From Nocardia vinacea (GTDB lineage Bacteria > Actinomycetota > Actinomycetes > Mycobacteriales > Mycobacteriaceae), in the NCBI RefSeq assembly GCF_035920345.1, contig NZ_CP109149.1, positions 7,688,001 through 7,752,000 on the forward strand: 64,000 nucleotides of DNA. Direction: 5' to 3'. Both the position numbers and the translations under genes were made by a program. Below the pieces are notes generated by a model. That model worked only from the letters and a program-made list of their open reading frames with translations. It was not told where the DNA came from and made no database searches. Below, piece by piece: positions 1-64,000 of the stretch; position 1 is the stretch's first letter, and every line of letters begins with the position of its first letter.

Positions 1-3
1 ACG

Positions 4-1578
4 GTGACCAACGCCGAAATGCCGGTCGAAACTACCCCCGATCAGGTCGAGAACGAACCACGCGAAGAGTGTGGTGTGTTCGGAGTCTGGGCGCCGAGCG
101 AGGACGTGGCCAAGCTCACGTACTACGGCTTGTATGCGCTGCAACACCGCGGCCAGGAAGCCGCGGGCATCGCCGTCTCCGACGGCTCACAAATTCTGGT
201 CTTCAAGGATCTGGGCCTGGTCAGCCAGGTATTCGATGAGCAGACCCTGGCCGCGATGCCGGGTCATATCGCCATCGGCCACTGTCGCTACTCCACCACC
301 GGCTCCACCACCTGGGAGAATGCGCAGCCGATCTTCCGCACCACGTCGGTAGGTTCCGGACTTGCGTTGGGCCACAACGGAAATCTGGTCAACACCGCCG
401 AATTGAGCGCACGCGCACGCGAACTCGGGCTGATCGGTATGCCGCCGGTCTCCGGTGGTCGTCCCACGCCGATCACCGCCACCTCTGACTCGGATGTGAT
501 GACCGCGCTGCTCGCGCACGCCGCTGCGGATTCGAGCATCGAGCAGGCCGCGATGAAGCTGCTGCCGACGCTGAAGGGCGCGTTCTGTCTGACCTTCATG
601 GACGAGCACACCCTCTACGCCGCGCGGGATCCGCATGGTGTTCGTCCGCTGTGCCTCGGTCGGCTCGAGCGTGGCTGGGTCGTAGCCAGTGAGACCGCCG
701 CGCTGGATATCGTCGGCGCCGCCTTCGTCCGGGAGATCGAGCCGGGCGAACTGCTGGCGATCGACGCCGACGGTGTGCGGTCCATGCGCTTCGCCAATCC
801 CGAACCCAAGGGCTGCGTCTTCGAATACGTCTACCTGGCCCGGCCCGACAGCACCATCTCCGGTCGCTCGGTGCACGCCACCCGGGTGGAGATCGGCCGT
901 CGCCTGGCCAAGGAACATCCGGTCGAGGCCGATCTGGTGATTCCGGTGCCGGAGTCCGGTACCCCCGCCGCGGTCGGTTACGCGCAGGGCTCGGGTGTGC
1001 CATACGGGCAGGGCCTGATGAAGAACGCCTACGTCGGGCGCACCTTCATCCAGCCGAGTCAGACCATCCGCCAGCTCGGCATCCGACTCAAGCTGAATCC
1101 GCTGCGCGAGGTGATTCGCGGTAAGCGGCTCATCGTGGTGGACGACTCCATCGTGCGCGGCAATACTCAGCGCGCGTTGATCCGGATGCTGCGCGAGGCG
1201 GGGGCGCTGGAGATCCATGTGCGGATCGCCTCGCCGCCCGTGAAGTGGCCGTGCTTCTACGGCATCGATTTCGCCTCGCGCGCGGAGTTGATCGCCAATG
1301 GCGCGGGCGCCGATGACAGCTACGACGACATGGTGGAGGCGGTGCGACGTTCGATCGGCGCGGACACCCTCGGCTACATCTCCACCGAGGGCATGATCGC
1401 CGCCACCGAGCAGCCGCGCTCGCGGCTGTGCTGCGCCTGCTTCGACGGCGATTACCCGATCCCGCTGCCCACCGAGGCGGCCATCGGCAAGAACGTGCTC
1501 GAGGGCATGCTCACCGGCCAATCCGAGGCAATGTTGTTGAGCGAGAACGCGAATGCGAGTGCGCTGAGCCGCCCCTGA
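4..1578 (+). CDS. purF: amidophosphoribosyltransferase
   Basis: First committed enzyme of de novo purine synthesis: it transfers ammonia from glutamine to PRPP to give 5-phosphoribosylamine in the cytosol. The N-terminal glutaminase domain begins with the nucleophile Cys23 in EECGVFG, and the residues before it look like the propeptide removed in this family. The phosphoribosyltransferase half carries the PRPP loop LIVVDDSIVRGNT at about residues 376-388. Cysteines in CVFEY and LCCAC fit the iron-sulfur type enzyme of Gram-positives. The length of 524 residues is normal. The start used is GTG at 4; ATG at 19 is an alternative, since the window edge hides the upstream signal. In mycobacteria purM follows directly, but here a peptide transporter lies between the two. 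Confidence 0.97.
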   Translation: MTNAEMPVETTPDQVENEPREECGVFGVWAPSEDVAKLTYYGLYALQHRGQEAAGIAVSDGSQILVFKDLGLVSQVFDEQTLAAMPGHIAIGHCRYSTTGSTTWENAQPIFRTTSVGSGLALGHNGNLVNTAELSARARELGLIGMPPVSGGRPTPITATSDSDVMTALLAHAAADSSIEQAAMKLLPTLKGAFCLTFMDEHTLYAARDPHGVRPLCLGRLERGWVVASETAALDIVGAAFVREIEPGELLAIDADGVRSMRFANPEPKGCVFEYVYLARPDSTISGRSVHATRVEIGRRLAKEHPVEADLVIPVPESGTPAAVGYAQGSGVPYGQGLMKNAYVGRTFIQPSQTIRQLGIRLKLNPLREVIRGKRLIVVDDSIVRGNTQRALIRMLREAGALEIHVRIASPPVKWPCFYGIDFASRAELIANGAGADDSYDDMVEAVRRSIGADTLGYISTEGMIAATEQPRSRLCCACFDGDYPIPLPTEAAIGKNVLEGMLTGQSEAMLLSENANASALSRP

Positions 1579-1592
1579 CGAAAGACGATCGA

Positions 1593-1622
1593 CGAACCCC
1601 TCGGCAGCAGCCGAGGGGTTCG
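1593..1622 (+). terminator. terminator after purF
   Basis: A perfect 12-bp stem (1593-1604 with 1611-1622) and a 6-nt loop lie 14 bases after the purF stop. The stretch that follows is only mildly T-rich. Confidence 0.75.
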
Positions 1623-1927
1623 ATCTTGTTCGGACCGAGTCTCGAGGCCCATCTGTCCGCGGGTGTGCCATGGCCTCCTCGAGACGGCTGCGGGCCGATT
1701 TCGGAGTGAACCTGGTCATTCGTCCGGTGATCCGGTGTTGCCCGCGCACTATGCGCAACGTCGGCTAACACCGTCGTGATTTTTTCTTTGAAAACGCAAC
1801 ATCCCAGAAATGGATCGTGGGTACGGTGCCCGACATATCGGAAGTTCACCGTGCCCACCGCGGTCCTGTGATCCAGCACACGCGGTGTGGCGCGCTCGAG
1901 AAGTGGGGCCTGATGATGAGGGTTTCG
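1623..1927 (+). other. gene-free upstream region of the peptide importer
   Basis: No convincing gene was seen. The only marked feature is an A/T-rich tract at about 1776-1800, unusual in this GC-rich sequence, which may belong to the promoter of the importer operon. Confidence 0.4.
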
Positions 1928-3532
1928 ATGAAGCCTGGGCGAGGGAACCGGACGCGACGAATCGCGGCGGTCGGGATGGCGGCGCTGGCCGTCTCCGCGA
2001 TCGCGGGATGCGGTTCGGGGCGTACCGGAGGTGGTGGTGACGGGGCCGGTTTGGTGGCCGGCACCACGGATAAGATCTTCTCGCTCGATCCCGCGGCCGC
2101 GTACGACAACGGATCGCTGCTGGTCGAAAACCAGATCTATTCGTATCTGCTGAATTTTGCGCCAGGCGATGCCACACCGAAGCCCGACGCCGCGGAGAAG
2201 TGCGAGTTCAGCTCGCCGACGGTGTACACATGCAAGCTGAAGTCGGGGCTGACATTCGCCAACGGAAACCCGTTGACCTCCAAGAGCGTCAAGTTCTCGT
2301 TCGATCGCATGCTCGGCATCAATGACCCGAACGGTCCCGCCTCGCTGCTGGGCAATCTCGAGAAAACCGAGATCGTCGATGACCTGACGGTGAACTTCAC
2401 GTTGAAGGTCGCCAACGATCAGACCTTCCCCGCGATTCTGCCGACCCAGGCCGGTCCGATCGTGGACGAGAAGGTTTTCCCGGCCGACAAAGTGCTGCCG
2501 GACGAGGAAGTGGTGAAAACCAAGGGCTACTCGGGCCCGTACACGATCGCCAGCTACGACAAGAACAAGCTGGTCGAGTACAAGGCGTTCCCGGACTACA
2601 AGGGCATCCTGGGCACCCCGAAGACCTCGCAGGTCTCCACCAAGTACTACGCGACCTCGGACAATATGAAGCTCGATCTGCAGAGCGGGGCACTCGACGT
2701 CGCGTACCGATCCTTCACGCCGACCGATATCGAATCGCTGCGCAAGGACAGCAAGGTCAAGGTGGAGGACGGTCCGGGCGGCGAATTGCGCTATATCGTC
2801 TTCAATTTGAACACCATGCCGGGCGGCACCCCGGAGCAGAAGCTGGCGGTGCGCAAGGCCATCGCGTCGTCGATCGACCGGCCCGCGCTGGCCGAGGGTG
2901 TCTACAAGAACACCTATCAGCCCGCGTACGGCTATGTGCCGCAAGGCATGCCGGGTGCGGCCGAGCCGCTGAAGGATCTCTATGGAGCCAAGCCCAATAA
3001 GGATGCGGCGGCGAAATTCCTCTCCGGGGGCGGCGTCGCCACACCGGTGGAACTGAATCTGCAGTACAACCCTGATCACTACGGTTCGAGCAGCTCCGAA
3101 GAGTACGCGGCAATCAAATCGCAGCTGGAGTCGACCGGACTGTTCAAGGTGAATCTGCAATCCACCGAATGGGTTACCTACCAGAAGGAACGGGCCCGCG
3201 ACGGTTACCCGCTCTACCACTTCGGCTGGTTCCCGGACTACCCGGACGCGGACGACTACCTGACCCCGTTCTTCGCGCCCAACAACTTCCTGCAGTCGCA
3301 TTTCGAGGAGCCGAAGATCACCTCGCAGCTCACCGCGGAGACGACCGAGCAGGATAAAACCAAGCGCATCAAGCTGATCGAGGACGTGCAGAAGGATCTC
3401 GCGCAGAACTACCTGCCGACCCTGCCGTTGCTGTCGGGTAAGCAGATCGCGGTATCGAATCCGAGCGTCAAGGGTGTTTCGGACACACTCGACGCGTCGT
3501 TCAAGTTCCGATACACGGTGCTGAGCAAGTGA
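1928..3532 (+). CDS. ABC transporter substrate-binding lipoprotein, family 5
   Basis: Extracytoplasmic solute-binding protein of a DppA/OppA-type importer for di- or oligopeptides. From the chosen start a basic N-terminus and hydrophobic stretch lead to a lipobox (SAIAGC) with lipidated Cys28. The rest reads as SBP family 5, with the usual bilobed length of about 530 residues. ATG at 1928 is preceded by GAGGG five bases upstream; ATG at 1913 or 1916 would add a few residues. The gene overlaps the permease that follows and opens a four-gene operon ending with the fused ATPase. The exact substrate cannot be told from sequence alone. Confidence 0.9.
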   Translation: MKPGRGNRTRRIAAVGMAALAVSAIAGCGSGRTGGGGDGAGLVAGTTDKIFSLDPAAAYDNGSLLVENQIYSYLLNFAPGDATPKPDAAEKCEFSSPTVYTCKLKSGLTFANGNPLTSKSVKFSFDRMLGINDPNGPASLLGNLEKTEIVDDLTVNFTLKVANDQTFPAILPTQAGPIVDEKVFPADKVLPDEEVVKTKGYSGPYTIASYDKNKLVEYKAFPDYKGILGTPKTSQVSTKYYATSDNMKLDLQSGALDVAYRSFTPTDIESLRKDSKVKVEDGPGGELRYIVFNLNTMPGGTPEQKLAVRKAIASSIDRPALAEGVYKNTYQPAYGYVPQGMPGAAEPLKDLYGAKPNKDAAAKFLSGGGVATPVELNLQYNPDHYGSSSSEEYAAIKSQLESTGLFKVNLQSTEWVTYQKERARDGYPLYHFGWFPDYPDADDYLTPFFAPNNFLQSHFEEPKITSQLTAETTEQDKTKRIKLIEDVQKDLAQNYLPTLPLLSGKQIAVSNPSVKGVSDTLDASFKFRYTVLSK

Positions 3533-4662
3533 CATCCGGCGAAGCCGGGCCCGAATCCGTCGCCACCGCTGATAAGCGGGGACCGGTTCGGGCCCGGCGC
3601 TTCGGGCTGTCATGGGTCGGGAAGTCGAGTGGGGATTCCCGGCAGCTGGCGTTGTTGCGGTATTTGGTGATTCGACTGTTCTTGATCCTGCCGACGGCGT
3701 GGATCCTGGTCACCGTCGTGTTCTTTCTGATGCGGGTGATCGGCGATCCGATCAGCGCCGCGATGGGCGGACGGATGACACAGGAACAGATCGAAGTGCG
3801 CAAGGAGGCAGCCGGTTTGAACCGGCCGATCCTGACCCAGTATTGGGAGTACATCTCCGGGCTGATGCACGGGGATTTCGGTCACTCCCAGGACAATCGG
3901 CAGATCAGCGAGGTCGTGACAACCTACGGCGCGGCCACCCTGGAACTGGTGTTCTGGGCGCTGCTGGTCGCCTTCGCGGTCGGCGTGCCACTCGGCAGAT
4001 ACGCTGCGACACACCGTGATTCGACCGCCGACGCCGGGCTTCGGTTATTCGCCGTCCTGGCCTACGCGGCGCCGGTGTTCTTCGTCGGTCTGCTGCTGAA
4101 GCTGATCTTCGCGGTGAAGCTGGAGTGGCTGCCGGTCGCCGGCCGGGCGAGCACTTCCGTCGAGCTGCAACTGCAGCATGTTTCGCCCAAGACCAACATC
4201 ATGGTGGTCGACGCAATCCTCTACGGGGACAACAGCTATCTGATCGATGTGCTGAAGCATGCGATATTGCCCGCGGTCGCACTCGGTCTGTTGACAGCGG
4301 GGATCTTCCTGCGCCTGGTGCGCGTCAATCTGATCCAGACACTGCACAGCGAATTCGTGGACGCCGCACGCGCCCGCGGACTTTCGGCGCGGGTGGTGAC
4401 GGGGCGACATGCCGTGCGCAACGCGATGATCCCGATCATCACGGTGATGGGCATGTATATCGCGACGCTGCTCGGCGGTGCGGTGCTCACCGAGACCACC
4501 TTCGAATGGAAGGGGCTGGGTTATCAGCTCGCGGAATACCTGCATCAGCGCGATTTCATCGCGGTGCAGGGCATTGTCGCGTTCCTGGCGCTGGCCGTCG
4601 CGGTCATCAGCTTCCTGGTGGATGTCATCGTCGCGCTGATCGACCCGAGAGTGAGGTTCTGA
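3529..4662 (+). CDS. ABC transporter permease, DppB/OppB type
   Basis: Inner-membrane subunit of the peptide importer. It has an N-terminal transmembrane helix (LVIRLFLILPTAWILV), a periplasmic segment, and a set of further helices. The coupling-helix EAA region is visible as EFVDAARARG near residue 280. The N-terminal extension of about 45 polar residues is longer than usual for DppB, so the true start might lie downstream, but GTG at 3529 overlaps the upstream stop in the GTGA style typical of translational coupling. It partners with the next permease to form the channel. Confidence 0.9.
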   Translation: MTSGEAGPESVATADKRGPVRARRFGLSWVGKSSGDSRQLALLRYLVIRLFLILPTAWILVTVVFFLMRVIGDPISAAMGGRMTQEQIEVRKEAAGLNRPILTQYWEYISGLMHGDFGHSQDNRQISEVVTTYGAATLELVFWALLVAFAVGVPLGRYAATHRDSTADAGLRLFAVLAYAAPVFFVGLLLKLIFAVKLEWLPVAGRASTSVELQLQHVSPKTNIMVVDAILYGDNSYLIDVLKHAILPAVALGLLTAGIFLRLVRVNLIQTLHSEFVDAARARGLSARVVTGRHAVRNAMIPIITVMGMYIATLLGGAVLTETTFEWKGLGYQLAEYLHQRDFIAVQGIVAFLALAVAVISFLVDVIVALIDPRVRF

Positions 4663-5792
4663 TGACCGCTCCGGAATTGGCGAACGAGCCACTGGTGATG
4701 CCGCCGGTGCCGCCGACGAAGCGCAGGCGGATCCCCGGATTGCGGCTGTTCACCATGACCGCCGGATTGCAGCGGGTGACGCTGATCGTCGGACTCGGCC
4801 TCGTCGCGGTATTCATATTCGTGGCGATCTTCGCGCCGCTGATCGCACCGTATGGGCTCGCCCAGAACTCTTCGGACGGTGTCGCTTTCGTCGCACAGCA
4901 ACCGCCGTCGGGGCAGCATTGGTTCGGCACCTCGGTGCGCAGCGAGGATGTGCTGTCCCGGGTGATCTTCGGCGCCCGTACCGCGCTGTTGGTGATCGCG
5001 ATCTCGCTGGTGATGTCACTGGTCGTCGGGGTACCGCTGGGGTTGGTGTCCGGGTACATCGGACGTGCCCTCGACCGGGTACTCGTACTGTTCATGGACG
5101 CCATCTACGCGTTCCCGACCCTGCTGCTCGCGATCGTCGTGTCCATCGTGGTCGCGGGTGGGCAGTCGAGCAGCTTCGGCGGCGTGCTGTCGGCGTCCGT
5201 CGCGATCACGGCGATCTATGTGCCGCAATACTTTCGGGTGGTTCGCAATGCGACCGTCGCGGTGAAGAACGAACCGTATGTGGACGCGGCCAGGGTCACC
5301 GGTGCGTCCACCACGCGAATCATGTTCCGGCACATCCTCGCCAACGTCACCCAATCGCTGCCGGTTATCGTCACCCTCAACGCGGGCGATGCCATCCTGA
5401 CGCTGGCCGCGCTCGGCTTCCTCGGTTTCGGTATCGAACCGACCCAGGCCGCCGAATGGGGTTACGACCTCAATAAGGCGCTTTCCGATGTGTCCAATGG
5501 CATTTGGTGGACCGGCATCTTTCCCGGTACGGCCATTGTGCTGGTCGTACTGGGCCTGACCCTGGTCGGTGAGAGCCTCAACGAGGTCCTCAATCCTTTG
5601 CTGCGCACCCGCCGGGCCCTCGCTCCGGCTACGGTCGCCACCGACAGCCTCGGCGTCGGGGCGAGCGGTTCGGTCACCGTCCTCGAAAAGGACGTTCCCG
5701 CATCCCAACTCACCGTCGCCGAACTTGATCTGGTCGAAAAGGACAGTGCCACAGATAAAGACGGCTCGTCCGGGGAAGGAGCATCGCAATGA
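4662..5792 (+). CDS. ABC transporter permease, DppC/OppC type
   Basis: Second membrane subunit of the peptide importer, 376 residues. The ATG at 4662 overlaps the last base of the upstream stop codon. A cytoplasmic N-terminus precedes a helix around residues 45-65, then the DppC-type set of helices follows. The EAA motif appears as PYVDAARVTG. The C-terminal 60 residues after the last helix are hydrophilic and charged, longer than in most DppC proteins. The stop overlaps the start of the ATPase gene by four bases (ATGA). Confidence 0.92.
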   Translation: MTAPELANEPLVMPPVPPTKRRRIPGLRLFTMTAGLQRVTLIVGLGLVAVFIFVAIFAPLIAPYGLAQNSSDGVAFVAQQPPSGQHWFGTSVRSEDVLSRVIFGARTALLVIAISLVMSLVVGVPLGLVSGYIGRALDRVLVLFMDAIYAFPTLLLAIVVSIVVAGGQSSSFGGVLSASVAITAIYVPQYFRVVRNATVAVKNEPYVDAARVTGASTTRIMFRHILANVTQSLPVIVTLNAGDAILTLAALGFLGFGIEPTQAAEWGYDLNKALSDVSNGIWWTGIFPGTAIVLVVLGLTLVGESLNEVLNPLLRTRRALAPATVATDSLGVGASGSVTVLEKDVPASQLTVAELDLVEKDSATDKDGSSGEGASQ

Positions 5793-7474
5793 CGGAAGCG
5801 GTAGCCGAGACCAAGCGTCCGGCGCTGTCCATCGACTCACTATCGGTCACATTCGCCACCGACGCCGGTCCCGTATACGCGGTCAACAATGTCTCCTACG
5901 AGGTGTTCCCCGGCGAAGTGCTGGCCATCGTCGGGGAATCCGGCTCGGGCAAATCGGTGAGCTCGCGCACCGCGATCGGACTGCTGCCGAATACCGCGCG
6001 GGTCGAGGGCCTGGTCACCCTCGGCGCGGACAAGGTCACCTCGATGAGCGAGCGGCAGCTCACCGCGCTGCGCGGCGGCGCGATTTCGATGATCTTCCAG
6101 GAGCCGGGCCGCGCACTCGATCCGCTGTTCACAGTGGGCTATCAGATCGCCGAGGCACTGCGGGCGCACAGCGATATGAGCCGCAAGGCCGCCAAGGCCA
6201 GAGCGATCGAACTGCTGCGCATGGTCGGCCTGCCCGATCCGGAGCATCGGGTGGACTACTACCCGCATCAGCTCTCCGGTGGCCAGAAGCAGCGTGTGAT
6301 GATCGCGATCGCGATTTCCTGCGAGCCGAAGGTGATCATCGCCGACGAACCGACCACCGCACTCGATGTCACCGTGCAGGCCGAAATCCTGGAACTGTTG
6401 CGCGATCTGCGCGATCGCATCGGCAGCGCCATCGTGCTGATCACGCACAATATGGGCGTGGTCGCCGATATCGCCGACCGGGTGGTGGTCATGCGCGACG
6501 GCAAGGTGGTCGAGCAGGCGTCGGTGGACGAGCTGTTCGCGGCGCCCAAGCAGGAGTACACCCGCAAACTCCTCGCGGCCGTACCGCATTTGGGTACCGA
6601 GCAGTTGGAGCACGGTGCGGTCGAGGAGGTCGCCGCCGGCGAGCCGGTGCTCGAGGTGACCGATCTGGTGGTGCAGTTTCCCGGACCGTTCGGCCGACCA
6701 CCGTTCCGTGCCGTGGACAATGTGAGTCTGTCGATTCGGCCGGGTGAAACCCTCGGCCTGGTCGGCGAATCCGGTTCCGGGAAGTCGACCATCGGCCGCT
6801 GCGTCGCGGCCTTGCAACGCCCGACCTCCGGGGTCGTGAAGGTGCGCGGACAGAACATCGCGAAGCTGTCGCAGCGGCAGCTGCGGCCGATTCGCCGCCG
6901 CTTCGGATTCGTCTTCCAGGATCCGGCCAGCTCGCTGAATCCGCGGCTCACCGTCGGCGACTGCGTGGCGGAACCGCTGATCGTGCACAAGGCGGGCAGT
7001 TCGGCGGAGATCCGGGCGCGAGTCCGCAAGCTTCTCGATGACGTGCAGCTGCCCGCCGGCACCGAACGCCGCTATCCGCACGAACTGTCCGGCGGCCAAC
7101 GGCAGCGCGCCAGCCTGGCCAGGGCGCTGGTCCTCGATCCGGACCTGCTGGTGGCCGACGAGCCGACCAGTGCGCTGGACGTCTCGGTGCAGGCGGCGGT
7201 GCTGGAGCTGTTCGGTCAGCTGCAGCAGGAATGCGGCTGGGCCTGCCTGTTCATCAGCCACGATCTGGCGGTCGTCGACCAGCTGGCCGACCGGATCGTG
7301 GTACTGCGCAACGGCGCGGTAGTCGAGCAGGGGGATCGTGATCGCATTCTGCGTCGTCCGGAGCAGGAGTACACCCGGCGACTGGTCGCCGCGGTGCCGG
7401 TGCCCGACCCGGTGGAGCAAAGGCGGCGGCGCGCTGAGACGGCTGCATTGTTCGCCACCGAGCAGGCTGACTGA
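5789..7474 (+). CDS. dipeptide ABC transporter ATP-binding protein, fused DppD-DppF
   Basis: Supplies both nucleotide-binding domains of the importer in one chain of 561 residues. The first half has Walker A GESGSGKS near residue 50, signature LSGGQKQR and Walker B VIIADEP. The second half repeats the set with GESGSGKST near residue 328, LSGGQRQR and LLVADEP. Each half ends with the oligopeptide/dipeptide-type C-terminal extension (EYTRKLL and EYTRRLV). In many bacteria these are two separate genes; the fusion is common in actinomycetes. It is coupled to the upstream permease by a 4-bp overlap and closes the operon. Confidence 0.95.
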   Translation: MTEAVAETKRPALSIDSLSVTFATDAGPVYAVNNVSYEVFPGEVLAIVGESGSGKSVSSRTAIGLLPNTARVEGLVTLGADKVTSMSERQLTALRGGAISMIFQEPGRALDPLFTVGYQIAEALRAHSDMSRKAAKARAIELLRMVGLPDPEHRVDYYPHQLSGGQKQRVMIAIAISCEPKVIIADEPTTALDVTVQAEILELLRDLRDRIGSAIVLITHNMGVVADIADRVVVMRDGKVVEQASVDELFAAPKQEYTRKLLAAVPHLGTEQLEHGAVEEVAAGEPVLEVTDLVVQFPGPFGRPPFRAVDNVSLSIRPGETLGLVGESGSGKSTIGRCVAALQRPTSGVVKVRGQNIAKLSQRQLRPIRRRFGFVFQDPASSLNPRLTVGDCVAEPLIVHKAGSSAEIRARVRKLLDDVQLPAGTERRYPHELSGGQRQRASLARALVLDPDLLVADEPTSALDVSVQAAVLELFGQLQQECGWACLFISHDLAVVDQLADRIVVLRNGAVVEQGDRDRILRRPEQEYTRRLVAAVPVPDPVEQRRRRAETAALFATEQAD

Positions 7475-7606
7475 ATGCACGGGGGAACCGTCGCATTTGT
7501 CCTGGTGGTGGCCATCCAGCGCTATGTCCGCTGCAAGCTTGTTATCCGGCTCCGGTAGCGTGAGCTGGCATCTATCCGCCGATTCGGTTTGGAGCTCTCC
7601 CCGAAA

Positions 7607-8686
7607 ATGACTGAGCAGACCCCCAGTGGTGCCAGTGCCTCGTACGCCGCAGCCGGCGTGGATATCGAGGCAGGTGACCGCGCAGTCGAGTTGTTCGGGC
7701 CATTGGCGAAGAAGGCCAGCCGACCCGAGGTGCAGGGTGGGCTCGGCGGATTCGCCGGGCTGTTCGCACTGAAGGGGGGCTACCGCGAGCCGTTGCTCGC
7801 GGCCTCCACCGACGGGGTCGGCACCAAGATCGCGGTCGCCCAGGCGATGGACAAGCACGACACGGTCGGCCTCGACCTGGTCGCCATGGTCGTGGACGAT
7901 CTGGTGGTCTGCGGCGCCGAGCCGCTGTTCCTGCAGGACTACATCGCCATCGGCAAGGTCGTCCCGGAGAAGGTGGCCGAACTGGTCTCCGGTATCGCGG
8001 AGGGCTGCGTGCGGGCGGGCTGCGCACTACTCGGTGGCGAGACCGCCGAACACCCCGGCCTGATGGATCCCGACGACTACGACCTGTCCGCGACCGGTGT
8101 CGGCGTGGTCGAAGCCGATTCGGTGCTCGGTCCGGACCGGGTGCGTCCCGGCGATGTGGTGATCGCCATGGGCTCCTCGGGGCTGCACTCCAACGGCTAC
8201 AGCCTGGCCCGCAAGGTGCTGCTCGATATCGACCGGATGTCGTTGACCGGCCACGTCGAGGAGTTCGGCCGCACCCTCGGTGAGGAGCTGCTCGAGCCGA
8301 CGGTCATCTACGCCAAGGACTGCCTCGCGCTGATCGCCGAAACCGATGTGCGCACCTTCGCACACGTCACCGGCGGTGGCTTGGCCGCGAATCTGGGCCG
8401 GGTGATCCCCGCGGGCATGGTCGCCGAACTGGATCGCGGCACCTGGAATCCGGCGCCGGTATTCAAGATGATCGCGCAGCGCGGCCGGGTCGACCGGGTC
8501 GAGATGGAGAAGACCTTCAATATGGGCGTCGGCATGGTTGCCGTGGTGGCGCCCGAGGACGTCGACCGGGCCCTGGCCGTGCTGACGGCACGGCACATCG
8601 CCTGCTGGACCCTCGGCACCGTCAAGAAGGCCAAGGACGCCGACGCGGTCCGCACCGTACTGGTCGGCGAGCACCCGCGCTTCTGA
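7607..8686 (+). CDS. purM: phosphoribosylformylglycinamidine cyclo-ligase (AIR synthetase)
   Basis: Fifth step of purine synthesis: ATP-driven ring closure of FGAM to aminoimidazole ribonucleotide. The protein starts with the usual SYAAAGVDIEAGD region and contains the conserved substrate loops around STDGVGTKI and GLHSNGYSL, plus the glycine-rich GGGLAANLGRVIP. The start is ATG at 7607 with GGAG about 12 bases upstream; a TTG at 7589 would add six residues. The length of about 359 residues is normal. It sits next to DUF3073 on the opposite strand, a pairing shared with mycobacteria. Confidence 0.97.
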   Translation: MTEQTPSGASASYAAAGVDIEAGDRAVELFGPLAKKASRPEVQGGLGGFAGLFALKGGYREPLLAASTDGVGTKIAVAQAMDKHDTVGLDLVAMVVDDLVVCGAEPLFLQDYIAIGKVVPEKVAELVSGIAEGCVRAGCALLGGETAEHPGLMDPDDYDLSATGVGVVEADSVLGPDRVRPGDVVIAMGSSGLHSNGYSLARKVLLDIDRMSLTGHVEEFGRTLGEELLEPTVIYAKDCLALIAETDVRTFAHVTGGGLAANLGRVIPAGMVAELDRGTWNPAPVFKMIAQRGRVDRVEMEKTFNMGVGMVAVVAPEDVDRALAVLTARHIACWTLGTVKKAKDADAVRTVLVGEHPRF

Positions 8687-8710
8687 ATCATTGGCCGCGC
8701 CTTCGGCGCG

Positions 8711-8830
8711 GCGTGTTCGCGGCCCCTGGTGTCTCGCGTCCGAGCCGTCGAGACTCGCGCCTGCGGCGCATGCGCTTCGACGACTCGGACGCGAGACGGG
8801 CCGCGAACGGCGCTCGTAAGACTCGCGCGT
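8711..8830. repeat. dispersed intergenic palindromic repeat, copy 1
   Basis: Noncoding element framed by GTTCGCGGCCCC (8713-8724) and GGGCCGCGAA (8798-8807), with GTCTCGCG/CGCGAGAC arms inside. It ends in CTCGTAAGACTCGCG. A reverse-oriented relative lies at 12394-12547. The short hairpin just before it (GCCGCGCC-TTC-GGCGCGGC) is part of the same GC-rich structure. Confidence 0.7.
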
Positions 8831-8860
8831 TGTGGTTCCGTTTGTCGCGCACGGAAATTC

Positions 8861-8900
8861 ACAACAGCGTCCCGCATCGTCGGATGCGGGACGCTGTTGT
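8861..8900 (+). terminator. terminator after purM
   Basis: A perfect 18-bp inverted repeat (8861-8878 with 8883-8900) and a 4-nt loop, followed by TGTGC. It is a very stable hairpin downstream of purM. Confidence 0.8.
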
Positions 8901-8947
8901 TGTGCAAGCCTCGAATGGTTAGTCCGGTCACGCGGCGTCAACGGGTG

Positions 8948-8975
8948 AAGGGGGAGGCCCGTCGGCCTCCCCCTT
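8948..8975 (-). terminator. terminator after DUF3073 gene
   Basis: A 12-bp perfect stem (8948-8959 with 8964-8975) and a 4-nt loop, 14 bases beyond the DUF3073 stop. It probably works in both directions between the convergent genes. Confidence 0.75.
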
Positions 8976-8989
8976 CGTCGTCTACCGAG

Positions 8990-9202
8990 TCAGCGGCGCC
9001 AGTCTTTGTAGTCGTCGTCCTCATCCCAGCGGGATGAGGATTCGTCCGCGTCGTGCTCATCGGACAGCACACCACCACTCCGCTGGGAGGTGGGGCTACC
9101 CGAAAGCTCGCGCTGAAGGCTCGCGAAGTCAGTCGGCGCGGAGCTGTACTTCAGCTCGCGTGCGACTTTGGTCTGCTTTGCCTTAGCCCGGCCACGGCCC
9201 AT
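8990..9202 (-). CDS. DUF3073 family protein
   Basis: Small basic-then-acidic protein of 70 residues. The N-terminus MGRGRAKAKQTKVARELKY is the hallmark of the actinobacterial DUF3073 family, and the tail is rich in Asp and Trp-Arg. The family is conserved next to purM in mycobacteria (Rv0810c position) but has no established function. It is convergent with purM, and a terminator hairpin lies between them. Confidence 0.9.
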   Translation of the reverse strand: MGRGRAKAKQTKVARELKYSSAPTDFASLQRELSGSPTSQRSGGVLSDEHDADESSSRWDEDDDYKDWRR

Positions 9203-9377
9203 GGCTGACCCCCTCGCGTCACTGCGGGGCGGCCTGGGGTTTGTTGGCGGCCCCGTTCGAATTAATACTCTTCCTGACAGACACTTTAGCGTGTGTCAGG
9301 CGGTCGCGCTTCCAGGAGTGGCGGAAGAGCTCCGGAAGTGGCGTCGTTTGCCCGGTTGTCGCCGTCGGGCCGCCCCC

Positions 9378-10322
9378 TCAGACGACCCCGGGAATCGCTC
9401 GGATGACCCCGACCCTGGCACCGCCGCCGAGCACCGGCGGCGCCGCGAGTTCGGCATGCGCGGCGGTCCATTCGACGCCCATGCGATGCAGAATGGCCAG
9501 CGTCAGGGGGATTCGCGCACGGTCGTGACCATCGGCGATCTTGTATGCGAAGGCCGTTCCGTCCGGTAGCGCCCCCGCGTGCACACCGTCCGCGCCGATC
9601 TTGCAGACCAGGCCGGGAGTGGCCTGCATGGTCAGTAAATCGGGTGCGTTCGTGCCGGAAATCACTCGCGGATTGGCACGAATCGCATCGGCGACGCGCC
9701 GCTCCGGCGAGCCGGGCGCGGCGGTCGCCATGGCCGCGAACGCGCGGGCCAGATTCACCAGTGAGACCGGGATGATCGGTAGTCCGCAGCCATCGATGCC
9801 GAGGTCGGTTTCGGGTTCGCCGGTGAGGTCGGTGATGGTCGCGATCACCGCTTGTTGCAGCGGGTGCGCCTGGTCCAGATAGCCCTCGGTGGGCCAGCCG
9901 TTGACGGCGCAGGTGGCGAGCATGGCCGCGTGCTTACCGGAGCAGTTCATGTACACCCGACGGGGTTCGGGTAGCGCCTCGGCCCGTGCGCGCTCCTCCT
10001 GCGGCAGGTCGGGCGGGCATTCAAGGGACTTCTCGTCGAAGCCGAAACGGTCGAGCAGACGCTCGACCAGCGCGACGTGATCCGGTTCGCCGTAGTGCGA
10101 TGCGGTCGCGATGGCCAGCTCGGCATCGTCGAGCGGTTCGAAGCCGTTGCGCAGCAAGGTGATCGCCTGCATGGGCTTGTTGGTGGAACGCGGGAAGATC
10201 GGGACGTGCACCTCGCCGAGCGCGAGGGTCGGTTCGCCGTCGGCGCCGAGGATCACCACCGAACCGCTGTGCACGCATTCGCGGAAGCCGGAGCGGACGA
10301 CCTCGACCAGCTCGACGGTCAT
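9378..10322 (-). CDS. asparaginase, L-asparaginase II family
   Basis: Predicted to hydrolyse L-asparagine to aspartate and ammonia. The whole 314-residue chain matches the actinobacterial 'asparaginase II' type (N-terminus VELVEVVRSGFRECVHSGS, then RSTNKPMQA and MNCSGKHAAML), which is distinct from E. coli AnsA/AnsB. No signal peptide is seen, so it is cytosolic. It is translationally coupled to the upstream MOSC gene (ATGA overlap at 10319-10322) and so is the last gene of a three-gene minus-strand operon. Confidence 0.85.
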   Translation of the reverse strand: MTVELVEVVRSGFRECVHSGSVVILGADGEPTLALGEVHVPIFPRSTNKPMQAITLLRNGFEPLDDAELAIATASHYGEPDHVALVERLLDRFGFDEKSLECPPDLPQEERARAEALPEPRRVYMNCSGKHAAMLATCAVNGWPTEGYLDQAHPLQQAVIATITDLTGEPETDLGIDGCGLPIIPVSLVNLARAFAAMATAAPGSPERRVADAIRANPRVISGTNAPDLLTMQATPGLVCKIGADGVHAGALPDGTAFAYKIADGHDRARIPLTLAILHRMGVEWTAAHAELAAPPVLGGGARVGVIRAIPGVV

Positions 10323-11191
10323 AGCTCGGCTCCTGCCGGTTCGCCCTGCTGCTGGTGGGTGCTTGCCGCATCGACCTGCTGTTGGTGGGTGCTTGCGGGT
10401 TCGGCCCGGTGTTGGTGGGTGCTTGCCGGTTCGGTCCGGTGTTGGTGGGTGCTTGCCGGTTCGGCCCGGTGTTGGTGGGTGCTTGCCGCATCGACCCGGT
10501 TGTCGTGGGCGCTTGCCGGATCGACCCGCCGCTCGCGGGCACGGCCGGCATTGGCGTGGCGGCGGCCGTGACGCTCGATCTGCATCCGCACATCATCGGA
10601 GATGGTCGGTTCGGTCGTGAGCAGAATCGCGAGAAGGTCGGGATCGTGGCCGGTGAACAGGTCGCGGACGGTGATGCCGTGGTCCGGTGTGTGCACGATG
10701 CGGACCTCGTCGCCCGCACCGATCGTGCCCTCGGTGAGTACGCGCAGGTAGGTGCCGGTATCGCTCTGCGATGTGAACCGTTTGACCCAGTGGGACTCGC
10801 CGGACCAGTGCTGGAAGGTCGAGCACGGCACGCGGGGTGCGCTCACCTCGAGCAGGGTGTCTCCGATGGTCCAGTGCGCACCGATCACCGCATCACTGAC
10901 CGGGAGTCCGGTTATGCGCAGATTCTCGCCGAACCAACCCGCGGGCAGTTCGCGGCCGAGTTCCTCGCCCCAGCGCCGCGCGTCCTCCTCGGCGTAGGCG
11001 TAGACGGCCTGATGCACGCCGCCGTGATGCTTGGTGTCGCACACATAATCGCCGTCGAGACCGTGGGCACGCGCGGCGACGCGATGGGGAACAGGTCGCT
11101 TGTCGATGGCCGTCCGGCCGACGCGGGTCGGCACCTCCAGTTCGGCATGGACGACGCACACGGCAAGCACCCGAGCGCTATCGGGCTGCAT
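10319..11191 (-). CDS. MOSC domain protein with a repetitive C-terminal tail
   Basis: Residues 1 to about 200 form a MOSC domain, the molybdenum-cofactor sulfurase C-terminal fold that handles sulfur or molybdopterin. The conserved Cys is in PRVPCSTF and the loop GWFGENLR is typical. The remaining 70 or so residues are about six copies of a ten-residue unit (STHQHRAEPA and variants), an unusual polar tail with many His and Gln. The ATG at 11191 overlaps the ygfZ-like stop by one base, which makes it the second operon gene. The specific substrate is unknown. Confidence 0.85.
   Translation of the reverse strand: MQPDSARVLAVCVVHAELEVPTRVGRTAIDKRPVPHRVAARAHGLDGDYVCDTKHHGGVHQAVYAYAEEDARRWGEELGRELPAGWFGENLRITGLPVSDAVIGAHWTIGDTLLEVSAPRVPCSTFQHWSGESHWVKRFTSQSDTGTYLRVLTEGTIGAGDEVRIVHTPDHGITVRDLFTGHDPDLLAILLTTEPTISDDVRMQIERHGRRHANAGRARERRVDPASAHDNRVDAASTHQHRAEPASTHQHRTEPASTHQHRAEPASTHQQQVDAASTHQQQGEPAGAEL
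10331..10530. repeat. 30-bp tandem repeat in the MOSC gene
   Basis: Six in-frame copies of a 30-bp unit (core GTTGGTGGGTGCTTGCCGG) with exact 30-base periodicity at 10351, 10381, 10411, 10441, 10471 and 10501. Partial copies lie at both ends. Confidence 0.9.
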
Positions 11192-12306
11192 CAACGGCCA
11201 CGCAACCGGTCGACGGCGATCCGACCCGCCTGGGGTGCATCCTCGGAGGGGACCGAATCCGGATCGATGGCGGCCGCAGTCGGGCCCGCGACCAGTTCGG
11301 TACCGGCCGGGATGGTGCGTTTGATCAAAGCCAGTGCGATGGGACCGAATTCGTAGTGGTCGATGACGGTGCCGAGTCGGCCGACAGCACGCCCGCCGAC
11401 AGTGACGTCCTCGCCGGTTGTCGGACGTTCGTCGGCCGAGCCGTCGAGATGCAGCAGCACCAGGTGGCGCGGCGGCTTGCCGAGGTTGTGCACCCGGGCC
11501 ACCGTTTCCTGGCCGCGATAGCAGCCCTTGTCCAGGTGCACCGCACCGTGTTCGGCGACACCGCCGATCCAGCGGGCCTCGTGCGGGATGGTCCGTTCGT
11601 CGGTGTCGAGTCCGATCCGGGGGCGCAGTGCCGCGACGCGCAGTGCCTCGAAGGCCCACATGCCCGCCGGTTCGGCGCCGGCGGCGGTGAGGCGAGCCCA
11701 GCGGTCGGCGAGTTGGTCGCGTGGGATGACCAGGTCGAAGGAGTCCGCGGTCGGCCACGGCATGCGGCGCAGGAACCCGCCGTCCGGCAGTGGCACCGCG
11801 TCGTAGGTCTCCGGGAGGGTGGAAATGCCGAGCGCTTCGGTCAATTCGGTAATGCGTGGACCGAGCAGGCTCAGTACCGCATGATCGGCGGCCTCGACCG
11901 GTTTGGCATCGGCCCAGAAGACCATCTTCGCCAGGAACTCCAGCAGCGCCGGTCCGTGCTCGCCTTCGGTGTCGATCCACACCGTGGCGTCCAGCTCGGT
12001 GAGTACGAAATGGTGCAGCACGCGGCCGTTGAGATCGAGGTCCAAGTTCTCGGCGGACCGACCGTCACCGAGGTTCGCGATGTGCTGGCTGGTGATGGTA
12101 TGCAACCAGGTCAGCCGCTCGGCCCCGGTGATTTTCAGGACGAAGCGATGCGACCGGTCGACGATCGCCACCCGCTCCGCGGCGGCGCGCTGTTCTCGGA
12201 AGGGATCCCCGTAATGCCAGGCGACGGCGGCATCCGGCGAACCGGCCGCTCCCGCGACGGCGCCCGGGACAGCGAGGATAGGACTGGGTGCTACGACCAC
12301 GGACAC
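11191..12306 (-). CDS. ygfZ: YgfZ/GcvT-like folate-binding protein
   Basis: Tetrahydrofolate-dependent protein of the GcvT fold that helps repair or mature iron-sulfur enzymes in E. coli and others. The signature KGCYRGQETVARVHNLG is intact near residue 255, including the functional Cys. Length is about 371 residues. GTG at 12306 is chosen because a TAGAGT box ends exactly seven bases upstream, which suggests a leaderless mRNA; a GTG at 12315 also exists. It is divergent from pabC, the same arrangement as Rv0811c-Rv0812 in M. tuberculosis, and is the first gene of the operon with MOSC and asparaginase. Confidence 0.88.
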   Translation of the reverse strand: MSVVVAPSPILAVPGAVAGAAGSPDAAVAWHYGDPFREQRAAAERVAIVDRSHRFVLKITGAERLTWLHTITSQHIANLGDGRSAENLDLDLNGRVLHHFVLTELDATVWIDTEGEHGPALLEFLAKMVFWADAKPVEAADHAVLSLLGPRITELTEALGISTLPETYDAVPLPDGGFLRRMPWPTADSFDLVIPRDQLADRWARLTAAGAEPAGMWAFEALRVAALRPRIGLDTDERTIPHEARWIGGVAEHGAVHLDKGCYRGQETVARVHNLGKPPRHLVLLHLDGSADERPTTGEDVTVGGRAVGRLGTVIDHYEFGPIALALIKRTIPAGTELVAGPTAAAIDPDSVPSEDAPQAGRIAVDRLRGR

Positions 12307-12313
12307 GTAAACC

Positions 12314-12319
12314 ACTCTA
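12314..12319 (-). promoter_or_regulatory. -10 box of ygfZ, leaderless start
   Basis: TAGAGT on the minus strand, seven bases before GTG at 12306. Confidence 0.55.
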
Positions 12320-12393
12320 AGCGCGAACCCGATTGCTTGCTTTCAGCGGCCTGTCGACTGCTGCGGAACGTCCGCTCCCCAGCAACCCCAACG

Positions 12394-12547
12394 GAGCGAG
12401 TCTTACGAGCGACGTTCGCGGCCCGTCTCGCTTCCGAGTGGCCGAAGCGCACGCGACGAAGTCGCGAGTCTCGGCCACGCCGCTAGCGACTGCTTGCAGG
12501 TCGCTCGAAAGGGTCAGCCGCGAGACAAGAAGGGGCCGCGAACACGC
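12394..12547. repeat. dispersed intergenic palindromic repeat, copy 2 (inverted)
   Basis: Its reverse complement follows the element at 8711-8830 almost motif by motif: GTTCGCGGCCCC, GTCTCGCG, GAGACTCGCG, TGCGCTTCG, GCGAGACGGGCCGCGAAC, CTCGTAAGACTCGC. It carries an extra internal stretch of about 35 bases. It fills the space between ygfZ and pabC. Confidence 0.7.
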
Positions 12548-12604
12548 AGTGCCGCAGCCGCTGCCAATCCAACACAGTTCTAGGCGCGGTCAACGAACAG
12601 CGCC

Positions 12605-12610
12605 TACTCT
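12605..12610 (+). promoter_or_regulatory. -10 box of pabC, leaderless start
   Basis: TACTCT ends six bases before ATG at 12617, and no ribosome site is present. Confidence 0.55.
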
Positions 12611-12616
12611 CGACCC

Positions 12617-13534
12617 ATGGTGGATCGAGTTCTTGTAACACTCGACGGCGCCGTCCAGGATCCGGACGCGCCGTTGTTGTTTGCCGACGACATCGGCGTA
12701 CTGCGCGGCGACGGTGTCTTCGAGTCGGTTTTGGTTCGTGCCGGTGACGCGTGCGCGATCGAATTTCATCTAGGCCGACTGCGTCGTTCGGCGCAGGCGC
12801 TCGATCTACCCGAGCCCGAACTGGGTAAATGGCGAGACGCGGTCGAGGCGGCGACGAAGGAATGGGGGACCGACCGCGAGGGCCTGATGCGGCTGGTCCT
12901 CACCCGTGGGCGCGATACCGAGCTGTCGGCTCCGTCCAGCGTCACCTCCGGCGATCTCGCGGCCGCGGTGCCGGTGCCGACCTCCTATGTGCTGGTGCTG
13001 CCGGTGCCCTTGCGGGTGCAGAAGGCGCGCACCGATGGCGTCGCGGTGGTGTCGCTATCACGCGGGATCTCGGTCGATCTGGCGCAGGCCGCGCCGTGGC
13101 AGCTGTTGGGTGCGAAGACGCTCTCCTATGCCACCAATATGGCGGCGCTGCGGTTCGCGCAGCGGATGGGCGCCGATGACGTGATCTTCACCAGTACCGA
13201 GAACCGGGTGCTGGAGGGGCCGCGCTCGTCGGTGGTGATCGTGCGCGATAAGCAGTTGATCACCCCGCCCGCGAAGAACGGCGTACTGCCGGGGGTTACC
13301 CAGCGCGCGCTGTTCGCCGAGGCCGAGAAGGCGGGGTGGAAGTGCAGCTACGAATCGTTGTTCACCGCCGACCTGTTGACCTGCGACAGCGTTTGGCTGA
13401 TGTCGAGCATCACGCTCGCCGCGCGGGTGAATTCACTGGACGGATTGCGCATGATGGCGCCGGACAATGCGGCCGAAATCATCGAATTGGTGGACCGAGG
13501 AGTGGAGCGTGCCGGGGCCATCGGCGATTGGTGA
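12617..13534 (+). CDS. pabC: aminodeoxychorismate lyase, class IV aminotransferase
   Basis: PLP enzyme expected to release pyruvate from 4-amino-4-deoxychorismate to give p-aminobenzoate for folate. It shows the fold-type IV features: an N-terminal FADDIGVLRGDGVFESVLV strand region, the catalytic Lys in GAKTLSYATN near residue 171, and a phosphate-binding VLPGVTQRALF segment. Length of 305 residues is slightly longer than E. coli PabC. It is orthologous in position to Rv0812. A branched-chain or D-amino-acid aminotransferase role cannot be excluded from sequence. The ATG has no ribosome site, but a TACTCT box lies six bases before it. Confidence 0.87.
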   Translation: MVDRVLVTLDGAVQDPDAPLLFADDIGVLRGDGVFESVLVRAGDACAIEFHLGRLRRSAQALDLPEPELGKWRDAVEAATKEWGTDREGLMRLVLTRGRDTELSAPSSVTSGDLAAAVPVPTSYVLVLPVPLRVQKARTDGVAVVSLSRGISVDLAQAAPWQLLGAKTLSYATNMAALRFAQRMGADDVIFTSTENRVLEGPRSSVVIVRDKQLITPPAKNGVLPGVTQRALFAEAEKAGWKCSYESLFTADLLTCDSVWLMSSITLAARVNSLDGLRMMAPDNAAEIIELVDRGVERAGAIGDW

Positions 13535-13561
13535 GGCCGCCGGGCCGTGATCTTCGTCCTA

Positions 13562-13574
13562 CTACAACGTGTAG
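13562..13574. promoter_or_regulatory. BlaI/CopY-like dyad upstream of cydA
   Basis: CTACA-ACG-TGTAG, a perfect 5-bp inverted repeat inside TACTACAACGTGTAG. It resembles TACA/TGTA operators bound by BlaI/MecI/CopY repressors. It sits 148 bases before the cydA start. Confidence 0.4.
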
Positions 13575-13675
13575 GGGTGCGCGGCGAGCTCGGAAAACGG
13601 GTCGTTGAGGGTGGCTTGCGCCGGTGTGTCGTGGCGTAGGACTCCTTGATGGATCCTTTCCCGGGCGTACTCTTA

Positions 13676-13691
13676 CTACGTAATGTCGTAG
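13676..13691. promoter_or_regulatory. second dyad upstream of cydA
   Basis: CTACG-N6-CGTAG, ending 18 bases before the cydA TTG start and just before its ribosome site. The half-site resembles the 13562 dyad but the spacing differs. Confidence 0.35.
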
Positions 13692-13709
13692 ATCGGCGGG
13701 AGGTCGGTT

Positions 13710-15200
13710 TTGAGCGTCCTGGACTTATCGCGTTGGCAGTTCGGCATCACCACCGTCTATCACTTCATCTTCGTTCCGTTGACGATCGGTCTGGCCCCGC
13801 TGGTGGCGGGCATGCAGACCGCTTGGGTGATTACCGGCAAAGAGCACTGGTACCGGCTGACCAAATTCTTCGGGAAGCTGTTCCTGATCAATTTCGCACT
13901 CGGTGTCGCGACCGGCATCGTGCAGGAATTCCAGTTCGGCATGAACTGGAGCGAATACTCCCGCTTCGTCGGTGACGTCTTCGGTGCACCGCTCGCGCTG
14001 GAGGCGCTCGTCGCATTCTTCCTGGAATCGACCTTCCTCGGCCTGTGGATCTTCGGTTGGACCCGGCTGCCGAAAATGGTGCACCTGGCGACGATTTGGT
14101 TCGTCGCGATCGGGGTGAATGCCTCCGCGTACTTCATCGTCGCGGCCAATTCGTTCATGCAGCATCCGGTCGGCGCCAAATACAACCCGGAGCGCGGGCG
14201 CGCCGAACTCACCAGCATCTGGACGGTACTCACCAATAACACGACGCTGGCGGCCTTTCCGCACGTGGTGGCCGGAGCATTCCTGACCTCGGGAACTTTT
14301 GTGGTCGGCATCTGCGGCTGGTGGATGGTGCGCAATGCGCGCAGCGGTGACGAGACCAAAGTCGCTGAGGCGCAAACGATGTGGCGCTCCGGCGGACGCG
14401 GCGGCCTGTGGGTGATCGTCATTGCCGGCGTCGCGCTGTTCTTCACCGGTGATGTGCAGGGCAAGCTGATGTTCGAACAGCAGCCGATGAAAATGGCTTC
14501 GGCGGAGTCGCTGTGCAATACCGCAACCGATCCGGACTTCTCGGTGCTGACCATCGGCACGCACAACAACTGCGACAGCGTGACGCACGTGCTCGAGGTG
14601 CCCTATGTGCTGCCGTACTTGGCCAAGGGCAAGTTCAGCGATGTCACCCTGGACGGTGTCACCGATCTGCAGCACGCGTACAACGCGAAGTTCGGGCCCG
14701 GCGACTACCGGCCCAATCTGTTCGTCACCTACTGGTCCTTCCGCGCCATGATCGGCCTGTCGGCCGGTGCGATCCTGCTCTGGTTGGTGGGCCTCTGGCT
14801 GACCCGCGGTGGCCGGATCACCGATAAGCGCTGGTACTCGTGGCTGTGCCTGATCGCCATCCCGACCCCGTTCCTGGCCAATAGCGCGGGCTGGGTCTTC
14901 ACCGAAATGGGTAGGCAGCCATGGGTTGTCGCGCCGAATCCGACCGGTGACCAGAGCCTGCGGCTGATGGTGCAGCAGGGCGTCTCCGACCACGTCGCGG
15001 GCACCGTGATCACCTCGCTCGTGGTGTTCACCCTGCTGTACGGCGCGCTCGCGGTGGTGTGGTTCTACCTGATGCGGCGGTACACGGTCGCGGGACCCGA
15101 AGCGCCCGCGGCCACCCGGCCCGATGGCGGACCGGATGACACGCGGGAAGGAGGCCGCGACCGTGCCGAAGACGTTGAGCAGCTTTCGTTCGCCTACTAA
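13710..15200 (+). CDS. cydA: cytochrome bd ubiquinol oxidase subunit I
   Basis: Catalytic subunit of the bd-type quinol oxidase, a high-oxygen-affinity, non-proton-pumping terminal oxidase in the plasma membrane. The N-terminus SRWQFGITTVYHFIFVPLT carries the conserved early His that ligates heme b595, and GWVFTEMGRQPWV is the conserved quinol-side motif. There are about nine hydrophobic helices in 496 residues. TTG at 13710 is the best start because GGGAGG lies six bases upstream. The polar C-terminal tail (from about residue 460) is a lineage-specific extension. It is the first gene of cydABDC. Confidence 0.97.
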   Translation: MSVLDLSRWQFGITTVYHFIFVPLTIGLAPLVAGMQTAWVITGKEHWYRLTKFFGKLFLINFALGVATGIVQEFQFGMNWSEYSRFVGDVFGAPLALEALVAFFLESTFLGLWIFGWTRLPKMVHLATIWFVAIGVNASAYFIVAANSFMQHPVGAKYNPERGRAELTSIWTVLTNNTTLAAFPHVVAGAFLTSGTFVVGICGWWMVRNARSGDETKVAEAQTMWRSGGRGGLWVIVIAGVALFFTGDVQGKLMFEQQPMKMASAESLCNTATDPDFSVLTIGTHNNCDSVTHVLEVPYVLPYLAKGKFSDVTLDGVTDLQHAYNAKFGPGDYRPNLFVTYWSFRAMIGLSAGAILLWLVGLWLTRGGRITDKRWYSWLCLIAIPTPFLANSAGWVFTEMGRQPWVVAPNPTGDQSLRLMVQQGVSDHVAGTVITSLVVFTLLYGALAVVWFYLMRRYTVAGPEAPAATRPDGGPDDTREGGRDRAEDVEQLSFAY

Positions 15201-15276
15201 GGCGTGCCGAACAATTCGTTCGACACCACCGTACGGCGGGGCACCGACAAGTTTGTTCGAAATCTAGGAGCCGACG

Positions 15277-16308
15277 ATGAATCTGCAACAGTTCTGGTTT
15301 CTGCTGATCGGCGTCTTGTTCACCGGCTACTTCGTGCTGGAGGGCTTCGACTTCGGGGTCGGCATGCTGATGCCGATCCTCGGCAAGGGCAGCGATACCC
15401 GAAGGCGGGTGGTGCTCAATACGATCGGGCCGGTGTGGGACGGCAACGAGGTCTGGTTGCTGACCGCGGGCGGTGCGATGTTCGCGGCCTTTCCGGAGTG
15501 GTACGCGAGCCTGTTCTCCGGGTTCTATCTCGCGCTGCTGCTGGTGCTGGTCGCGCTGATCGTGCGGGTCTGTGCCATCGAATATCGCAGCAAAATCGAC
15601 GATGCGCGGTGGCGGGCCTGGTGTGATGCCGCGATCGGAATCGGTTCCTGGGTACCGGCATTGGCGTGGGGCTGGGTATTCGCCAATGTGGTGCGCGGGG
15701 TGCCGCTGAACGAGAAGAAGCACATGGCCGGCTCGGTGTGGGATCTGCTCGGGCCGTACGCATTGCTCGGCGGGCTCGCGACCGGATTGCTGTTCGCGCT
15801 GCACGGTGCGGTCTTCCTGGTGCTGAAGACCGGCGGCGAGGTGCGCGACGATGCGGCGAAGACGGTGCGATTGTTGCTGGCGCCGACCGCGGTCGTGGTA
15901 GGTGTGTTCGGGGTGTGGACGCAGTTGGCCTACGGAACCGGATGGACCTGGATTCCGTTGGCGCTGGCCGTAATCGGGCTGCTGCTCGCGGGTGCGGCGA
16001 GTTTCGCCGAGCGCGACGGCTGGGCGTTCGTCGGCACGGCGGTCACCACCGCCGCGGCGACGGTGCTGCTGTTCGGGTCGCTGTATCCGAATGTGCTGCC
16101 GTCCACCATCAGCGACATGTTCAACCTGACCATCGACAATGCCTCCTCGACGCCGTACACGCTGAAGGTGATGAGCTGGGCGGCCGTGGTCGTCACGCCC
16201 GTGGTGCTGGGCTATCAGGGGTGGACGTATTGGGTGTTCCGCAAACGGATTACGGTCGAGCAGATTCCGGCGCCGGTCGGCCTGCCGTTGGAAGCCGTCA
16301 AGGACTGA
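15277..16308 (+). CDS. cydB: cytochrome bd ubiquinol oxidase subunit II
   Basis: Membrane partner of CydA, 343 residues, about eight to nine helices. The start MNLQQFWFLLIGVLF and FVLEGFDFGVGML are typical of CydB. ATG at 15277 has AGGAG six bases upstream. It is followed two bases later by cydD, so the four genes form one transcription unit. Confidence 0.97.
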   Translation: MNLQQFWFLLIGVLFTGYFVLEGFDFGVGMLMPILGKGSDTRRRVVLNTIGPVWDGNEVWLLTAGGAMFAAFPEWYASLFSGFYLALLLVLVALIVRVCAIEYRSKIDDARWRAWCDAAIGIGSWVPALAWGWVFANVVRGVPLNEKKHMAGSVWDLLGPYALLGGLATGLLFALHGAVFLVLKTGGEVRDDAAKTVRLLLAPTAVVVGVFGVWTQLAYGTGWTWIPLALAVIGLLLAGAASFAERDGWAFVGTAVTTAAATVLLFGSLYPNVLPSTISDMFNLTIDNASSTPYTLKVMSWAAVVVTPVVLGYQGWTYWVFRKRITVEQIPAPVGLPLEAVKD

Positions 16309-16310
16309 TC

Positions 16311-18260
16311 ATGGCCCGCCCGCCCGTCGACCCCCGATTGTGGAAGTACGCGCGCTCGGCCCGCCGCTATCTGGTGCTGAGTGTGGCGCTGTCCGTGGTG
16401 ATCACGGGTTCGATCGTGGTCACCGCGGTCGCACTGGCGAAGGTGCTGGCCGGGGTTGTCACCGATCCCGGTCGGCGCAGCTTCGGGGCGTGGACATTCG
16501 AGTTGGTGGTGCTCATGGTCGCCATCGGCTGTCGGGTGCTGGCCACCTGGGTGCAGTCGCGGATCGCGCATCGGGCGGGGGCCGCGGTGGTCGCCGAACT
16601 GGAAACCGCGGTGCTTACCGCCGGGGCTCAGCTGCCACCGCGCGAACTCGAAACTCGGCGCACCGAATTGGCGGTTGTCGTGAGTACCGGGCTGACCGGG
16701 CTGCGAGCATATCTCACCGGGTATCTGCCGGCGCTGCTCCTTGCATGCCTGGTGCCGCCGATTGTCTTGGTGGTCATCGGGTTTCATGATCCGGTCTCCG
16801 GTCTCATCGCTGTGGTCACGCTGCCGTTGATTCCGGTGTTCATGGTGCTCATCGGTCTGCTCACGCAGGGCCGGGCCGAGGCCACGCTCGTCGCGACCAC
16901 ACGGCTGTCGGACCAACTGCTCGATCTCTTTGCCGGGATGCCGACGTTGCGGGCGTTGGGGCGGGAGGGGAGCGCGGGGCGGACGGGTTCGATGGAACAC
17001 CGGGTGCGTGAGCTCGGGGATGCGTTGCGGCAGCGCACTATGCGTGCGCTGCGGATCGCGTTCCTGTCGTCGATGGTGCTCGAGATGCTTGCCACGCTGA
17101 GCGTCGCGTTGATCGCGGTATCCATCGGTCTGCGGCTCGTATACGGGGAGATGAGTCTCTATGCCGGGCTGGTGGCATTGATTCTCGCGCCGGAGGTGTA
17201 TCTGCCACTGCGGATGGTGGGGGAGCGTTTTCATGCGGCGCAGGATGGAATGGCGGCTGCGGACAAGGCCTTTGCTGTTCTGGAGCCTGCTGCGGTGCGG
17301 GGACAGGCCGAATCGGGTGCCGATTGTCAGGCGGCTGGCGGGGACGTGGGTGCTGACCGCTCGGTCTCCGGCACTAGTGGGGCAGGCGCCGTCCGACCGG
17401 CTTCGAGTACGAATGCCGTGGCCGCCGTCGGCTCCCATCATGGGGATATCGACGGCGCGGGTGCTGCGCCGGGCGGGGACGACGGTTGGGAAATCAGCGA
17501 ACTCGGTTCAGCGGCATCGAGCGGCAAGCCCGCCGAGGCGAGGCCCGAAGTCGGTAGAGATGGCCGGGGCCGCATCGAGATATGTGATCTCTCGGTAAGC
17601 GCCCGGGACGGATTTGCGCCCGCCGAGCTGACGGGGGTGTTCCGGCCGGGGGTGGTGACCGTACTGACCGGGCCCAACGGGAGCGGAAAATCGACTGCGC
17701 TGCAAGCAATCCTGGGTTTGATCACACCGGAGTGTGGCTCGGTGAAGATCGACGGCACTGACGTACGTGCGCTCGATCAGGAGGCTTGGTGGTCCCGTGT
17801 CGCCTGGCTGTCGCAACGTCCGGTCCTGGTCCCGGGAACACTACGCGAGAATCTCGAACTGCTCGGCGCGCGCACACCCGACACCACTGTGAAGGGCGCG
17901 GTACGCGTGCTCGACGAACTCGAAGCCGCCTGCATCGCAACCGGATTCGACGCAGTACTCGACGAACTCCCCGACGGCTGGAACACGATGGTCGGCACTG
18001 GCGGCGTCGGACTCTCCCTCGGCCAGCGCCAACGCCTGGCCCTCACCAGAGTGCTCGCCGCCGACCGCCCCATCCTCCTTCTCGACGAACCAACCGCCCA
18101 CCTGGACCCCGCCGCCGAAGCCACCGTCCTCACCGCCCTACAGCAGCGAGCTCGCACCGGCGCAACCGTAATCGTCATAGCTCACCGCCCGACAGTCCTT
18201 GCCGCTGCCGACCACGTAATCCCCATCCACTCCACCGCACCTCAGGCAGTCGTCTCATGA
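16311..18260 (+). CDS. cydD: thiol reductant ABC exporter subunit CydD
   Basis: Half of the heterodimeric CydDC exporter that sends cysteine/glutathione-type thiols outward and is needed for assembly of the bd oxidase. Six transmembrane helices occupy residues 1 to about 310, and the ATPase domain follows from about 420, with GPNGSGKST, LSLGQRQR and ILLLDEP. Between them lies a Gly/Ala-rich, low-complexity linker of about 100 residues that is absent from E. coli CydD. Length is 649 residues. It overlaps cydC by four bases. Confidence 0.94.
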   Translation: MARPPVDPRLWKYARSARRYLVLSVALSVVITGSIVVTAVALAKVLAGVVTDPGRRSFGAWTFELVVLMVAIGCRVLATWVQSRIAHRAGAAVVAELETAVLTAGAQLPPRELETRRTELAVVVSTGLTGLRAYLTGYLPALLLACLVPPIVLVVIGFHDPVSGLIAVVTLPLIPVFMVLIGLLTQGRAEATLVATTRLSDQLLDLFAGMPTLRALGREGSAGRTGSMEHRVRELGDALRQRTMRALRIAFLSSMVLEMLATLSVALIAVSIGLRLVYGEMSLYAGLVALILAPEVYLPLRMVGERFHAAQDGMAAADKAFAVLEPAAVRGQAESGADCQAAGGDVGADRSVSGTSGAGAVRPASSTNAVAAVGSHHGDIDGAGAAPGGDDGWEISELGSAASSGKPAEARPEVGRDGRGRIEICDLSVSARDGFAPAELTGVFRPGVVTVLTGPNGSGKSTALQAILGLITPECGSVKIDGTDVRALDQEAWWSRVAWLSQRPVLVPGTLRENLELLGARTPDTTVKGAVRVLDELEAACIATGFDAVLDELPDGWNTMVGTGGVGLSLGQRQRLALTRVLAADRPILLLDEPTAHLDPAAEATVLTALQQRARTGATVIVIAHRPTVLAAADHVIPIHSTAPQAVVS

Positions 18261-20347
18261 ACCGCGCGGGAGATACTTCGGTGCCAAGGACAACGGCTCG
18301 TCATGGCGGCCGCGGAGTAGTAGCGGACCTGCGGCGCATGTGGGGGCTGCTCGAGTTGTCGCCGTGGCGAGTTGCGGTGGCGATCGGGTGGGGGGTGCTG
18401 GCGCTGGGCAGCGGGCTCGGGCTAGCGGCCTTGGCGGCGTGGTTGATCGCACGTGCCTGGGAGATGCCGCCGGTGCTCGATCTGAGCGTTGCTGTTGTCG
18501 CGGTACGTGCACTGGGTATCTCCCGTGGGCTGTGCCGATACCTGGAACGCCTTGCTACCCATGATGTTGCGCTGCGTGCGATGACGACCGCTCGGACAAC
18601 CGTCTACCGGACCCTCGCCCAATCCGATGCCTGGATGCGGCGGGATATGCGAGGTAGCACTTCGGACGGAGCAGCCAACGGCGGTGACGGTTCTGGCGGC
18701 TTACGTGCCGAAGAGTTGGACGGGTCGGTTCGTCGGCTCGGCCACGATGGTGCGGCTCGCTCGGCCCGTGGTGTTGCTGGCTCGGCCCGTGGTGTGGCTG
18801 GCTCGGCCCGGGGTGCGGCTGGCTCGGCCCGCGGTGTGGATCGGCCGATCGCAGCGACGGATTCGACGAGCGCGGATGGTGCTGCGTCGTTGCGGCGCGG
18901 GGACCTGCTGGTTCGAATCGGCAGCGATATCGACGATCTCGGTGCCGTTGTGGTCCGCGTGTTCGTGCCGATCGCGGTCGCGATTGTGCTGTCGCTGGCC
19001 GCGATCGGACTCATGGCCACCATTTCGGTTGGGGCCGCGGCCATTCTGGCCGTATCGCTCGGCATTGCCGGAATCGTCGCACCATGGCTCTCGGGGTGGG
19101 CCGCCCGCGAGGCCGAGCGTGCGGTGCGCGCCGACCGGGCCGAATTCACCGCCCAGGCGCTCACGGTCCTCGACCACGCGGCCGAACTCCGCGTCGCGGG
19201 CAAGCTGGATGCCGCGCTGGCGGCCGCCGACCGCGCCGGACAACGTGCGGTCGCCGCCGAGGATTCCGCGGCCGCACGCAGCGCCTGGGCCGCGGCGGCA
19301 ACGCCCCTCTCGATCGGCGCCGGCGTCTTCGGCGCCCTCCTGATCGGCATCGCCGTCTACGGCACCAACCCGCCCGCCATGACCCCCATGGCCCTCACCA
19401 TCCTTGTCCTGCTCCCCCTCTCAGCCTTCGAAGCAGTCGCCCCGCTCCCCGCCGCCGCCCAAGCCCTCACCACCGCCCGCGCCGCCCTCCACCGCCTCCC
19501 TCTGCTCGAATCCACCACCCGAAACCCGATGACGCAGCAACGCTCCGACCACGCGATCGCTGGCTCCGCCACGAACCGCCACAGCGACTCGGCACGCGAT
19601 CATCTGCTGCGCAATGCCCCCGGACGAGCCAGCGGGCACAGCGTGGCTGGCTCGTCGCATGAGGGCGCACCAGTGGCACCTGACCGCAGGGGGACCGATG
19701 CGGACATCCGCGACGCACGAAATCGATTGCCGGGCAACCTCCCCGAGCGTCCGGCAGGGAAGCGGATTGCCGTCGTCGGACCGAGCGGCGCGGGCAAGAC
19801 CACGTTGCTCATGGCGTGGGCGGGGCTGTTCGGTACGCCCGTGCCCGGCGTGACGTTCTTTGCCGAGGATGCGCACATCTTCGGCACCTCCGTGCTCGAG
19901 AACCTGCGTGTCGCCCGGGGGGATCTCAATGCGCAGGAGGCCGAGAAGGCCTTGTGCACGGTCGGTCTCGGGGATTGGCTGGAGTCACTGCCGGATGGTG
20001 TGCACACGGATCTGGTCGCAGGTGCGGCTGCGGTTTCGGGCGGGCAGCGGCGGCGGATTCTGCTCGCCCGGGCGCTCATTTCGCCCGCGCGGGTGCTGCT
20101 CCTCGATGAGCCGACCGAACATCTCGAGGCCGAAGCGGGCGCGCGACTGCTGCGTGAGTTACTCGATATCGACAGCGGACTGGTCGAACCGGACCGAATT
20201 GTGGTCGTCGTCACACATCAGCTGCCATCCGATCACCGCGCCGAAGTGGTGCTGCACATCGATGCATCAGGCCAGGTCACGGCCACTGGAGTAGCCGAGG
20301 AGCGCACCGGTTCAGCGCCCCGCGAAATTCCGTTGCCGACTCACTGA
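18257..20347 (+). CDS. cydC: thiol reductant ABC exporter subunit CydC
   Basis: Second half of the CydDC exporter, 696 residues, translationally coupled to cydD (ATGA). The membrane domain is followed by an ATPase with GPSGAGKTT, VSGGQRRR and VLLLDEP. The region between Walker A and the Q-loop is about 20 residues shorter than in E. coli CydC, and the Q-loop reads FFAEDAHIF, so the usual Gln is Glu. Two low-complexity insertions are present: one between helices 2 and 3 containing four 21-bp repeats (SARGVAG units), and one between membrane and ATPase domains. These traits may be normal for this lineage, but they distinguish it from proteobacterial CydC. Confidence 0.92.
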   Translation: MNRAGDTSVPRTTARHGGRGVVADLRRMWGLLELSPWRVAVAIGWGVLALGSGLGLAALAAWLIARAWEMPPVLDLSVAVVAVRALGISRGLCRYLERLATHDVALRAMTTARTTVYRTLAQSDAWMRRDMRGSTSDGAANGGDGSGGLRAEELDGSVRRLGHDGAARSARGVAGSARGVAGSARGAAGSARGVDRPIAATDSTSADGAASLRRGDLLVRIGSDIDDLGAVVVRVFVPIAVAIVLSLAAIGLMATISVGAAAILAVSLGIAGIVAPWLSGWAAREAERAVRADRAEFTAQALTVLDHAAELRVAGKLDAALAAADRAGQRAVAAEDSAAARSAWAAAATPLSIGAGVFGALLIGIAVYGTNPPAMTPMALTILVLLPLSAFEAVAPLPAAAQALTTARAALHRLPLLESTTRNPMTQQRSDHAIAGSATNRHSDSARDHLLRNAPGRASGHSVAGSSHEGAPVAPDRRGTDADIRDARNRLPGNLPERPAGKRIAVVGPSGAGKTTLLMAWAGLFGTPVPGVTFFAEDAHIFGTSVLENLRVARGDLNAQEAEKALCTVGLGDWLESLPDGVHTDLVAGAAAVSGGQRRRILLARALISPARVLLLDEPTEHLEAEAGARLLRELLDIDSGLVEPDRIVVVVTHQLPSDHRAEVVLHIDASGQVTATGVAEERTGSAPREIPLPTH
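18758..18841. repeat. 21-bp tandem repeat inside cydC
   Basis: Four in-frame copies of GGCTCGGCCCGTGGTGTGGCT and variants, encoding GSARGVA units in a loop between membrane helices. Confidence 0.85.
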
Positions 20348-20361
20348 CCACTGACTAGATT
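20333..20361 (+). promoter_or_regulatory. sigma-70-like promoter of the 20368-20580 RNA
   Basis: TTGCCG (20333-20338) and TAGATT (20356-20361) are separated by 17 bases, close to the housekeeping consensus. The -35 overlaps the end of cydC. The start point would be near 20368. Confidence 0.6.
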
Positions 20362-20367
20362 CGTTTG

Positions 20368-20580
20368 TACACAAGGAAGGAGGTGGTTCGAAGAATGTAT
20401 GTTCATAGGACTCGTGAGGTGGCTGTCCGCTAGCGCCACCGCTGCAACGGATTTCCGTTCGCGCGAGCGCTGAGCGAATTCCAGGCAGCCACCCGGCCCC
20501 CGAGCTACCGGTCTAGTCCGACCGGGACCCATGCAGGCTTCATCGCCTGCGGGGTATGGCTCGGGGGCCGTTCCTTTTTC
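20368..20580 (+). ncRNA. structured leader or small RNA with an embedded 12-codon ORF
   Basis: About 210 nt of probable structured RNA. GGTGGCTG (20418-20425) can pair with CAGCCACC (20486-20493), or its first six bases can pair with GCCACC at 20435-20440. This is an either/or switch that overlaps the end of the small ORF. An inner hairpin AACGGA-TT-TCCGTT lies at 20446-20459. A three-way junction follows: an 11-bp closing stem (20495-20505 with 20559-20569) holding two 6-bp hairpins (20508-20525 and 20533-20550). It ends in a CCTTTTTC tract, as in an intrinsic terminator. I could not match it to a named RNA family. Confidence 0.6.
20395..20433 (+). CDS. 12-residue upstream ORF in the structured RNA
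   Basis: Reads MYVHRTREVAVR and then stops. It is preceded by AAGGAGGTGG (20377-20386), nearly a full anti-16S match, eight bases before the ATG. Such a strong ribosome site for a 12-codon ORF points to a regulatory uORF. It is rich in Arg and Val, with no cysteine or aromatic run. Its last codons form one arm of the alternative hairpins. Function unknown. Confidence 0.6.
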   Translation: MYVHRTREVAVR

Positions 20581-20638
20581 GGCACAATTCTCTCGGACGG
20601 TAGAGTCCGGCGACCGGGTTCGACACGAGGGGTAGCCG

Positions 20639-21076
20639 ATGCCATCGGAGGGTCTCGCGGCAGTGGTTGGGCGCCGCATCAGGGCGGTTCGCCGCATGTT
20701 CTACGTACAGGGCAGTGATGTCGACCGCACCGAGGGCCCCATCGAATTGACCTTCGACGACGGTTCGGTGCTGCTGCTGGACGCCGGAACCGACGGCGAG
20801 GAACTCCTCGTCGCATCGACACCATGGCGCGACCCGTTCGCCGGTCTCACCGAACCCGAATACATCGACTACGTCGCCGAATCCGGCAAATACACCGCCT
20901 TCGACGTCGGCTCCGAACCCCCGTACTCACACCTGATCGGCGCCCACATCGCCGCCGTCTCCGAATCCCGCCTGCACGACGACCGCCTCCGCGCCGCCGT
21001 CCTCCAGGTCAACGGCTCGAAACTCGCCGTCGAAACCCTCGCCGACGAACTCCTCGTCACCTGGCACCCCACCTGA
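20639..21076 (+). CDS. conserved-looking hypothetical protein
   Basis: A 145-residue soluble protein I do not recognise. It starts at ATG 20639 with GAGGGG upstream and has no membrane segment or signal. The composition is balanced, with many acidic residues and typical high-GC third positions, so it is a believable gene. The motif FDDGSVLLLDAG in the first half suggests a small beta-rich fold. It lies downstream of the structured RNA but behind its terminator-like end, so it could be controlled by read-through. Confidence 0.65.
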   Translation: MPSEGLAAVVGRRIRAVRRMFYVQGSDVDRTEGPIELTFDDGSVLLLDAGTDGEELLVASTPWRDPFAGLTEPEYIDYVAESGKYTAFDVGSEPPYSHLIGAHIAAVSESRLHDDRLRAAVLQVNGSKLAVETLADELLVTWHPT

Positions 21077-21131
21077 TTCGCCCCGCTATCCTAGGCGTCT
21101 CTTTTCCGGTGAAGTTCCACCCCGGCAGGCG

Positions 21132-21137
21132 CTACGC
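21132..21137 (+). promoter_or_regulatory. -10 box of the Uma2 gene, leaderless start
   Basis: TACGCT ends seven bases before ATG at 21145. Confidence 0.5.
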
Positions 21138-21144
21138 TGGGGCA

Positions 21145-21729
21145 ATGACCGTTGAGCCGTTTCCCGACTGGTTGATTCCACCTGCTGGTGGGTTCACAGT
21201 CGAGGACTTCCTGGAGCTGCGCGGCCTTCCGAAGCATACCGAGTTGATCGATGGGGGTCTGGTCTTCGTGAGTCCGCAGGAAATGTGGCACAGCCGGGCC
21301 GTGTCGGTTCTCTGGCGGGACCTCGATCAACAAACTCCGCCGGATCTCTACGCCGACCGTGAAATGGCCGTCAAACTCGGACCGCGTCAGATGCCGGAAC
21401 CAGATGTCCTGGTGGTCAGTAAAGCGGCGACTCGTCGAGCAGCTCCATCGACCTACTACTTCGCTGAGGACGTTGTTCTTGCGGTCGAGGCAGTGTCTCC
21501 GGATTCCGAAGAACGCGACCGAGAGACGAAGCCAGCCAAGTATGCAAAGGCAGGAATCCCGAACTACTGGCGGGTCGAGCGTCGTGACGATGAAGCCGTT
21601 GTCTACGTCTACGAACTCGACCCCGCCACAGCAACTTACGGCCTGGTCGGCATCTTCCACGACCGCCTGAAGATCAACGTGCCGTTTCCGATCGACATCG
21701 ACCTGACATCGATCTGGCCGCGCGACTAA
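21145..21729 (+). CDS. Uma2 family endonuclease (DUF820)
   Basis: A 194-residue protein of the Uma2 (DUF820) group, which has a PD-(D/E)XK nuclease fold and is often expanded in cyanobacteria and actinomycetes; its cellular role is not settled. Visible family features are [19 protein letters not shown], the PEPDVLVV strand with the catalytic Asp, [15 protein letters not shown] with the Glu, and [17 protein letters not shown] with the Lys. The last four bases overlap the convergent nitrobindin gene. No restriction or toxin partner is adjacent. Confidence 0.85.
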
Positions 21730-22433
21730 CCGATGTAGCGCTGCAACCGTGCCGACAGGCGGGGCTCCAAGGGACCGTCGGCCACTACCCGCTCCTCGAC
21801 GTAGGCGAGATCACCGCCTTCGACAATGCCGTACAACCGTTTGGCTCCGCCGACGACGATGCCGGATTGGCTGCGGATGACGACATCGGTGGCCAATTCC
21901 CAAGAGGATTGGGTCAGCGCGGTGCCGTAGAAGAGTTCGACGATGCCGGTGCTGTGGGTCAGCAGCAGTTCGATGACCTCGTCGTCGCCGTCGATGCCGA
22001 CCCGCCAGAAGCCGCTCTCGCGCAGATCGGGTCCGCCGTAGGAGCCGTCGGATTCGATGACCCAGGAACGCGAGTCCCAGGCCAGGTAGTCGCCACCGTC
22101 GTGGGAGACGATGATCTGCTGGCCGAAGCGGTAGTCGCCGCGAGCGGGATCGTTGCCCTCGCCCTCACCGCGCCACACGCCGACCATCGGAAGCAGCGCC
22201 AGCATCGACGAACTCAGATCCGGACCGAGCCGTAGATTCGCGGTGTCCTCCGGCAGCGGCAGATCCGGTAGCACCGGAATATTGCGCGCACCAGTCCATT
22301 TCGCCCGTTCGGCAGCCTCGGCCACGGCCTCGTCGCCACTGCGGCGCGGCGCCGGCTCGGCCGGGCCGTTGCCGTTCAGTTGTTCACTCGCTCGCTCGGC
22401 CGGGTTGGAACCTTCGCTCGCGAGTTCACTCAT
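21726..22433 (-). CDS. nitrobindin-family heme-binding protein (FABP-like, DUF1794)
   Basis: A beta-barrel heme protein of the nitrobindin family. It includes the conserved GVWRGEGEG motif near residue 86 and a proximal-His-containing barrel end; mycobacterial relatives such as Rv0813c bind heme and react with NO or peroxynitrite. The first 70 residues are a low-complexity Glu/Ala/Arg-rich extension before the barrel. Start is ATG 22433, overlapping the stop of a 31-codon membrane ORF. Its position matches Rv0813c. Length is 235 residues. Confidence 0.9.
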
Positions 22434-22525
22434 GATTCGGTGAACAACCGGTAGAAGACGTACAGGCCGAACCAGCCGATCAGCACGGCCACGGCCACCA
22501 GCAGAATCTCGAAGAAGAGGACCAC
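22430..22525 (-). CDS. 31-residue single-helix membrane protein
   Basis: GTG start, then a hydrophobic run ([20 protein letters not shown]) and a short polar tail (FYRLFTES). The stop overlaps the nitrobindin start by ATGA, a coupling that supports translation. No ribosome site is obvious, and the short length leaves room for doubt. Function unknown; it could anchor or assist the heme protein. Confidence 0.5.
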
Positions 22526-22561
22526 AACTGGATTCTAACGAGTTGCGTCCCGCCCAGCACA

Positions 22562-22604
22562 ACGGCCCCGTTGCTTCCCAGCTACCGGGAAACGACGGGG
22601 CCGT
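22562..22604 (-). terminator. terminator after the DUF1416 gene
   Basis: ACGGCCCCGT (22562-22571) pairs with ACGGGGCCGT (22595-22604). An inner TCCC/GGGA stem lies in the loop. It is 13 bases beyond the DUF1416 stop. Confidence 0.7.
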
Positions 22605-22616
22605 CGGTGGCATTAC

Positions 22617-22922
22617 TTACTTGGCGACTGCCACATCCACGGCGTGGATGCCCGCGCCCTCCGGACGAACCTCGGCCGAGCCGTTGCCCGAGGAGGACAA
22701 CGCCCGCACGGTCCAGGCGCCCGGCGCCGCGAAGAAGCGGAAATCACCGGTGCCCGAGGCCACGACCTCGGCGGTGAAGTCACCGTTGCCGTCGAGCAGG
22801 CGCACGAACGCGCCGCCGACCGGCTGACCGTCGGTGCTCAGAACACGGCCGGTGATGACCGTTTCCTTCTCGACATCGACTCCGGCCGGAATGGCCTGTC
22901 CCTGGGTAGGTGCTGCGCACAT
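22617..22922 (-). CDS. DUF1416 family protein (SseC-like)
   Basis: A 101-residue protein with a transthyretin/prealbumin-like beta-sandwich pattern (TVITGRVLSTDGQPVGGAFVRLLDGNG in two shorter parts, then GDFRFFAAPG). In mycobacteria this family (sseC) is always paired with a thiosulfate sulfurtransferase, as here, with a 4-base gap after sseA. The role in sulfur transfer is inferred from that linkage. ATG at 22922 is chosen; it starts MCAAPTQ as in relatives. Confidence 0.88.
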   Translation of the reverse strand: MCAAPTQGQAIPAGVDVEKETVITGRVLSTDGQPVGGAFVRLLDGNGDFTAEVVASGTGDFRFFAAPGAWTVRALSSSGNGSAEVRPEGAGIHAVDVAVAK

Positions 22923-22926
22923 GTGG

Positions 22927-23760
22927 TTACTCTCCCAACTCGATCGGTGCACCGACGAGCGAGCCGTATTCGGTCCAGCTGCCGTCGTAGTTCTTGACAT
23001 TCTGGTGGCCCAGCAGCTCCTGCAGCACGAACCAGGTGTGCGAGGAGCGCTCACCGATGCGGCAGTAGGCGATGGTGTCCTTGGATCCGTCCAGCCCGGC
23101 CTCGCCGTAGATCTCGGTCAGCTCGGCATCGGACTTGAAGGTGCCGTCCTCGTTCGCGGCCTTGCTCCACGGCACGTTGATGGCGCCCGGGATGTGGCCA
23201 GGACGCTGGCTCTGCTCCTGCGGCAGGTGCGCCGGAGCCAGGATCTTGCCGGAGAACTCGTCAGGGGAGCGCACGTCGACCAGGTTCTTGGCGCCGATGG
23301 CGGCGATGACCTCGTCGCGGAATGCGCGGATGGTCAGGTCGGGGGCGGCGGCCTTGTACTGGGTGGCCGGACGGTTCACGGCGTCGCGGGACAGCGGACG
23401 ACCGTCGAGCTCCCACTTCTTGCGGCCGCCGTCGAGCAGCTTGACGTTGTTGTGGCCGTACAGCTTGAAGTACCAGTAGGCGTATGCGGCGAACCAGTTG
23501 TTGTTGCCGCCGTAGAGCACGACCTCGTCGTCGTTACCGATGCCGCGCGCCGAGAGCAGATCGGAGAACTGCTCCTGGTTCACGAAGTCGCGACGAACCT
23601 GATCCTGCAGGTCCTTCTTCCAGTCGAGCCGAACGGCACCCTCGATGTGGCCGCCGTCGTAGGCGGAGGTGTCCTCATCGACCTCGACGAAGACGACGCC
23701 GGGGGCGTTGAGGTTCTCTTCGGCCCAGTCAACGGAGACCAGGACATCGGAGCGAGCCAT
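22927..23760 (-). CDS. sseA: thiosulfate sulfurtransferase (rhodanese)
   Basis: Two tandem rhodanese domains, 277 residues. The C-terminal domain has the active-site loop CRIGERSSH with the persulfide-forming Cys near residue 233; the N-terminal domain is the inactive structural copy. It transfers sulfane sulfur from thiosulfate to cyanide or thiols in the cytosol. The start is ATG 23760 with an AAAGGA site upstream. It lies in an operon with DUF4395 (upstream) and DUF1416 (downstream), and this cluster is preceded by a cysteine-rich leader peptide. Equivalent to cysA2/Rv0815c in M. tuberculosis. Confidence 0.94.
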   Translation of the reverse strand: MARSDVLVSVDWAEENLNAPGVVFVEVDEDTSAYDGGHIEGAVRLDWKKDLQDQVRRDFVNQEQFSDLLSARGIGNDDEVVLYGGNNNWFAAYAYWYFKLYGHNNVKLLDGGRKKWELDGRPLSRDAVNRPATQYKAAAPDLTIRAFRDEVIAAIGAKNLVDVRSPDEFSGKILAPAHLPQEQSQRPGHIPGAINVPWSKAANEDGTFKSDAELTEIYGEAGLDGSKDTIAYCRIGERSSHTWFVLQELLGHQNVKNYDGSWTEYGSLVGAPIELGE

Positions 23761-23791
23761 GTTGTTCCTTTCGGGGTGGTGACTTGCAGTG

Positions 23792-24280
23792 TCAGTTCGC
23801 CGGGGACGGGTTCCGGCGGAGTCGGGCGACCAGCGGATAGATCTGGCAACCCAGGCAGATCCCGAACGCCGCATTCAAGAACGCGGCGAACAGGGCGAAG
23901 CCGGCGAACACCGCGCCGACGACGGTGGAGCCGACCAGGAAACCCAGCAGGCTGACGGCACTGAAGACCAGGCCGAGTAATTGGGCGAACCGCAGCGGGG
24001 CCACGGGTTCGGTTTCGAGGGTCGGACCCACGCGCGGCGCGATGAACGCGGCGAAGATCCGGCCGTAGGGATGCCGTCGCGGACCGTAGGCCGCGCCGAT
24101 CGCGAAGACCACCGCCTGCGCGGCGATGAGCACCGCGGCGACCGGCGTCGAAACGGCTGCTGCGAGCAGGACCAGAACGAGGACACCGGTGGTGACCCAC
24201 GCGGCGAAGCGTGGCCCGCGCACATCGACGACGGCGGGAATTCGGTTCTCAACGGCTGTGTTTCGGAAATTTGTGGACAT
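23792..24280 (-). CDS. DUF4395 membrane protein
   Basis: A 162-residue protein with about four transmembrane helices and a C-terminal CLGCQIY motif, a CxxC pair facing one membrane side. DUF4395 proteins are repeatedly found beside rhodanese and thioredoxin genes in actinomycetes, which suggests a part in sulfur or thiol handling; no biochemical function is established. It is the first structural gene behind the cysteine leader and 31 bases before sseA. Confidence 0.9.
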   Translation of the reverse strand: MSTNFRNTAVENRIPAVVDVRGPRFAAWVTTGVLVLVLLAAAVSTPVAAVLIAAQAVVFAIGAAYGPRRHPYGRIFAAFIAPRVGPTLETEPVAPLRFAQLLGLVFSAVSLLGFLVGSTVVGAVFAGFALFAAFLNAAFGICLGCQIYPLVARLRRNPSPAN

Positions 24281-24368
24281 TGTGCGTACTCCTGCGCTGA
24301 ATTTCGCTGTTGGCGGGAAAAATGCCAGTTCGCCGGGGGATCAAAAGATCACTCGCACGACGGACGCA

Positions 24369-24400
24369 GGTCGGCATCAGGAATTCTGACGGAGCCGACC
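24369..24400 (-). terminator. attenuator hairpin after the cysteine leader peptide
   Basis: GGTCGGC (24369-24375) pairs with GCCGACC (24394-24400), with an inner TCAG-GAATT-CTGA stem. On the minus strand it begins two bases after the leader stop and is followed downstream by a T-rich ATCTTTTGAT, as expected of an attenuator. Confidence 0.6.
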
Positions 24401-24402
24401 GC

Positions 24403-24468
24403 TCAGCCACACAGGCAGCAACAACCACCGAGGCGACACAGATCAACTGTGCGGCGTCGGGTGAGCAT
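24403..24468 (-). CDS. cysteine-rich regulatory leader peptide
   Basis: Twenty-one residues: MLTRRRTVDL, then CRLGGCCCLCG, then stop. The start (LTRRRxVDL) is that of the actinobacterial 'putative leader peptide' family, and the five cysteines near the end match the polycysteine uORFs known from mycobacteria, where slow decoding of Cys codons relieves attenuation of downstream sulfur genes. It lies 122 bases before DUF4395-sseA-DUF1416. Too short for normal gene finding; I read it directly from the minus strand. Confidence 0.8.
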   Translation of the reverse strand: MLTRRRTVDLCRLGGCCCLCG

Positions 24469-24495
24469 CAGCTCGTGGTTGGCTTGCACGCAGAG

Positions 24496-24501
24496 GAGTT
24501 T
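24496..24501 (-). promoter_or_regulatory. possible -10 box of the cysteine leader
   Basis: TAAACT on the minus strand, 27 bases before the leader ATG. No clear -35 was seen. Confidence 0.35.
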
Positions 24502-24602
24502 ACCTGGTTCTGTCGGAGAATTGGACCCGGGGTTCGTCACAGTTGCTATCAACCCTTGTCACGCCCTGTTTTTCCACCGTCAGGGGCGATCCACCGGAAG
24601 AG

Positions 24603-25043
24603 TTATCCCACGGTCAGCGGTTCGAGTGCGGTACGCAGGTCCGTGGACTTGGGAACCCCGGAGATCCGGAATCGTTCCCGCCCTTCGATATCGAAGACGA
24701 AGGTGGTCGGCAGCGAGAGCACGTTCAGTTCCTTGGCCAGCGCGGGCTCGGCATCGATATCGACCTCGATATCCAGCGGCGGGCGCGGCGAACCGGACAA
24801 TTCCTCGGTCACCCCGGCGACCACCCGGCGCACCGCGGCGCATGGTCCGCACCAGTCGGCGGAGAAGTGCAGCACCGCCGGACCCGAGTTGTCGGCGCCG
24901 ACCGATGCCAGCAGATCGGTGCGCGCCGATTCGTCCTGTGCCTCGGTGTCGCTCGCGCGCAGCTTGCCGTTGCGGCGCTGCAGCACCACTCCGACCGCAA
25001 CCGCGGCAAGCACCACCACCAGCAGGATTGTGATTTCAATCAT
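24603..25043 (-). CDS. membrane-anchored thioredoxin-fold protein
   Basis: One N-terminal helix (residues 4-20), a spacer, then a thioredoxin domain with the redox motif SADWCGPC near residue 66 and the cis-proline loop SLPTTFVF. Predicted thiol-disulfide exchange at the membrane, on the face set by the anchor. Length of 146 residues is right for thioredoxin plus anchor. It overlaps the DUF2993 stop by ATGA, so the two are co-transcribed. Rv0816c (thiX) is the positional equivalent. Confidence 0.9.
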   Translation of the reverse strand: MIEITILLVVVLAAVAVGVVLQRRNGKLRASDTEAQDESARTDLLASVGADNSGPAVLHFSADWCGPCAAVRRVVAGVTEELSGSPRPPLDIEVDIDAEPALAKELNVLSLPTTFVFDIEGRERFRISGVPKSTDLRTALEPLTVG

Positions 25044-25846
25044 GGTCGCCGCAATCTGTCCAGGTCGATGGTCACGTTCTCGGCCTTGGCCTCGATGACG
25101 ATCTGGCCGCCCTGTGCGGAGACCTTCGTCGGCCGCAGCCCGAACGGCAGTTCGTTCGTATCGATTGTCCGGGTGAACTGCTCGAGCACCTTGGGGCGCT
25201 CGGTATCGGTGACGACCGCGGTCGTCGTGGCATCACCCGTACCACGGTAGATGCTGGTCGCGATGATCTTCACCTGATCGCCGTCGACCACGAGATCTGC
25301 CGTCACACTCACATTGTCACCGCCGAGCTGTGCACCCGGCTTGCTCGGCGTCTTGCCCGGCATGGTGCCGGTGAGCAGGAGTTGCCCGCCGGTGGTCATA
25401 CCGGACCCGCCCGATCCGCCCGTTCCGTCGGATTTATTCCCCGGGGCCGAATGTACTTGCAGGTCAGGGATTTTGAACAGCTTGCCGAGTTCGGTCGGCT
25501 CGAGCCGCATCTGCCCCTCGACCCGATCCACCGGAACCGCGCGCACGTTCCCGTCGGTGAGGTCGCCGAGGGAAAGGTGGGCTCCGGTCAGCGTCGCGCC
25601 GATCGAGATTTCGCCGGGGATATCGGGCCGCATGACCCGCGCGCGGATATCGACGGTCTGGTATCGGCCGTCGAGCGCCTGGGTGAGAAAGGGGAACCCA
25701 TAGATGACCACGTCGGGATCCGCGGTGAGGTCGGCGCCGACACGGAGGGCGCGCGACACGCGGTACTCGGAGTAGGCGGCGGCGCCGAAATCGATGACAA
25801 CCGCCAGTACCGCGAGGCACAGCAGCCCGATGATCAGCTTGCGCAT
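25040..25846 (-). CDS. LmeA-like phospholipid-binding protein (DUF2993)
   Basis: Secreted or anchored protein with an N-terminal hydrophobic segment (LIIGLLCLAVLAVVIDFGA) and the DUF2993 domain. The mycobacterial family member LmeA binds phosphatidylinositol-type lipids and supports lipoglycan mannan elongation. A Gly/Ser-rich insert sits near residue 145. ATG at 25846 has no ribosome site, but TAGTGT ends seven bases upstream, so the mRNA may be leaderless. It is the first gene of a pair with thioredoxin. Confidence 0.85.
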   Translation of the reverse strand: MRKLIIGLLCLAVLAVVIDFGAAAYSEYRVSRALRVGADLTADPDVVIYGFPFLTQALDGRYQTVDIRARVMRPDIPGEISIGATLTGAHLSLGDLTDGNVRAVPVDRVEGQMRLEPTELGKLFKIPDLQVHSAPGNKSDGTGGSGGSGMTTGGQLLLTGTMPGKTPSKPGAQLGGDNVSVTADLVVDGDQVKIIATSIYRGTGDATTTAVVTDTERPKVLEQFTRTIDTNELPFGLRPTKVSAQGGQIVIEAKAENVTIDLDRLRRP

Positions 25847-25853
25847 GCGGGCA

Positions 25854-25859
25854 ACACTA
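25854..25859 (-). promoter_or_regulatory. -10 box of the DUF2993 gene
   Basis: TAGTGT on the minus strand, seven bases before the ATG at 25846. Confidence 0.5.
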
Positions 25860-26030
25860 CTTGGAGGTGTGTTTCGGGTATCGCACGTCTCTGTCGAGGT
25901 GCCACACTAACCCCGGATGGCGAGGTCATCGGTGTTCACGCGCTAATCTTGCATCCGAATTACTTGTGATTAGCGACGTGGCCCCGGCGGTGTGGCTGTT
26001 GTCCGGTGCAACTAGATGGGAGGAGGGCTT

Positions 26031-26798
26031 GTGGAGCTGCTCCTGCTGACCTCCGACCCCAACCCGGAGTCGGTACTGCCCGCCCTGTCGCTGCTGGCGC
26101 ACAATGTGCGCCCGGCGCCGACCGAGGTGGCGTCCCTGCTCGAGGCGGGGACCGCGGACGTCGCACTTGTCGACGCGCGTACTGACCTGGCCGCAGCGCG
26201 TGGTCTGTGCCGACTGCTCGGCAGCACCGGTTCGTCGGTGCCGGTGGTCGCCGTGCTGACCGAGGGCGGACTGGTCGCCGTCAATGCCGACTGGGGCCTG
26301 GACGACATTCTGCTGCCCGGTACCGGACCGGCCGAGCTGGACGCCCGGCTGCGCCTGCTGGTCGGCCGCAACGGCGGTGTCGCGAGCCCGGAGAACACCG
26401 GCAAGATCACCCTCGGTGAACTGGTGATCGATGAGGGCACCTATACCGCCCGGCTGCGCGGTCGCCCGCTGGATCTCACCTATAAGGAATTCGAACTCCT
26501 CAAATACCTCGCGCAGCACGCGGGCCGAGTCTTCACCCGGGCCCAGCTGCTGCAGGAGGTCTGGGGTTACGACTTCTTCGGTGGCACCCGCACGGTCGAC
26601 GTGCACGTGCGACGCCTGCGCGCCAAGCTCGGCAGCGAATACGAATCGTTGATCGGCACCGTCCGCAATGTCGGATACAAGGCCGTCCGCCCCGCGCGCA
26701 ACAGCACCAAGACCGACCACGTCACCTTCCCCGACGACGAATCCGCCGAAGGCACCGACGGCTCCCCGCCCGTCACCGTCAACGGTTCCGTCCCGTAG
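26031..26798 (+). CDS. glnR: GlnR-type nitrogen response regulator
   Basis: OmpR/PhoB-family regulator with an atypical receiver followed by a winged helix ([19 protein letters not shown], then [15 protein letters not shown]). It is nearly collinear with M. tuberculosis GlnR (Rv0818), which lacks a classic phosphorylation pocket and senses nitrogen status as an orphan. GTG at 26031 follows a strong GGGAGGAGGG; an in-frame ATG at 26016 would put the ribosome site inside the gene. The tail after residue 225 is acidic and variable. It is followed by mshD as in mycobacteria. Confidence 0.93.
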
Positions 26799-26863
26799 CC
26801 GAAGGAATGGCGCGCGGTATTCGCGCGTTCGTCGCGATGACGGGATCGACGAGGGAGACGCTC

Positions 26864-27775
26864 ATGGGTGAGACGACGCTGCGGTGGAGCACGGAGCTCG
26901 ATGCCGAGGTGGCGCGGGCGGTGCGTGAACTGCTGGAGCGGACGAGTGCCGAAGACGGTGTCGCGCCGGTCTCCGAACAGGCCGTCCTCTCGCTCGTCGC
27001 GACCGATTCCGAGGCCGAACATCTGGTGGCGCTGCGTGACGGTGTCGTCGCCGGTTACGCGAATCTCGTTCCCGCACATGGCGAACACCCCGCAATGGCG
27101 GAGGTCGCAGTCGATCCCGCCGCTCGCGGCCACGGCATCGGTGCGGAATTGGTCTCGGCCGCGCTGGCGAAGGGCGGATCGGGTGCTCGGGTCTGGGCAC
27201 ACGGAAATCGGCCCGCCGCCGAGGCGCTCGCGACCCGGCTCGGACTGCGCGTCGCACGCGAGTTATGGCAGATGCGGCGGTCGCTGGCAACTCCAGAGCT
27301 ACCGGAGTTGGTGGTGCCGGTGGGTACCGCGCTGCGGACCTACGAAGGGCCCGCCGACGATGCCGAACTGTTGCGTGTCAATAACGTGGCCTTCGCCTGG
27401 CATCCGGAACAGGGCGGCTGGACCGAGCGGGATATCGCCGTCCGCCGCGAAGAGTCCTGGTTCGACCCGAAGGGGCTGTTCATCGCGGTGGATCCGGCCG
27501 ATCCGGACCGCATCCTCGGATTCCACTGGACCAAGGTGCATTACGAGGAGAACCCGCCGGTCGGCGAGGTCTATGTGGTCGGCATCGACCCGGCCGCGCA
27601 GGGCCGGGGACTGGGCCGCCTGCTCACCCTCGCGGGCCTGCGCTACCTGCGCGAACGCGGTCTGCCCGAGGTTCTGCTCTATACCGAGGCCGACAACACC
27701 GCGGCCGTGCACACCTACGCGCGACTCGGCTTCGTCACGGCGCATATCGATGTCGCGTATTCGGCCGCTGAATAA
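26864..27775 (+). CDS. mshD: mycothiol synthase
   Basis: Final step of mycothiol production: acetylation of Cys-GlcN-Ins by acetyl-CoA. Two GNAT domains lie in tandem; the acetyl-CoA loops are seen as VDPAARGHGIGAELV and GIDPAAQGRGLGRLL. Tyr/Asp/Glu-rich substrate elements such as HWTKVHYEENPPVGEVY match MshD. ATG at 26864 has GGGAG upstream; earlier ATGs at 26807 and 26837 lack that. Length is about 303 residues. Diagnostic of an actinomycete. Confidence 0.93.
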   Translation: MGETTLRWSTELDAEVARAVRELLERTSAEDGVAPVSEQAVLSLVATDSEAEHLVALRDGVVAGYANLVPAHGEHPAMAEVAVDPAARGHGIGAELVSAALAKGGSGARVWAHGNRPAAEALATRLGLRVARELWQMRRSLATPELPELVVPVGTALRTYEGPADDAELLRVNNVAFAWHPEQGGWTERDIAVRREESWFDPKGLFIAVDPADPDRILGFHWTKVHYEENPPVGEVYVVGIDPAAQGRGLGRLLTLAGLRYLRERGLPEVLLYTEADNTAAVHTYARLGFVTAHIDVAYSAAE

Positions 27776-27791
27776 CAAGCGGCCCGCCGGG

Positions 27792-27805
27792 GTTACTCGA
27801 GTAAC
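27792..27805. promoter_or_regulatory. perfect palindrome GTTACTCGAGTAAC
   Basis: 14-bp perfect palindrome 17 bases after the mshD stop. It could be an operator or part of a terminator; it resembles the element at 37720. Confidence 0.4.
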
Positions 27806-27849
27806 ACTGGGGCAAATGTCACACATAAGGGACGCAATCGCGCCGGGGT

Positions 27850-27871
27850 GTTCACCCGCCGTTCACTCAGC
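27850..27871 (+). promoter_or_regulatory. PHO box upstream of pstS
   Basis: Two 11-base direct repeats, GTTCACCCGCC and GTTCACTCAGC, with the GTTCAC spacing typical of actinobacterial PhoP/RegX3 boxes. It is about 150 bases before pstS. Confidence 0.75.
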
Positions 27872-28020
27872 TCCGTCCAACTGTCAACCGAGCGACCTTA
27901 CGTTACATACGGGCGGCACCGTTGCCGCCTGGTGCGCAAGTTCCCCGCGAACGGCACCACGAAACCCGCCCGGGCCGGTGAGGGACCGGGCGTGTCGAAC
28001 GCGATTCCCCGGAGGAATAA

Positions 28021-29133
28021 GTGAACTTCAAGCGCAGCAGCGCCCTGATCGGTGTGCTGGCCGCCGTCGCCATGCCCCTGGCGGCCTGTGGCAGTGACGA
28101 CAACACCTCTGCCACCGGCGATTCCGCCGCCAAGGTCGATGTTGCCTGCGGTGGTAAGAAGGCCCTCAAGGCCAGCGGTTCCTCGGCTCAGAAGAACGCC
28201 ATGGACCGCTTCGTCGCCGCCTACGAGGCCAACTGCAGCGGCTCCACGCTGAACTACACCTCCAGCGGTTCCGGCGCCGGCGTGAACGAATTCCTCGGCA
28301 GCCAGACCGATTTCGCCGGTTCCGACTCGCCGCTGAGCGACAAGAAGGGTGAACCCGCCAAGGCACAGGAGCGCTGCGGCGCCCCGGCGTGGAACCTGCC
28401 GACCGTCTTCGGCCCGATCGCCGTCACCTACAACCTCGACGGTGTGAGCGATCTGGTGCTCGACGGCCCGACCGCCGCCAAGGTGTTCAACGGCACCGTC
28501 GCCACCTGGGACGCCCCGGAGATCAAGGCGCTGAACCCGACCGCCAAGCTGCCCTCGGACAAGATCTCGGTGATCTTCCGCAGCGATGAGTCGGGCACCA
28601 CCGACAACTTCCAGCTCTACCTGGACGCCGCCTCCGACGGTGCCTGGGGCAAGGGCGCGGGCAAGACCTTCAACGGCGGTATCGGTGAGGGCGCCAAGGG
28701 CAACGAGGGCACCTCGGCCGCCATCAAGAGCACCAAGAACTCGATCACCTACAACGAGTGGTCCTTCGCCAAGGCGCAGAACCTGTCCATCGCGCAGGTC
28801 GTCACCTCGGCCTCCAAGGATCCCGTCAAGCTGACCCCGGAGTCCGCGGCCAAGGCCGTCGACAGCGTGAAGATCAAGGGCGAGGGCAACGACCTGGTGC
28901 TCGACACCTCGTCGTTCTACAAGCCGACCGCGGCCGGCGCGTACCCGATCATCCTGCCGACCTACGAGATCGTCTGCTCGAAGTACGCCGACGCCGATAC
29001 TTCCAAGGCGGTCAAGGCATTCCTGACCTCGGCCGTCAACAACGGCCAGAAGGGTCTGGACACCGCGGGCTACGTCGCGATCCCGGACAAGTTCAAGACC
29101 AAGCTGACCACCGCGATCAACGCCATTTCCTGA
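28021..29133 (+). CDS. pstS: phosphate ABC transporter substrate-binding lipoprotein
   Basis: High-affinity periplasmic/surface phosphate receptor. Signal peptide with lipobox LAAC at residue 23. The PstS phosphate-binding segments are visible as [18 protein letters not shown] and [11 protein letters not shown]. Length is 370 residues. GTG at 28021 has GGAGGAATAA upstream. First of pstSCAB, behind a PHO box, so expected to be induced by phosphate starvation. Confidence 0.97.
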
Positions 29134-29146
29134 TAGCTGCCACGCC

Positions 29147-30199
29147 ATGACCGTGCACCCTGAGGTGACCGCCGCGGACCAGTCGGACTCGACTGGTCCG
29201 CGGGCGGCTGGAGATACTGCCCCTATGTCGAGTGAACCGAGCACCGAACCGGCCTCACCGAAGGCCCGCCCCGGCCACAGCCAGAGGGCCGAGGTCATCT
29301 TCCGGTCGCTTGCCACCGCGGCCGGTGCGACGGTCGTGGCGGCCATCGCACTGATCGCGCTATTCCTATTGATCCGTGCGTGGCCTTCGATCATGGCGAA
29401 CGAGGCGAACTTCTTCACCAGTAGCGAGTTCAGCACCTCCAATGCCGATCACCTGCGGTTCGGCATCCGGGACCTGCTCATGGTCACGGTGTTGAGCTCG
29501 ATACTCGCGCTGGTGATCGCGGTGCCCATCGGTGTGGGCATCGCGCTGTTCCTGACCCACTATTCGCCGAAGCCGATGGCGCGTCCGTTCGCGATGCTCG
29601 TCGATCTGCTCGCGGCGGTGCCGTCCATCGTGTTCGGTCTCTGGGGCTTCCTGGTGCTCGCGCCGCGGCTCGAACCCGTCGAGACATTCCTGAACGACAA
29701 GCTCGGCTGGTTCTTCCTGTTCTCCGACGGCAATGTGTCGATCTCCGGTGGCGGCACCATCTTCACCGCGGGCGTGGTGCTGGCGGTGATGATCCTGCCG
29801 ATCATCACCTCGGTTTCCCGCGAGGTCTTCAACCTGACACCGCTCTCGCATATCGAGGCCGCGCAGGCACTCGGTGCGACCAAATGGGAGATGGTCCGGA
29901 TGACGGTGCTGCCCTACGGTCGCAGCGGTGTGATCGCCGGTTCCATGCTCGGCCTCGGTCGCGCGCTCGGTGAGACGATCGCGGTATTGGTGATCCTGCG
30001 CACCTCGGCACAGGCCGGACACTGGTCGCTGTTCGACGGCGGCTACACCTTCGCCTCCAAAATCGCCGCCGCCGCATCGGAATTCAGTCAGCCACTGCCG
30101 ACCGGCGCCTATATCGCGGCCGGCTTCGTGCTGTTCGCGCTGACCTTCATCGTCAACGCGCTGGCGCGGCTCGTGTCCGGTGGAAGGGTGAACGGGTAA
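29147..30199 (+). CDS. pstC: phosphate ABC transporter permease PstC
   Basis: Membrane subunit of the phosphate importer, six predicted helices, with the coupling region [20 protein letters not shown] near residue 245. The N-terminal 60 residues are polar and precede the first helix, so ATG 29225 is a possible shorter start. It abuts pstA in a TAATG overlap. Confidence 0.95.
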
Positions 30200-31104
30200 T
30201 GACCACCACGACGACTCTCGACAAGCCGGTCAAGGCGCCCACCTTCCGGCATGTGAGCCCGGCCCGCCGGCTCAAGAACAACATCGCGACCGCAGTGGTC
30301 TGGCTCTGCTTCGCCATCGCGCTCGTGCCGCTGATCTGGGTGCTGTTCATGGTGGTGTCGAAGGGCCTCGAGTCCGTCGTCTCGCCGGACTGGTGGCAGA
30401 AATCGCAGAAGGGCATCCTGCCGGACCAGTCCGGTGGCGGTGTGTACCACGCGATCTACGGCACCATCGTGCAGACTCTCGTCGCCGCGATCCTGGCGGT
30501 GCCGCTCGGCATCATGGCCGCGGTTTACCTGGTCGAATACGGGCGTGGCGTGCTGGCCAAGGTCACCACCTTCATGGTCGACATCCTCGCGGGTGTCCCG
30601 TCGATCGTCGCGGCGCTGTTCATCTTCGCGCTGTGGATCGCGACCATGGGCTTCCCACAGAGTTCCCTGGCGGTATCGCTGGCGCTCGTACTGCTCATGC
30701 TGCCGGTGGTGATTCGCAGCACCGAGGAAATGCTGAAGCTGGTTCCCGACGAGCTGCGCGAGGCGTCCTACGCGCTCGGAATTCCCAAGTGGAAGACCAT
30801 CGTTCGGATAGTGGTGCCGACCGCGGCGCCCGGCATGATCAGCGGCATCCTGCTCTCGCTCGCCCGCGTCATGGGTGAGACGGCGCCGGTGCTGGTGCTG
30901 GTCGGCTACAGCAAGTCGATCAATACCAACCTGTTCGACGGCAATATGGCGTCGTTGCCGCTGCTGATCTACCAAGAGTTGGCGAACCCGGAACCGGCCG
31001 GCCGAGCCCGGGTGTGGGGCGCGGCGTTGACGCTGATCCTGTTGATCGCCCTGTTGTACGCGGCGGCCGCGGTCGTCAACAAGCTGCTCACGCGGAACCG
31101 ATAG
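30199..31104 (+). CDS. pstA: phosphate ABC transporter permease PstA
   Basis: Second permease of the Pst importer, 301 residues, six helices. The coupling loop is [17 protein letters not shown] near residue 185. ATG overlaps the pstC stop by one base. Confidence 0.95.
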
Positions 31105-31118
31105 AAGCGAACGGAAAA

Positions 31119-31895
31119 ATGGCCAAGCGGATCGACGTCAAAGACCTGAACATCTACTACGGCAAATTCCATGCGGTTGCCGATGTCAAGCTGTCGGTAC
31201 TGCCGCGCAGCGTGACCGCCTTCATCGGCCCGTCGGGTTGTGGTAAGTCCACCGTGCTGCGTTCGCTCAACCGGATGCACGAGGTGACCCCGAATGCCCG
31301 CGTCGAGGGCGCGGTGCTGCTGGACGGCGAGGACATCTACGGCTCCACCGTCGACCCGGTCGGCGTGCGCCGCACCATCGGCATGGTGTTCCAGCGCCCG
31401 AATCCGTTCCCCACCATGTCGATTCGCGACAATGTGGTGGCCGGACTGAAGCTGCAGGGTGTGCGCAACAAGAAGGAGCTCGACGAGGTCGCCGAGCGTT
31501 CGTTGCGCGGCGCCAACCTGTGGAACGAGGTCAAGGACCGGTTGGACAAGCCGGGTGGCGGTCTCTCCGGTGGTCAGCAGCAGCGTCTGTGCATCGCGCG
31601 CGCCATCGCGGTATCGCCGGATGTGCTGCTGATGGACGAGCCGTGTTCGGCGTTGGACCCGATCTCCACCCTGGCGATCGAGGACCTGATCACCGAGCTG
31701 AAGAAGGAATTCACCATCGTCATCGTCACGCACAATATGCAGCAGGCTGCGCGCGTGAGTGACCAGACCGGCTTCTTCAACCTGGAGGCGCAGGGCAAGC
31801 CGGGCAAGCTGATCGAGATCGACGATACCGAGAAGATTTTCTCCAACCCGGGGCAGAAGGCGACGGAGGATTACATTTCCGGTCGCTTCGGATAG
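31119..31895 (+). CDS. pstB: phosphate ABC transporter ATP-binding protein PstB
   Basis: Energises phosphate import. Walker [10 protein letters not shown] near residue 38, signature LSGGQQQR and Walker B VLLMDEP are intact in 258 residues. ATG at 31119, 14 bases after pstA, fits the usual N-terminus [14 protein letters not shown]. In M. tuberculosis the gene at this place is phoT. Confidence 0.97.
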
Positions 31896-31903
31896 TAGAA
31901 CAA

Positions 31904-31935
31904 CAAAAGGCCCGCACCTCGGTGCGGGCCTTTTG
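31904..31935 (+). terminator. terminator of the pst operon
   Basis: A perfect 15-bp stem (31904-31918 with 31921-31935) with a two-base tip and a TTTT run within the descending arm. Likely bidirectional, serving phoU as well. Confidence 0.9.
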
Positions 31936-32032
31936 CTATGTCCAACATCGCTATTCGCGACCGCCGGGACTCGGAACCGAGCCCCGGCGCGAGAGTGCGT
32001 GCCGTGTCTTGTTGTCCGGCAGGGTATCTCGT

Positions 32033-32695
32033 CTACCCCTCGGCGTCGGGATCCGGCGGCAGCTCACCGGTGACCAGGAAGATCACCCGGCGGCCGATCT
32101 CCACGGCGTGGTCGGCGAAGCGCTCGTAGTAGCGGCCGAGCAGCGTCACATCGACGGCCGCGGCGACGCCGTACTTCCAGTCGCGATCCATCAGCAGCGT
32201 GAATAGGTGACGGTGCAGGTCGTCCATCGCCTCGTCGTCCTCGTTGAGCTGCGCGGCTCGCTGCGGATCGCGGGACTCGAGCACCTCCCTGGCGCCGGCA
32301 CCCATATTCACGGCGATGCGACCCATTTCCGCGAAGTAGCCGTTCACCGCTTCAGGAAGCGCGTGGTTGGGGTGGCGGCGCCGGGTCACCTTGGCGACGT
32401 GCAGTGCCAGCGCGCCCATCCGGTTGACGTCCTGGACGATCTGGATCGCGCTCACTACCTGCCGCAGATCACCCGCCACCGGCGCCTGCAGCGCAAGCAG
32501 GGCAAACGCCTTCTCCTCGGCATTGGTGATCATTTCGGCGATCCGGTCGCCCTCGGTGATCACCGATTCGGCCAGAGTGAGATCGGCCTGGAGCAGCGAC
32601 TGGGTGGCTCGTTCCATCGCCGAACCCGCCAGACCGGCCATCTCGCCCAGCAGGTGGGCAAGGTCGGCCATTTGCTCGTTGTAGATGACACGCAT
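32033..32695 (-). CDS. phoU: phosphate signalling protein PhoU
   Basis: Negative modulator of the Pst transporter and its two-component system; corresponds to phoY2 in mycobacteria. It shows two PhoU three-helix repeats with metal-binding E/D patterns such as DQ..NR-like [14 protein letters not shown] and [14 protein letters not shown]. Length is 220 residues from ATG 32695; an ATG at 32707 adds four residues. TAGTGT lies eight bases upstream of 32695. It is convergent with pstB. Confidence 0.95.
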
Positions 32696-32795
32696 GAAAA
32701 GAGACACTAGCGCCAGGTGCTGACCGAGTCACCAACACAGGGTTAATGGGTGGTGCCGAACGTTAGCGACGGTGTTGCCCCAGCTAGCGGCTGTC

Positions 32796-35153
32796 CTACT
32801 TGCAGGTTTCGTCGGCGGCGTTGACGTGCTCCAGGTCCGAGGGCAGTGTGACCGGTTCCGCACTCGCCATGGTGACCGAAACGTTCGAGATCGGATCGCC
32901 GACCGGCGTAGGTGTGCGAATGGTCGGGTTATCGGCACCGATCACGACCTCGACGATGCCACCGAGACTATTCGACTGCTCCATCGTCGCCCCGGGAATG
33001 GAACTGGCCACCGTGGCCGCCTCGGCCTCGTGACCGGAGCCGAACCGAACCTTGGTGGCGACCTCGGAATTCCCGCCGGAGTAATTGCCGGTGTTGTAGA
33101 TCTGGAAGCCCTGATTGCCGAGCTTGGTCGCCGCCTTATTGGCCGCGCCGGGCGTCTCCGAACCATTGGAGACCAACAGCGATACCGAGCTCGGATCGAC
33201 CGCGGTCAGCTTCGGCGGCGTCGGCTGGGATGACGGGATCGAACCGGGGGCCGGCGTCGACTTCTTCTCACCGGGCAGCGGCTGGTCATCGATGACGGCG
33301 CGGAAGATCGCCTTGATATCCGAATCGCGCGGGATCTCGTTGCCATAGGAGGTGGTGCCCGCGGTCGGGATGGTCAGGAAGGTGACCGCACCCGCGTCGA
33401 CCTTCTGCAGCGAACGGCCCAGCGTCAGCAGGTCGGTCGGTTGCACCTTGTCGACGAAGGTGTGGCTGGTGAATGCGGAGATGAAGCCGTTCAACTTGCC
33501 TGGATCGAAGAGCACCCGGCTCGACAGTGCGCCGCGCAGCAGCGAGGCCAGGAAGCGCTGCTGCCGGTTGATCCGGTCGTAGTCGCTGCGCTCCTCGCCG
33601 TAGACGTGCCTGGCGCGCACATAGTTGAGTGCGGTCTCGCCGCTGATGTGCTGGTGGCCCGAATTTTCCAGCACGGTGCCGAGAATGCCGTCGATGATCG
33701 GCTTGGGCGTGCAGACATCGACGCCGCCGACCTGATCGACCATCGCCTCGAATCCGGCGAAGTCGATACCGATGAAGTGTCCGATGCTCAGACCCGTCAT
33801 CTTGCGGATCACATTGACCAGACACTTCGGTCCGGCGAGCGCGTACACGGCATTGAGCTTGTCGCCCATGGCCGCGGGGAAGACCTCGTTGGTGTATTCG
33901 GCCTTGTCGTTGTCCCATCCGTTGCACTGCGGCCGGGAGACATCGAGGTCACGTGGGAACGAGACCACCACGACGCGCGAGCGGTTCTTGGGGATGTTCA
34001 CCAGCATGACGGTGTCGGCGCGGGAGCCCTCGGCATCGTCCAGCGTGCCGGCACCCACCTGGCCGTTGACGCCCGCGCGGGTGTCGGTGCCGACGAGCAG
34101 GTAGTTCTCGTCGCCGAGCTGTGCACCGGAGTCGACCACGTCTTCCGGATTGTCGTCGAGTGCGGAGACCTGGGTGAAGCCATTGGCGGTCGAACGTAGA
34201 TAGCTCCAGCCGCCGCCGGTGACCAGCAGCGCGACCACCGCACAAATTGTCAGGGTGGCCCGTCCCGCGACCTGCAGGCGCTTATTGCGGCGCTGTCGGC
34301 TCGCGGCGAGCCGCGACAGGCCGACACGGGTGGATGCGGCCGCGGTCTTCGGGGCGTCCGGATCAGTGGTCGGCCAGCCGATGGTGCGCTTCTTCGGTCG
34401 CGGGGTCTCCTCGACCGGGGGGATCACGTCGGTGACGACCTCGGGCGGCTCTTTTCCGGAAACCGTCGATGCGCGGCGTTTCCCGGTGCGCGCGGTTGTC
34501 GGGGTGCCCGCGATGTCGTCGACGACCGGGGAGGCCGCGGACCGGCGGGCGGCGTCGGCCTTGGCGGCTGGAGTGGCCGTTGTACGGGGTGCGTCGGTCT
34601 TGCGTCCGGCTGGGGTGCTCGAGGTGCGGGGTGCGTCGGCATTGCGTCCGGCCGGCATGGCCGATGTGCGAGGCGGTGCGTCAGCTTTGCGTCCGGCCGG
34701 GGTGGCCGATGTGCGGGGTGCGTCGGCTTTGCGTCCGGTCGGCATGGCCGATGTGCGGGGCGGCGCGTCCGCTTGACGCGCGGCGGGAGCGCTCGATTTG
34801 CGCGGCGGGGTATCGGCTTGGCGTGCGGCGGACTCCGGCGGCTTCGGGGCAGCCCGGTTCGCGTGCGTGGGCGGTGCATCCGGTGTCGTGGACCGACGTC
34901 TGCGCCCGCTGCGTTCGTTGTCGACCTTCTGGACCAGATCCTGAACCGTCAGCGGTGTCGAGCCGGAATCGGGATCGGTATGTCGGGCTCGCCGCGACGA
35001 CCGTGCACCGTCCTGTTCGGTGTAATCCGCCGTGGGATAGCGCTCCCACGGGGCGCGACCTCCGGGCCGTGGCGACTGCCCGTGCCGATCGTCACCCACC
35101 AACGAACCTCGCTTTTCGTCTCCGCTGCCGTTTCGGCCGCTTTCGACCCGCAT
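32796..35153 (-). CDS. LytR-CpsA-Psr (LCP) family ligase with long N-terminal repeat region
   Basis: LCP enzymes attach arabinogalactan or other glycopolymers to peptidoglycan at the outer membrane face. The first 290 residues are cytosolic and of low complexity, with five or six 14-15-residue units such as RKADAPPRTSAMPTG. One helix follows (TICAVVALLVTGGG), then the LCP domain with its arginines and aspartates (RADTVMLVNI, SFPRDLDV, RSDYDRINRQQRFL), and a C-terminal LytR_C domain near residues 680-760. The start is ATG 35153; an upstream in-frame GTG/TTG would add about 11 residues. Position equals Rv0822c. Confidence 0.92.
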   Translation of the reverse strand: MRVESGRNGSGDEKRGSLVGDDRHGQSPRPGGRAPWERYPTADYTEQDGARSSRRARHTDPDSGSTPLTVQDLVQKVDNERSGRRRRSTTPDAPPTHANRAAPKPPESAARQADTPPRKSSAPAARQADAPPRTSAMPTGRKADAPRTSATPAGRKADAPPRTSAMPAGRNADAPRTSSTPAGRKTDAPRTTATPAAKADAARRSAASPVVDDIAGTPTTARTGKRRASTVSGKEPPEVVTDVIPPVEETPRPKKRTIGWPTTDPDAPKTAAASTRVGLSRLAASRQRRNKRLQVAGRATLTICAVVALLVTGGGWSYLRSTANGFTQVSALDDNPEDVVDSGAQLGDENYLLVGTDTRAGVNGQVGAGTLDDAEGSRADTVMLVNIPKNRSRVVVVSFPRDLDVSRPQCNGWDNDKAEYTNEVFPAAMGDKLNAVYALAGPKCLVNVIRKMTGLSIGHFIGIDFAGFEAMVDQVGGVDVCTPKPIIDGILGTVLENSGHQHISGETALNYVRARHVYGEERSDYDRINRQQRFLASLLRGALSSRVLFDPGKLNGFISAFTSHTFVDKVQPTDLLTLGRSLQKVDAGAVTFLTIPTAGTTSYGNEIPRDSDIKAIFRAVIDDQPLPGEKKSTPAPGSIPSSQPTPPKLTAVDPSSVSLLVSNGSETPGAANKAATKLGNQGFQIYNTGNYSGGNSEVATKVRFGSGHEAEAATVASSIPGATMEQSNSLGGIVEVVIGADNPTIRTPTPVGDPISNVSVTMASAEPVTLPSDLEHVNAADETCK
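34580..34785. repeat. degenerate 42-45-bp repeats in the LCP gene
   Basis: Tandem units around TTGCGTCCGGCCGGGGTGGC and GATGTGCGGGG, alternating 42 and 45 bases, all in frame. They encode the Arg/Lys/Pro/Ala-rich cytosolic region. Confidence 0.8.
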
Positions 35154-35321
35154 GACCGATTCCGCCAATGATAACGATTCCGCCACGGCGAGCCAGCCCA
35201 GTACGAAATCGACGGGCCGAGGTTGTCTTGCGCATCGGGATGTGTGCTGGTCGGAGGGTTTTTGACGATCGGGTGACAGTGCGAATGCACGGGCAAGTTG
35301 CTTGCCGGTCGCTCGAGACGA

Positions 35322-36470
35322 TCAGCCGCCGCTGTGCATCAGATCCGCGCCCGCGGGGACGGCCGGATCGTCGGGGTCGTCGAGCCAGCCGTGCGGCAGC
35401 GCGACCTTGCCCGGCGAACCCTGACGGCCGCGCGGACCCTCGGCATCGCGGGGGAATGGCGCGGTCGGGTCGAGCTCGCCGATGAGGTCCTGCAATTGGG
35501 TGAGACTCGACACAGTGGCGAAGGAGCGGCGCAGGTCCGCGCCGACCGGGAAGCCCATCAGATACCAGGCCATATGCTTGCGCAGATCGCGCATGGCCTT
35601 GTCCTCGCCGAGGTGTTCGGCGAGCAGGGCCCCGTGCCGGTACAGCACCTCGCCGACGCGTCCGAGATTCGGCGCCTCGGGCAATGCTTGGCCGCGCAGT
35701 GCCGCCTGCAATTCGGCGAACAGCCACGGGCGGCCGAGGCAGCCGCGGCCGACAACGACTCCGTCGCAACCAGTTTCGTCCATCATGCGCACCGCGTCGG
35801 CGGCGGCGAAGATATCGCCGTTGCCGAGCACGGGAATCGTCGTGACGGCCTCCTTGAGCCGCGCGATCTTCGTCCAGTCGGCCTGGCCCGAATACCGCTG
35901 TGCGGCGGTACGGGCGTGCAGTGCGACGGCCTTGGCGCCCTCGGCCTCGGCAATGCGGCCCGCGTCCAAGTAGGTGAGGTGGTCGTCGTCGATGCCGATG
36001 CGGAATTTCACCGTTACCGGAACACCGGCCGGTTCGGCGCCGGAAACCATCGCCTCGACGATCTTGCTGAACAGCGCGCGCTTGTACGGCAGCGCCGCGC
36101 CGCCGCCCAGTCGAGTGACCTTGGGCACCGGGCAGCCGAGGTTGAGATCGATGTGATCGGCCCAGCCCTCGCCGACAATGATCCGCACGGCCTCGCCGAG
36201 GGTCTTCGGGTCGACGCCGTAAAGCTGCATCGAGCGCGGGCTCTCGTCCGGGCCGAAGGCCATCATGTGCAGCGTTTTCTCGTTGCGTTCGACGATGGCG
36301 CGGGCGGTGATCATCTCGCAGACGTAGATCGAGGTGGGGCTGCCGAACTCGCGGCACAACTGCCGGAAGGCGACGTTGGTGATCCCGGCCATCGGGGCAA
36401 GCACGACCGGCGGATCGACCGGGTAGGCGCCGATCCGCAGTTGGGGCTTGGCCTCGATTACCGCAGTCAT
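35322..36470 (-). CDS. dus: tRNA-dihydrouridine synthase
   Basis: FMN enzyme that reduces specific uridines in tRNA D-loops. TIM barrel start VVLAPMAGITNVAFR, catalytic LGCPVPKVTRLGGGAAL near residue 110, and flavin phosphate site GVVVGRGCLGRPWL. Length 382 residues, DusB-like. Equivalent to Rv0823c. Start ATG 36470, with no strong ribosome site. Confidence 0.94.
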   Translation of the reverse strand: MTAVIEAKPQLRIGAYPVDPPVVLAPMAGITNVAFRQLCREFGSPTSIYVCEMITARAIVERNEKTLHMMAFGPDESPRSMQLYGVDPKTLGEAVRIIVGEGWADHIDLNLGCPVPKVTRLGGGAALPYKRALFSKIVEAMVSGAEPAGVPVTVKFRIGIDDDHLTYLDAGRIAEAEGAKAVALHARTAAQRYSGQADWTKIARLKEAVTTIPVLGNGDIFAAADAVRMMDETGCDGVVVGRGCLGRPWLFAELQAALRGQALPEAPNLGRVGEVLYRHGALLAEHLGEDKAMRDLRKHMAWYLMGFPVGADLRRSFATVSSLTQLQDLIGELDPTAPFPRDAEGPRGRQGSPGKVALPHGWLDDPDDPAVPAGADLMHSGG

Positions 36471-36587
36471 GTTTTCCAGTGTCTCAAATGCTGTTCAGCG
36501 ACCTCGTCGAGCACAGCTCGAGGAGTGTGTGGAGGGGACGGTGGTTGTTCGGCCCAGGCCGCGATTCCGGTCATGGAAGTATTTCTC

Positions 36588-36622
36588 GCACGGGAATTCC
36601 GCAGTGATACTGCGGGATTCGT
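36588..36622 (-). terminator. imperfect hairpin after the SDR gene
   Basis: CACGGGAATTCCGCAGT can pair with ACTGCGGGATTCGTG with a few mismatches. It lies 40 bases past the SDR stop. No T tract follows, so this is a weak call. Confidence 0.35.
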
Positions 36623-36661
36623 GAGGCGCGCGAATTCGGCGGCACGGTAAGAGCTTTCGGG

Positions 36662-37528
36662 CTACTCGCCGCGCAGCCTGCGGTGGTAGATCTCACGTAC
36701 GGCCGGGTCAGGTTGTGTGAAAGCCTTTGTCGCACCGGTGAATTCGGCAATTACCAGCTGTGCGCGGTAGGGCAGCAGCTGTGCGGATTTGATGATGGCC
36801 GCGAGACGGCGTGGCACGGTCACCAGTGGTTTGTCCTGCTGTACCGATTTCACGATCGCCTGCGCGACATCCTCCGGATTTACCGTGGTCAGCGGCGTAA
36901 TCCAGTTCGGCATATTGGCGCCGGCGGACAGTTCGGTGCGCACGATGCCCGGCAGCACCGCGCCGACGTGCACGCCGTGCTCCTTCATCTCCAGATGCAG
37001 CGCCGAGGTGAAACCGATCACCGCGTGCTTGGTCGCACAGTAGGTGGCCAGACCCGGAAAGCCCTGTGTGCCGGCCAAAGAGGCGATATTGATCAGGTGT
37101 CCGCTGCCGCGGTCCTTGAACCGTTTGACGGCGAGCCGCGAACCGTGGATCACCCCGTTGAGGTTGATGCCGATGATTCGATCGGTCATCGCCTCGTCCT
37201 CGTCGACAAACAGACCGGTCGGCATGATGCCTGCATTGTTGACCAGCACATCCAGCGGGCCGAGTTCGCTGTCCACACTGTCGAGGAAGGCGACGAAGGA
37301 GGCCTTATCCGTGACGTTCAGCGGCAGGCCGACGATTTTGGCATCCGGGTCCGCACCCAACTCCGCCGCCGTCTTGGCCGTCAGTTCCACATCGATATCG
37401 CCGATCGCGACCGCGGCGCCCGCCGCGAGAAATGCCTCGGCGCTCGCACGGCCGATGCCGCGCGCCCCTCCCGTGATCGCGACAACCTTGCCGGTGAGCG
37501 CCCCGTCGCCCTTCGATGTGCTGGACAT
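36662..37528 (-). CDS. short-chain dehydrogenase/reductase
   Basis: NAD(P)-binding Rossmann fold with TGGARGIG near residue 20, NNAGIM, and the catalytic Ser plus YCATKHA near residue 160; 288 residues. Substrate unknown; the C-terminal hydrophobic/basic region resembles mycobacterial SDRs acting on lipids. AGGAGG lies before the ATG at 37528. It is divergent from the Mce-associated-like gene, with a palindromic operator candidate between them. Confidence 0.9.
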   Translation of the reverse strand: MSSTSKGDGALTGKVVAITGGARGIGRASAEAFLAAGAAVAIGDIDVELTAKTAAELGADPDAKIVGLPLNVTDKASFVAFLDSVDSELGPLDVLVNNAGIMPTGLFVDEDEAMTDRIIGINLNGVIHGSRLAVKRFKDRGSGHLINIASLAGTQGFPGLATYCATKHAVIGFTSALHLEMKEHGVHVGAVLPGIVRTELSAGANMPNWITPLTTVNPEDVAQAIVKSVQQDKPLVTVPRRLAAIIKSAQLLPYRAQLVIAEFTGATKAFTQPDPAVREIYHRRLRGE

Positions 37529-37719
37529 ATCCTCGGCCTCCTGCGGTCCTATGAGCTATGGCCGGTCGGCGCGGCGCGCCGTCGGCCGGCATTACCACCA
37601 GTGTCGAGGTTCGCGGCCGGATCGTCGGCGGATTCGGGATCGGGCCCGGGATGTTCCGTCTCGGGTTGGTGCCCCAGCGCCGAGGGCGCTCCGGCCTTCT
37701 CGAACGCTCTCAGTAGCCT

Positions 37720-37735
37720 GTTACTCGCGGGTAAC
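37720..37735. promoter_or_regulatory. palindrome GTTAC-N6-GTAAC, possible TetR operator
   Basis: Inverted repeat in the divergent interval, 34 bases before ATG 37770 and overlapping a TAGCCT box at about 37713-37718. Confidence 0.4.
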
Positions 37736-37769
37736 GCCCGTGACCACCAGACTCACCGGGAGAGGGCGA

Positions 37770-38408
37770 ATGACGGAACGGATCGACGGCACCGCATCGG
37801 GCGGGGACGACTCCGGCGCGGAGCTGGGTAGCACTGCCGAGGCGAAGGCGTCCGATACGCAGATCGACAAGTCCGGACGGCAGTCGGGAACCGTGTCGAT
37901 TCGCATCTCCACCGTGGTCCTCGGCGCGGTAATCGGCGCATTGGTAATCGCGGTCGCCGTGCTGGGCGGGTTTCTCGTCTCGGCCCGCGGTGATCTTGCT
38001 GATCGAAACGACCGGGCGGCCGCGGATAAGAAGGCCGAGCAGGTGGCCACCGAATACGCGGTCGGCGCGGCCACCGTCAATTACCAGGACATCCCGTCAT
38101 GGGTGGCCAAGCTGAAGGCGAATACCGTTCCGCAGCTGGCGAATAAGTTCGATGCGACCGCGCCCAAGCTCGAACAGATTCTGGTTCCGTTGAAGTGGAC
38201 CTCCACCGCCGCGCCGATTACCGCAAAGGTGATGTCGGAGCAAGGCGGTATCTACAAAGTCGATGTGTTCGTAAATGTGAGTTCGACGAATGCGCAGAGT
38301 CCGGAAGGCGCGCAGACAACGGTGACCTACAACGTCACGCTGGATAAGAACTCGGATTGGAAGATCACCGATGTGGGCGGTGTCGACGGCGCACTGCCGG
38401 TGAAGTAG
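37770..38408 (+). CDS. Mce-associated-like single-pass membrane protein
   Basis: A 212-residue protein: a polar cytosolic N-terminus of about 45 residues, one helix (VVLGAVIGALVIAVAVLGGF), then an extracytoplasmic domain with a cystatin/NTF2-like strand pattern (ATEYAVGAATVNYQDIPSW). This layout matches the accessory 'Mce-associated membrane protein' family of mycobacteria and nocardiae, but no mce operon is nearby. ATG 37770 follows GGGAGAGGG. Confidence 0.7.
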   Translation: MTERIDGTASGGDDSGAELGSTAEAKASDTQIDKSGRQSGTVSIRISTVVLGAVIGALVIAVAVLGGFLVSARGDLADRNDRAAADKKAEQVATEYAVGAATVNYQDIPSWVAKLKANTVPQLANKFDATAPKLEQILVPLKWTSTAAPITAKVMSEQGGIYKVDVFVNVSSTNAQSPEGAQTTVTYNVTLDKNSDWKITDVGGVDGALPVK

Positions 38409-38471
38409 CGCCGCAAGGAGTTTCGGCGGTTGAAGCTATAAGTTCGCCACTGAGATCGGCGTTGCCGAAAA

Positions 38472-38513
38472 TAAGCGCGCCGCCGCCGGAGAAATCCGGC
38501 GGCGGCGCGCTTA
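38472..38513. terminator. bidirectional terminator
   Basis: A perfect 19-bp stem (38472-38490 with 38495-38513) with a GAAA loop between the convergent genes. Confidence 0.9.
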
Positions 38514-38529
38514 CGTTTGTGAGTCGAGA

Positions 38530-39495
38530 TCAGCCGGCGGCGACCCCGGCGAGCTCGCGCTTCTTGGCCTCACGGGCGAGCATGCGGTCGCGCTGCTCTT
38601 CGAACTTGACGACGTCCTGACTCAGCTTCTCCAGGAACAGGCCGAGCCGTTCGCGCACGGCCTCGCCGCGTGCGGTGAAATCGGTGCGTTCGAAGATGTC
38701 CCACTTCTTCAGCACGGGCTGCACCACATCTTCGAGGTGCTGGCGCAGATCGTAGATGCCGTGCTTGGCCATCAGTACCCCGTTGCGGCGGAAGTTGGGC
38801 ATACCGGCGCCGGGCATCTGGAAGTTCTCCAGGATCAGTGTGATCGCCTCGAGCGCCTGGTCCGGGGACAGATCCAGGGCCGCGCCGCACATGTTGCGGT
38901 AGAAGATCATGTGCAAGTTCTCGTCGGCGGCGACGCGCTGCAGCATCCGATCGGCGATCGGGTCGTCGCAGACCCGGCCGGTATTGCGGTGGCTGACCCG
39001 GGTGGCCAGCTCCTGGAAGGTCACGTACGCGACCGAGTGCAAGAAGCCGGCATCGGCCTCGGTCGGCGAAGCGAATCCGTTGGTCATGTGGATCATGCGC
39101 GCCTCTTCGAGCGCCACGGGATCGACGCCACGAGTCACCACGAGGTAGTCGCGCATGACGATGCCGTGGCGGTTCTCCTCGGCGGTCCAGCGACCCACCC
39201 AGGTGCCCCAGGCGCCGTCCTGTGAGAAGTTCTCGGCGATCTCGCGGTGGTAGGAGGGCAGATTGTCTTCGGTGAGCAGGTTCGTGATCATGGCCGCCTT
39301 CGCGACCTCGTTCAGTCGGGACTGCTCCGGGTCCCAGTCCACCCCGCCGAGTGCCGCGAAGTTGCGGCCCTCATCCCACGGGACATAGTCGTGCGGATGC
39401 CATTCCTTTGCCAGGGAGAGGTGCCGGTTGACGTTTTCTTCGGCAACCGGCTCCAACTCCGTGAGCAGCTCGAGTTGAGTCAGATCCCTTGCCAT
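38530..39495 (-). CDS. desA: acyl-ACP desaturase, DesA type
   Basis: Soluble ferritin-like di-iron desaturase that inserts a double bond into acyl-ACP; the M. tuberculosis relatives DesA1/DesA2 serve mycolic acid synthesis. Iron ligands are seen as TEDNLPSYH, EENRHG near residue 107 and DENLHMIF near residue 192. From ATG 39495 it is 321 residues with an AAGGG site upstream; ATG 39510 is an alternative. Positional equivalent of desA1 (Rv0824c). Confidence 0.92.
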   Translation of the reverse strand: MARDLTQLELLTELEPVAEENVNRHLSLAKEWHPHDYVPWDEGRNFAALGGVDWDPEQSRLNEVAKAAMITNLLTEDNLPSYHREIAENFSQDGAWGTWVGRWTAEENRHGIVMRDYLVVTRGVDPVALEEARMIHMTNGFASPTEADAGFLHSVAYVTFQELATRVSHRNTGRVCDDPIADRMLQRVAADENLHMIFYRNMCGAALDLSPDQALEAITLILENFQMPGAGMPNFRRNGVLMAKHGIYDLRQHLEDVVQPVLKKWDIFERTDFTARGEAVRERLGLFLEKLSQDVVKFEEQRDRMLAREAKKRELAGVAAG

Positions 39496-39564
39496 ATACA
39501 AGCCCTTCATGTGTGTGCTCTTGCTGGTCAGTCCCCCGGGTAGACCGTGTGCCGATGCGGCCAT

Positions 39565-39583
39565 ACCTTACGGCACCGTAGGT
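39565..39583. promoter_or_regulatory. palindrome in the desA promoter
   Basis: TACGG-CA-CCGTA flanked by ACC and GGT halves, overlapping a minus-strand TAAGGT box, 70 bases upstream of desA. Suits a TetR-type lipid regulator such as mycobacterial MadR (inference). Confidence 0.5.
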
Positions 39584-39729
39584 GTGATGCGAAACGCATC
39601 TGGCCGACAAATGAGGCCTCGTGATAGAGGTCATACGCCGACGTCGGCGCTCGACAACCACACCGAGTGTAGGGGCTCGGCCCGCAGCATGGGGTTTATC
39701 GCTACGGGCCGAGAGTCGTTAGCCCGGCG

Positions 39730-40191
39730 TGCTGTAACGCACAAAGCCGCTGGTGTCGCCGCCGCGATCGTTGCGCGTTCGCCGACGAAAAGTCCGCGAG
39801 TGCACCACCTGCGTTCCCTGCCAACGCTTCTCTGATCGCACCGTCGATGCCGATGTTCTTGCCGCTGCTGCCGAGCAGACCGTCGAGTATGTGTCCGATG
39901 CCGGCGCCGGACCGCGTCTGTGGTGCGCGCCACTGCCCAGCCGCTCGGCCGGATAGCCATCGCGATCGGAGGCGGCATCGGTGACCAGATCATTGCCCTT
40001 CGTCGCGCCGAGCGGCAATCCAGCGCGCCCACCAATGAAGCCGCGCCCTCGGGCTCCGTCGCCCCGGGCGGTAATCAACCGAGCAATGTCGGCAATGCCG
40101 CCTTCGTATCGGTGGCCTGGTCGACTTATCGGCGATCTGTCCGATGGGAACCTGAGAAAGCCGATCGTCGAGCGAAGTCATCGGCTTCACC
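39730..40191 (-). pseudogene. decayed DUF937 (YidB-like) gene
   Basis: Read on the minus strand in shifting frames, this stretch keeps recognisable pieces of a DUF937 protein: SLDDRLSQVPIGQIADK near 40180; TKAALPTLLG followed by an in-frame TGA and then EPEGAASLVGALD near 40020-40090; NDLVTDA and PPPIAMAI near 39950-40000; and ILDGLLGSSGKNIGIDGA with GNAGGALADF near 39780-39900. At least two frameshifts and one stop separate them. No intact frame links these, so the gene appears dead. Confidence 0.65.
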
Positions 40192-40313
40192 TGTTGCCGA
40201 GGGGTGCCTGGGTGTGCGGCCTACGGTATGGAAAAGCCCGCCGCGGATTGTGGTGTTTCATGGCCGCAGCCGATGCGCGTCCACGACTGCGTGCGGTCCG
40301 GAAATATGACTCG

Positions 40314-40339
40314 GGCGTCCGGTATAGAAACCGGACGCC
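40314..40339 (-). terminator. terminator after tRNA-Lys
   Basis: GGCGTCCGGT (40314-40323) pairs with ACCGGACGCC (40330-40339), nine bases after the tRNA end on the minus strand; GTCATATTT follows. Confidence 0.65.
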
Positions 40340-40348
40340 TGAGTAAGG

Positions 40349-40421
40349 TGCCCCCAGTAGGGCTCGAACCTACGACCTGCGGATTAAAAGTCCGTAGCTC
40401 TACCAACTGAGCTATAGGGGC
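40349..40421 (-). tRNA. tRNA-Lys (anticodon TTT)
   Basis: Seven-base acceptor stem (GCCCCTA with TGGGGGC), D-loop AGCTCAGTTGGTAGAGC, anticodon loop CTTTTAA, T arm GGTTCGAGCC. 73 nt, CCA not encoded. Confidence 0.95.
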
Positions 40422-41135
40422 GCGGATGGACAGTGTAGTGGGCCAGGCGCGGATCGGGTAACCGGGGGCGGGGGCGCGTCGGCTGGGAGCGTGGATCGGT
40501 TCGCTCGGGGTTGTCGGGTGCCGGTGCCGAGTCGTGCTGGCGCGCCAGGTAACACGATGCGTGCGGGTAGCGATGCTGCCGGTAAACATTTGGTACCCAG
40601 CTTTGTTCATTCCTACCGAGCCGGGCTACCATCCAATCATGTTGCGTACCAATATCTTTGGATTTGCAGGGGGTGTAGGGCCAGTGTGCGGGGGGACGCA
40701 GCGAGGCGGCTGGCCGGTGTCGCGCGGTCGGCGCCGCGGCGACCGGGCCGCTGGTCGACTCGGGTGAACAGTGCTGCAACGCTGTCGAATTCGGAAATCC
40801 GAGGCATCACTTTGTTCGATTGCGTGAAGTTTGCTGTAACAGATATCCGGATGTTTGGGCCGCTGGAGTCTTCGGTTTGCCGCGTGTCGGATGGTGTTTC
40901 CAGGTACGGTGACGACTTGGTGAATTACGGAAGAATCGCCGACTTACCCGGCGATCCGGAATTCGGCTTATCGTTGGTGTGCCCGAACGTGTCGCGGCTG
41001 GTTCGGCCGATCGCGACTTCCTACGAGTCGACGCCGGGGGAGGCAGATCCGAGACGAAGTTATGCCCAGGTGCGCACCCCCTGCGGCGCACCTGGGCAAA
41101 GAAACTATACCAGCTGGTGTGTTTCAGGATTTTCG
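40422..41135. other. gene-poor interval between tRNA-Lys and the TetR gene
   Basis: About 700 bases with no convincing gene. Local base composition varies and some stretches (around 40800-40830) are more AT-rich than the surrounding genes. An open frame at 40491-41159 on the plus strand has no recognisable domain and uneven composition. May be remnant DNA. Confidence 0.5.
41063..41098. repeat. 13-bp inverted repeat
   Basis: TGCCCAGGTGCGC (41063-41075) pairs perfectly with GCGCACCTGGGCA (41086-41098). No T tract on either side. Confidence 0.6.
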
Positions 41136-41158
41136 CAAGTTTTCGTACCGAAAGTTTG
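41136..41158. promoter_or_regulatory. ARE-like palindrome upstream of the TetR gene
   Basis: CAAGTTTTCG-TAC-CGAAAGTTTG, eight of ten positions symmetrical. Similar in size to operators of butyrolactone receptors, which usually repress their own genes. Confidence 0.45.
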
Positions 41159-41272
41159 AAACGGGGCGAAATCCCGATTTGAAGTATTGATAAAACTCAT
41201 AATTTCGCGCCAAGGGTCCGTTCTTTTGGGGGCACCTATTGGCGACGAGTAGGCTTCGGAGGCGTTTCGAGC

Positions 41273-41938
41273 ATGGCACGGCAGCAAGAGCGGGCCCGCC
41301 GGACACGCGCGGCGATAATCAGGTCCGCCGCCGTTGAGTTCGGGAAGAGCGGCTATGCCGCTGCATCGCTCAACCGCATATTGGAAGGTTCACGCGCCAC
41401 CAAGGGCGCCATGTACTTTCATTTCGATTCCAAGGAAGATCTCGCACGCGCGGTACTCGAGACCGCGGTCGACCGATACCGCACATCGGCCGAGCGTTGG
41501 CTTGCCAGAACGGATCTCGGTCCACTCGACGTCCTGCACGGGATGGTCGACGAGGTGGCATTGCGACTCGAGCACGACATCATCGTGCAGGCTGAATTCC
41601 GGTTGATCATCGAACCGGACTTCTATCGCGATGTGCAGACCGGCGGCGGTCGAATAGTCGGCCGCGCCACCAGAGTGCTCGCGGTTCGCGCCATCGATCA
41701 GGGCCAGCTGCGCGCCGACGCCGACCCGGACCGCTTCACCCGCACCATCTCTGCCGCCCTGGCCGGCCAGCGCTATCTGATCGACATCCTCGGCAACGGG
41801 GTCGATCTGCGTACCCGGTTCCAGGAGGCGCTCGAAGTCGTGGTCGAGGCGATGGCCACGCCCGAATGGGCCGAGAAGTTCCGCAACGACGGCTGGCGCG
41901 CACAGGCTCGACTCGAAGAGCTCGGTTTGGGAGCCTGA
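41273..41938 (+). CDS. TetR-family regulator, ScbR/ArpA-like receptor
   Basis: DNA-binding HTH in residues 10-55 (MARQQERARRTRAAI; GYAAASLNRILEGS; KGAMYFHFDSKEDLA), followed by an all-helical ligand domain; 221 residues. The N-terminus and the YFHFDSKEDLA turn are typical of gamma-butyrolactone autoregulator receptors. No AfsA-like synthase gene is in the window, so the ligand and target are unknown. The gene lies between tRNA-Lys and the Glu-Asp-Phe tRNA cluster. Confidence 0.82.
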   Translation: MARQQERARRTRAAIIRSAAVEFGKSGYAAASLNRILEGSRATKGAMYFHFDSKEDLARAVLETAVDRYRTSAERWLARTDLGPLDVLHGMVDEVALRLEHDIIVQAEFRLIIEPDFYRDVQTGGGRIVGRATRVLAVRAIDQGQLRADADPDRFTRTISAALAGQRYLIDILGNGVDLRTRFQEALEVVVEAMATPEWAEKFRNDGWRAQARLEELGLGA

Positions 41939-42031
41939 ACAGCCGATTTGGGAAACACGGCCGGTCTGTCATAAGCTATCCCAGCTCCCAACGGACAGCC
42001 GTTGAAGCCGGTCCGGAGAAATCCGGGGCGA

Positions 42032-42104
42032 GCCCCCTTCGTCTAGCGGCCTAGGACGCCGCCCTTTCAAGGCGGTAGCGCGGGTTCGAATCCCGTAGGG
42101 GGTA
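42032..42104 (+). tRNA. tRNA-Glu (anticodon TTC)
   Basis: Acceptor GCCCCCT with AGGGGGT, anticodon loop CTTTCAA, T arm GGTTCGAATCC. 73 nt, CCA not encoded. Confidence 0.95.
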
Positions 42105-42132
42105 CGGTCTTCGGATCGTTGGAAGCACGCAA

Positions 42133-42206
42133 GGCCCTGTGGCGCAGTTGGTTAGCGCGCCGCCCTGTCACGGCGGAGGTCGCGGGTTCGAGTCCCGTCA
42201 GGGTCG
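42133..42206 (+). tRNA. tRNA-Asp (anticodon GTC)
   Basis: Acceptor GGCCCTG with CAGGGTC, anticodon loop CTGTCAC, T arm GGTTCGAGTCC. 74 nt, CCA not encoded. Confidence 0.95.
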
Positions 42207-42265
42207 CAAAGTAAGCGCCGGAGCAATCCGGCGTTTCGCGTATGGCATTCACCACGGGTGCCTGC

Positions 42266-42342
42266 GGCCAGGTAGCTCAGTTGGTACGAGCGTCCGCCTG
42301 AAAAGCGGAAGGTCGCCGGTTCGATCCCGGCCCTGGCCACCA
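42266..42342 (+). tRNA. tRNA-Phe (anticodon GAA)
   Basis: Acceptor GGCCAGG with CCTGGCC, anticodon loop CTGAAAA, T arm GGTTCGATCC, discriminator A and an encoded CCA (42340-42342), unlike the other three tRNAs here. Confidence 0.95.
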
Positions 42343-42343
42343 A

Positions 42344-42378
42344 ATCCCCTCGACATAAAGCCTGGTCGGGGGGATTTT
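42344..42378 (+). terminator. terminator of the tRNA cluster
   Basis: ATCCCCTCGAC (42344-42354) pairs with GTCGGGGGGAT (42365-42375), then TTTT. Classical form. Confidence 0.85.
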
Positions 42379-42500
42379 CGCGTTCATACCTCGCTAGGGC
42401 TGGCTATCGTCGACCGGGGTTGACTGTAGAGAACCGGGGCTCGCCCGCTGCCGGACGTCGCGCAGTAGTTCGTGCCCAGGTCGAGGCTAGGATTGAACAG

Positions 42501-42743
42501 ATGAAAGCCTGGCCTGTGTGGACGGGAGGCGGCATCGGCGCATTCGTGGGTGCAATCTTGACGTTCCCGTTTGCCGTGTACGTGTTCAGCGCCGGCAGGG
42601 TGGTGCTATCGAGCATCATCGTCGGGGGGAGCGTATCTCTGGCCGGTGTCGCCATCGGTGGGAGCTTCGGGGCTGCGGTCGTGTACGCGGTCTCTGCTGA
42701 TCGCCGGAACGGCGGCTATCGCTGTCGTGACGGAGAAACGTAG
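42501..42743 (+). CDS. small two-helix membrane protein, hypothetical
   Basis: Eighty residues with two hydrophobic stretches (GAFVGAILTFPFAVYVF and VSLAGVAIGGSFGAAVVYA) and a short charged tail. Unrecognised. ATG 42501 is chosen because the longer frame from about 42420 adds an Arg-rich stretch that would overlap the tRNA terminator region without a better start signal. Confidence 0.45.
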   Translation: MKAWPVWTGGGIGAFVGAILTFPFAVYVFSAGRVVLSSIIVGGSVSLAGVAIGGSFGAAVVYAVSADRRNGGYRCRDGET

Positions 42744-42895
42744 AACCCAGTCGGCTGGCTGGGGATGGAAGTGCAGTTCGGGCTTTGGGCCGTGGGAGGT
42801 AAGGCGGGCTCTCGCCCCGAACCCCCAGTCCTTCCGTCGGGCCGTCCAGGTGGAAATTGGGGGTCTGTTGATCATGGTGGTGGGATGCTGGGGGG

Positions 42896-43081
42896 ATGGC
42901 GGAGAAGTGGTATTACTGCTTGAAGCATCAGCGGGCCGAGAGTGGGAAGCAGTGTTGGTTCCGGGATCGGATGGGGCCGTATCCGGATCGGGCTACTGCT
43001 GAGCGGGCATTGGAGATCGTGCATGCGCGCAATGCTCGTGAGGATGCTCGGGAGCGGGATTGGCGCGATGGGGAGAAGTGA
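42896..43081 (+). CDS. conserved small actinobacterial protein
   Basis: A 61-residue protein starting MAEKWYYCLKHQRAE, with a second Cys in GKQCWFRDRMGPY and a helical charged C-terminus. I recognise the pattern (YYCLKH, GPY, AERAL) as a small family widespread in actinomycetes, sometimes mislabelled methionine aminopeptidase; function unknown. The two cysteines and His could bind a metal. ATG follows a run of G's. Confidence 0.7.
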   Translation: MAEKWYYCLKHQRAESGKQCWFRDRMGPYPDRATAERALEIVHARNAREDARERDWRDGEK

Positions 43082-43321
43082 GGGCGCGCCAGGGGTGGTG
43101 TGCGGCAACTGATTTCGATGTGAATCCGGGGGTGGTCGGCGGGGTGGGTGACGCGATTTGCGAGCTAGTCGGCATGTCGCGGGTATTCGGGTGGCGTCGG
43201 GAGCGTGCGGGCGCTCAGGTGGTCTTCAGTTCGATCAAGTACGGTTCTTGGCAATCAGACGAGTGCTCCGGGTCCTGTCGTGGGTCTGCGGGCTGGAACA
43301 GGTGAGCAGGGAGGGCGACCC

Positions 43322-44041
43322 TTGAGGGTTACCGTTGTTGTGCCGACCTACAACGAGCGGGAGAATCTGCCGGTTGCGGTGGAGCGGCTGACGGCGCTGT
43401 CGGTGCCCGATCTGCATGTGCTCGTGGTGGATGACAATTCGCCGGACGGGACCGGTGAGATCGCCGACAAGCTGGCGGCCGAGCTGCCGAATGTCGTCGG
43501 CGTGCTGCACCGCACCGAAAAGGACGGATTGGGCCGCGCGTACGTGGCAGGGATCACCCGGGCACTGGAAGAGGGCGCCGATGTGGTGATCCAGATGGAC
43601 GCCGACCTGTCGCATCCTGCTGAGGTCATTCCGGCCATGCTGGAGAAGCTGGACACCACCGATGCCGGGGTCGTGCTCGGGTCCCGCTACGTGCCCGGCG
43701 GGTCCACCGCCGAGGAGTGGAAGTGGTACCGCAAGGCGCTGTCCGCCTGGGCCAACTTCTACGTGAACCTGATCCTGCGACTGGCCGTCAAGGACGCGAC
43801 CGCCGGATTCAAAGCATGGGAGGCCGATACGCTGCGCGCCATCGACGTGGCGTCGATCCGCAGCAACGGGTACTCGTTCCAGGTCGAGATGAACTACCGC
43901 ACCGTCAAGAAGGGCATCACGATCGCCGAGGTGCCGATCCGGTTCGAGGAGCGCACCCTCGGCGCCTCCAAGATGAGCCTCAAGGTGCAACTGGAATCCG
44001 CGTTGATGCCGTGGAAGCTGCTGTTCGGCCGCTCGGTCTGA
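43322..44041 (+). CDS. ppm: polyprenol monophosphomannose synthase, GT2 family
   Basis: Transfers mannose from GDP-mannose to polyprenyl phosphate, the donor for lipomannan and lipoarabinomannan assembly. Single GT2 catalytic domain: VVVPTYNERENL at the N-terminus, VDDNSPDGT, and the DXD-type QMDADLSHP near residue 95. 239 residues, like the catalytic half of mycobacterial Ppm1; the acyltransferase half is not fused here. TTG 43322 has AGGGAGGG six bases upstream. Confidence 0.92.
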   Translation: MRVTVVVPTYNERENLPVAVERLTALSVPDLHVLVVDDNSPDGTGEIADKLAAELPNVVGVLHRTEKDGLGRAYVAGITRALEEGADVVIQMDADLSHPAEVIPAMLEKLDTTDAGVVLGSRYVPGGSTAEEWKWYRKALSAWANFYVNLILRLAVKDATAGFKAWEADTLRAIDVASIRSNGYSFQVEMNYRTVKKGITIAEVPIRFEERTLGASKMSLKVQLESALMPWKLLFGRSV

Positions 44042-44058
44042 CACACCCGACGACGACC

Positions 44059-44390
44059 GGGCACCCCGTCCGCCAAGTAACGGGGCACTCATTCGTCAGC
44101 CGGACATCCCGTCCGGCAACCAACCGGGCACCGTCCGTCAGCCGGAAATCCCGTTCACCCCAGCAGGGCACCCTGCCCACCAACTAACCGGGTATCCGTT
44201 CGCCGGGCGGGCATCCTGTCTGCCATGTAGCTGGGTATCCGTTCGCCGGGCGGGCATCCTGTCTGCCATGTAGCTGGGTATCCGTTCGCCGGGCGGGCAT
44301 CCTGTCTGCCATGTAGCTGGGTATCCGTTCGCCGGGCGGGCATCCTGTCTGCCATGTAGCTGGGTATCCGTTCGCCAGCCGGGCATCCGG
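44059..44390. repeat. 43-bp intergenic tandem repeat array
   Basis: Four essentially identical 43-bp units begin at 44190, 44233, 44276 and 44319, with a partial, diverged unit from 44362. Older degenerate copies (44059, 44083, 44126, 44166) precede them. 43 is not a multiple of three and both neighbours end here, so the array is noncoding. The unit reads GGGTATCCGTTCGCCGGGCG and continues with GGCATCCTGTCTGCCATGTA and GCT. Possibly a variable-number marker. Confidence 0.95.
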
Positions 44391-44440
44391 TAGTACGGAG
44401 CACCCTGCGTACTGGGTGCGTGTGAATGTGCCCGGCGGCG

Positions 44441-45889
44441 TCAGCGGTCCGGCGACGGCCAGTTCAGCAGGGTGTCGGTGTACAGCTGACGAACGGCTTC
44501 GACGTTGTCGTCCATATCGTTCGCGTCCCAACTGCCGACGTCGATCGGGTCGAGGATGGCCACGTCGACGGTGCCCTTGCGCGCGACCATCGAGTTGCGC
44601 CAGTTGATTTCACCCGCATTGCGGATTACCACCGGGATCACCGGCACCCCGGCCTGGATCGCGATGTGGAAGGCGCCCTTCTTGAATGGGCCGACGCGCG
44701 GCGTATACGACCGGGTGCCTTCGGGTGAGACCGCGATCGACAGCCCGCCGCGCAGCGTCTGCACCACCGGCGCCAGCGCCGCCTTGGCCTGCGTGGTGTT
44801 GGCACGATCGATGAAGGTGACCCCGACGAACCGCATCAGCGGACCGAAGATCGGATTCTTTGTCAGCTCCTTCTTGCCGATTCCGGTGACCCCGCCTTCG
44901 AGCACCTTGGGCACGATGATCACGTCGAACTGGCTCTGATGGTTGAACAGGAACACGGCGGGTCGTGGGGCGCGGGCATTTTCCGCACCGCTGACCCGCA
45001 GCCGGATGCCGGTCGCGCCGAGCGTGGCACCGGTTCCGTAGGCCATCAGCGCATCGGCCATCTTCCGGCGCTGACGCGTGTAGGACTTGCTGAGCACGCC
45101 GAGCAGCGCCCCGGCCAGTAGCCCGGCGAATCCGGCGACGGTGCGTAGATAGTCGGTCGGGCGCGGCGGTTGGCGCGGATGGAACGTCAGTACCGGCCAA
45201 TTCTGTTCGGCGGCCGCGGTACCGAGCTTTCGCTCGGGATTCACCGCTACCGGATGCCCGACCACCGAAAGCAGCGGCAGATCGGCGATGCTGTCCGCGT
45301 AGACGTAGCTGCGGCTGATATCCAGCCCGTGTGCTGCCGCGAATTCGCGAACCGCATCGGCCTTGCCATTGCGCCACAGGGTTTTTCCGTCGGCGTAACC
45401 GGTGAGCACGCCATCGGTGGTCGCCATCCGGGTGTACAGCACATGCTCGATACCGAGTTCGGCCGCAGCGGGTTCGACCTGGAATCGGGTCAGCGCGGTC
45501 GCGAGCACCACGGTGTGCCCGGCGGCTTCGTGCGTCCGGATCAGCTGCCACGCTTCGGGATACAGGTGCCCGTAGATTTTCTTTCGGAACAGCAGCGTGC
45601 CCAACTCGTCCAGCTCGGCTTCGGGCTGCTCGGCGAGTGTCCGCATGGCCTGCTGGAGGAATCGGCTGTATTCGCCATCGGTGAGGCCGTTGCGGATGCT
45701 GCCGAGCAGGGTGTCCGCAGTAATTCGGCTCTTATCGCGCCGGAATGTCCACCGCGACAGCGGCCCGAAACCATCCACAACGGTGGCGAAGTCGAAGACC
45801 GCGGCGACTTCCGGCCCCTGCGGCCCGGACCGGATCGCGGCGATGGCCGCCGCGAGATCCGTTGGGACCGCGGCGCTCTGTTCGACCAT
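44441..45889 (-). CDS. plsC: HAD-like/1-acylglycerol-3-phosphate acyltransferase fusion
   Basis: Residues 25-220 form a HAD-IB-like domain and residues 265-480 a PlsC acyltransferase domain with FNHQSQFD (H-X4-D) and SPEGTRS; the latter acylates lysophosphatidate for phospholipid synthesis. The HAD motif I reads FDFATVVDG, so the second catalytic Asp of DxDxT is Ala; motif II is ATAL. Phosphatase activity is thus doubtful. 482 residues. The start overlaps the plsB stop by one base (TGATG). Confidence 0.9.
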   Translation of the reverse strand: MVEQSAAVPTDLAAAIAAIRSGPQGPEVAAVFDFATVVDGFGPLSRWTFRRDKSRITADTLLGSIRNGLTDGEYSRFLQQAMRTLAEQPEAELDELGTLLFRKKIYGHLYPEAWQLIRTHEAAGHTVVLATALTRFQVEPAAAELGIEHVLYTRMATTDGVLTGYADGKTLWRNGKADAVREFAAAHGLDISRSYVYADSIADLPLLSVVGHPVAVNPERKLGTAAAEQNWPVLTFHPRQPPRPTDYLRTVAGFAGLLAGALLGVLSKSYTRQRRKMADALMAYGTGATLGATGIRLRVSGAENARAPRPAVFLFNHQSQFDVIIVPKVLEGGVTGIGKKELTKNPIFGPLMRFVGVTFIDRANTTQAKAALAPVVQTLRGGLSIAVSPEGTRSYTPRVGPFKKGAFHIAIQAGVPVIPVVIRNAGEINWRNSMVARKGTVDVAILDPIDVGSWDANDMDDNVEAVRQLYTDTLLNWPSPDR

Positions 45890-48345
45890 CAGGCCCCCCG
45901 TGCGGGCATATTGGACGGATCCAGCGCGGCGGCCTGCGAGATCCGGGTGGCGATAATGCGTAGCTGGTCGGCGAATTCGATTCTGCGCCGGGTCAATTCG
46001 GCCCTCGGCTTGGCCGAGTCATGACTGACGCGGGTCAACAACCCGTGGTTATCCGCGAGTTTGAGTGCGCTGGAGAACAATTCGGTGGAGACAGACTCCG
46101 GACTGTGCAGTCGCTGCTGCAGCAGCATCTGCTTGCCGACCGCGACGCACTCGTCGATGAACTCCTTGCGATCGATCTCTTCGGCGCTGTCGTGAGCCGT
46201 CAGCCGCTCGGCCACGACCAGCTGCGCGTCGACGAACGCGCGCAGCGTACGGTGCGCCATCATGAATCCGGATGCGGTGAGTTTGTGCAGAATATCCTCG
46301 CCCAGGGTGTCCGCCGCTGTGTGCTGGTGCCAATCCGGGTCCACCAGCAGCATTTCCGCGGTCATCTGCGCCGAGAACTCGGCCCGCTCCGGGAAGAAGA
46401 ATTCGAACTTCAGCAGATCGCGCAGTCGGAAGGCCTCGTCCCAGCCGGCCCGCAGCTGATCCGGCGCCTGCATCTCCAAGGCACACAGGATCGACAATTC
46501 GAGAATGGCGCGGTTGATGAACCAATGCACCGCGCTATTGCGATAAAATGCGGCCTCCAGATGCGCACCCGATTCGATCGAGTACACCGGCTCCAGCCCA
46601 CCGCGATACACCGTTACGACCTTGGCCAGCGACAACTGCTCGAGTACCACCGCGAGACTCTGCTCATCGCGCAACGCCGCCAGTTCGCCGCGCGGCAACC
46701 CACGCTTCTCGATGTACCGCAGCACCGGGGCCAGCACGGTGCGCACCTCGCCGAGGGTGAGCGCACGCTCGTGTACACCGAGCAGTGCCAGGGTGGCCAG
46801 CGCGTTGACCGTGATCGGGGTGACCGTGTTGATACCGACGGCGACCTCGAAGGCCAATCGCTGCACGGCCTTTCGCTCCAGCTCGGCGACCTCCGCCGAC
46901 TCGGTGACATTGCTCGGTTCGGTTCCCGCTGGTTCGGTGCGGTGCAGCGGAATGATCGTCGGTGCCGGGGAGAGCGGATCTCCATATGCGGCAAGGCGAT
47001 CGCGCGCCGACAGCGGTTCGCCGAATCGCACATAGACGTGTCCGGCCGAATGCTGTTGGCTGCGTATATAACGCGCCATCCAGGCCAGCCCCTCCGGTTT
47101 CTTCTTCCCGCCCGCTTGCTCGGTGGCGATGGCGCCGAGTTCGTTCAGTCGCTCATAGGTGATCGATACCGGGACGAGCAGCACATCGTCGATCCGATTC
47201 GAACGGACTGCGGAGGCAAGGTAATTCAGCAAGCCGTAGCGTGGCGGGCGCAACTTGCCCGTGCGGGTGCGGCCGCCCTCGAAGTACCACTCCATGTTGA
47301 ATCGCTTGGCCAGCAGATAGGCGAAGTACTCCTCGACCACCGCCTTGTAGACCTCGTCGTCACCGAAGCTGCGCCGGATGAAGACTGTGCCGGTGCGGCG
47401 GGCGATCGGACCCATCGGCCAGAAGCTCAGATTCGCGCCGCCGATCACATGATTCGGTGGAAAGTCATTGCGGGCCAGCACATCACCGAGTACGAACGCA
47501 TCGACATAGGACCGGTGCGAGGGCAGGAAGACCAGCGGATGGTTCCGGTTCAGCGCGCGCAACCCGTCCAGGCCGGAGTCGTCGGAGTCGACCTTCCAGG
47601 TCGAGGCGTGGATCGGGCGCATCGCCTGGGTGAACAGATCCGAGACCAGTCTGCTCTGGGCGGCAACGAGTTCGTTCAGCGCCTTCTCGGCCCGCCGGTA
47701 CACCTCGTGCGGACTCGTGCCGAGCTGATCGGCGATGAGTTCGAGCCTGCGCAGGAAATCGGGGGAGTCGAGGATCTCCTCGGCCACCAGCCGCGGCACC
47801 TTGTACCGGTCGCCGATGATGGAACGTTCGGCGCGTTCCAGAGCGACTACCGCGGCGCGCACGATGGCGCGGGCGAACGGCTCGGCGGAGCCCTTCATGA
47901 GCAGCGCCGCGGCCTCCGGATTATTAGCGCGCAATTCGCTGAGCAGAGCGGGCTGCCCGGTGAGCACCACATGGCGGTCCGGGGACTTGCCGACCAACCG
48001 GCGTTGCGCGAGTCGGTTCGGCTTGCGTGGATTGGTCAGCAGGGCCAGGTCGGCGAAGGTGATGCGGCGGACCCCGTCGCGCTCCGGCGGCAGCCACACC
48101 ACCCGGATCGGCACCACAAGCGGATCGTCGCGGCGTCCGACCAGTCGATCGCCGATAGCATCCGCATCCAGATCCAACTGGGTGATGGGTGCGTCGATGC
48201 CGAGTTCGTGCTTCAGTCCGCCGTCGGCCAGCCAGGCGCCGACGAGTTCGCGTTCCACGCCGGAGCTCGCATCGATCAGTGTCACCACCGAATCGGGGGC
48301 TGCCGCTCGAGCTGGAGCGGGCGAATCCCCGCGGTGATCGATCAT
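45889..48345 (-). CDS. plsB: glycerol-3-phosphate 1-O-acyltransferase
   Basis: First step of glycerolipid synthesis at the membrane: acylation of glycerol-3-phosphate. The 818-residue length and the PlsB blocks agree: LPSHRSYVD (H-X4-D) near residue 280, GTVFIRRSF, and WYFEGGRTRTGKL near residue 350. Operon with the plsC-type fusion, like Rv2482c-Rv2483c in M. tuberculosis. Confidence 0.95.
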   Translation of the reverse strand: MIDHRGDSPAPARAAAPDSVVTLIDASSGVERELVGAWLADGGLKHELGIDAPITQLDLDADAIGDRLVGRRDDPLVVPIRVVWLPPERDGVRRITFADLALLTNPRKPNRLAQRRLVGKSPDRHVVLTGQPALLSELRANNPEAAALLMKGSAEPFARAIVRAAVVALERAERSIIGDRYKVPRLVAEEILDSPDFLRRLELIADQLGTSPHEVYRRAEKALNELVAAQSRLVSDLFTQAMRPIHASTWKVDSDDSGLDGLRALNRNHPLVFLPSHRSYVDAFVLGDVLARNDFPPNHVIGGANLSFWPMGPIARRTGTVFIRRSFGDDEVYKAVVEEYFAYLLAKRFNMEWYFEGGRTRTGKLRPPRYGLLNYLASAVRSNRIDDVLLVPVSITYERLNELGAIATEQAGGKKKPEGLAWMARYIRSQQHSAGHVYVRFGEPLSARDRLAAYGDPLSPAPTIIPLHRTEPAGTEPSNVTESAEVAELERKAVQRLAFEVAVGINTVTPITVNALATLALLGVHERALTLGEVRTVLAPVLRYIEKRGLPRGELAALRDEQSLAVVLEQLSLAKVVTVYRGGLEPVYSIESGAHLEAAFYRNSAVHWFINRAILELSILCALEMQAPDQLRAGWDEAFRLRDLLKFEFFFPERAEFSAQMTAEMLLVDPDWHQHTAADTLGEDILHKLTASGFMMAHRTLRAFVDAQLVVAERLTAHDSAEEIDRKEFIDECVAVGKQMLLQQRLHSPESVSTELFSSALKLADNHGLLTRVSHDSAKPRAELTRRRIEFADQLRIIATRISQAAALDPSNMPARGA

Positions 48346-48466
48346 GACTCCTATTGAAGCCCGCCAGCGGATTCCGCGCAGGAACTCCGGCGGGTGAGTT
48401 GGGCTTCGGATATCGAAACGGCGTTTGCGATCGCGGCCGATCGCGATGCCGAACTAGGCTGCGCGC

Positions 48467-49231
48467 ATGGATTGGGCGTTACGCGCGTGCGGCTGGCACG
48501 GCCATTACACCTATGCGCCGGACGAGCAGGATCTGGCGGAGCGGCTGCATGTTCAGACGGTGGCCGGTGTCGCGTGGCGGTGTCTGCGCTGCGGCACTTT
48601 CGTACCCGGCGAACCGGTGGGGTCCGGGCCCGCCGACCATGCTCCGGAGGTGCCGCGCGGGCGACTGCTGCGGGACCGCTGGCTGATGCGGGCGTTGGCG
48701 ATCGAGCGGTTGGCACGCGGTTTGCTCTTGGTGGTCGCCGCGCTCGCGGTCTTCAAATTCCGGTCCTCGCGCGAGGATATGCGGGCGGCCTTCGATGAGG
48801 AACTGCCGCTGCTGCGGCCGCTGGCCGATCAGATCGGCTGGGATATCGACCGATCCAAGATCGTGCATTTGATCGATGACGCGTTCTCACTGTCGAATCC
48901 GACCCTGCTGTGGGTGGCCATCGGCATCCTCGCCTATGCGGCGCTGCAGGGGATCGAGGCGGTCGGGCTCTGGTTGGTGAAGCGCTGGGGTGAGTACTTC
49001 GCGGTGGTCGCGACCAGCATCTTCCTGCCGTTGGAGATCTACGAGTTGACCGAGAAGATCACCGTGCTGCGCATCGGCGCGCTGCTGATCAATATCGCAG
49101 CGGTGGTCTGGCTGGTCTACAGCAAGCGGTTGTTCGGAGTGCGCGGCGGCGGGGCCGCGTACCACGCGGAGCACAGCACGGAGAGCCTGTTGAGCGTCGA
49201 GCGGTCGGCGCTCGCGGTGCCCGCGGAGTAA
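48467..49231 (+). CDS. DUF2127 family membrane protein
   Basis: 254 residues. The N-terminal 50 residues hold Cys/His pairs (CGWHGH; CLRCGTFVPG) like a small zinc ribbon. The rest has about four helices with the DUF2127 pattern (AIERLARGLLLVVAALAVF; GLWLVKRWGEYFAVVATSIF). Function unknown. No ribosome site; TAGGCT ends six bases before the ATG, so translation is probably leaderless. Confidence 0.8.
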   Translation: MDWALRACGWHGHYTYAPDEQDLAERLHVQTVAGVAWRCLRCGTFVPGEPVGSGPADHAPEVPRGRLLRDRWLMRALAIERLARGLLLVVAALAVFKFRSSREDMRAAFDEELPLLRPLADQIGWDIDRSKIVHLIDDAFSLSNPTLLWVAIGILAYAALQGIEAVGLWLVKRWGEYFAVVATSIFLPLEIYELTEKITVLRIGALLINIAAVVWLVYSKRLFGVRGGGAAYHAEHSTESLLSVERSALAVPAE

Positions 49232-49267
49232 CCGTTTGCTGTGGTCTGCAGCACAGAACTGATCTAG

Positions 49268-49286
49268 ACAGGTAATGCTAACCTTA
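49268..49286. promoter_or_regulatory. IdeR/DtxR iron box, distal
   Basis: ACAGGTAATGCTAACCTTA agrees with TTAGGTTAGGCTAACCTAA at 14 of 19 positions. Confidence 0.7.
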
Positions 49287-49296
49287 CTTCTCAAAG

Positions 49297-49315
49297 TTAG
49301 GTCAGCATAACCTTG
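49297..49315. promoter_or_regulatory. IdeR/DtxR iron box, proximal
   Basis: TTAGGTCAGCATAACCTTG agrees at 14 of 19 positions and ends at the ribosome site of the salicylate synthase gene. Confidence 0.75.
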
Positions 49316-49323
49316 GAGGATCG

Positions 49324-50634
49324 TTGTCGACCACGGAGCGCTTGCGCGTTGAGTATGTGACCGATCCGGCGGCAGCGATGTCCCGGCTGGCGGCGGCCGA
49401 GCGCTTCGGCGAATACGTAATGTACGAACGGCCCGGCGAATGGGTATTCGCGGCGGATCCGCTCGGCGGCGTCGAACTCGACGCGAACGAATTGCGCGTG
49501 TCCTGGGACGGCCGCGGCACCACTAGTGCCTGGGAGGGTAGCCCGGCGCGGGTCATCGACAACGCCCTCGCCACGCTGCCGCTCGGCGGGCGTCGAGCCT
49601 ACGGCTGGATCGGATTCGAATTCTGCGCATGGGCATTGGATGCGACGCAACATCTGGATCCGCGAACCGCACTGGCCCATCTGATGATTCCGCGCATCGA
49701 GGTGCGGGTCGGTGAGTTCGGCGTCCGGATTTCCGGTGCGACACCGGCCGAGGCCAATGACATTCACGATCTCATCGCCGCCTCGCAGGAGACCGAGCTG
49801 CCGCAGGCGCATCCGGTCGACGTGCGTCTCGATCCGACCGGATATCGCGATCGGGTCGCCGAGGCGGTCGCGGAAATCCGTTCCGGCCGTTATCAGAAGG
49901 TCGTTCTGTCCAGGAAGGTCGATCTGCCGTTCGCGGTGGACGTCCCGGCCAGTTACCGGCTCGGCCGCGCCAACAACACTCCGGCGCGGTCGTTCCTGCT
50001 TCGCCTCGGTGGACTCGAGGCGGCCGGATTCAGTCCGGAGTTGGTCGCCTCCGTCGACGAGGATCGGGTGGTCACCACCGAGCCGCTCGCCGGGACGCGC
50101 GCCTTCGGGCTGGGCGAAGCCATCGATATGGCGGCTCGGGCTGACCTCATCACCGATCCCAAAGAGATCGTGGAGCACGCGATTTCGGTGCAGACCTCCT
50201 TTGCCGAAATCACCGCGGTGGCCGATCCCGGCACGCCCGCGGTCTCCGATTTCATGGCGGTTCGGGAACGCGGCAGCGTGCAGCATCTGGCTTCCACGGT
50301 GCGCGGGCGGCTGGCCGCGGACCGTTCCAGCTGGGACGCGCTGGAGGTTTTGTTCCCGTCGGTCACCGCTTCCGGTATTCCGAAGCGCGCAGGCGTCGAC
50401 TCGGTGTTCCGTCTCGACGGTGCGCCGCGCGGCCTGTATTCCGGTGCTGTGGTGACGATTTCGCCGAGCGGTGCGATGGAGGCGACGCTGGTGCTGCGGG
50501 CGGTCTACCAGACCACCGAGGGTGCGTGGCTGCGGGCGGGCGCGGGCATTGTCGGGCAGTCGCGCCCGGAGCGGGAATTCGAGGAGACCTGCGAAAAGTT
50601 GGGCAGCGTCGCGCCTTACGTAGTCAAGGCTTAG
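49324..50634 (+). CDS. mbtI: salicylate synthase
   Basis: Converts chorismate via isochorismate to salicylate, the aryl cap of mycobactin/nocobactin siderophores. Chorismate-binding fold of 436 residues with MbtI-like segments RYQKVVLSRKVDLPFAVD, PELVASVDEDRVVTTEPLAGTR and DPKEIVEHAISVQ, and C-terminal RAGAGIVGQSRPEREFEET. TTG 49324 has GGAGG five bases upstream. Two iron boxes precede it, so it should be made under iron limitation. Convergent with the aryl-AMP ligase. Confidence 0.93.
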   Translation: MSTTERLRVEYVTDPAAAMSRLAAAERFGEYVMYERPGEWVFAADPLGGVELDANELRVSWDGRGTTSAWEGSPARVIDNALATLPLGGRRAYGWIGFEFCAWALDATQHLDPRTALAHLMIPRIEVRVGEFGVRISGATPAEANDIHDLIAASQETELPQAHPVDVRLDPTGYRDRVAEAVAEIRSGRYQKVVLSRKVDLPFAVDVPASYRLGRANNTPARSFLLRLGGLEAAGFSPELVASVDEDRVVTTEPLAGTRAFGLGEAIDMAARADLITDPKEIVEHAISVQTSFAEITAVADPGTPAVSDFMAVRERGSVQHLASTVRGRLAADRSSWDALEVLFPSVTASGIPKRAGVDSVFRLDGAPRGLYSGAVVTISPSGAMEATLVLRAVYQTTEGAWLRAGAGIVGQSRPEREFEETCEKLGSVAPYVVKA

Positions 50635-50712
50635 CAATTCGGCGGCACACCCATCAAGTTGGGGCCGTGCTCCGAATCATCTGTTGGGGCAACCCGGTTA
50701 TCCGGGTACAGG

Positions 50713-50748
50713 TCGGGGGTGGCGTTTTCGGACTCGCGCCACCCCCGA
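50713..50748. terminator. bidirectional terminator
   Basis: TCGGGGGTGGCG (50713-50724) pairs with CGCCACCCCCGA (50737-50748), between the two convergent siderophore genes; TTTT is in the loop. Confidence 0.8.
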
Positions 50749-50758
50749 TCGTTTCGAC

Positions 50759-52390
50759 TCATCCGTGGTCGGCGCGCAGAGCCTTCTTGTCGATCTTGCC
50801 GACGGCGGTGATCGGAAGTTTGTCGACCTGGCGGAGCAGGTCCGGGAGTTTGTAGGTCGCCAGGCCGCGGTCGGTGAGGAAGGATTTGAGCTGCGCCAGG
50901 GTCGGCATTTCGCTGTCGACAACGAGCACGGCGCAGACCTTTTCACCCAATGCGGCATCGGACAGGCCGACGGCGGCGGCATGCCGGACGGACGGGTAGG
51001 CGAGCAGATGTTCCTCGAGTTCGTCGCAGGAGATGTTCTCGCCGCCGCGGTTGATGACGTCCTTGATGCGGCCGGAGACGATCAGATGCCCGCTCGGCAG
51101 TCGGCGCACGAGATCGCCGGAGCGGTAGTAGCCGTCGGGGGTGAAGGCGCGGGCATTGTGTTCGGGGGCGCGGTAATAGCCGCGGATTGTGTAGGGGCCC
51201 TTGGTGAGTAGTTCACCCTCTTGGCCGGGGGCGACATCGTTGCCGTCGGCATCCACGACCCGCACCTCGTCGGCAGGCGAGAGCGGACGGCCCTGGGTGG
51301 TGCAGACGATATCGGCGGTGTCGCCGAGGCGGGTGTAGTTGAGCAGGCCCTCGGCCATACCGAAGACCTGTTGCAGTTGGACGCCCAGTGCGGGCGCAAC
51401 CTCGCGGGCATTCACCTCGGCCAGCCGCGCGCCGCCGACCTGAAGCAGGTGCAGGGAGCCGAGATCGGCGTCCTCCCATTCGGTTGCCGCACACCAGAGT
51501 TGGGCCAGTGGCGGCACGACGGCGGTGACGGTGACGCGATGGCGTTCGATGGTGGCGAAGGCGCTCTCCGGGCTCGGATCGGTGATGAAGGTGACGGCCG
51601 CGCCGACCGATACGGTGCCGAGGATGCCGGGGCAGGCGAGTGGGAAGTTGTGTGCGGCGGGCAGTGTCGCGAGGTAGACGTCGTCCTCGGTCAGTCCGCA
51701 GACCTCGGCGCTTGCGGTGGCGTTGTAGACGTAGTCGTCGTGGGTGCGTGCGATGAGCTTCGGCAAGCCGGTGGTACCGCCGGAGACCAGCATCAGCGCG
51801 ATATCGCTCGGATCGATGTCGGGCAGTGAACCACCGTCGCGGGGAATCGAATTTAGAGCGGTGAACGTTCCCGGATCGCCGAGTACCAGAACGTGACGCA
51901 GGGTGGGTACGGCCGAACGGACGGTTTCGGCCAGTTCGCGGTAGTCGAAGTCACCGAGCCGGTCCGCCACGATGTACGCGACCGCTTCGGAAAGTCCGGC
52001 CAGATGCTCGATTTCGGCGCGGCGATGCGCGGGCAGGGTCAGCACCGGAATGATTCCGGCGCGCAGCAATCCGAACAGGACCGTCAAGAACTCCGGCACA
52101 TTCGGCAGTTGTACGACCACCCGATCGCCCGGCGCGATGCCGAGTGCGAGTAAACCGTGCGCCATTCGGTCTGCCTCGGCATCCACCCATGCGTAGGTGC
52201 GCGCGCTGTCGGCATCGAGCAGGGCCGTGCGGTGCGGGTGTCGGGTCGCGGTCGCGCGCAGCAGGTCGCCGAGTGGGCGGCCGGTCCAGTAACCGGCCGC
52301 GCGATAGGTCGCGGCGTCGGCGGTTGGGAAGGGGACGTAGCCGTCGCGATGGGTGGGCGAGGTGGATGTCGAAGTCACGGTCTGCCTCAC
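50759..52390 (-). CDS. aryl-AMP ligase (salicyl- or 2,3-DHB-AMP ligase), MbtA/EntE-like
   Basis: Activates an aryl acid with ATP and loads it on the ArCP domain of the neighbouring NRPS. ANL-family motifs: LVSGGTTGLPKLI near residue 190, FGMAEGLLNYTR, YYRSGDLVRRLPSGHL and GRIKDVINRGGENIS; the catalytic Lys lies in GKIDKKAL at the C-terminus. 543 residues. With the salicylate synthase nearby, salicylate is the likely substrate. Divergent from the NRPS gene, sharing an iron box. Confidence 0.9.
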   Translation of the reverse strand: MRQTVTSTSTSPTHRDGYVPFPTADAATYRAAGYWTGRPLGDLLRATATRHPHRTALLDADSARTYAWVDAEADRMAHGLLALGIAPGDRVVVQLPNVPEFLTVLFGLLRAGIIPVLTLPAHRRAEIEHLAGLSEAVAYIVADRLGDFDYRELAETVRSAVPTLRHVLVLGDPGTFTALNSIPRDGGSLPDIDPSDIALMLVSGGTTGLPKLIARTHDDYVYNATASAEVCGLTEDDVYLATLPAAHNFPLACPGILGTVSVGAAVTFITDPSPESAFATIERHRVTVTAVVPPLAQLWCAATEWEDADLGSLHLLQVGGARLAEVNAREVAPALGVQLQQVFGMAEGLLNYTRLGDTADIVCTTQGRPLSPADEVRVVDADGNDVAPGQEGELLTKGPYTIRGYYRAPEHNARAFTPDGYYRSGDLVRRLPSGHLIVSGRIKDVINRGGENISCDELEEHLLAYPSVRHAAAVGLSDAALGEKVCAVLVVDSEMPTLAQLKSFLTDRGLATYKLPDLLRQVDKLPITAVGKIDKKALRADHG

Positions 52391-52424
52391 TGGAAGATCT
52401 GCTGCATGATTAGGGTCTCATAAC

Positions 52425-52443
52425 ATAGGTTAGGCAACCCTAT
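52425..52443. promoter_or_regulatory. IdeR/DtxR iron box in the divergent promoter
   Basis: ATAGGTTAGGCAACCCTAT agrees with the 19-bp consensus at 15 positions. A weaker overlapping box (TTAGGGTCTCATAACATAG) starts at 52410. Confidence 0.85.
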
Positions 52444-52517
52444 CTCAATGCGATAGGCTACCGCCGAGCAGTCTCGATCCGCCGGATGCGGCGGCGACCA
52501 AGGAGTGACAGCGCCAG

Positions 52518-55500
52518 ATGGAGCCAGCACAGCGACCGGGGGACGGGGCGGGAACGACGATCGGCCGGGAGGAAATTCGCGCGGCCATTGCGAAGCAACT
52601 CGATGTGCTGGTCGAGACGATCGCCGACGGCGATGATCTGATCCAGCTCGGACTGGACTCCATACGCACCATGAAGTTGGCGGGCGGCTGGCGCAAACGC
52701 GGGTTGGAGATCAACTTCGCGCAGTTGGCGGCGGCGCCGTCGGTCGCGGAGTGGGCACGGTTGCTCGGCGTCGACGAATCCGCCGCGGCAGTTCCGGAAG
52801 TTGAACCCCGGTCTGTCGAAAACGTTGATCCCGGGGACGAATTCGCGCCGTTCCCATTGGGCTCGATGCAGCACGCCTACTGGATCGGTCGCTCGGAGGA
52901 ACAGGATCTCGGCGGCGTCGCCGCGCACCTGTATGTCGAATTCGACGGTGCGGAGGTCGATCCCGAACGTTTGGCGCGGGCAGTGACGGATCTCGTTGCC
53001 GTGCATCCGATGCTGCGCACCAGGTTTCTCCCCGAGGGCACTCAGCAGACCATTCTCAACCCGGGTCGGCCGGTATTCGCGGTCGTCGATCTGCGCGCGC
53101 ACACTCCTGCGGCGGCCGAGGCCGAACTGGAGCGGTTGCGCGACAGCAAGACTCATCAGCGGCTGGTCATCGAGGAGGGCCAGGTGCTCGATGTGACGCT
53201 GAGCCTGCTCGCCGACGGTCGTACCCGGCTGCACCTCGATGTCGACATGATCGCGGGCGACGCGATGAGCTACCGCGTGCTCGTCGCCGACCTCGCCGAG
53301 CTCTACCACGGCGGCACGGTGCCGCCGCAGGGCTACAGCTACCGCCGCTATCGCACCGAGCGCACGGTGGATGCCGGTGCCAGGGAACGCGATAAGCAGT
53401 GGTGGCGCGATCGGCTGCCGGAGCTGCCCGGCGCACCGGAGTTGCCGACCATTCCGGTCAGCGAACGCGCCGAACCGCATCGGACCGTCCGCTACAACCA
53501 CTGGTTGGAGCCGGAAGCCAAGGAGCGGCTGCTCGCCGCCGCGCATGCCCGCGGCATCACGCCGGCAATGGCATTGGCCGCGGTATTCGCCGAGACCATC
53601 GGCGGCTGGTCGGCGCAGAGCCGCTTCCTGCTGAATGTGCCGCTGTTCCACCGGGAACCGGTGCATCCGCATATCGACCGGGTGATCGGCGATTTCACCT
53701 CCTCGATCATGTTGGAGGTGGATGTCACCGAGAACGTGACGGTCACCGAGCGGGCGAAGGCGCTGCAGCGTGCGATGCACGAAAGCGGCGCGCACACCGC
53801 GTATTCCGGGCTGGAGGTGCTGCGCGATCTCGGCAGGCACCGCGGCGAGCCGGTGCTCGCGCCGATCGTCTATACCAGCGCGCTCAACCTGGGCGAGCTG
53901 TTCGCCACCTCGGTCACCGAGACCTTCGGCGAGCCGGTCTGGATCATCTCGCAGGGCCCGCAGGTGCTGTTGGACGCGCAGGTCACCGAGGTGCGCGGCG
54001 GGTTGCTGCTCAACTGGGACGTGCGCGAATCCGCATTCCCCGCGGGCATGATCGACGCCATGTTCACCAGCTACACCGAGGCCATCGGCAGGCTGGGCGC
54101 GGGCGAGGCGGGTTGGATCGCGGAGGCCGCGGTGCACCTACCGGTCGCCCAGGCCGCTGTGCGTGCCGCGGTGAACGCGACCGACGGTCCGGTCTCCGGA
54201 CGGGCGCTACACCAGGGCTTCTTCGACCATGCCCGCAGCACGCCGGACGCACCGGCGGTGCTGTGGCGCCGCGACGGCGTGGATGGCGGCTGGAGCTATG
54301 CCGAGCTTGCCGCACAAGCGCTTTCGGTGGCGGCCGCGCTGCGTGAAATCGGGGTGCGGTCCGGTGAAACCGTCGCGGTGCAGTTGCCGAAGGGACCGGA
54401 TCAGATCCTCGCCGTACTCGGTGTGCTCGCGGCGGGTGCGGCCTATGTGCCCATCGGTTTCGATCAGCCGGTCGGGCGGCGCGCGGAGATCCTGCGTACC
54501 GGTGACGTGGTCGCCGCGCTCACCGTCGACGGCGCCGACATGGGTCGGCCGGATATCACGTGTTTGCCGCTGTCAGCGGCGCGTACCCATCCGAATCCGT
54601 TGGCCGAGCCGGTGATTCCGGATCCGGAGTCGATCGCCTATGTGCTGTTCACCTCGGGCTCCACCGGTGTGCCGAAGGGTGTCGACGTGCCGCACCGCGG
54701 TGCGATGAACACCATCGACGCGGTGAACGAGTGGTTCGAGGTCGGCCCGGCCGACCGGGTGCTCGGACTGTCCGCGCTGGAGTTCGACGCCTCCGTCTAC
54801 GACATGTTCGGCATGTTCGCCGTCGGCGGCACGGTGGTCGCGCTGTCGGCCGCGCAGCGCGAGGAGGCGACCAGTTGGGTGGAACTGCTGACCCACCACC
54901 GGGTTTCGATCCTCAACTGTGTGCCGAGCATGCTCGACATGATCCTGGAGATCGGCGGCGACCACCTCGGCGATTCGCTGCGCGCGGTCACCCTCGGCGG
55001 CGACTGGGTCGGCGCGGATCTGGCGCGGCGGCTGGCCAGGCAGGTGCCGGGCTGCCGGTTCTCCGGGTTGGGCGGCGCCACCGAAACCTCCATCCACAAC
55101 ACCATTTGCGAGGTCGCCGACCCTCCCGAACATTGGGCCACCGTCCCGTTCGGCGTGCCACTGCGCAATGTGCGCTGCCGCGTGGTGAATTCGGCGGGCC
55201 GCGACTGCCCGGACTGGGTGCCCGGCGAATTCTGGGTGGGCGGTGCGAATATCGCGGCCGGTTATCGCAATGATCCGGAGCGTACCGCGGAACGGTTCGT
55301 CGTCCACGACGATCTCCGCTGGTACCGCACCGGTGATATGGCGCGCTACTGGCCCGATGGCACCGTCGAATTCCTCGGTCGCGCCGACCATCAGGTCCAG
55401 ATCCGCGGCTATCGAGTGGAATTGGGCGAGGTGGAAAGCGGACTGCGTACCGCGCCGGGGGTTCGGCACGCGGTTGCCGACGTGGTCGGCAAGGGCGCGC

Positions 55501-56027
55501 CGAAGCTGGTCGCGGCCGTCTCGGGCGAGGTCGGCTCCATCGAGGAGATTATCGGTGCCGTGCGAGATCTATTGCCCGGCTACATGATTCCCACTCGCAT
55601 AGAGATCCTCGAGCAGATGCCGTTGACCGATAACGGCAAGCTTGATCGTCGCGCGGTGGTGGCACTGCTGGAACCCGACGCGGCCGAAGCGGTGGACGCG
55701 CGTCCGCGTACGCCGCTGGAGGCCGCGCTGGCCACCATCGTCGCCGAAGTGCTAGCTACCGATCGCATCGGCGTGCACGACGATTTCTTCGGCGCGGGCG
55801 GTGACTCGGTGCTGGCCACCACGGCCGTCGCCAGGATCCGCGAATGGCTGGAGGTCGACCACGCGCTGGTCGCCGATCTGCTCGTCGGCCGGACGGTGGC
55901 CGGGTTGGCCGGGCGGCTGGTCGAACGGGAGGCCGGTCGCGGCACGCCCGATCGCCTGGACGCCGTCGCCAAGTTGTACCTGGAGGTGGTCGCGATGACC
56001 GACGAGGAGATCCTGGCCCAGGCGTGA
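52518..56027 (+). CDS. siderophore NRPS: ArCP-Cy-A-PCP
   Basis: 1169-residue nonribosomal peptide synthetase. An aryl carrier domain ([12 protein letters not shown], phosphopantetheine Ser near residue 54) is followed by a cyclisation domain with DMIAGDAMS (D-X4-D-X2-S), an adenylation domain ([41 protein letters not shown]) and a PCP ([14 protein letters not shown] near residue 1095). Expected to condense and cyclise an aryl acid with Ser, Thr or Cys into an aryl-oxazoline or thiazoline, like MbtB. No thioesterase or further module is present; release or transfer must be done by other proteins. Confidence 0.9.
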
Positions 56028-56064
56028 CCTGCCCGCATTGCCTGAGAAGGGTCGCCGCACGCAC

Positions 56065-56070
56065 TAGACT
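56065..56070 (+). promoter_or_regulatory. -10 box of the SDR gene, leaderless start
   Basis: TAGACT ends seven bases before ATG 56078. Confidence 0.5.
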
Positions 56071-56077
56071 TCCGGAC

Positions 56078-56956
56078 ATGAGCCGTTGGGATACCTCGAA
56101 CATTCCCGATCAGAGTGGCCGCACGATCATCGTCACCGGCGCGAACAGCGGGCTGGGGGCGGTGACGGCGCGTGCGCTGGCCGGGGCGGGTGCGCAGGTG
56201 GTCCTGGCCTGTCGAAATGTGGCCAAGGGCGAGAAAGTGGCCGGGGAGATCGGTGCGCGGGCCGAGGTGCGCGAACTCGATCTCGCGGATCTGGCTTCGG
56301 TGCGTGCGTTCGCCGATGCGGTGGACCGGGTCGACGTACTGATCAATAACGCGGGTGTGATGGCGGTGCCGGAGCGGCGGACCGCCGATGGCTTCGAAAT
56401 GCAGGTCGGCACAAACCATCTCGGTCACTTCGCGCTGACCGGGCTACTGCTGGAAAAGATTTCGGACCGGGTGGTCACGGTCTCCAGTAGTGCGCACCGG
56501 GCCGGCAAGATCGATCTGGACGATCTGAACTGGGAGCGCCGCAAGTACCGGCGCTGGTCCGCCTACGGTCAGGCGAAGTTGGCCAACCTGATGTTCGCCT
56601 ACGAGTTGCAGCGCAGGCTCACCGCGGCGGGTTCGTCGAAGATTTCGGTGGCCGCGCATCCCGGTTATGCCGCAACGGAACTGCAGTCGCATACCGAATC
56701 CATCCTGGACACGGTCATGGCGCTGGGCAACCGGCTGCTGGCCCAGAGCGCCGAAATGGGTGCGCTGCCGGAGATCTACGCGGCTACCGAGCAGGTCGAG
56801 CCGGGCGCGTTCTATGGCCCCGACGGATGGGGCGACATGCGCGGCTATCCGGGGCTGTCCGGTTCCACCTCGGCATCCAAAAACGAGCAGGTCGCGCGCG
56901 GCCTGTGGGAGCTGTCGGAGAAGCTGACCGGCGTAACCTACACATTCGGCAGGTAG
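56078..56956 (+). CDS. short-chain dehydrogenase, retinol-dehydrogenase-like
   Basis: Rossmann fold with TGANSGLG near residue 22, NNAGVM, and the catalytic [11 protein letters not shown] near residue 168; 292 residues. Similar to the broad SDR group annotated as retinol or protochlorophyllide reductase-like. Substrate unknown. It follows the NRPS by 50 bases but has its own TAGACT box, so involvement in siderophore synthesis is doubtful. Confidence 0.88.
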
Positions 56957-57042
56957 CCGAATCCATTGCGGCATAAGCCAACTCGGTTCGACCTGTGCTC
57001 GATCGGGGGGTGCCGTCATTCAAGTAGCTCAGGCCGGGATTT

Positions 57043-57058
57043 TGTGATGTAGGTCACA
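57043..57058. promoter_or_regulatory. Crp-type site
   Basis: TGTGA-TGTAGG-TCACA, perfect arms, matches the actinobacterial Crp/GlxR consensus TGTGANNTANNTCACA. It ends eight bases before the -35 of the SigJ-type promoter. Confidence 0.8.
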
Positions 57059-57066
57059 TTCGTGGA

Positions 57067-57093
57067 TGTCACACTGGGCTGGGCCGTGTCGTC
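57067..57093 (+). promoter_or_regulatory. ECF41 (SigJ)-type promoter
   Basis: TGTCACA (57067-57073), 16 bases, then CGTC (57090-57093): the consensus reported for ECF41 sigma factors, which typically control a carboxymuconolactone decarboxylase/oxidoreductase gene as found here. Confidence 0.75.
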
Positions 57094-57130
57094 CTCTCTG
57101 TGAACCCAACCGAATGGAAAGGCACAGATC

Positions 57131-57601
57131 ATGGAACAGCGCTTCAACCTCTACGCCAACCCCGTCGCCGGTAGCTACGTCAAGCGGCTCATCACCGCGG
57201 GCAAGGTCGTCGACGGGTCCTCCCTGCCCGCCGCCACCTACGAGCTGGTCAAGATCCGCGCCAGCCAGATCAACGGCTGCGGCATGTGCGTCGATATGCA
57301 CACCAAGGATGCCGCGCACGCGGGCGAGACCTCCGTGCGACTAAACCTGGTCGCCGCCTGGCACGAGGCCACCGTCTTCACCGAGGCCGAGCGCGCCGCC
57401 CTCGCTCTCACCGAAGAGGCCACCCGAATCGGTGACGGCCGTGGCGTCAGCGACGAGACCTGGGAGCAGGTACGCAAGCACTACGACGACGATCAGACCG
57501 CCGCTCTCATCGCGGCCATCGCGACGATCAACGCGTGGAACCGGATGAATGTGATCGTCCGTACCCCGGCCGGTGGGTACGTCCCCGGTCAGTTGGGGTG
57601 A
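57131..57601 (+). CDS. carboxymuconolactone decarboxylase family/AhpD-like protein
   Basis: 156 residues with the AhpD core and the redox motif CGMCVDMHTKDA near residue 50. The CxxCxxxH arrangement is that of alkylhydroperoxidase-like proteins rather than true decarboxylases. ECF41 sigma genes are normally adjacent to members of this family; here the sigma gene is 2.7 kb away. GGAAAGG ribosome site before ATG 57131. Upstream Crp and ECF41 sites imply joint control. Confidence 0.92.
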   Translation: MEQRFNLYANPVAGSYVKRLITAGKVVDGSSLPAATYELVKIRASQINGCGMCVDMHTKDAAHAGETSVRLNLVAAWHEATVFTEAERAALALTEEATRIGDGRGVSDETWEQVRKHYDDDQTAALIAAIATINAWNRMNVIVRTPAGGYVPGQLG

Positions 57602-57649
57602 GCTTCGGCACGAAAGTTGGCCTTGCGGTTACCTCGGGATAGTCCCTGG

Positions 57650-57655
57650 TACAGT
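57650..57655 (+). promoter_or_regulatory. -10 box of the aro leader transcript
   Basis: TACAGT ends seven bases before GTG 57663, suggesting a leaderless leader-peptide mRNA. Confidence 0.55.
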
Positions 57656-57662
57656 CACCGTC

Positions 57663-57734
57663 GTGCAGCGCGTCTATTTCTGGTTTAGCAAGCCGGCCCT
57701 GGGTGGGTCGGTCTGCGGCAACCATTTGCGCTGA
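57663..57734 (+). CDS. aromatic leader peptide of the DAHP synthase gene
   Basis: 23 residues: MQRVYFWFSKPALGGSVC then GNHLR and stop. The Tyr-Phe-Trp-Phe run (codons 5-8) places all three end products of the shikimate pathway in consecutive or near-consecutive codons. It sits 88 bases before a DAHP synthase gene, the first enzyme of that pathway. This is the classical design of a ribosome-mediated attenuator. Too short for usual gene calling. Confidence 0.8.
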   Translation: MQRVYFWFSKPALGGSVCGNHLR

Positions 57735-57747
57735 CCTCACCTCCACC

Positions 57748-57773
57748 TCGAGCCGGATGATGGACCGGCTCGA
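57748..57773 (+). terminator. hairpin in the aro leader
   Basis: TCGAGCCGG (57748-57756) pairs with CCGGCTCGA (57765-57773); CGGGTTTC follows. Probable attenuator or pause hairpin. Confidence 0.6.
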
Positions 57774-57787
57774 CGGGTTTCACGTCC

Positions 57788-57817
57788 GTGGGTCGGCCTT
57801 GAAGTAAAGGAACCCAC
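57788..57817 (+). promoter_or_regulatory. alternative hairpin over the aroG ribosome site
   Basis: GTGGGT (57788-57793) pairs with ACCCAC (57812-57817), hiding AAAGGA. The exact 9-mer GTGGGTCGG also occurs in the leader ORF (57703-57711) and could pair instead, giving two exclusive structures. Confidence 0.5.
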
Positions 57818-57822
57818 AAACG

Positions 57823-58965
57823 ATGACTACCGCAGCCGACGTCGATGCGCGGCATGCCCACCCGTCGCCCGAGCACCACCTCTCATCGAATCGCTCCGCG
57901 ATGCTGTTCGGTTTGGACGACCAACGCACCCTGAGTGTGAGCCCGTTGCGCTCACCTGCAGAGGTTCGCCAGGTGCACCGAATCACCGATGCGCTGGCCG
58001 ACGTGGTCCGAGGCGGTCGCAAAGCCACCGTCGATGTGCTCAACGGTGCAGACGATCGCCTGATGGTGATCGTCGGCCCGTGTTCGGTCCACGATCCGGC
58101 GGCCGCGCTGGACTACGCCCGCCGCCTAGCCGCCAAGGCGGCCGAACTCGACGATCGGCTGCACGTCGTGATGCGGGTGTACTTCGAGAAGCCGCGCACC
58201 ACCCTGGGGTGGAAGGGGCTGATCAACGATCCGCACCTGGACGGTTCCTTCGACGTGAACACCGGATTGGGCATCGGCCGCAAGCTGTTGGTCGATATCA
58301 CCGCCCTCGGCCTGCCGGTGGCCTGTGAATTCCTCGACCCGATCACCCCGCAGTACATCGCGGACCTGGTCGCCTATGGCGCCATCGGCGCGCGCACCGC
58401 GGCCAGCCAGGTGCACCGCCAGCTCAGCAGCGCACTGTCCATGCCGGTCGGCATCAAGAACGGCACCGACGGCGATGTGCAGGTGGCCGTCGACGGTGTG
58501 CGGGCCGCCGCGGCCAGCCACGTCTTCCCCGGCACCGATCTGGACGGCCGCTCGGCGCTGATCCGTACCACCGGCAATCCGGACTGCCATGTGATCCTGC
58601 GCGGCGGCAGCACCGGTCCGAACTACGATGCCGCCTCTGTCCGCGCGGCCTGCCTCCGGTTGGAGAAGGCATCGCTACCGCAGCGGATCGTGGTGGACGC
58701 CAGCCACGGCAACAGCAATAAGGATCACAACAAGCAGGTCGATGTGGTCACCGATATCGCGGGCCGGTTGGTCGCGGGCGAGCCGGGCGTGGTCGGCGTG
58801 ATGCTGGAGAGCTTCCTCGTCGCGGGCCGCCAGGATCTGACCCTCGGGCACGCCGACGCACTGACCTACGGGCAGTCCATCACCGATGCCTGCATCGATT
58901 GGGAGACCACGGCCGCCCAGCTCGATCGCCTCGCCGACGCGGTGCAGCAGCGCCGCGATCACTGA
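57823..58965 (+). CDS. aroG: 3-deoxy-7-phosphoheptulonate (DAHP) synthase, type I
   Basis: Condenses phosphoenolpyruvate and erythrose-4-phosphate to start aromatic amino acid synthesis. Type I (E. coli AroFGH-like) motifs: VGPCSVHDP near residue 86, VYFEKPRTTLGWKG, GTDGDVQVA, and VDASHGNSNKDH near residue 293 with metal ligands. 380 residues. Mycobacteria rely on a type II enzyme, so this may be an additional, separately regulated isoenzyme. Preceded by an aromatic leader peptide. Confidence 0.95.
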   Translation: MTTAADVDARHAHPSPEHHLSSNRSAMLFGLDDQRTLSVSPLRSPAEVRQVHRITDALADVVRGGRKATVDVLNGADDRLMVIVGPCSVHDPAAALDYARRLAAKAAELDDRLHVVMRVYFEKPRTTLGWKGLINDPHLDGSFDVNTGLGIGRKLLVDITALGLPVACEFLDPITPQYIADLVAYGAIGARTAASQVHRQLSSALSMPVGIKNGTDGDVQVAVDGVRAAAASHVFPGTDLDGRSALIRTTGNPDCHVILRGGSTGPNYDAASVRAACLRLEKASLPQRIVVDASHGNSNKDHNKQVDVVTDIAGRLVAGEPGVVGVMLESFLVAGRQDLTLGHADALTYGQSITDACIDWETTAAQLDRLADAVQQRRDH

Positions 58966-59003
58966 CACCGGAGCCTGTCGCCCCGGTGAAAGCCGGGGCG
59001 CGG

Positions 59004-59555
59004 CTACGGATTTCGCCGCGGTTTCGCGACGACGCCGAGGATATCGCCGGAGCGGACGATGGCACCGTCGAAGCCCGCGGTGGCCAGATAATCGATGAGA
59101 TGTCCGGGTGCGGGCTTCGGGCCGGCGCCAGCGGGTCCGTCCGGCTGTCCGTATCCGTAGAACAAATACAGCGTGCCGTCGGGCGTGAGGACCTGCCGGA
59201 TCAGGGCCAGTTCGGCGGTGGGCCGTTTGGTCCAGAACAGATTCACGTTGACGGCGACAACCTTGTCGAAGCCGCGGGCCGGTCCGATTTCGGCGAGCAC
59301 CCGGGCCCGGTCGAGCTGTTCCAGTCCGGCGTGCAACAGATGTACCTTGCCGCATTTGATCAGTGCGGCATGGCGTTTCTTCGCGCGGGCGATGGCAGTC
59401 GGGGAACGGTCCACACCGACGATCCGACCGCCGTCCAGCCGAGCGGCCAGGTACGCGATCGAGTCGCCGGAGCCGGGACCGATTTCCAGGATCCGGTCGT
59501 CGGGCCGCAGGTGCATGGTTTCGGCGATCCACTCGAATCGGGTATCGGCCGCCAT
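59004..59555 (-). CDS. class I SAM-dependent methyltransferase
   Basis: 183 residues with motif I ILEIGPGSGDSIAYL near residue 22 and a VGVDRS acidic loop. Substrate unknown. ATG 59555 has no ribosome site; TAGATT ends six bases upstream (leaderless). Confidence 0.82.
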   Translation of the reverse strand: MAADTRFEWIAETMHLRPDDRILEIGPGSGDSIAYLAARLDGGRIVGVDRSPTAIARAKKRHAALIKCGKVHLLHAGLEQLDRARVLAEIGPARGFDKVVAVNVNLFWTKRPTAELALIRQVLTPDGTLYLFYGYGQPDGPAGAGPKPAPGHLIDYLATAGFDGAIVRSGDILGVVAKPRRNP

Positions 59556-59636
59556 ATTCGCAATCTACGACTATTGCGCCGCGCCGGTCGGCGGTTCGGG
59601 CCCATCCGTCGCCCGACCGCCACCCTCATCGAATCG

Positions 59637-60218
59637 CTACGCGATGCTGAATACACTGGGCGGCCAATCCGAGACCGGGCCGGGCGGGTCCGTCGCCAGC
59701 CGTCCGGCCAGCCAGGTATCGCGGCGGCTGCCGCGCTGCATACTGCCGAGTCGCGCCATGCCCTCATAGTGAAAACCATTGCGGCGGACCACCGCGGCCG
59801 AGGCGTGATTGCCGACGAAGGCGCGCCAGTTGATCCGGCTCAGCCCCAATCCTGTTGGCTGAAATCCGAATTCGCACACCAGGGCGACCGCACGCGACAT
59901 CAGCCCGCGTCCGCGTTCCGCGGAGGCCAGCCAGAAGCCGATTTCCGATGCCGATTCATCGCGCGCGTTGAGATCGATCATGCCGACGACCGGACCGTCG
60001 GCGCGCGTCCGCAGCGCCCAGATCGGACTGCGGGTGGCCCAGCCCGGCGCGACCATATCGTCGAGGAAGGATTCGGCATTCTTCCGGTGATACGGAACCG
60101 GGATCGTCACCCACTCGGCAATGCTGGGCTCCTGGCAGCATGCGACGATATCGTCGATATCGGCCTCGGTCGGCCGCGACAACCAGATGGTTGTGTCGGA
60201 TAGCGGATGATCCTCCAT
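59637..60218 (-). CDS. GNAT acetyltransferase, RimJ/RimL-like
   Basis: 193 residues with the GNAT acetyl-CoA region (EIGFWLASAERGRGLMSRAV near residue 90) and NHASAAVVRRNGF near residue 140, typical of the ribosomal-protein N-acetyltransferase clade. Target unknown. Divergent from sigJ. Confidence 0.85.
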   Translation of the reverse strand: MEDHPLSDTTIWLSRPTEADIDDIVACCQEPSIAEWVTIPVPYHRKNAESFLDDMVAPGWATRSPIWALRTRADGPVVGMIDLNARDESASEIGFWLASAERGRGLMSRAVALVCEFGFQPTGLGLSRINWRAFVGNHASAAVVRRNGFHYEGMARLGSMQRGSRRDTWLAGRLATDPPGPVSDWPPSVFSIA

Positions 60219-60266
60219 ATGAGCATGGTGTCATGACCGGCTCGTCGGGCCCATCAGCGCGGAACG

Positions 60267-60272
60267 TAGAAT
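60267..60272 (+). promoter_or_regulatory. -10 box of sigJ, leaderless start
   Basis: TAGAAT ends seven bases before ATG 60280. Confidence 0.5.
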
Positions 60273-60279
60273 CAGCCCG

Positions 60280-61200
60280 ATGGTTGCTGCTCTTCTCGCC
60301 GACTTGTTCGAATCGCATCGGGCGCATCTGCTCTCGGTCGCCTACCGGCTGACGGGCAGTGCGGGCGACGCCGAGGACGCGGTGCAGGAGAGTTGGCTAC
60401 GGCTGGCCGGTGTGCATCAATCCGAGATCGAGGATCTGCGGGGCTGGCTGACCACCGTGGTCAGTCGAATCTGCCTGGACCGCCTGCGCAGTGCCGCGGT
60501 GCGCCGGGAAACCTATGTCGGGCAGTGGCTTCCAGAGCCGGTCGTGACCGGTACCACGCCATCGACCATGCCGGATCCGCTCGAGGCGGTGGTCCGCAAA
60601 CAAGAATGCAGCCTCGCCGCCATGGTGGTGCTGGAGAGTCTGACGCCGTCGCAGCGCGTGGCATTCGTTCTGCACGACGGGCTTTCGGTGCCGTTCGACG
60701 AGATCGCGGAAATCCTCGGCATTTCGGTGGAGGCGGCGCGCCAGCTGGCCGTGCGGGCCAGGAAGTCCGTCGCGCAGGCCCCGCCGCCCGTCCCGGATGT
60801 CGAGCACGCGGCTGCGGTACGCGATTTCATCGCCGCGCTGTCCGCAGGTGATATAGCCGCGATAACCGCTGCGCTGCACCCGGATTCGGTAATTATCGGC
60901 GATGCGAACGGCACTACATCCACCGCGATCAATGTCATCGCCGGTGCGGACAAGGTCGCCCGTTTCCTCCTCGGGCTGATGCGCAAGTACGGTATGGACG
61001 GCTCCTCGGAGCCGACACTGGAATTCGAATTCGCCACGGTCAATGGTCAATTGGGTTTGGTCGTGTATCGGGTCGGCCCGGGTTACGGGCGACTCGACGG
61101 TCCGCCCCGTGTGATCGGATTCGCGGTTCGCGACGGATTAGTCTGGGGCACCTACGATCTCGCGAATCCGGAGAAACTGTCCCACGTCCGCCTGGGGTGA
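60280..61200 (+). CDS. sigJ: ECF41 sigma factor, SigJ-like
   Basis: 306 residues: sigma region 2 (AYRLTGSAGDAEDAVQESWL) in the first 75 residues, sigma region 4 (FDEIAEILGISVEAARQLA) near 140-160, and a C-terminal SnoaL-like domain. Group ECF41 signatures are present: WLPEP in the linker near residue 85 and NPEKL (NPDKL type) near the end, where the extension acts in place of an anti-sigma factor. The expected partner gene lies at 57131, behind a matching promoter. Confidence 0.92.
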   Translation: MVAALLADLFESHRAHLLSVAYRLTGSAGDAEDAVQESWLRLAGVHQSEIEDLRGWLTTVVSRICLDRLRSAAVRRETYVGQWLPEPVVTGTTPSTMPDPLEAVVRKQECSLAAMVVLESLTPSQRVAFVLHDGLSVPFDEIAEILGISVEAARQLAVRARKSVAQAPPPVPDVEHAAAVRDFIAALSAGDIAAITAALHPDSVIIGDANGTTSTAINVIAGADKVARFLLGLMRKYGMDGSSEPTLEFEFATVNGQLGLVVYRVGPGYGRLDGPPRVIGFAVRDGLVWGTYDLANPEKLSHVRLG

Positions 61201-61249
61201 GACGGTGCCAGGCCGGGCCCTCATCGCCAGACCTGACACCGCCATCGGA

Positions 61250-61453
61250 TTACGGCGTGGACGAGCCCAGGAACCAGTCCCCGGTGGACGATCCGGTGCC
61301 GCTATTGCCCGTCGACGATCCGTTGAACCAATCGCCGGTGGACGAACCGAAGCCGGCGATCAGGTCGTGTGTGACATTTCGCAGGAAACCCAGTACCGTT
61401 CCGGCGACCTCCGACGCGGCCGGCTGCAGTACCAGGTCCAGATACGAGGCCAT
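61250..61453 (-). CDS. small hypothetical protein with GSSTGDWF repeats
   Basis: 67 residues. An amphipathic first half (SYLDLVLQPAASEVAGTVLG) and a Gly/Ser/Thr/Trp-rich second half with GSSTGDWF twice and GSST again. A GAAAGGGG site precedes ATG 61453. No homolog recognised; likely a lineage-specific peptide. Confidence 0.55.
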   Translation of the reverse strand: MASYLDLVLQPAASEVAGTVLGFLRNVTHDLIAGFGSSTGDWFNGSSTGNSGTGSSTGDWFLGSSTP

Positions 61454-61617
61454 AAGCGCCCCTTTCGAGCTACCGCCGCAGATCGGCGGTTTGTGAGGTA
61501 GAACACGGCGAGGCTAGCCGCCGTTGGGATAACACACAACCATGCTGGTAGAGGGGCCAATTCAAAAGTGAAATATAGCCTTTCGCTATCTGTTGGCAAC
61601 AATGGCGATCGCTGGGC

Positions 61618-61623
61618 TACTCT
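61618..61623 (+). promoter_or_regulatory. -10 box of the aminotransferase gene
   Basis: TACTCT ends six bases before ATG 61630, the same layout as pabC. Confidence 0.5.
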
Positions 61624-61629
61624 CCGGAT

Positions 61630-62808
61630 ATGTCCTCGCAACCCGCGACCGTCGCCCGCCTGCGCCCGTTTGCCTCCACGATCTTCGCGGAGATGACCGA
61701 ATTAGCCGTCCGGCACGAGGCGATCAACCTGGGTCAGGGCTTTCCGGATACCGACGGACCCGCGGGCATGCTCGAGGTCGCGCGCCAGGCCATCGCCGAC
61801 GGGCTGAACCAGTACCCGCCCGGCCGCGGGATGCCGATCCTGCGGCGCGCCATCGCCGCCGACCGGGCCCGCCGCTACGGCACCCACTACGACCCGGACA
61901 CGCAGGTGCTGGTCACCGTCGGTGCGACGGAGGCGATCAGCGCCGCCGTGCTCGGTCTGGTCGAGCCCGGTCAAGAGGTCGTGCTCATCGAGCCCTACTA
62001 CGACTCCTATGCGGCCGCGGTCGCCCTTGCCGGCGCGCGGCGGCGCACGGCGCACCTCGTCGCCGACGGTGACCGCTTCGTCCTCGACCTGGACAGTCTG
62101 CGCGCCGCCATCACGCCCGCGACCAGGATGCTGATCGTCAATTCACCGCACAACCCGACCGGCACCGTACTCGACCGCGCCGATCTGACCGCGATCGCCG
62201 AAATCGCCTGCGAGCACGGCCTATTGGTGCTTACCGACGAGGTCTACGAACACCTCGTCTACGACGGCAACCAGCACATCAGCCTCGCCACCCTGCCCGG
62301 TATGGCCGAGCGAACCATCGTGGTGTCCAGCGCGGCAAAGACTTTCAGCGTCACCGGTTGGAAGACCGGCTGGGCGCTCGGTCCGGCCGAACTCATCGAC
62401 GGTGTGCTCGCGGCCAAACAGTTCCTGACCTTCGTGGCAGGTGGGCCGTTCCAACCGGCCGTCGCGCACGCGCTGAACAACGAACTCGACTGGGTCGCCG
62501 CACTGCGAGACACACTGTCGGACAAGCGGCTCCGCCTTGCCGCCGCGCTGAAGGACACCGGCTTCGGGGTGAAGGAGAGTGCGGGCGGCTATTTCATCTG
62601 CGCGGATATCACCCCGCTCGGCGCAACCGACGGCTTGGCCTTTTGCCGGGAACTACCGGCTCGGCTGGGTGTCGCAGCCGTGCCGCTCATCGCCTTCGCC
62701 GACCACGTCGAGGCGTGGAATCACCTGGTGCGCTTCACATTCTGCAAACGCGACGAAACCCTCGACGAGGGCGTGCGCCGACTTCGCGCGGGTGTTCGAG
62801 TGGGCTAG
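61630..62808 (+). CDS. dapC: class I/II PLP aminotransferase, DapC-like
   Basis: Probable N-succinyldiaminopimelate aminotransferase of the lysine/diaminopimelate pathway (Rv0858c-like), 392 residues. Motifs: NLGQGFPDTDGP, YPPGRGMPILRRAIA, NSPHNPTGTV near residue 160, and the PLP Lys in SSAAKTFSVTGWKTGW near residue 237. The family includes kynurenine and methionine aminotransferases, so the substrate is likely but not certain. Confidence 0.85.
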   Translation: MSSQPATVARLRPFASTIFAEMTELAVRHEAINLGQGFPDTDGPAGMLEVARQAIADGLNQYPPGRGMPILRRAIAADRARRYGTHYDPDTQVLVTVGATEAISAAVLGLVEPGQEVVLIEPYYDSYAAAVALAGARRRTAHLVADGDRFVLDLDSLRAAITPATRMLIVNSPHNPTGTVLDRADLTAIAEIACEHGLLVLTDEVYEHLVYDGNQHISLATLPGMAERTIVVSSAAKTFSVTGWKTGWALGPAELIDGVLAAKQFLTFVAGGPFQPAVAHALNNELDWVAALRDTLSDKRLRLAAALKDTGFGVKESAGGYFICADITPLGATDGLAFCRELPARLGVAAVPLIAFADHVEAWNHLVRFTFCKRDETLDEGVRRLRAGVRVG

Positions 62809-63455
62809 GCCCGGTCCTGTGGGCGACGTCGCGCCTGTGGTGCGTGCCAGTCATACCGCATCGCGAGCAGGCGAAATACGATTGCGCCGAGCGCGGCGCA
62901 GGCACCGGTGATCGGGTTGTAGGCGTTGAAATGCAGTAGCGTCGCAGTCGCCGTGGCACCGACAAGTGCTGGTACCGCATAGATCTGCTCGGGTATCAGC
63001 ACACTCGGCGTCTGTCCGCCGAGCAGATCGCGGATGACTCCGCCGCCGATCGCGGTGACCAATCCGAGCAGTGTGGCCGAGGGCGCGCCGAGACCGTGGT
63101 TGTAGGCGATCACCGTGCCGGTCACGCAGAAGAGCCCCAGCCCGAAGGCATCGGCCACGCCGAGCGGACCGCCGGTCACGCGCGGCGACGGATGCCAGAA
63201 GAAGATGACCGCGGCCGCGAGCAGCGCGGTCCACAGGTAACTGAGATCGACGAACGACGCGGGTGGTGTCCGGCCGATCACCAGATCCCGAATGACACCG
63301 CCACCGAGCGCCGTGCTGCAGGCGAGCACCACGATCCCGAATACGTCGAATCCGCGCCGTACCGCGAGCAGCGCACCCGAGGTCGCGAAGGCGAAGACGC
63401 CGAACAGCTCCCCGACATGCTGCGCGGTATTCACCGCCGAATCGAAATGCGCCAT
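62805..63455 (-). CDS. TRIC-like cation channel family protein (UPF0126)
   Basis: 216 residues with two three-helix repeats, each ending in GGGVIRDL, the family hallmark. Bacterial members form trimeric intracellular-type (potassium) channels or possibly glycine carriers. Start ATG 63455. Its end overlaps the convergent aminotransferase by four bases. Confidence 0.88.
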   Translation of the reverse strand: MAHFDSAVNTAQHVGELFGVFAFATSGALLAVRRGFDVFGIVVLACSTALGGGVIRDLVIGRTPPASFVDLSYLWTALLAAAVIFFWHPSPRVTGGPLGVADAFGLGLFCVTGTVIAYNHGLGAPSATLLGLVTAIGGGVIRDLLGGQTPSVLIPEQIYAVPALVGATATATLLHFNAYNPITGACAALGAIVFRLLAMRYDWHAPQARRRPQDRA

Positions 63456-63641
63456 GCGCACACGATCACATATCCAGCGCCGAGCAGGCCGAGCGCACCG
63501 ACCCGGCCGCGCATCGACGCGGCCACTCGCACGATGTGTAGAGGCGATTACATCCGTCGAGCGCACGGTCGAGGTGACTCGATCCGCCGGGTGTATCGAG
63601 GTCTGGGACTGGGCAGTCGGCCCACACGAAGCCGGGCACGT

Positions 63642-64000
63642 TCAGGCAGGTATCGGCCGAGCGCGGTCCGTGGCAAGCAGAACGGCGATCCCGCCGAGCA
63701 TCGTGCCCATGACGTAGCGTTGGACCCGCAGCCACAGCGGCCGCCCGGTCAGGAAGGCGGCGATCCCGCCCGCGCCGAGCACGATCAGGCCGTTCACTGT
63801 CAACGCCACCGCGATCTGCACCGATCCGAGGCACAGACTCTGCAACCACACCCGGCCGTGCTCGGGTGCCACGAACTGCGGAATCAACGCCATGTACATG
63901 ATCGCGATCTTCGGATTCAGCAGATTGGTGACCAACCCCATGGTGAACAATCGTCGCGTCGGATCCGCGGGCAGCACGGCAGGCGCGAACACCGAGGTCC
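63642..64000 (-). CDS. LysE family exporter, partial
   Basis: Only the C-terminal part (about 119 residues) is inside the window; the start lies beyond 64000. Helices and the family segment GLVTNLLNPKIAIMYMALIPQF are clear. LysE/RhtB proteins export amino acids or small metabolites. Substrate unknown. Confidence 0.88.
   Translation of the reverse strand, partial: TSVFAPAVLPADPTRRLFTMGLVTNLLNPKIAIMYMALIPQFVAPEHGRVWLQSLCLGSVQIAVALTVNGLIVLGAGGIAAFLTGRPLWLRVQRYVMGTMLGGIAVLLATDRARPIPA

Follow-up and report, generated by a model that had tools for sequence, protein, structure and literature searches.

A conserved, probably leaderless aromatic leader peptide upstream of aroG in Nocardia vinacea, a likely attenuator of type I DAHP synthase

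The aroG gene of Nocardia vinacea is preceded by a very short reading frame with a run of aromatic codons and by two hairpins, the second of which lies over the ribosome site of aroG. This arrangement raises the question of whether the region senses the aromatic end products of the pathway and, if so, whether it acts on the transcription or on the translation of the gene. The window, that is, the whole stretch of DNA analysed, comprises 64,000 nucleotides of contig NZ_CP109149.1 (positions 7,688,001 to 7,752,000), and the features discussed below have the following window coordinates; pairings between segments are written 2:3, 3:4 and so on.

57647..57655, plus strand: extended −10 element TGG-TACAGT, with conserved spacing to the leader start; transcription is expected to start at or next to the GTG
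57663..57734, plus strand: leader peptide ORF MQRVYFWFSKPALGGSVCGNHLR, GTG to TGA, 23 codons plus stop
57675..57686, plus strand: putative sensor codons TAT TTC TGG TTT (Tyr-Phe-Trp-Phe), leader codons 5-8
57693..57707, plus strand: segment 2, leader codons 11-15, Pro-Ala-Leu-Gly-Gly (CCGGCCCTGGGTGGG), predicted to pair with segment 3
57736..57756, plus strand: segment 3, CTCACCTCCACCTC-GAGCCGG, just past the leader stop, with pairing to segments 2 and 4
57765..57772, plus strand: segment 4, CCGGCTCG, partner of segment 3 in the 57748-57773 hairpin
57788..57796, plus strand: segment 5, GTGGGTCGG, of which GGGTCGG can pair with segment 4 and GTGGGT with segment 6
57806..57817, plus strand: ribosome site AAAGGA plus segment 6, ACCCAC (57812-57817), closed by segment 5
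57823..58965, plus strand: aroG, type I DAHP synthase, 380 aa (TIGR00034)

The aroG product scores 483.9 bits against the NCBIfam model TIGR00034 (aroFGH, cut-off 173.2), which identifies it as a type I DAHP synthase, and it is the single match to this protein in its own 10.36-Mb genome. A type II DAHP synthase is encoded elsewhere in the genome, where a second, partial type II match lies within a 600-residue open frame at 4354578-4355441 (L265, L266). Among 80 loci, the closest named relative of this aroG is that of Nocardia xishanensis (88% identity). In the 5′ to 3′ direction, the leader ORF is followed by hairpin 57748-57773, by hairpin 57788-57817, which lies over the ribosome site AAAGGA, and by aroG; an aromatic-codon leader ORF thus lies directly 5′ of a DAHP synthase gene, as in an AroR-type attenuator. 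We regard it as very likely that the region is an attenuator of aroG as such, and it is probably AroR-like and leaderless, with codons for Tyr, Phe and Trp and an action on aroG translation.

The first-pass annotation had proposed, from the letters of the window, that a leader peptide with aromatic codons, together with an attenuator, precedes a type I DAHP synthase, and had staked the proposal on the aromatic codons being conserved in close relatives. The 23-codon ORF from GTG 57663 to TGA 57734, with Tyr-Phe-Trp-Phe at codons 5-8, is present as described, the aromatic codons are conserved, and an attenuator of aroG is well supported. An aroG match was found in 77 of 78 same-genus genomes (own included), and the leader motif stands at the best aroG place in all 77. 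Outside the genus, related leaders were seen in Rhodococcus, Amycolatopsis, Pseudonocardia, Mycobacterium and further actinomycetes. Recognisably the same peptide, with a shared core, stands in Rhodococcus (MQRAYFWFSRPAPGGSVGVTTR), Antrihabitans (YWFSEPALGGS), Amycolatopsis (YFWFSRPAPGG) and Pseudonocardia (YWFGRPAPDG). We refer to the type of the window leader as class N and to a second, Mycobacterium-type leader, YWRFxxAPGGA, as class M; the latter is found in Mycobacterium, Williamsia, Dietzia and other genera of the family. Tyr, Phe and Trp are all present in 114 of 114 distinct peptides, partly by construction, as the class labels demand Tyr, Trp and Phe, or Trp-Arg-Phe.

The range of the leader extends beyond the genus. 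The family-wide and class-wide searches had matches in 170 of 201 and 56 of 246 genomes, one of the latter being weak (E 6.6e-4). Forty further loci were examined, 38 from outside the family: 24 carry an aromatic leader, and by this rule the remaining 16 carry none, 15 of these belonging to a single family (f87). A stricter leader rule made 200 calls from 253 loci with an anchored aroG and missed some real leaders (L082, L182). At an E threshold of 0.01, a phylum search with a model of the element recovered at least 5 of 396 genomes; since strict filters were applied and 9 candidates were scored per genome in the results considered, this count is a minimum from which little can be concluded about range. 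The own genome gave no second strong match to the element among the 150 of 10074 first-look candidates that were scored, the next match (E 0.197) being antisense and overlapping the element itself, and a simple rule detected no Trp-rich leader 5′ of the own trpE on the trpE strand.

Two leader alignments show the Tyr, Trp and Phe codons kept while the adjoining codons vary. The choice of synonymous codon is also restricted: TAT encodes the first Tyr in 85 of 90 class N and 33 of 33 class M leaders, and TTT the last Phe in 87 of the 90 class N leaders that have one and again in 33 of 33 class M leaders, codon 6 being mostly TTC (72/82). In the 39 ORFs of the window, Tyr is encoded by TAT at 79 of 326 positions and Phe by TTT at 22 of 441. 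TAT and TTT, minor in the window genes and nearly fixed in the leaders, are thus less used codons kept where a stall would be read.

These observations bear on a simpler explanation, namely that the leader is a constitutive short ORF, its aromatic run no sensor, and that the hairpins merely fix the level of expression. The type II DAHP synthase in the genome speaks for it, since aroG then need not carry all of the control. The retention of Tyr, Trp and Phe amid varying neighbours, the retention of the otherwise less used TAT and TTT codons, and the absence of the leader motif from all 11 fetched second aroG copies (two more fragmentary second matches being left out of the count) argue against it, as does the reported response of the analogous aroR to Phe limitation, in the available text of PMC11802643. 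We consider a constitutive ORF improbable.

The start of the leader is marked by TACAGT at 57650-57655, seven bases 5′ of the GTG and preceded by TGG, which makes an extended −10 element. The annotation had already noticed this hexamer and suggested a leaderless start, and the context it described is borne out in relatives: 147 of 169 non-redundant loci have a TANNNT hexamer 5-9 nt 5′ of the leader start (118 at exactly 7 nt), compared with 33 of 2223 other start codons of the same regions. The 22 loci without this spacing comprise 18 from non-actinomycetes and four wrong ORF calls beside a real leader (L023, L156, L199, L203). All 24 aromatic leaders among the 40 further loci likewise have TANNNT 5-9 nt 5′ of the start; both counts are somewhat inflated, because start codons adjoining a −10 were preferred among the candidates. 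TGN precedes the −10 in 97 of 115 distinct class N upstream stretches and in 21 of 33 of class M, and a 4-nt ribosome-site match 5′ of the leader start occurs in 1 of 137 class N leaders. A strict two-hexamer sigma-70 scan gave no site in the window stretch, so the promoter call rests on the conserved extended −10. From the spacing of the −10, about 7 nt before the start codon, its extended form and the missing ribosome site, the leader looks leaderless, and leaderless translation is the natural reading of the sequence.

Both hairpins lie where the annotation had placed them and are contained in the minimum-energy fold of the region (−82.9 kcal/mol, z −2.30), with 3 of 200 shuffles as stable. 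The first is a 9-bp hairpin, TCGAGCCGG/CCGGCTCGA, at 57748-57773; in the second, GTGGGT 57788-57793 pairs with ACCCAC 57812-57817 and encloses the ribosome site AAAGGA 57806-57811. For the structure counts, 23 loci without a −10 were dropped; the alignment holds 70 of 81 non-redundant class N regions, with three odd ones (L017, L196, L202) and eight near-duplicates omitted. Covariation was assessed by comparing duplex energies of native segment pairs with those of pairs swapped between species, in permutations that ignore kinship.

Compensating changes, which the annotation had looked to for support, are found at the ribosome-site hairpin 5:6 and, less evenly, between GGGTGG in the leader and CCACCC just past its stop codon, while none were seen for 3:4. 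Segments 5 and 6 occur as GTGGGT/ACCCAC, GCGGGT/ACCCGC, TTCGGGT/ACCCGAA and TGCGGG/CCCGCA, and native pairs score −11.08 against −9.56 for swapped ones; over 68 distinct pairs, none of 1000 permutations did as well. At least five pairs form in 57 of 70 regions and fewer than five in 13, one of which is a failed parse; the ribosome site of the main gene is therefore closed by a conserved hairpin, as in translational attenuators. In a plainer control with shuffled ribosome-site regions, the median was 0.09 and 25 of 69 sequences reached 0.05.

Evidence for 2:3 differs between the classes. No permutation in 1000 was as good in class M (32 pairs), nor in N and M combined (139), the combined result partly reflecting the difference between the two classes. 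Within class N, whole segments gave a null result (374/1000, 107 pairs) and the GGGTGG part a weak one (25/1000, 63 pairs). Pseudonocardia has GGATGG with CCATCC in segments 2 and 3; in L133, L154 and L249, the native pairs of the GGGTGG part are no stronger than the median swapped pairs on that leader. Codon 13 varies mainly at its middle base while the adjoining codons are nearly fixed, a pattern expected if RNA pairing, rather than the peptide, holds codons 11-15. The strong nucleotide conservation over these codons would also suit a riboswitch for a ligand or a protein in which an ORF lies by chance. Such an RNA seems highly improbable here: no Rfam family reached its gathering score in the loci of eight relatives and none came near the cut-off in the window, and pairing to segment 3 can account for the conservation of codons 11-15, with codon 13 free mainly at mid-base.

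Hairpin 3:4 is nearly invariant, and as no change on both sides was seen in 42 sequences, it is too conserved to be tested by covariation. A 7-bp partner of segment 4 is found downstream in 63 of 69 relatives and in 2.4% of mononucleotide shuffles. A further stem can be drawn between CAGCGC 57666-57671, past the start, and GCGCTG 57728-57733 at the stop, with at least five pairs in 69 of 70 regions; it is unproven, since no covariation was detected in the swap test (644/1000 in class N, 501/1000 in class M) or as a two-sided change in 42 sequences. In the MSAT leaders (L247, L252), the codons shift frame and CAGCG is kept.

Two other pairings were considered and set aside. The annotation had noted that GTGGGTCGG occurs twice, in the leader ORF (57703-57711) and in the second hairpin (57788-57796), as it does, and had derived from this two mutually exclusive folds, the leader 9-mer and the ribosome-site hairpin competing for ACCCAC. 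A leader 9-mer recurs downstream in 17 of 69 relatives, so that the exact repeat is not general, and native pairs of the leader with segment 6 are no better than species-swapped ones (519 of 1000 permutations as good); lacking both conservation and covariation, this switch was rejected. A long-range pairing of leader CCGGCCC with segment 5 can be formed in 61 of 69 sequences and is not preferred, since a G-to-A change at the second base of segment 5 (4/69) would break it and keep the pairing with segment 4.

The best explanation overall, which we hold with a confidence just above even, is a ribosome-mediated attenuator of aroG with a leaderless leader peptide and a relay to the ribosome site. 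RNA polymerase would start at or beside the GTG and a ribosome would load on the bare 5′ end. A shortage of charged Tyr, Phe or Trp tRNA would stall the ribosome at codons 5-8, and segment 2 (codons 11-15), lying just downstream of the ribosome, would pair with segment 3 once this has been made; segment 3 would thereby be withdrawn from segment 4, which could hold segment 5 and leave the aroG ribosome site open. With plentiful amino acids, the ribosome would reach the stop codon and cover the first part of segment 3, 3:4 would close, and segment 5 would be free for segment 6, shutting the ribosome site. The conserved leader, its leaderless context, the co-varying ribosome-site hairpin and the lack of a U-tract terminator in most of class N are seen in the compared sequences; the stall, the direction of its effect and the relay from 2:3 to 4:5 are steps that we infer. 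In the Bacillus rtpLP-type Trp leader, amino acid starvation at the leader peptide likewise opens a downstream ribosome site, as proposed for the aroG leader; the rtpLP leader differs in being SD-led, and in gene and phylum.

The first step of this scheme was modelled with a ribosome whose footprint (usual sizes) extends from the start of the A-site codon 18 nt back and 12 nt forward, the rest of the leader being free. In predicted folds of nascent RNA ending at segment 3, 2:3 (at least five expected pairs) forms in 70 of 70 sequences with the ribosome stalled at Trp7, and in 25 of 70 with the ribosome at the stop (6 of 70 if its reach is 15 nt ahead). With no ribosome, the count is 41 of 70. 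For the window, the expected number of 2:3 pairs is 13.1 with the stall, 1.0 at the stop (0.0 if the reach is 15 ahead) and 1.1 without a ribosome. In an earlier version of the model, all 70 sequences formed 2:3 whether the stall was at codon 5, 7 or 8; this version hid the whole leader at the stop, and its 0 of 70 there arises by construction. The leader stop lies 10-16 nt 5′ of GAGCCGG in 69 of 70 sequences, a distance of about a ribosome's reach. The modelling supports a first step that behaves as an attenuator should, a stall favouring 2:3 and a ribosome at the stop disfavouring it.

The output step behaves differently in the models. With a stalled ribosome, 3:4 is still dominant in the full-length equilibrium (mean probability 0.83 at codon 5, 0.76 at codon 7 and 0.98 at codon 8), and the openness of the ribosome site barely shifts (0.32 without a ribosome, 0.40 at codon 5, 0.33 at codon 8 and 0.33 at the stop; 69 sequences). 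Once segment 3 is hidden, the probability of 4:5 is above 0.5 in 65 of 69 sequences for RNA ending at segment 5 and in 13 of 69 for full-length RNA, the window itself not being among the latter. Equilibrium folding hence failed as a proof of the switch, and because the ribosome site is not seen to open in full-length folds, the output step is one that we infer. The relay to the ribosome site may be a kinetic event during transcription, as far as these models go.

The alternative output is termination. No terminator-like site was found at 57400-58000, so the U-tract terminator of the AroR type is missing from this region. A hairpin of at least 6 bp followed by a T-tract occurs in 5 of 120 distinct class N regions, compared with 23 of 33 in class M; two of the five (L017, L196) have a different architecture, and in the class N relative L184, TTTTTTT stands directly past 3:4 and both terminator and ribosome-site hairpin are present. 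By eye, the order-level loci L289 and L301 and many f89 loci among L271-L291 have a GC-rich hairpin and a short T stretch past segment 3, with a possible segment 4 beyond that hairpin, an arrangement unlike the textbook attenuator.

It is possible, at well short of even confidence, that the same leader has transcription termination as its output, as reported for aroR of Corynebacterium glutamicum, the ribosome-site hairpin being secondary. Either 3:4 (57748-57773) would stop the polymerase without a U-tract, or Rho would act on the untranslated stretch past the leader stop. Such a reading would fit the near invariance of 3:4, the hairpin with which 2:3 would compete, the T-tract hairpins of most class M relatives, the TTTTTTT of L184 within class N, and the action of the described aroR on transcription according to the available text of PMC11802643. 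It sits poorly with the absence of terminator-like sites in the window stretch and with the 5 of 120 in class N, and leaves the co-varying ribosome-site hairpin unexplained. Class N seems, as judged from sequence comparison, to do without the terminator and to have the ribosome-site hairpin. The comparison of the classes leans, at roughly balanced confidence, towards control of aroG translation in the window over the transcriptional alternative and over a mixture; translation of aroG as the main output is, taken by itself, close to an even call.

An aromatic leader peptide before an actinobacterial DAHP synthase gene has a precedent in aroR, the leader peptide of aroF, the original paper being Neshat et al. 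2014. The first-pass annotation, which knew of no described aromatic attenuator of this form for an actinomycete aroG, is overtaken by this Phe-Tyr-Phe leader before aroF (cg1129) of C. glutamicum, reported from RNA-seq in the accessible part of PMC4046766. According to the portions at hand of two further papers, Phe limitation enhances transcription and Tyr is without effect (PMC11802643), and aroR was deleted for a production strain (PMC7356990); the latter calls aroR translational, in contrast to the transcriptional action in PMC11802643. In these partial sources, aroR resembles the Nocardia leader in being an aromatic-codon leader ORF right before the DAHP synthase gene and in reportedly acting by ribosome stalling. 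It differs in its Phe-Tyr-Phe codons, Phe response and action on transcription, whereas the Nocardia leader has Tyr-Phe-Trp-Phe, no U-tract terminator and the ribosome site in a hairpin.

Other comparisons are more distant. A 2005 survey of actinobacterial attenuators (PMC1262725) places its structures, in the sections available, in Trp, Cys and Leu metabolism and at ileS, with no other pathway represented, and leaderless amino acid leaders are reported in excerpts on Streptomyces lividans (PMC8079986) and C. diphtheriae (PMC5784534). The actinobacterial trp, ilv and leu leaders are likewise short ORFs, several of them leaderless and some without obvious terminators; they serve other amino acids, and none lies before a DAHP synthase in the parts of PMC1262725 and PMC8079986 at hand. 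The Acholeplasma uORFC-13-1 motif is a candidate uORF attenuator before the aromatic-pathway gene aroF; it belongs to another phylum, its Phe codon(s) come from a U run, and a ribosome site and a terminator are present (PMC8632094, available portion). No description of the present leader in Nocardia, Rhodococcus, Amycolatopsis or Pseudonocardia was found in the accessible parts of the open-licence literature. Given the aroR precedent and this search, the aroG leader is of the same kind as aroR, no full member by the terminator test, and new in its codons, its likely output and its range.

A wider reading can be offered tentatively, with confidence somewhat below even: one ancient leaderless peptide, having a codon for every aromatic amino acid, would sense all three shikimate end products together across Actinomycetes, and the output device would have been exchanged in evolution, with a U-tract terminator in the Mycobacterium-type and several other families, the ribosome-site relay in Nocardia, Rhodococcus, Amycolatopsis and Pseudonocardia, and intermediates such as L184 carrying both. 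Were this true, a single peptide that reads all three product tRNAs would set the committed step of aromatic synthesis for a large group of actinomycetes, and the same sensor could be compared with transcriptional and translational output in related genera. Engineers of shikimate-derived products would then have a defined, removable element, as with aroR in C. glutamicum in the available text of PMC7356990.

Some features of the surroundings were noted in passing. The gene of an AhpD-family protein (TIGR00778, 57131-57601) lies directly upstream of the leader promoter, and a relative of it is present at 39 of 68 aroG loci examined, own included. Also near aroG are a chorismate-utilising enzyme (49753-50607, TIGR00564 match below the cut-off) and a large ORF (52518-56027) that by eye resembles a peptide synthetase; together they may form a salicylate-type siderophore cluster, which would draw on chorismate. 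Finally, proteobacterial relatives of aroG carry aromatic leader ORFs too, FYFYFFWHLRPLADREG in Burkholderia and Caballeronia and YYFWFYGYPMPLAE in Dyella. The actinomycete-type −10 spacing is absent from 13 such loci (L015, L018, L026, L035-L037, L044, L046, L047, L051, L057, L058, L068) and present in four others (L025, L065, L071, L077).
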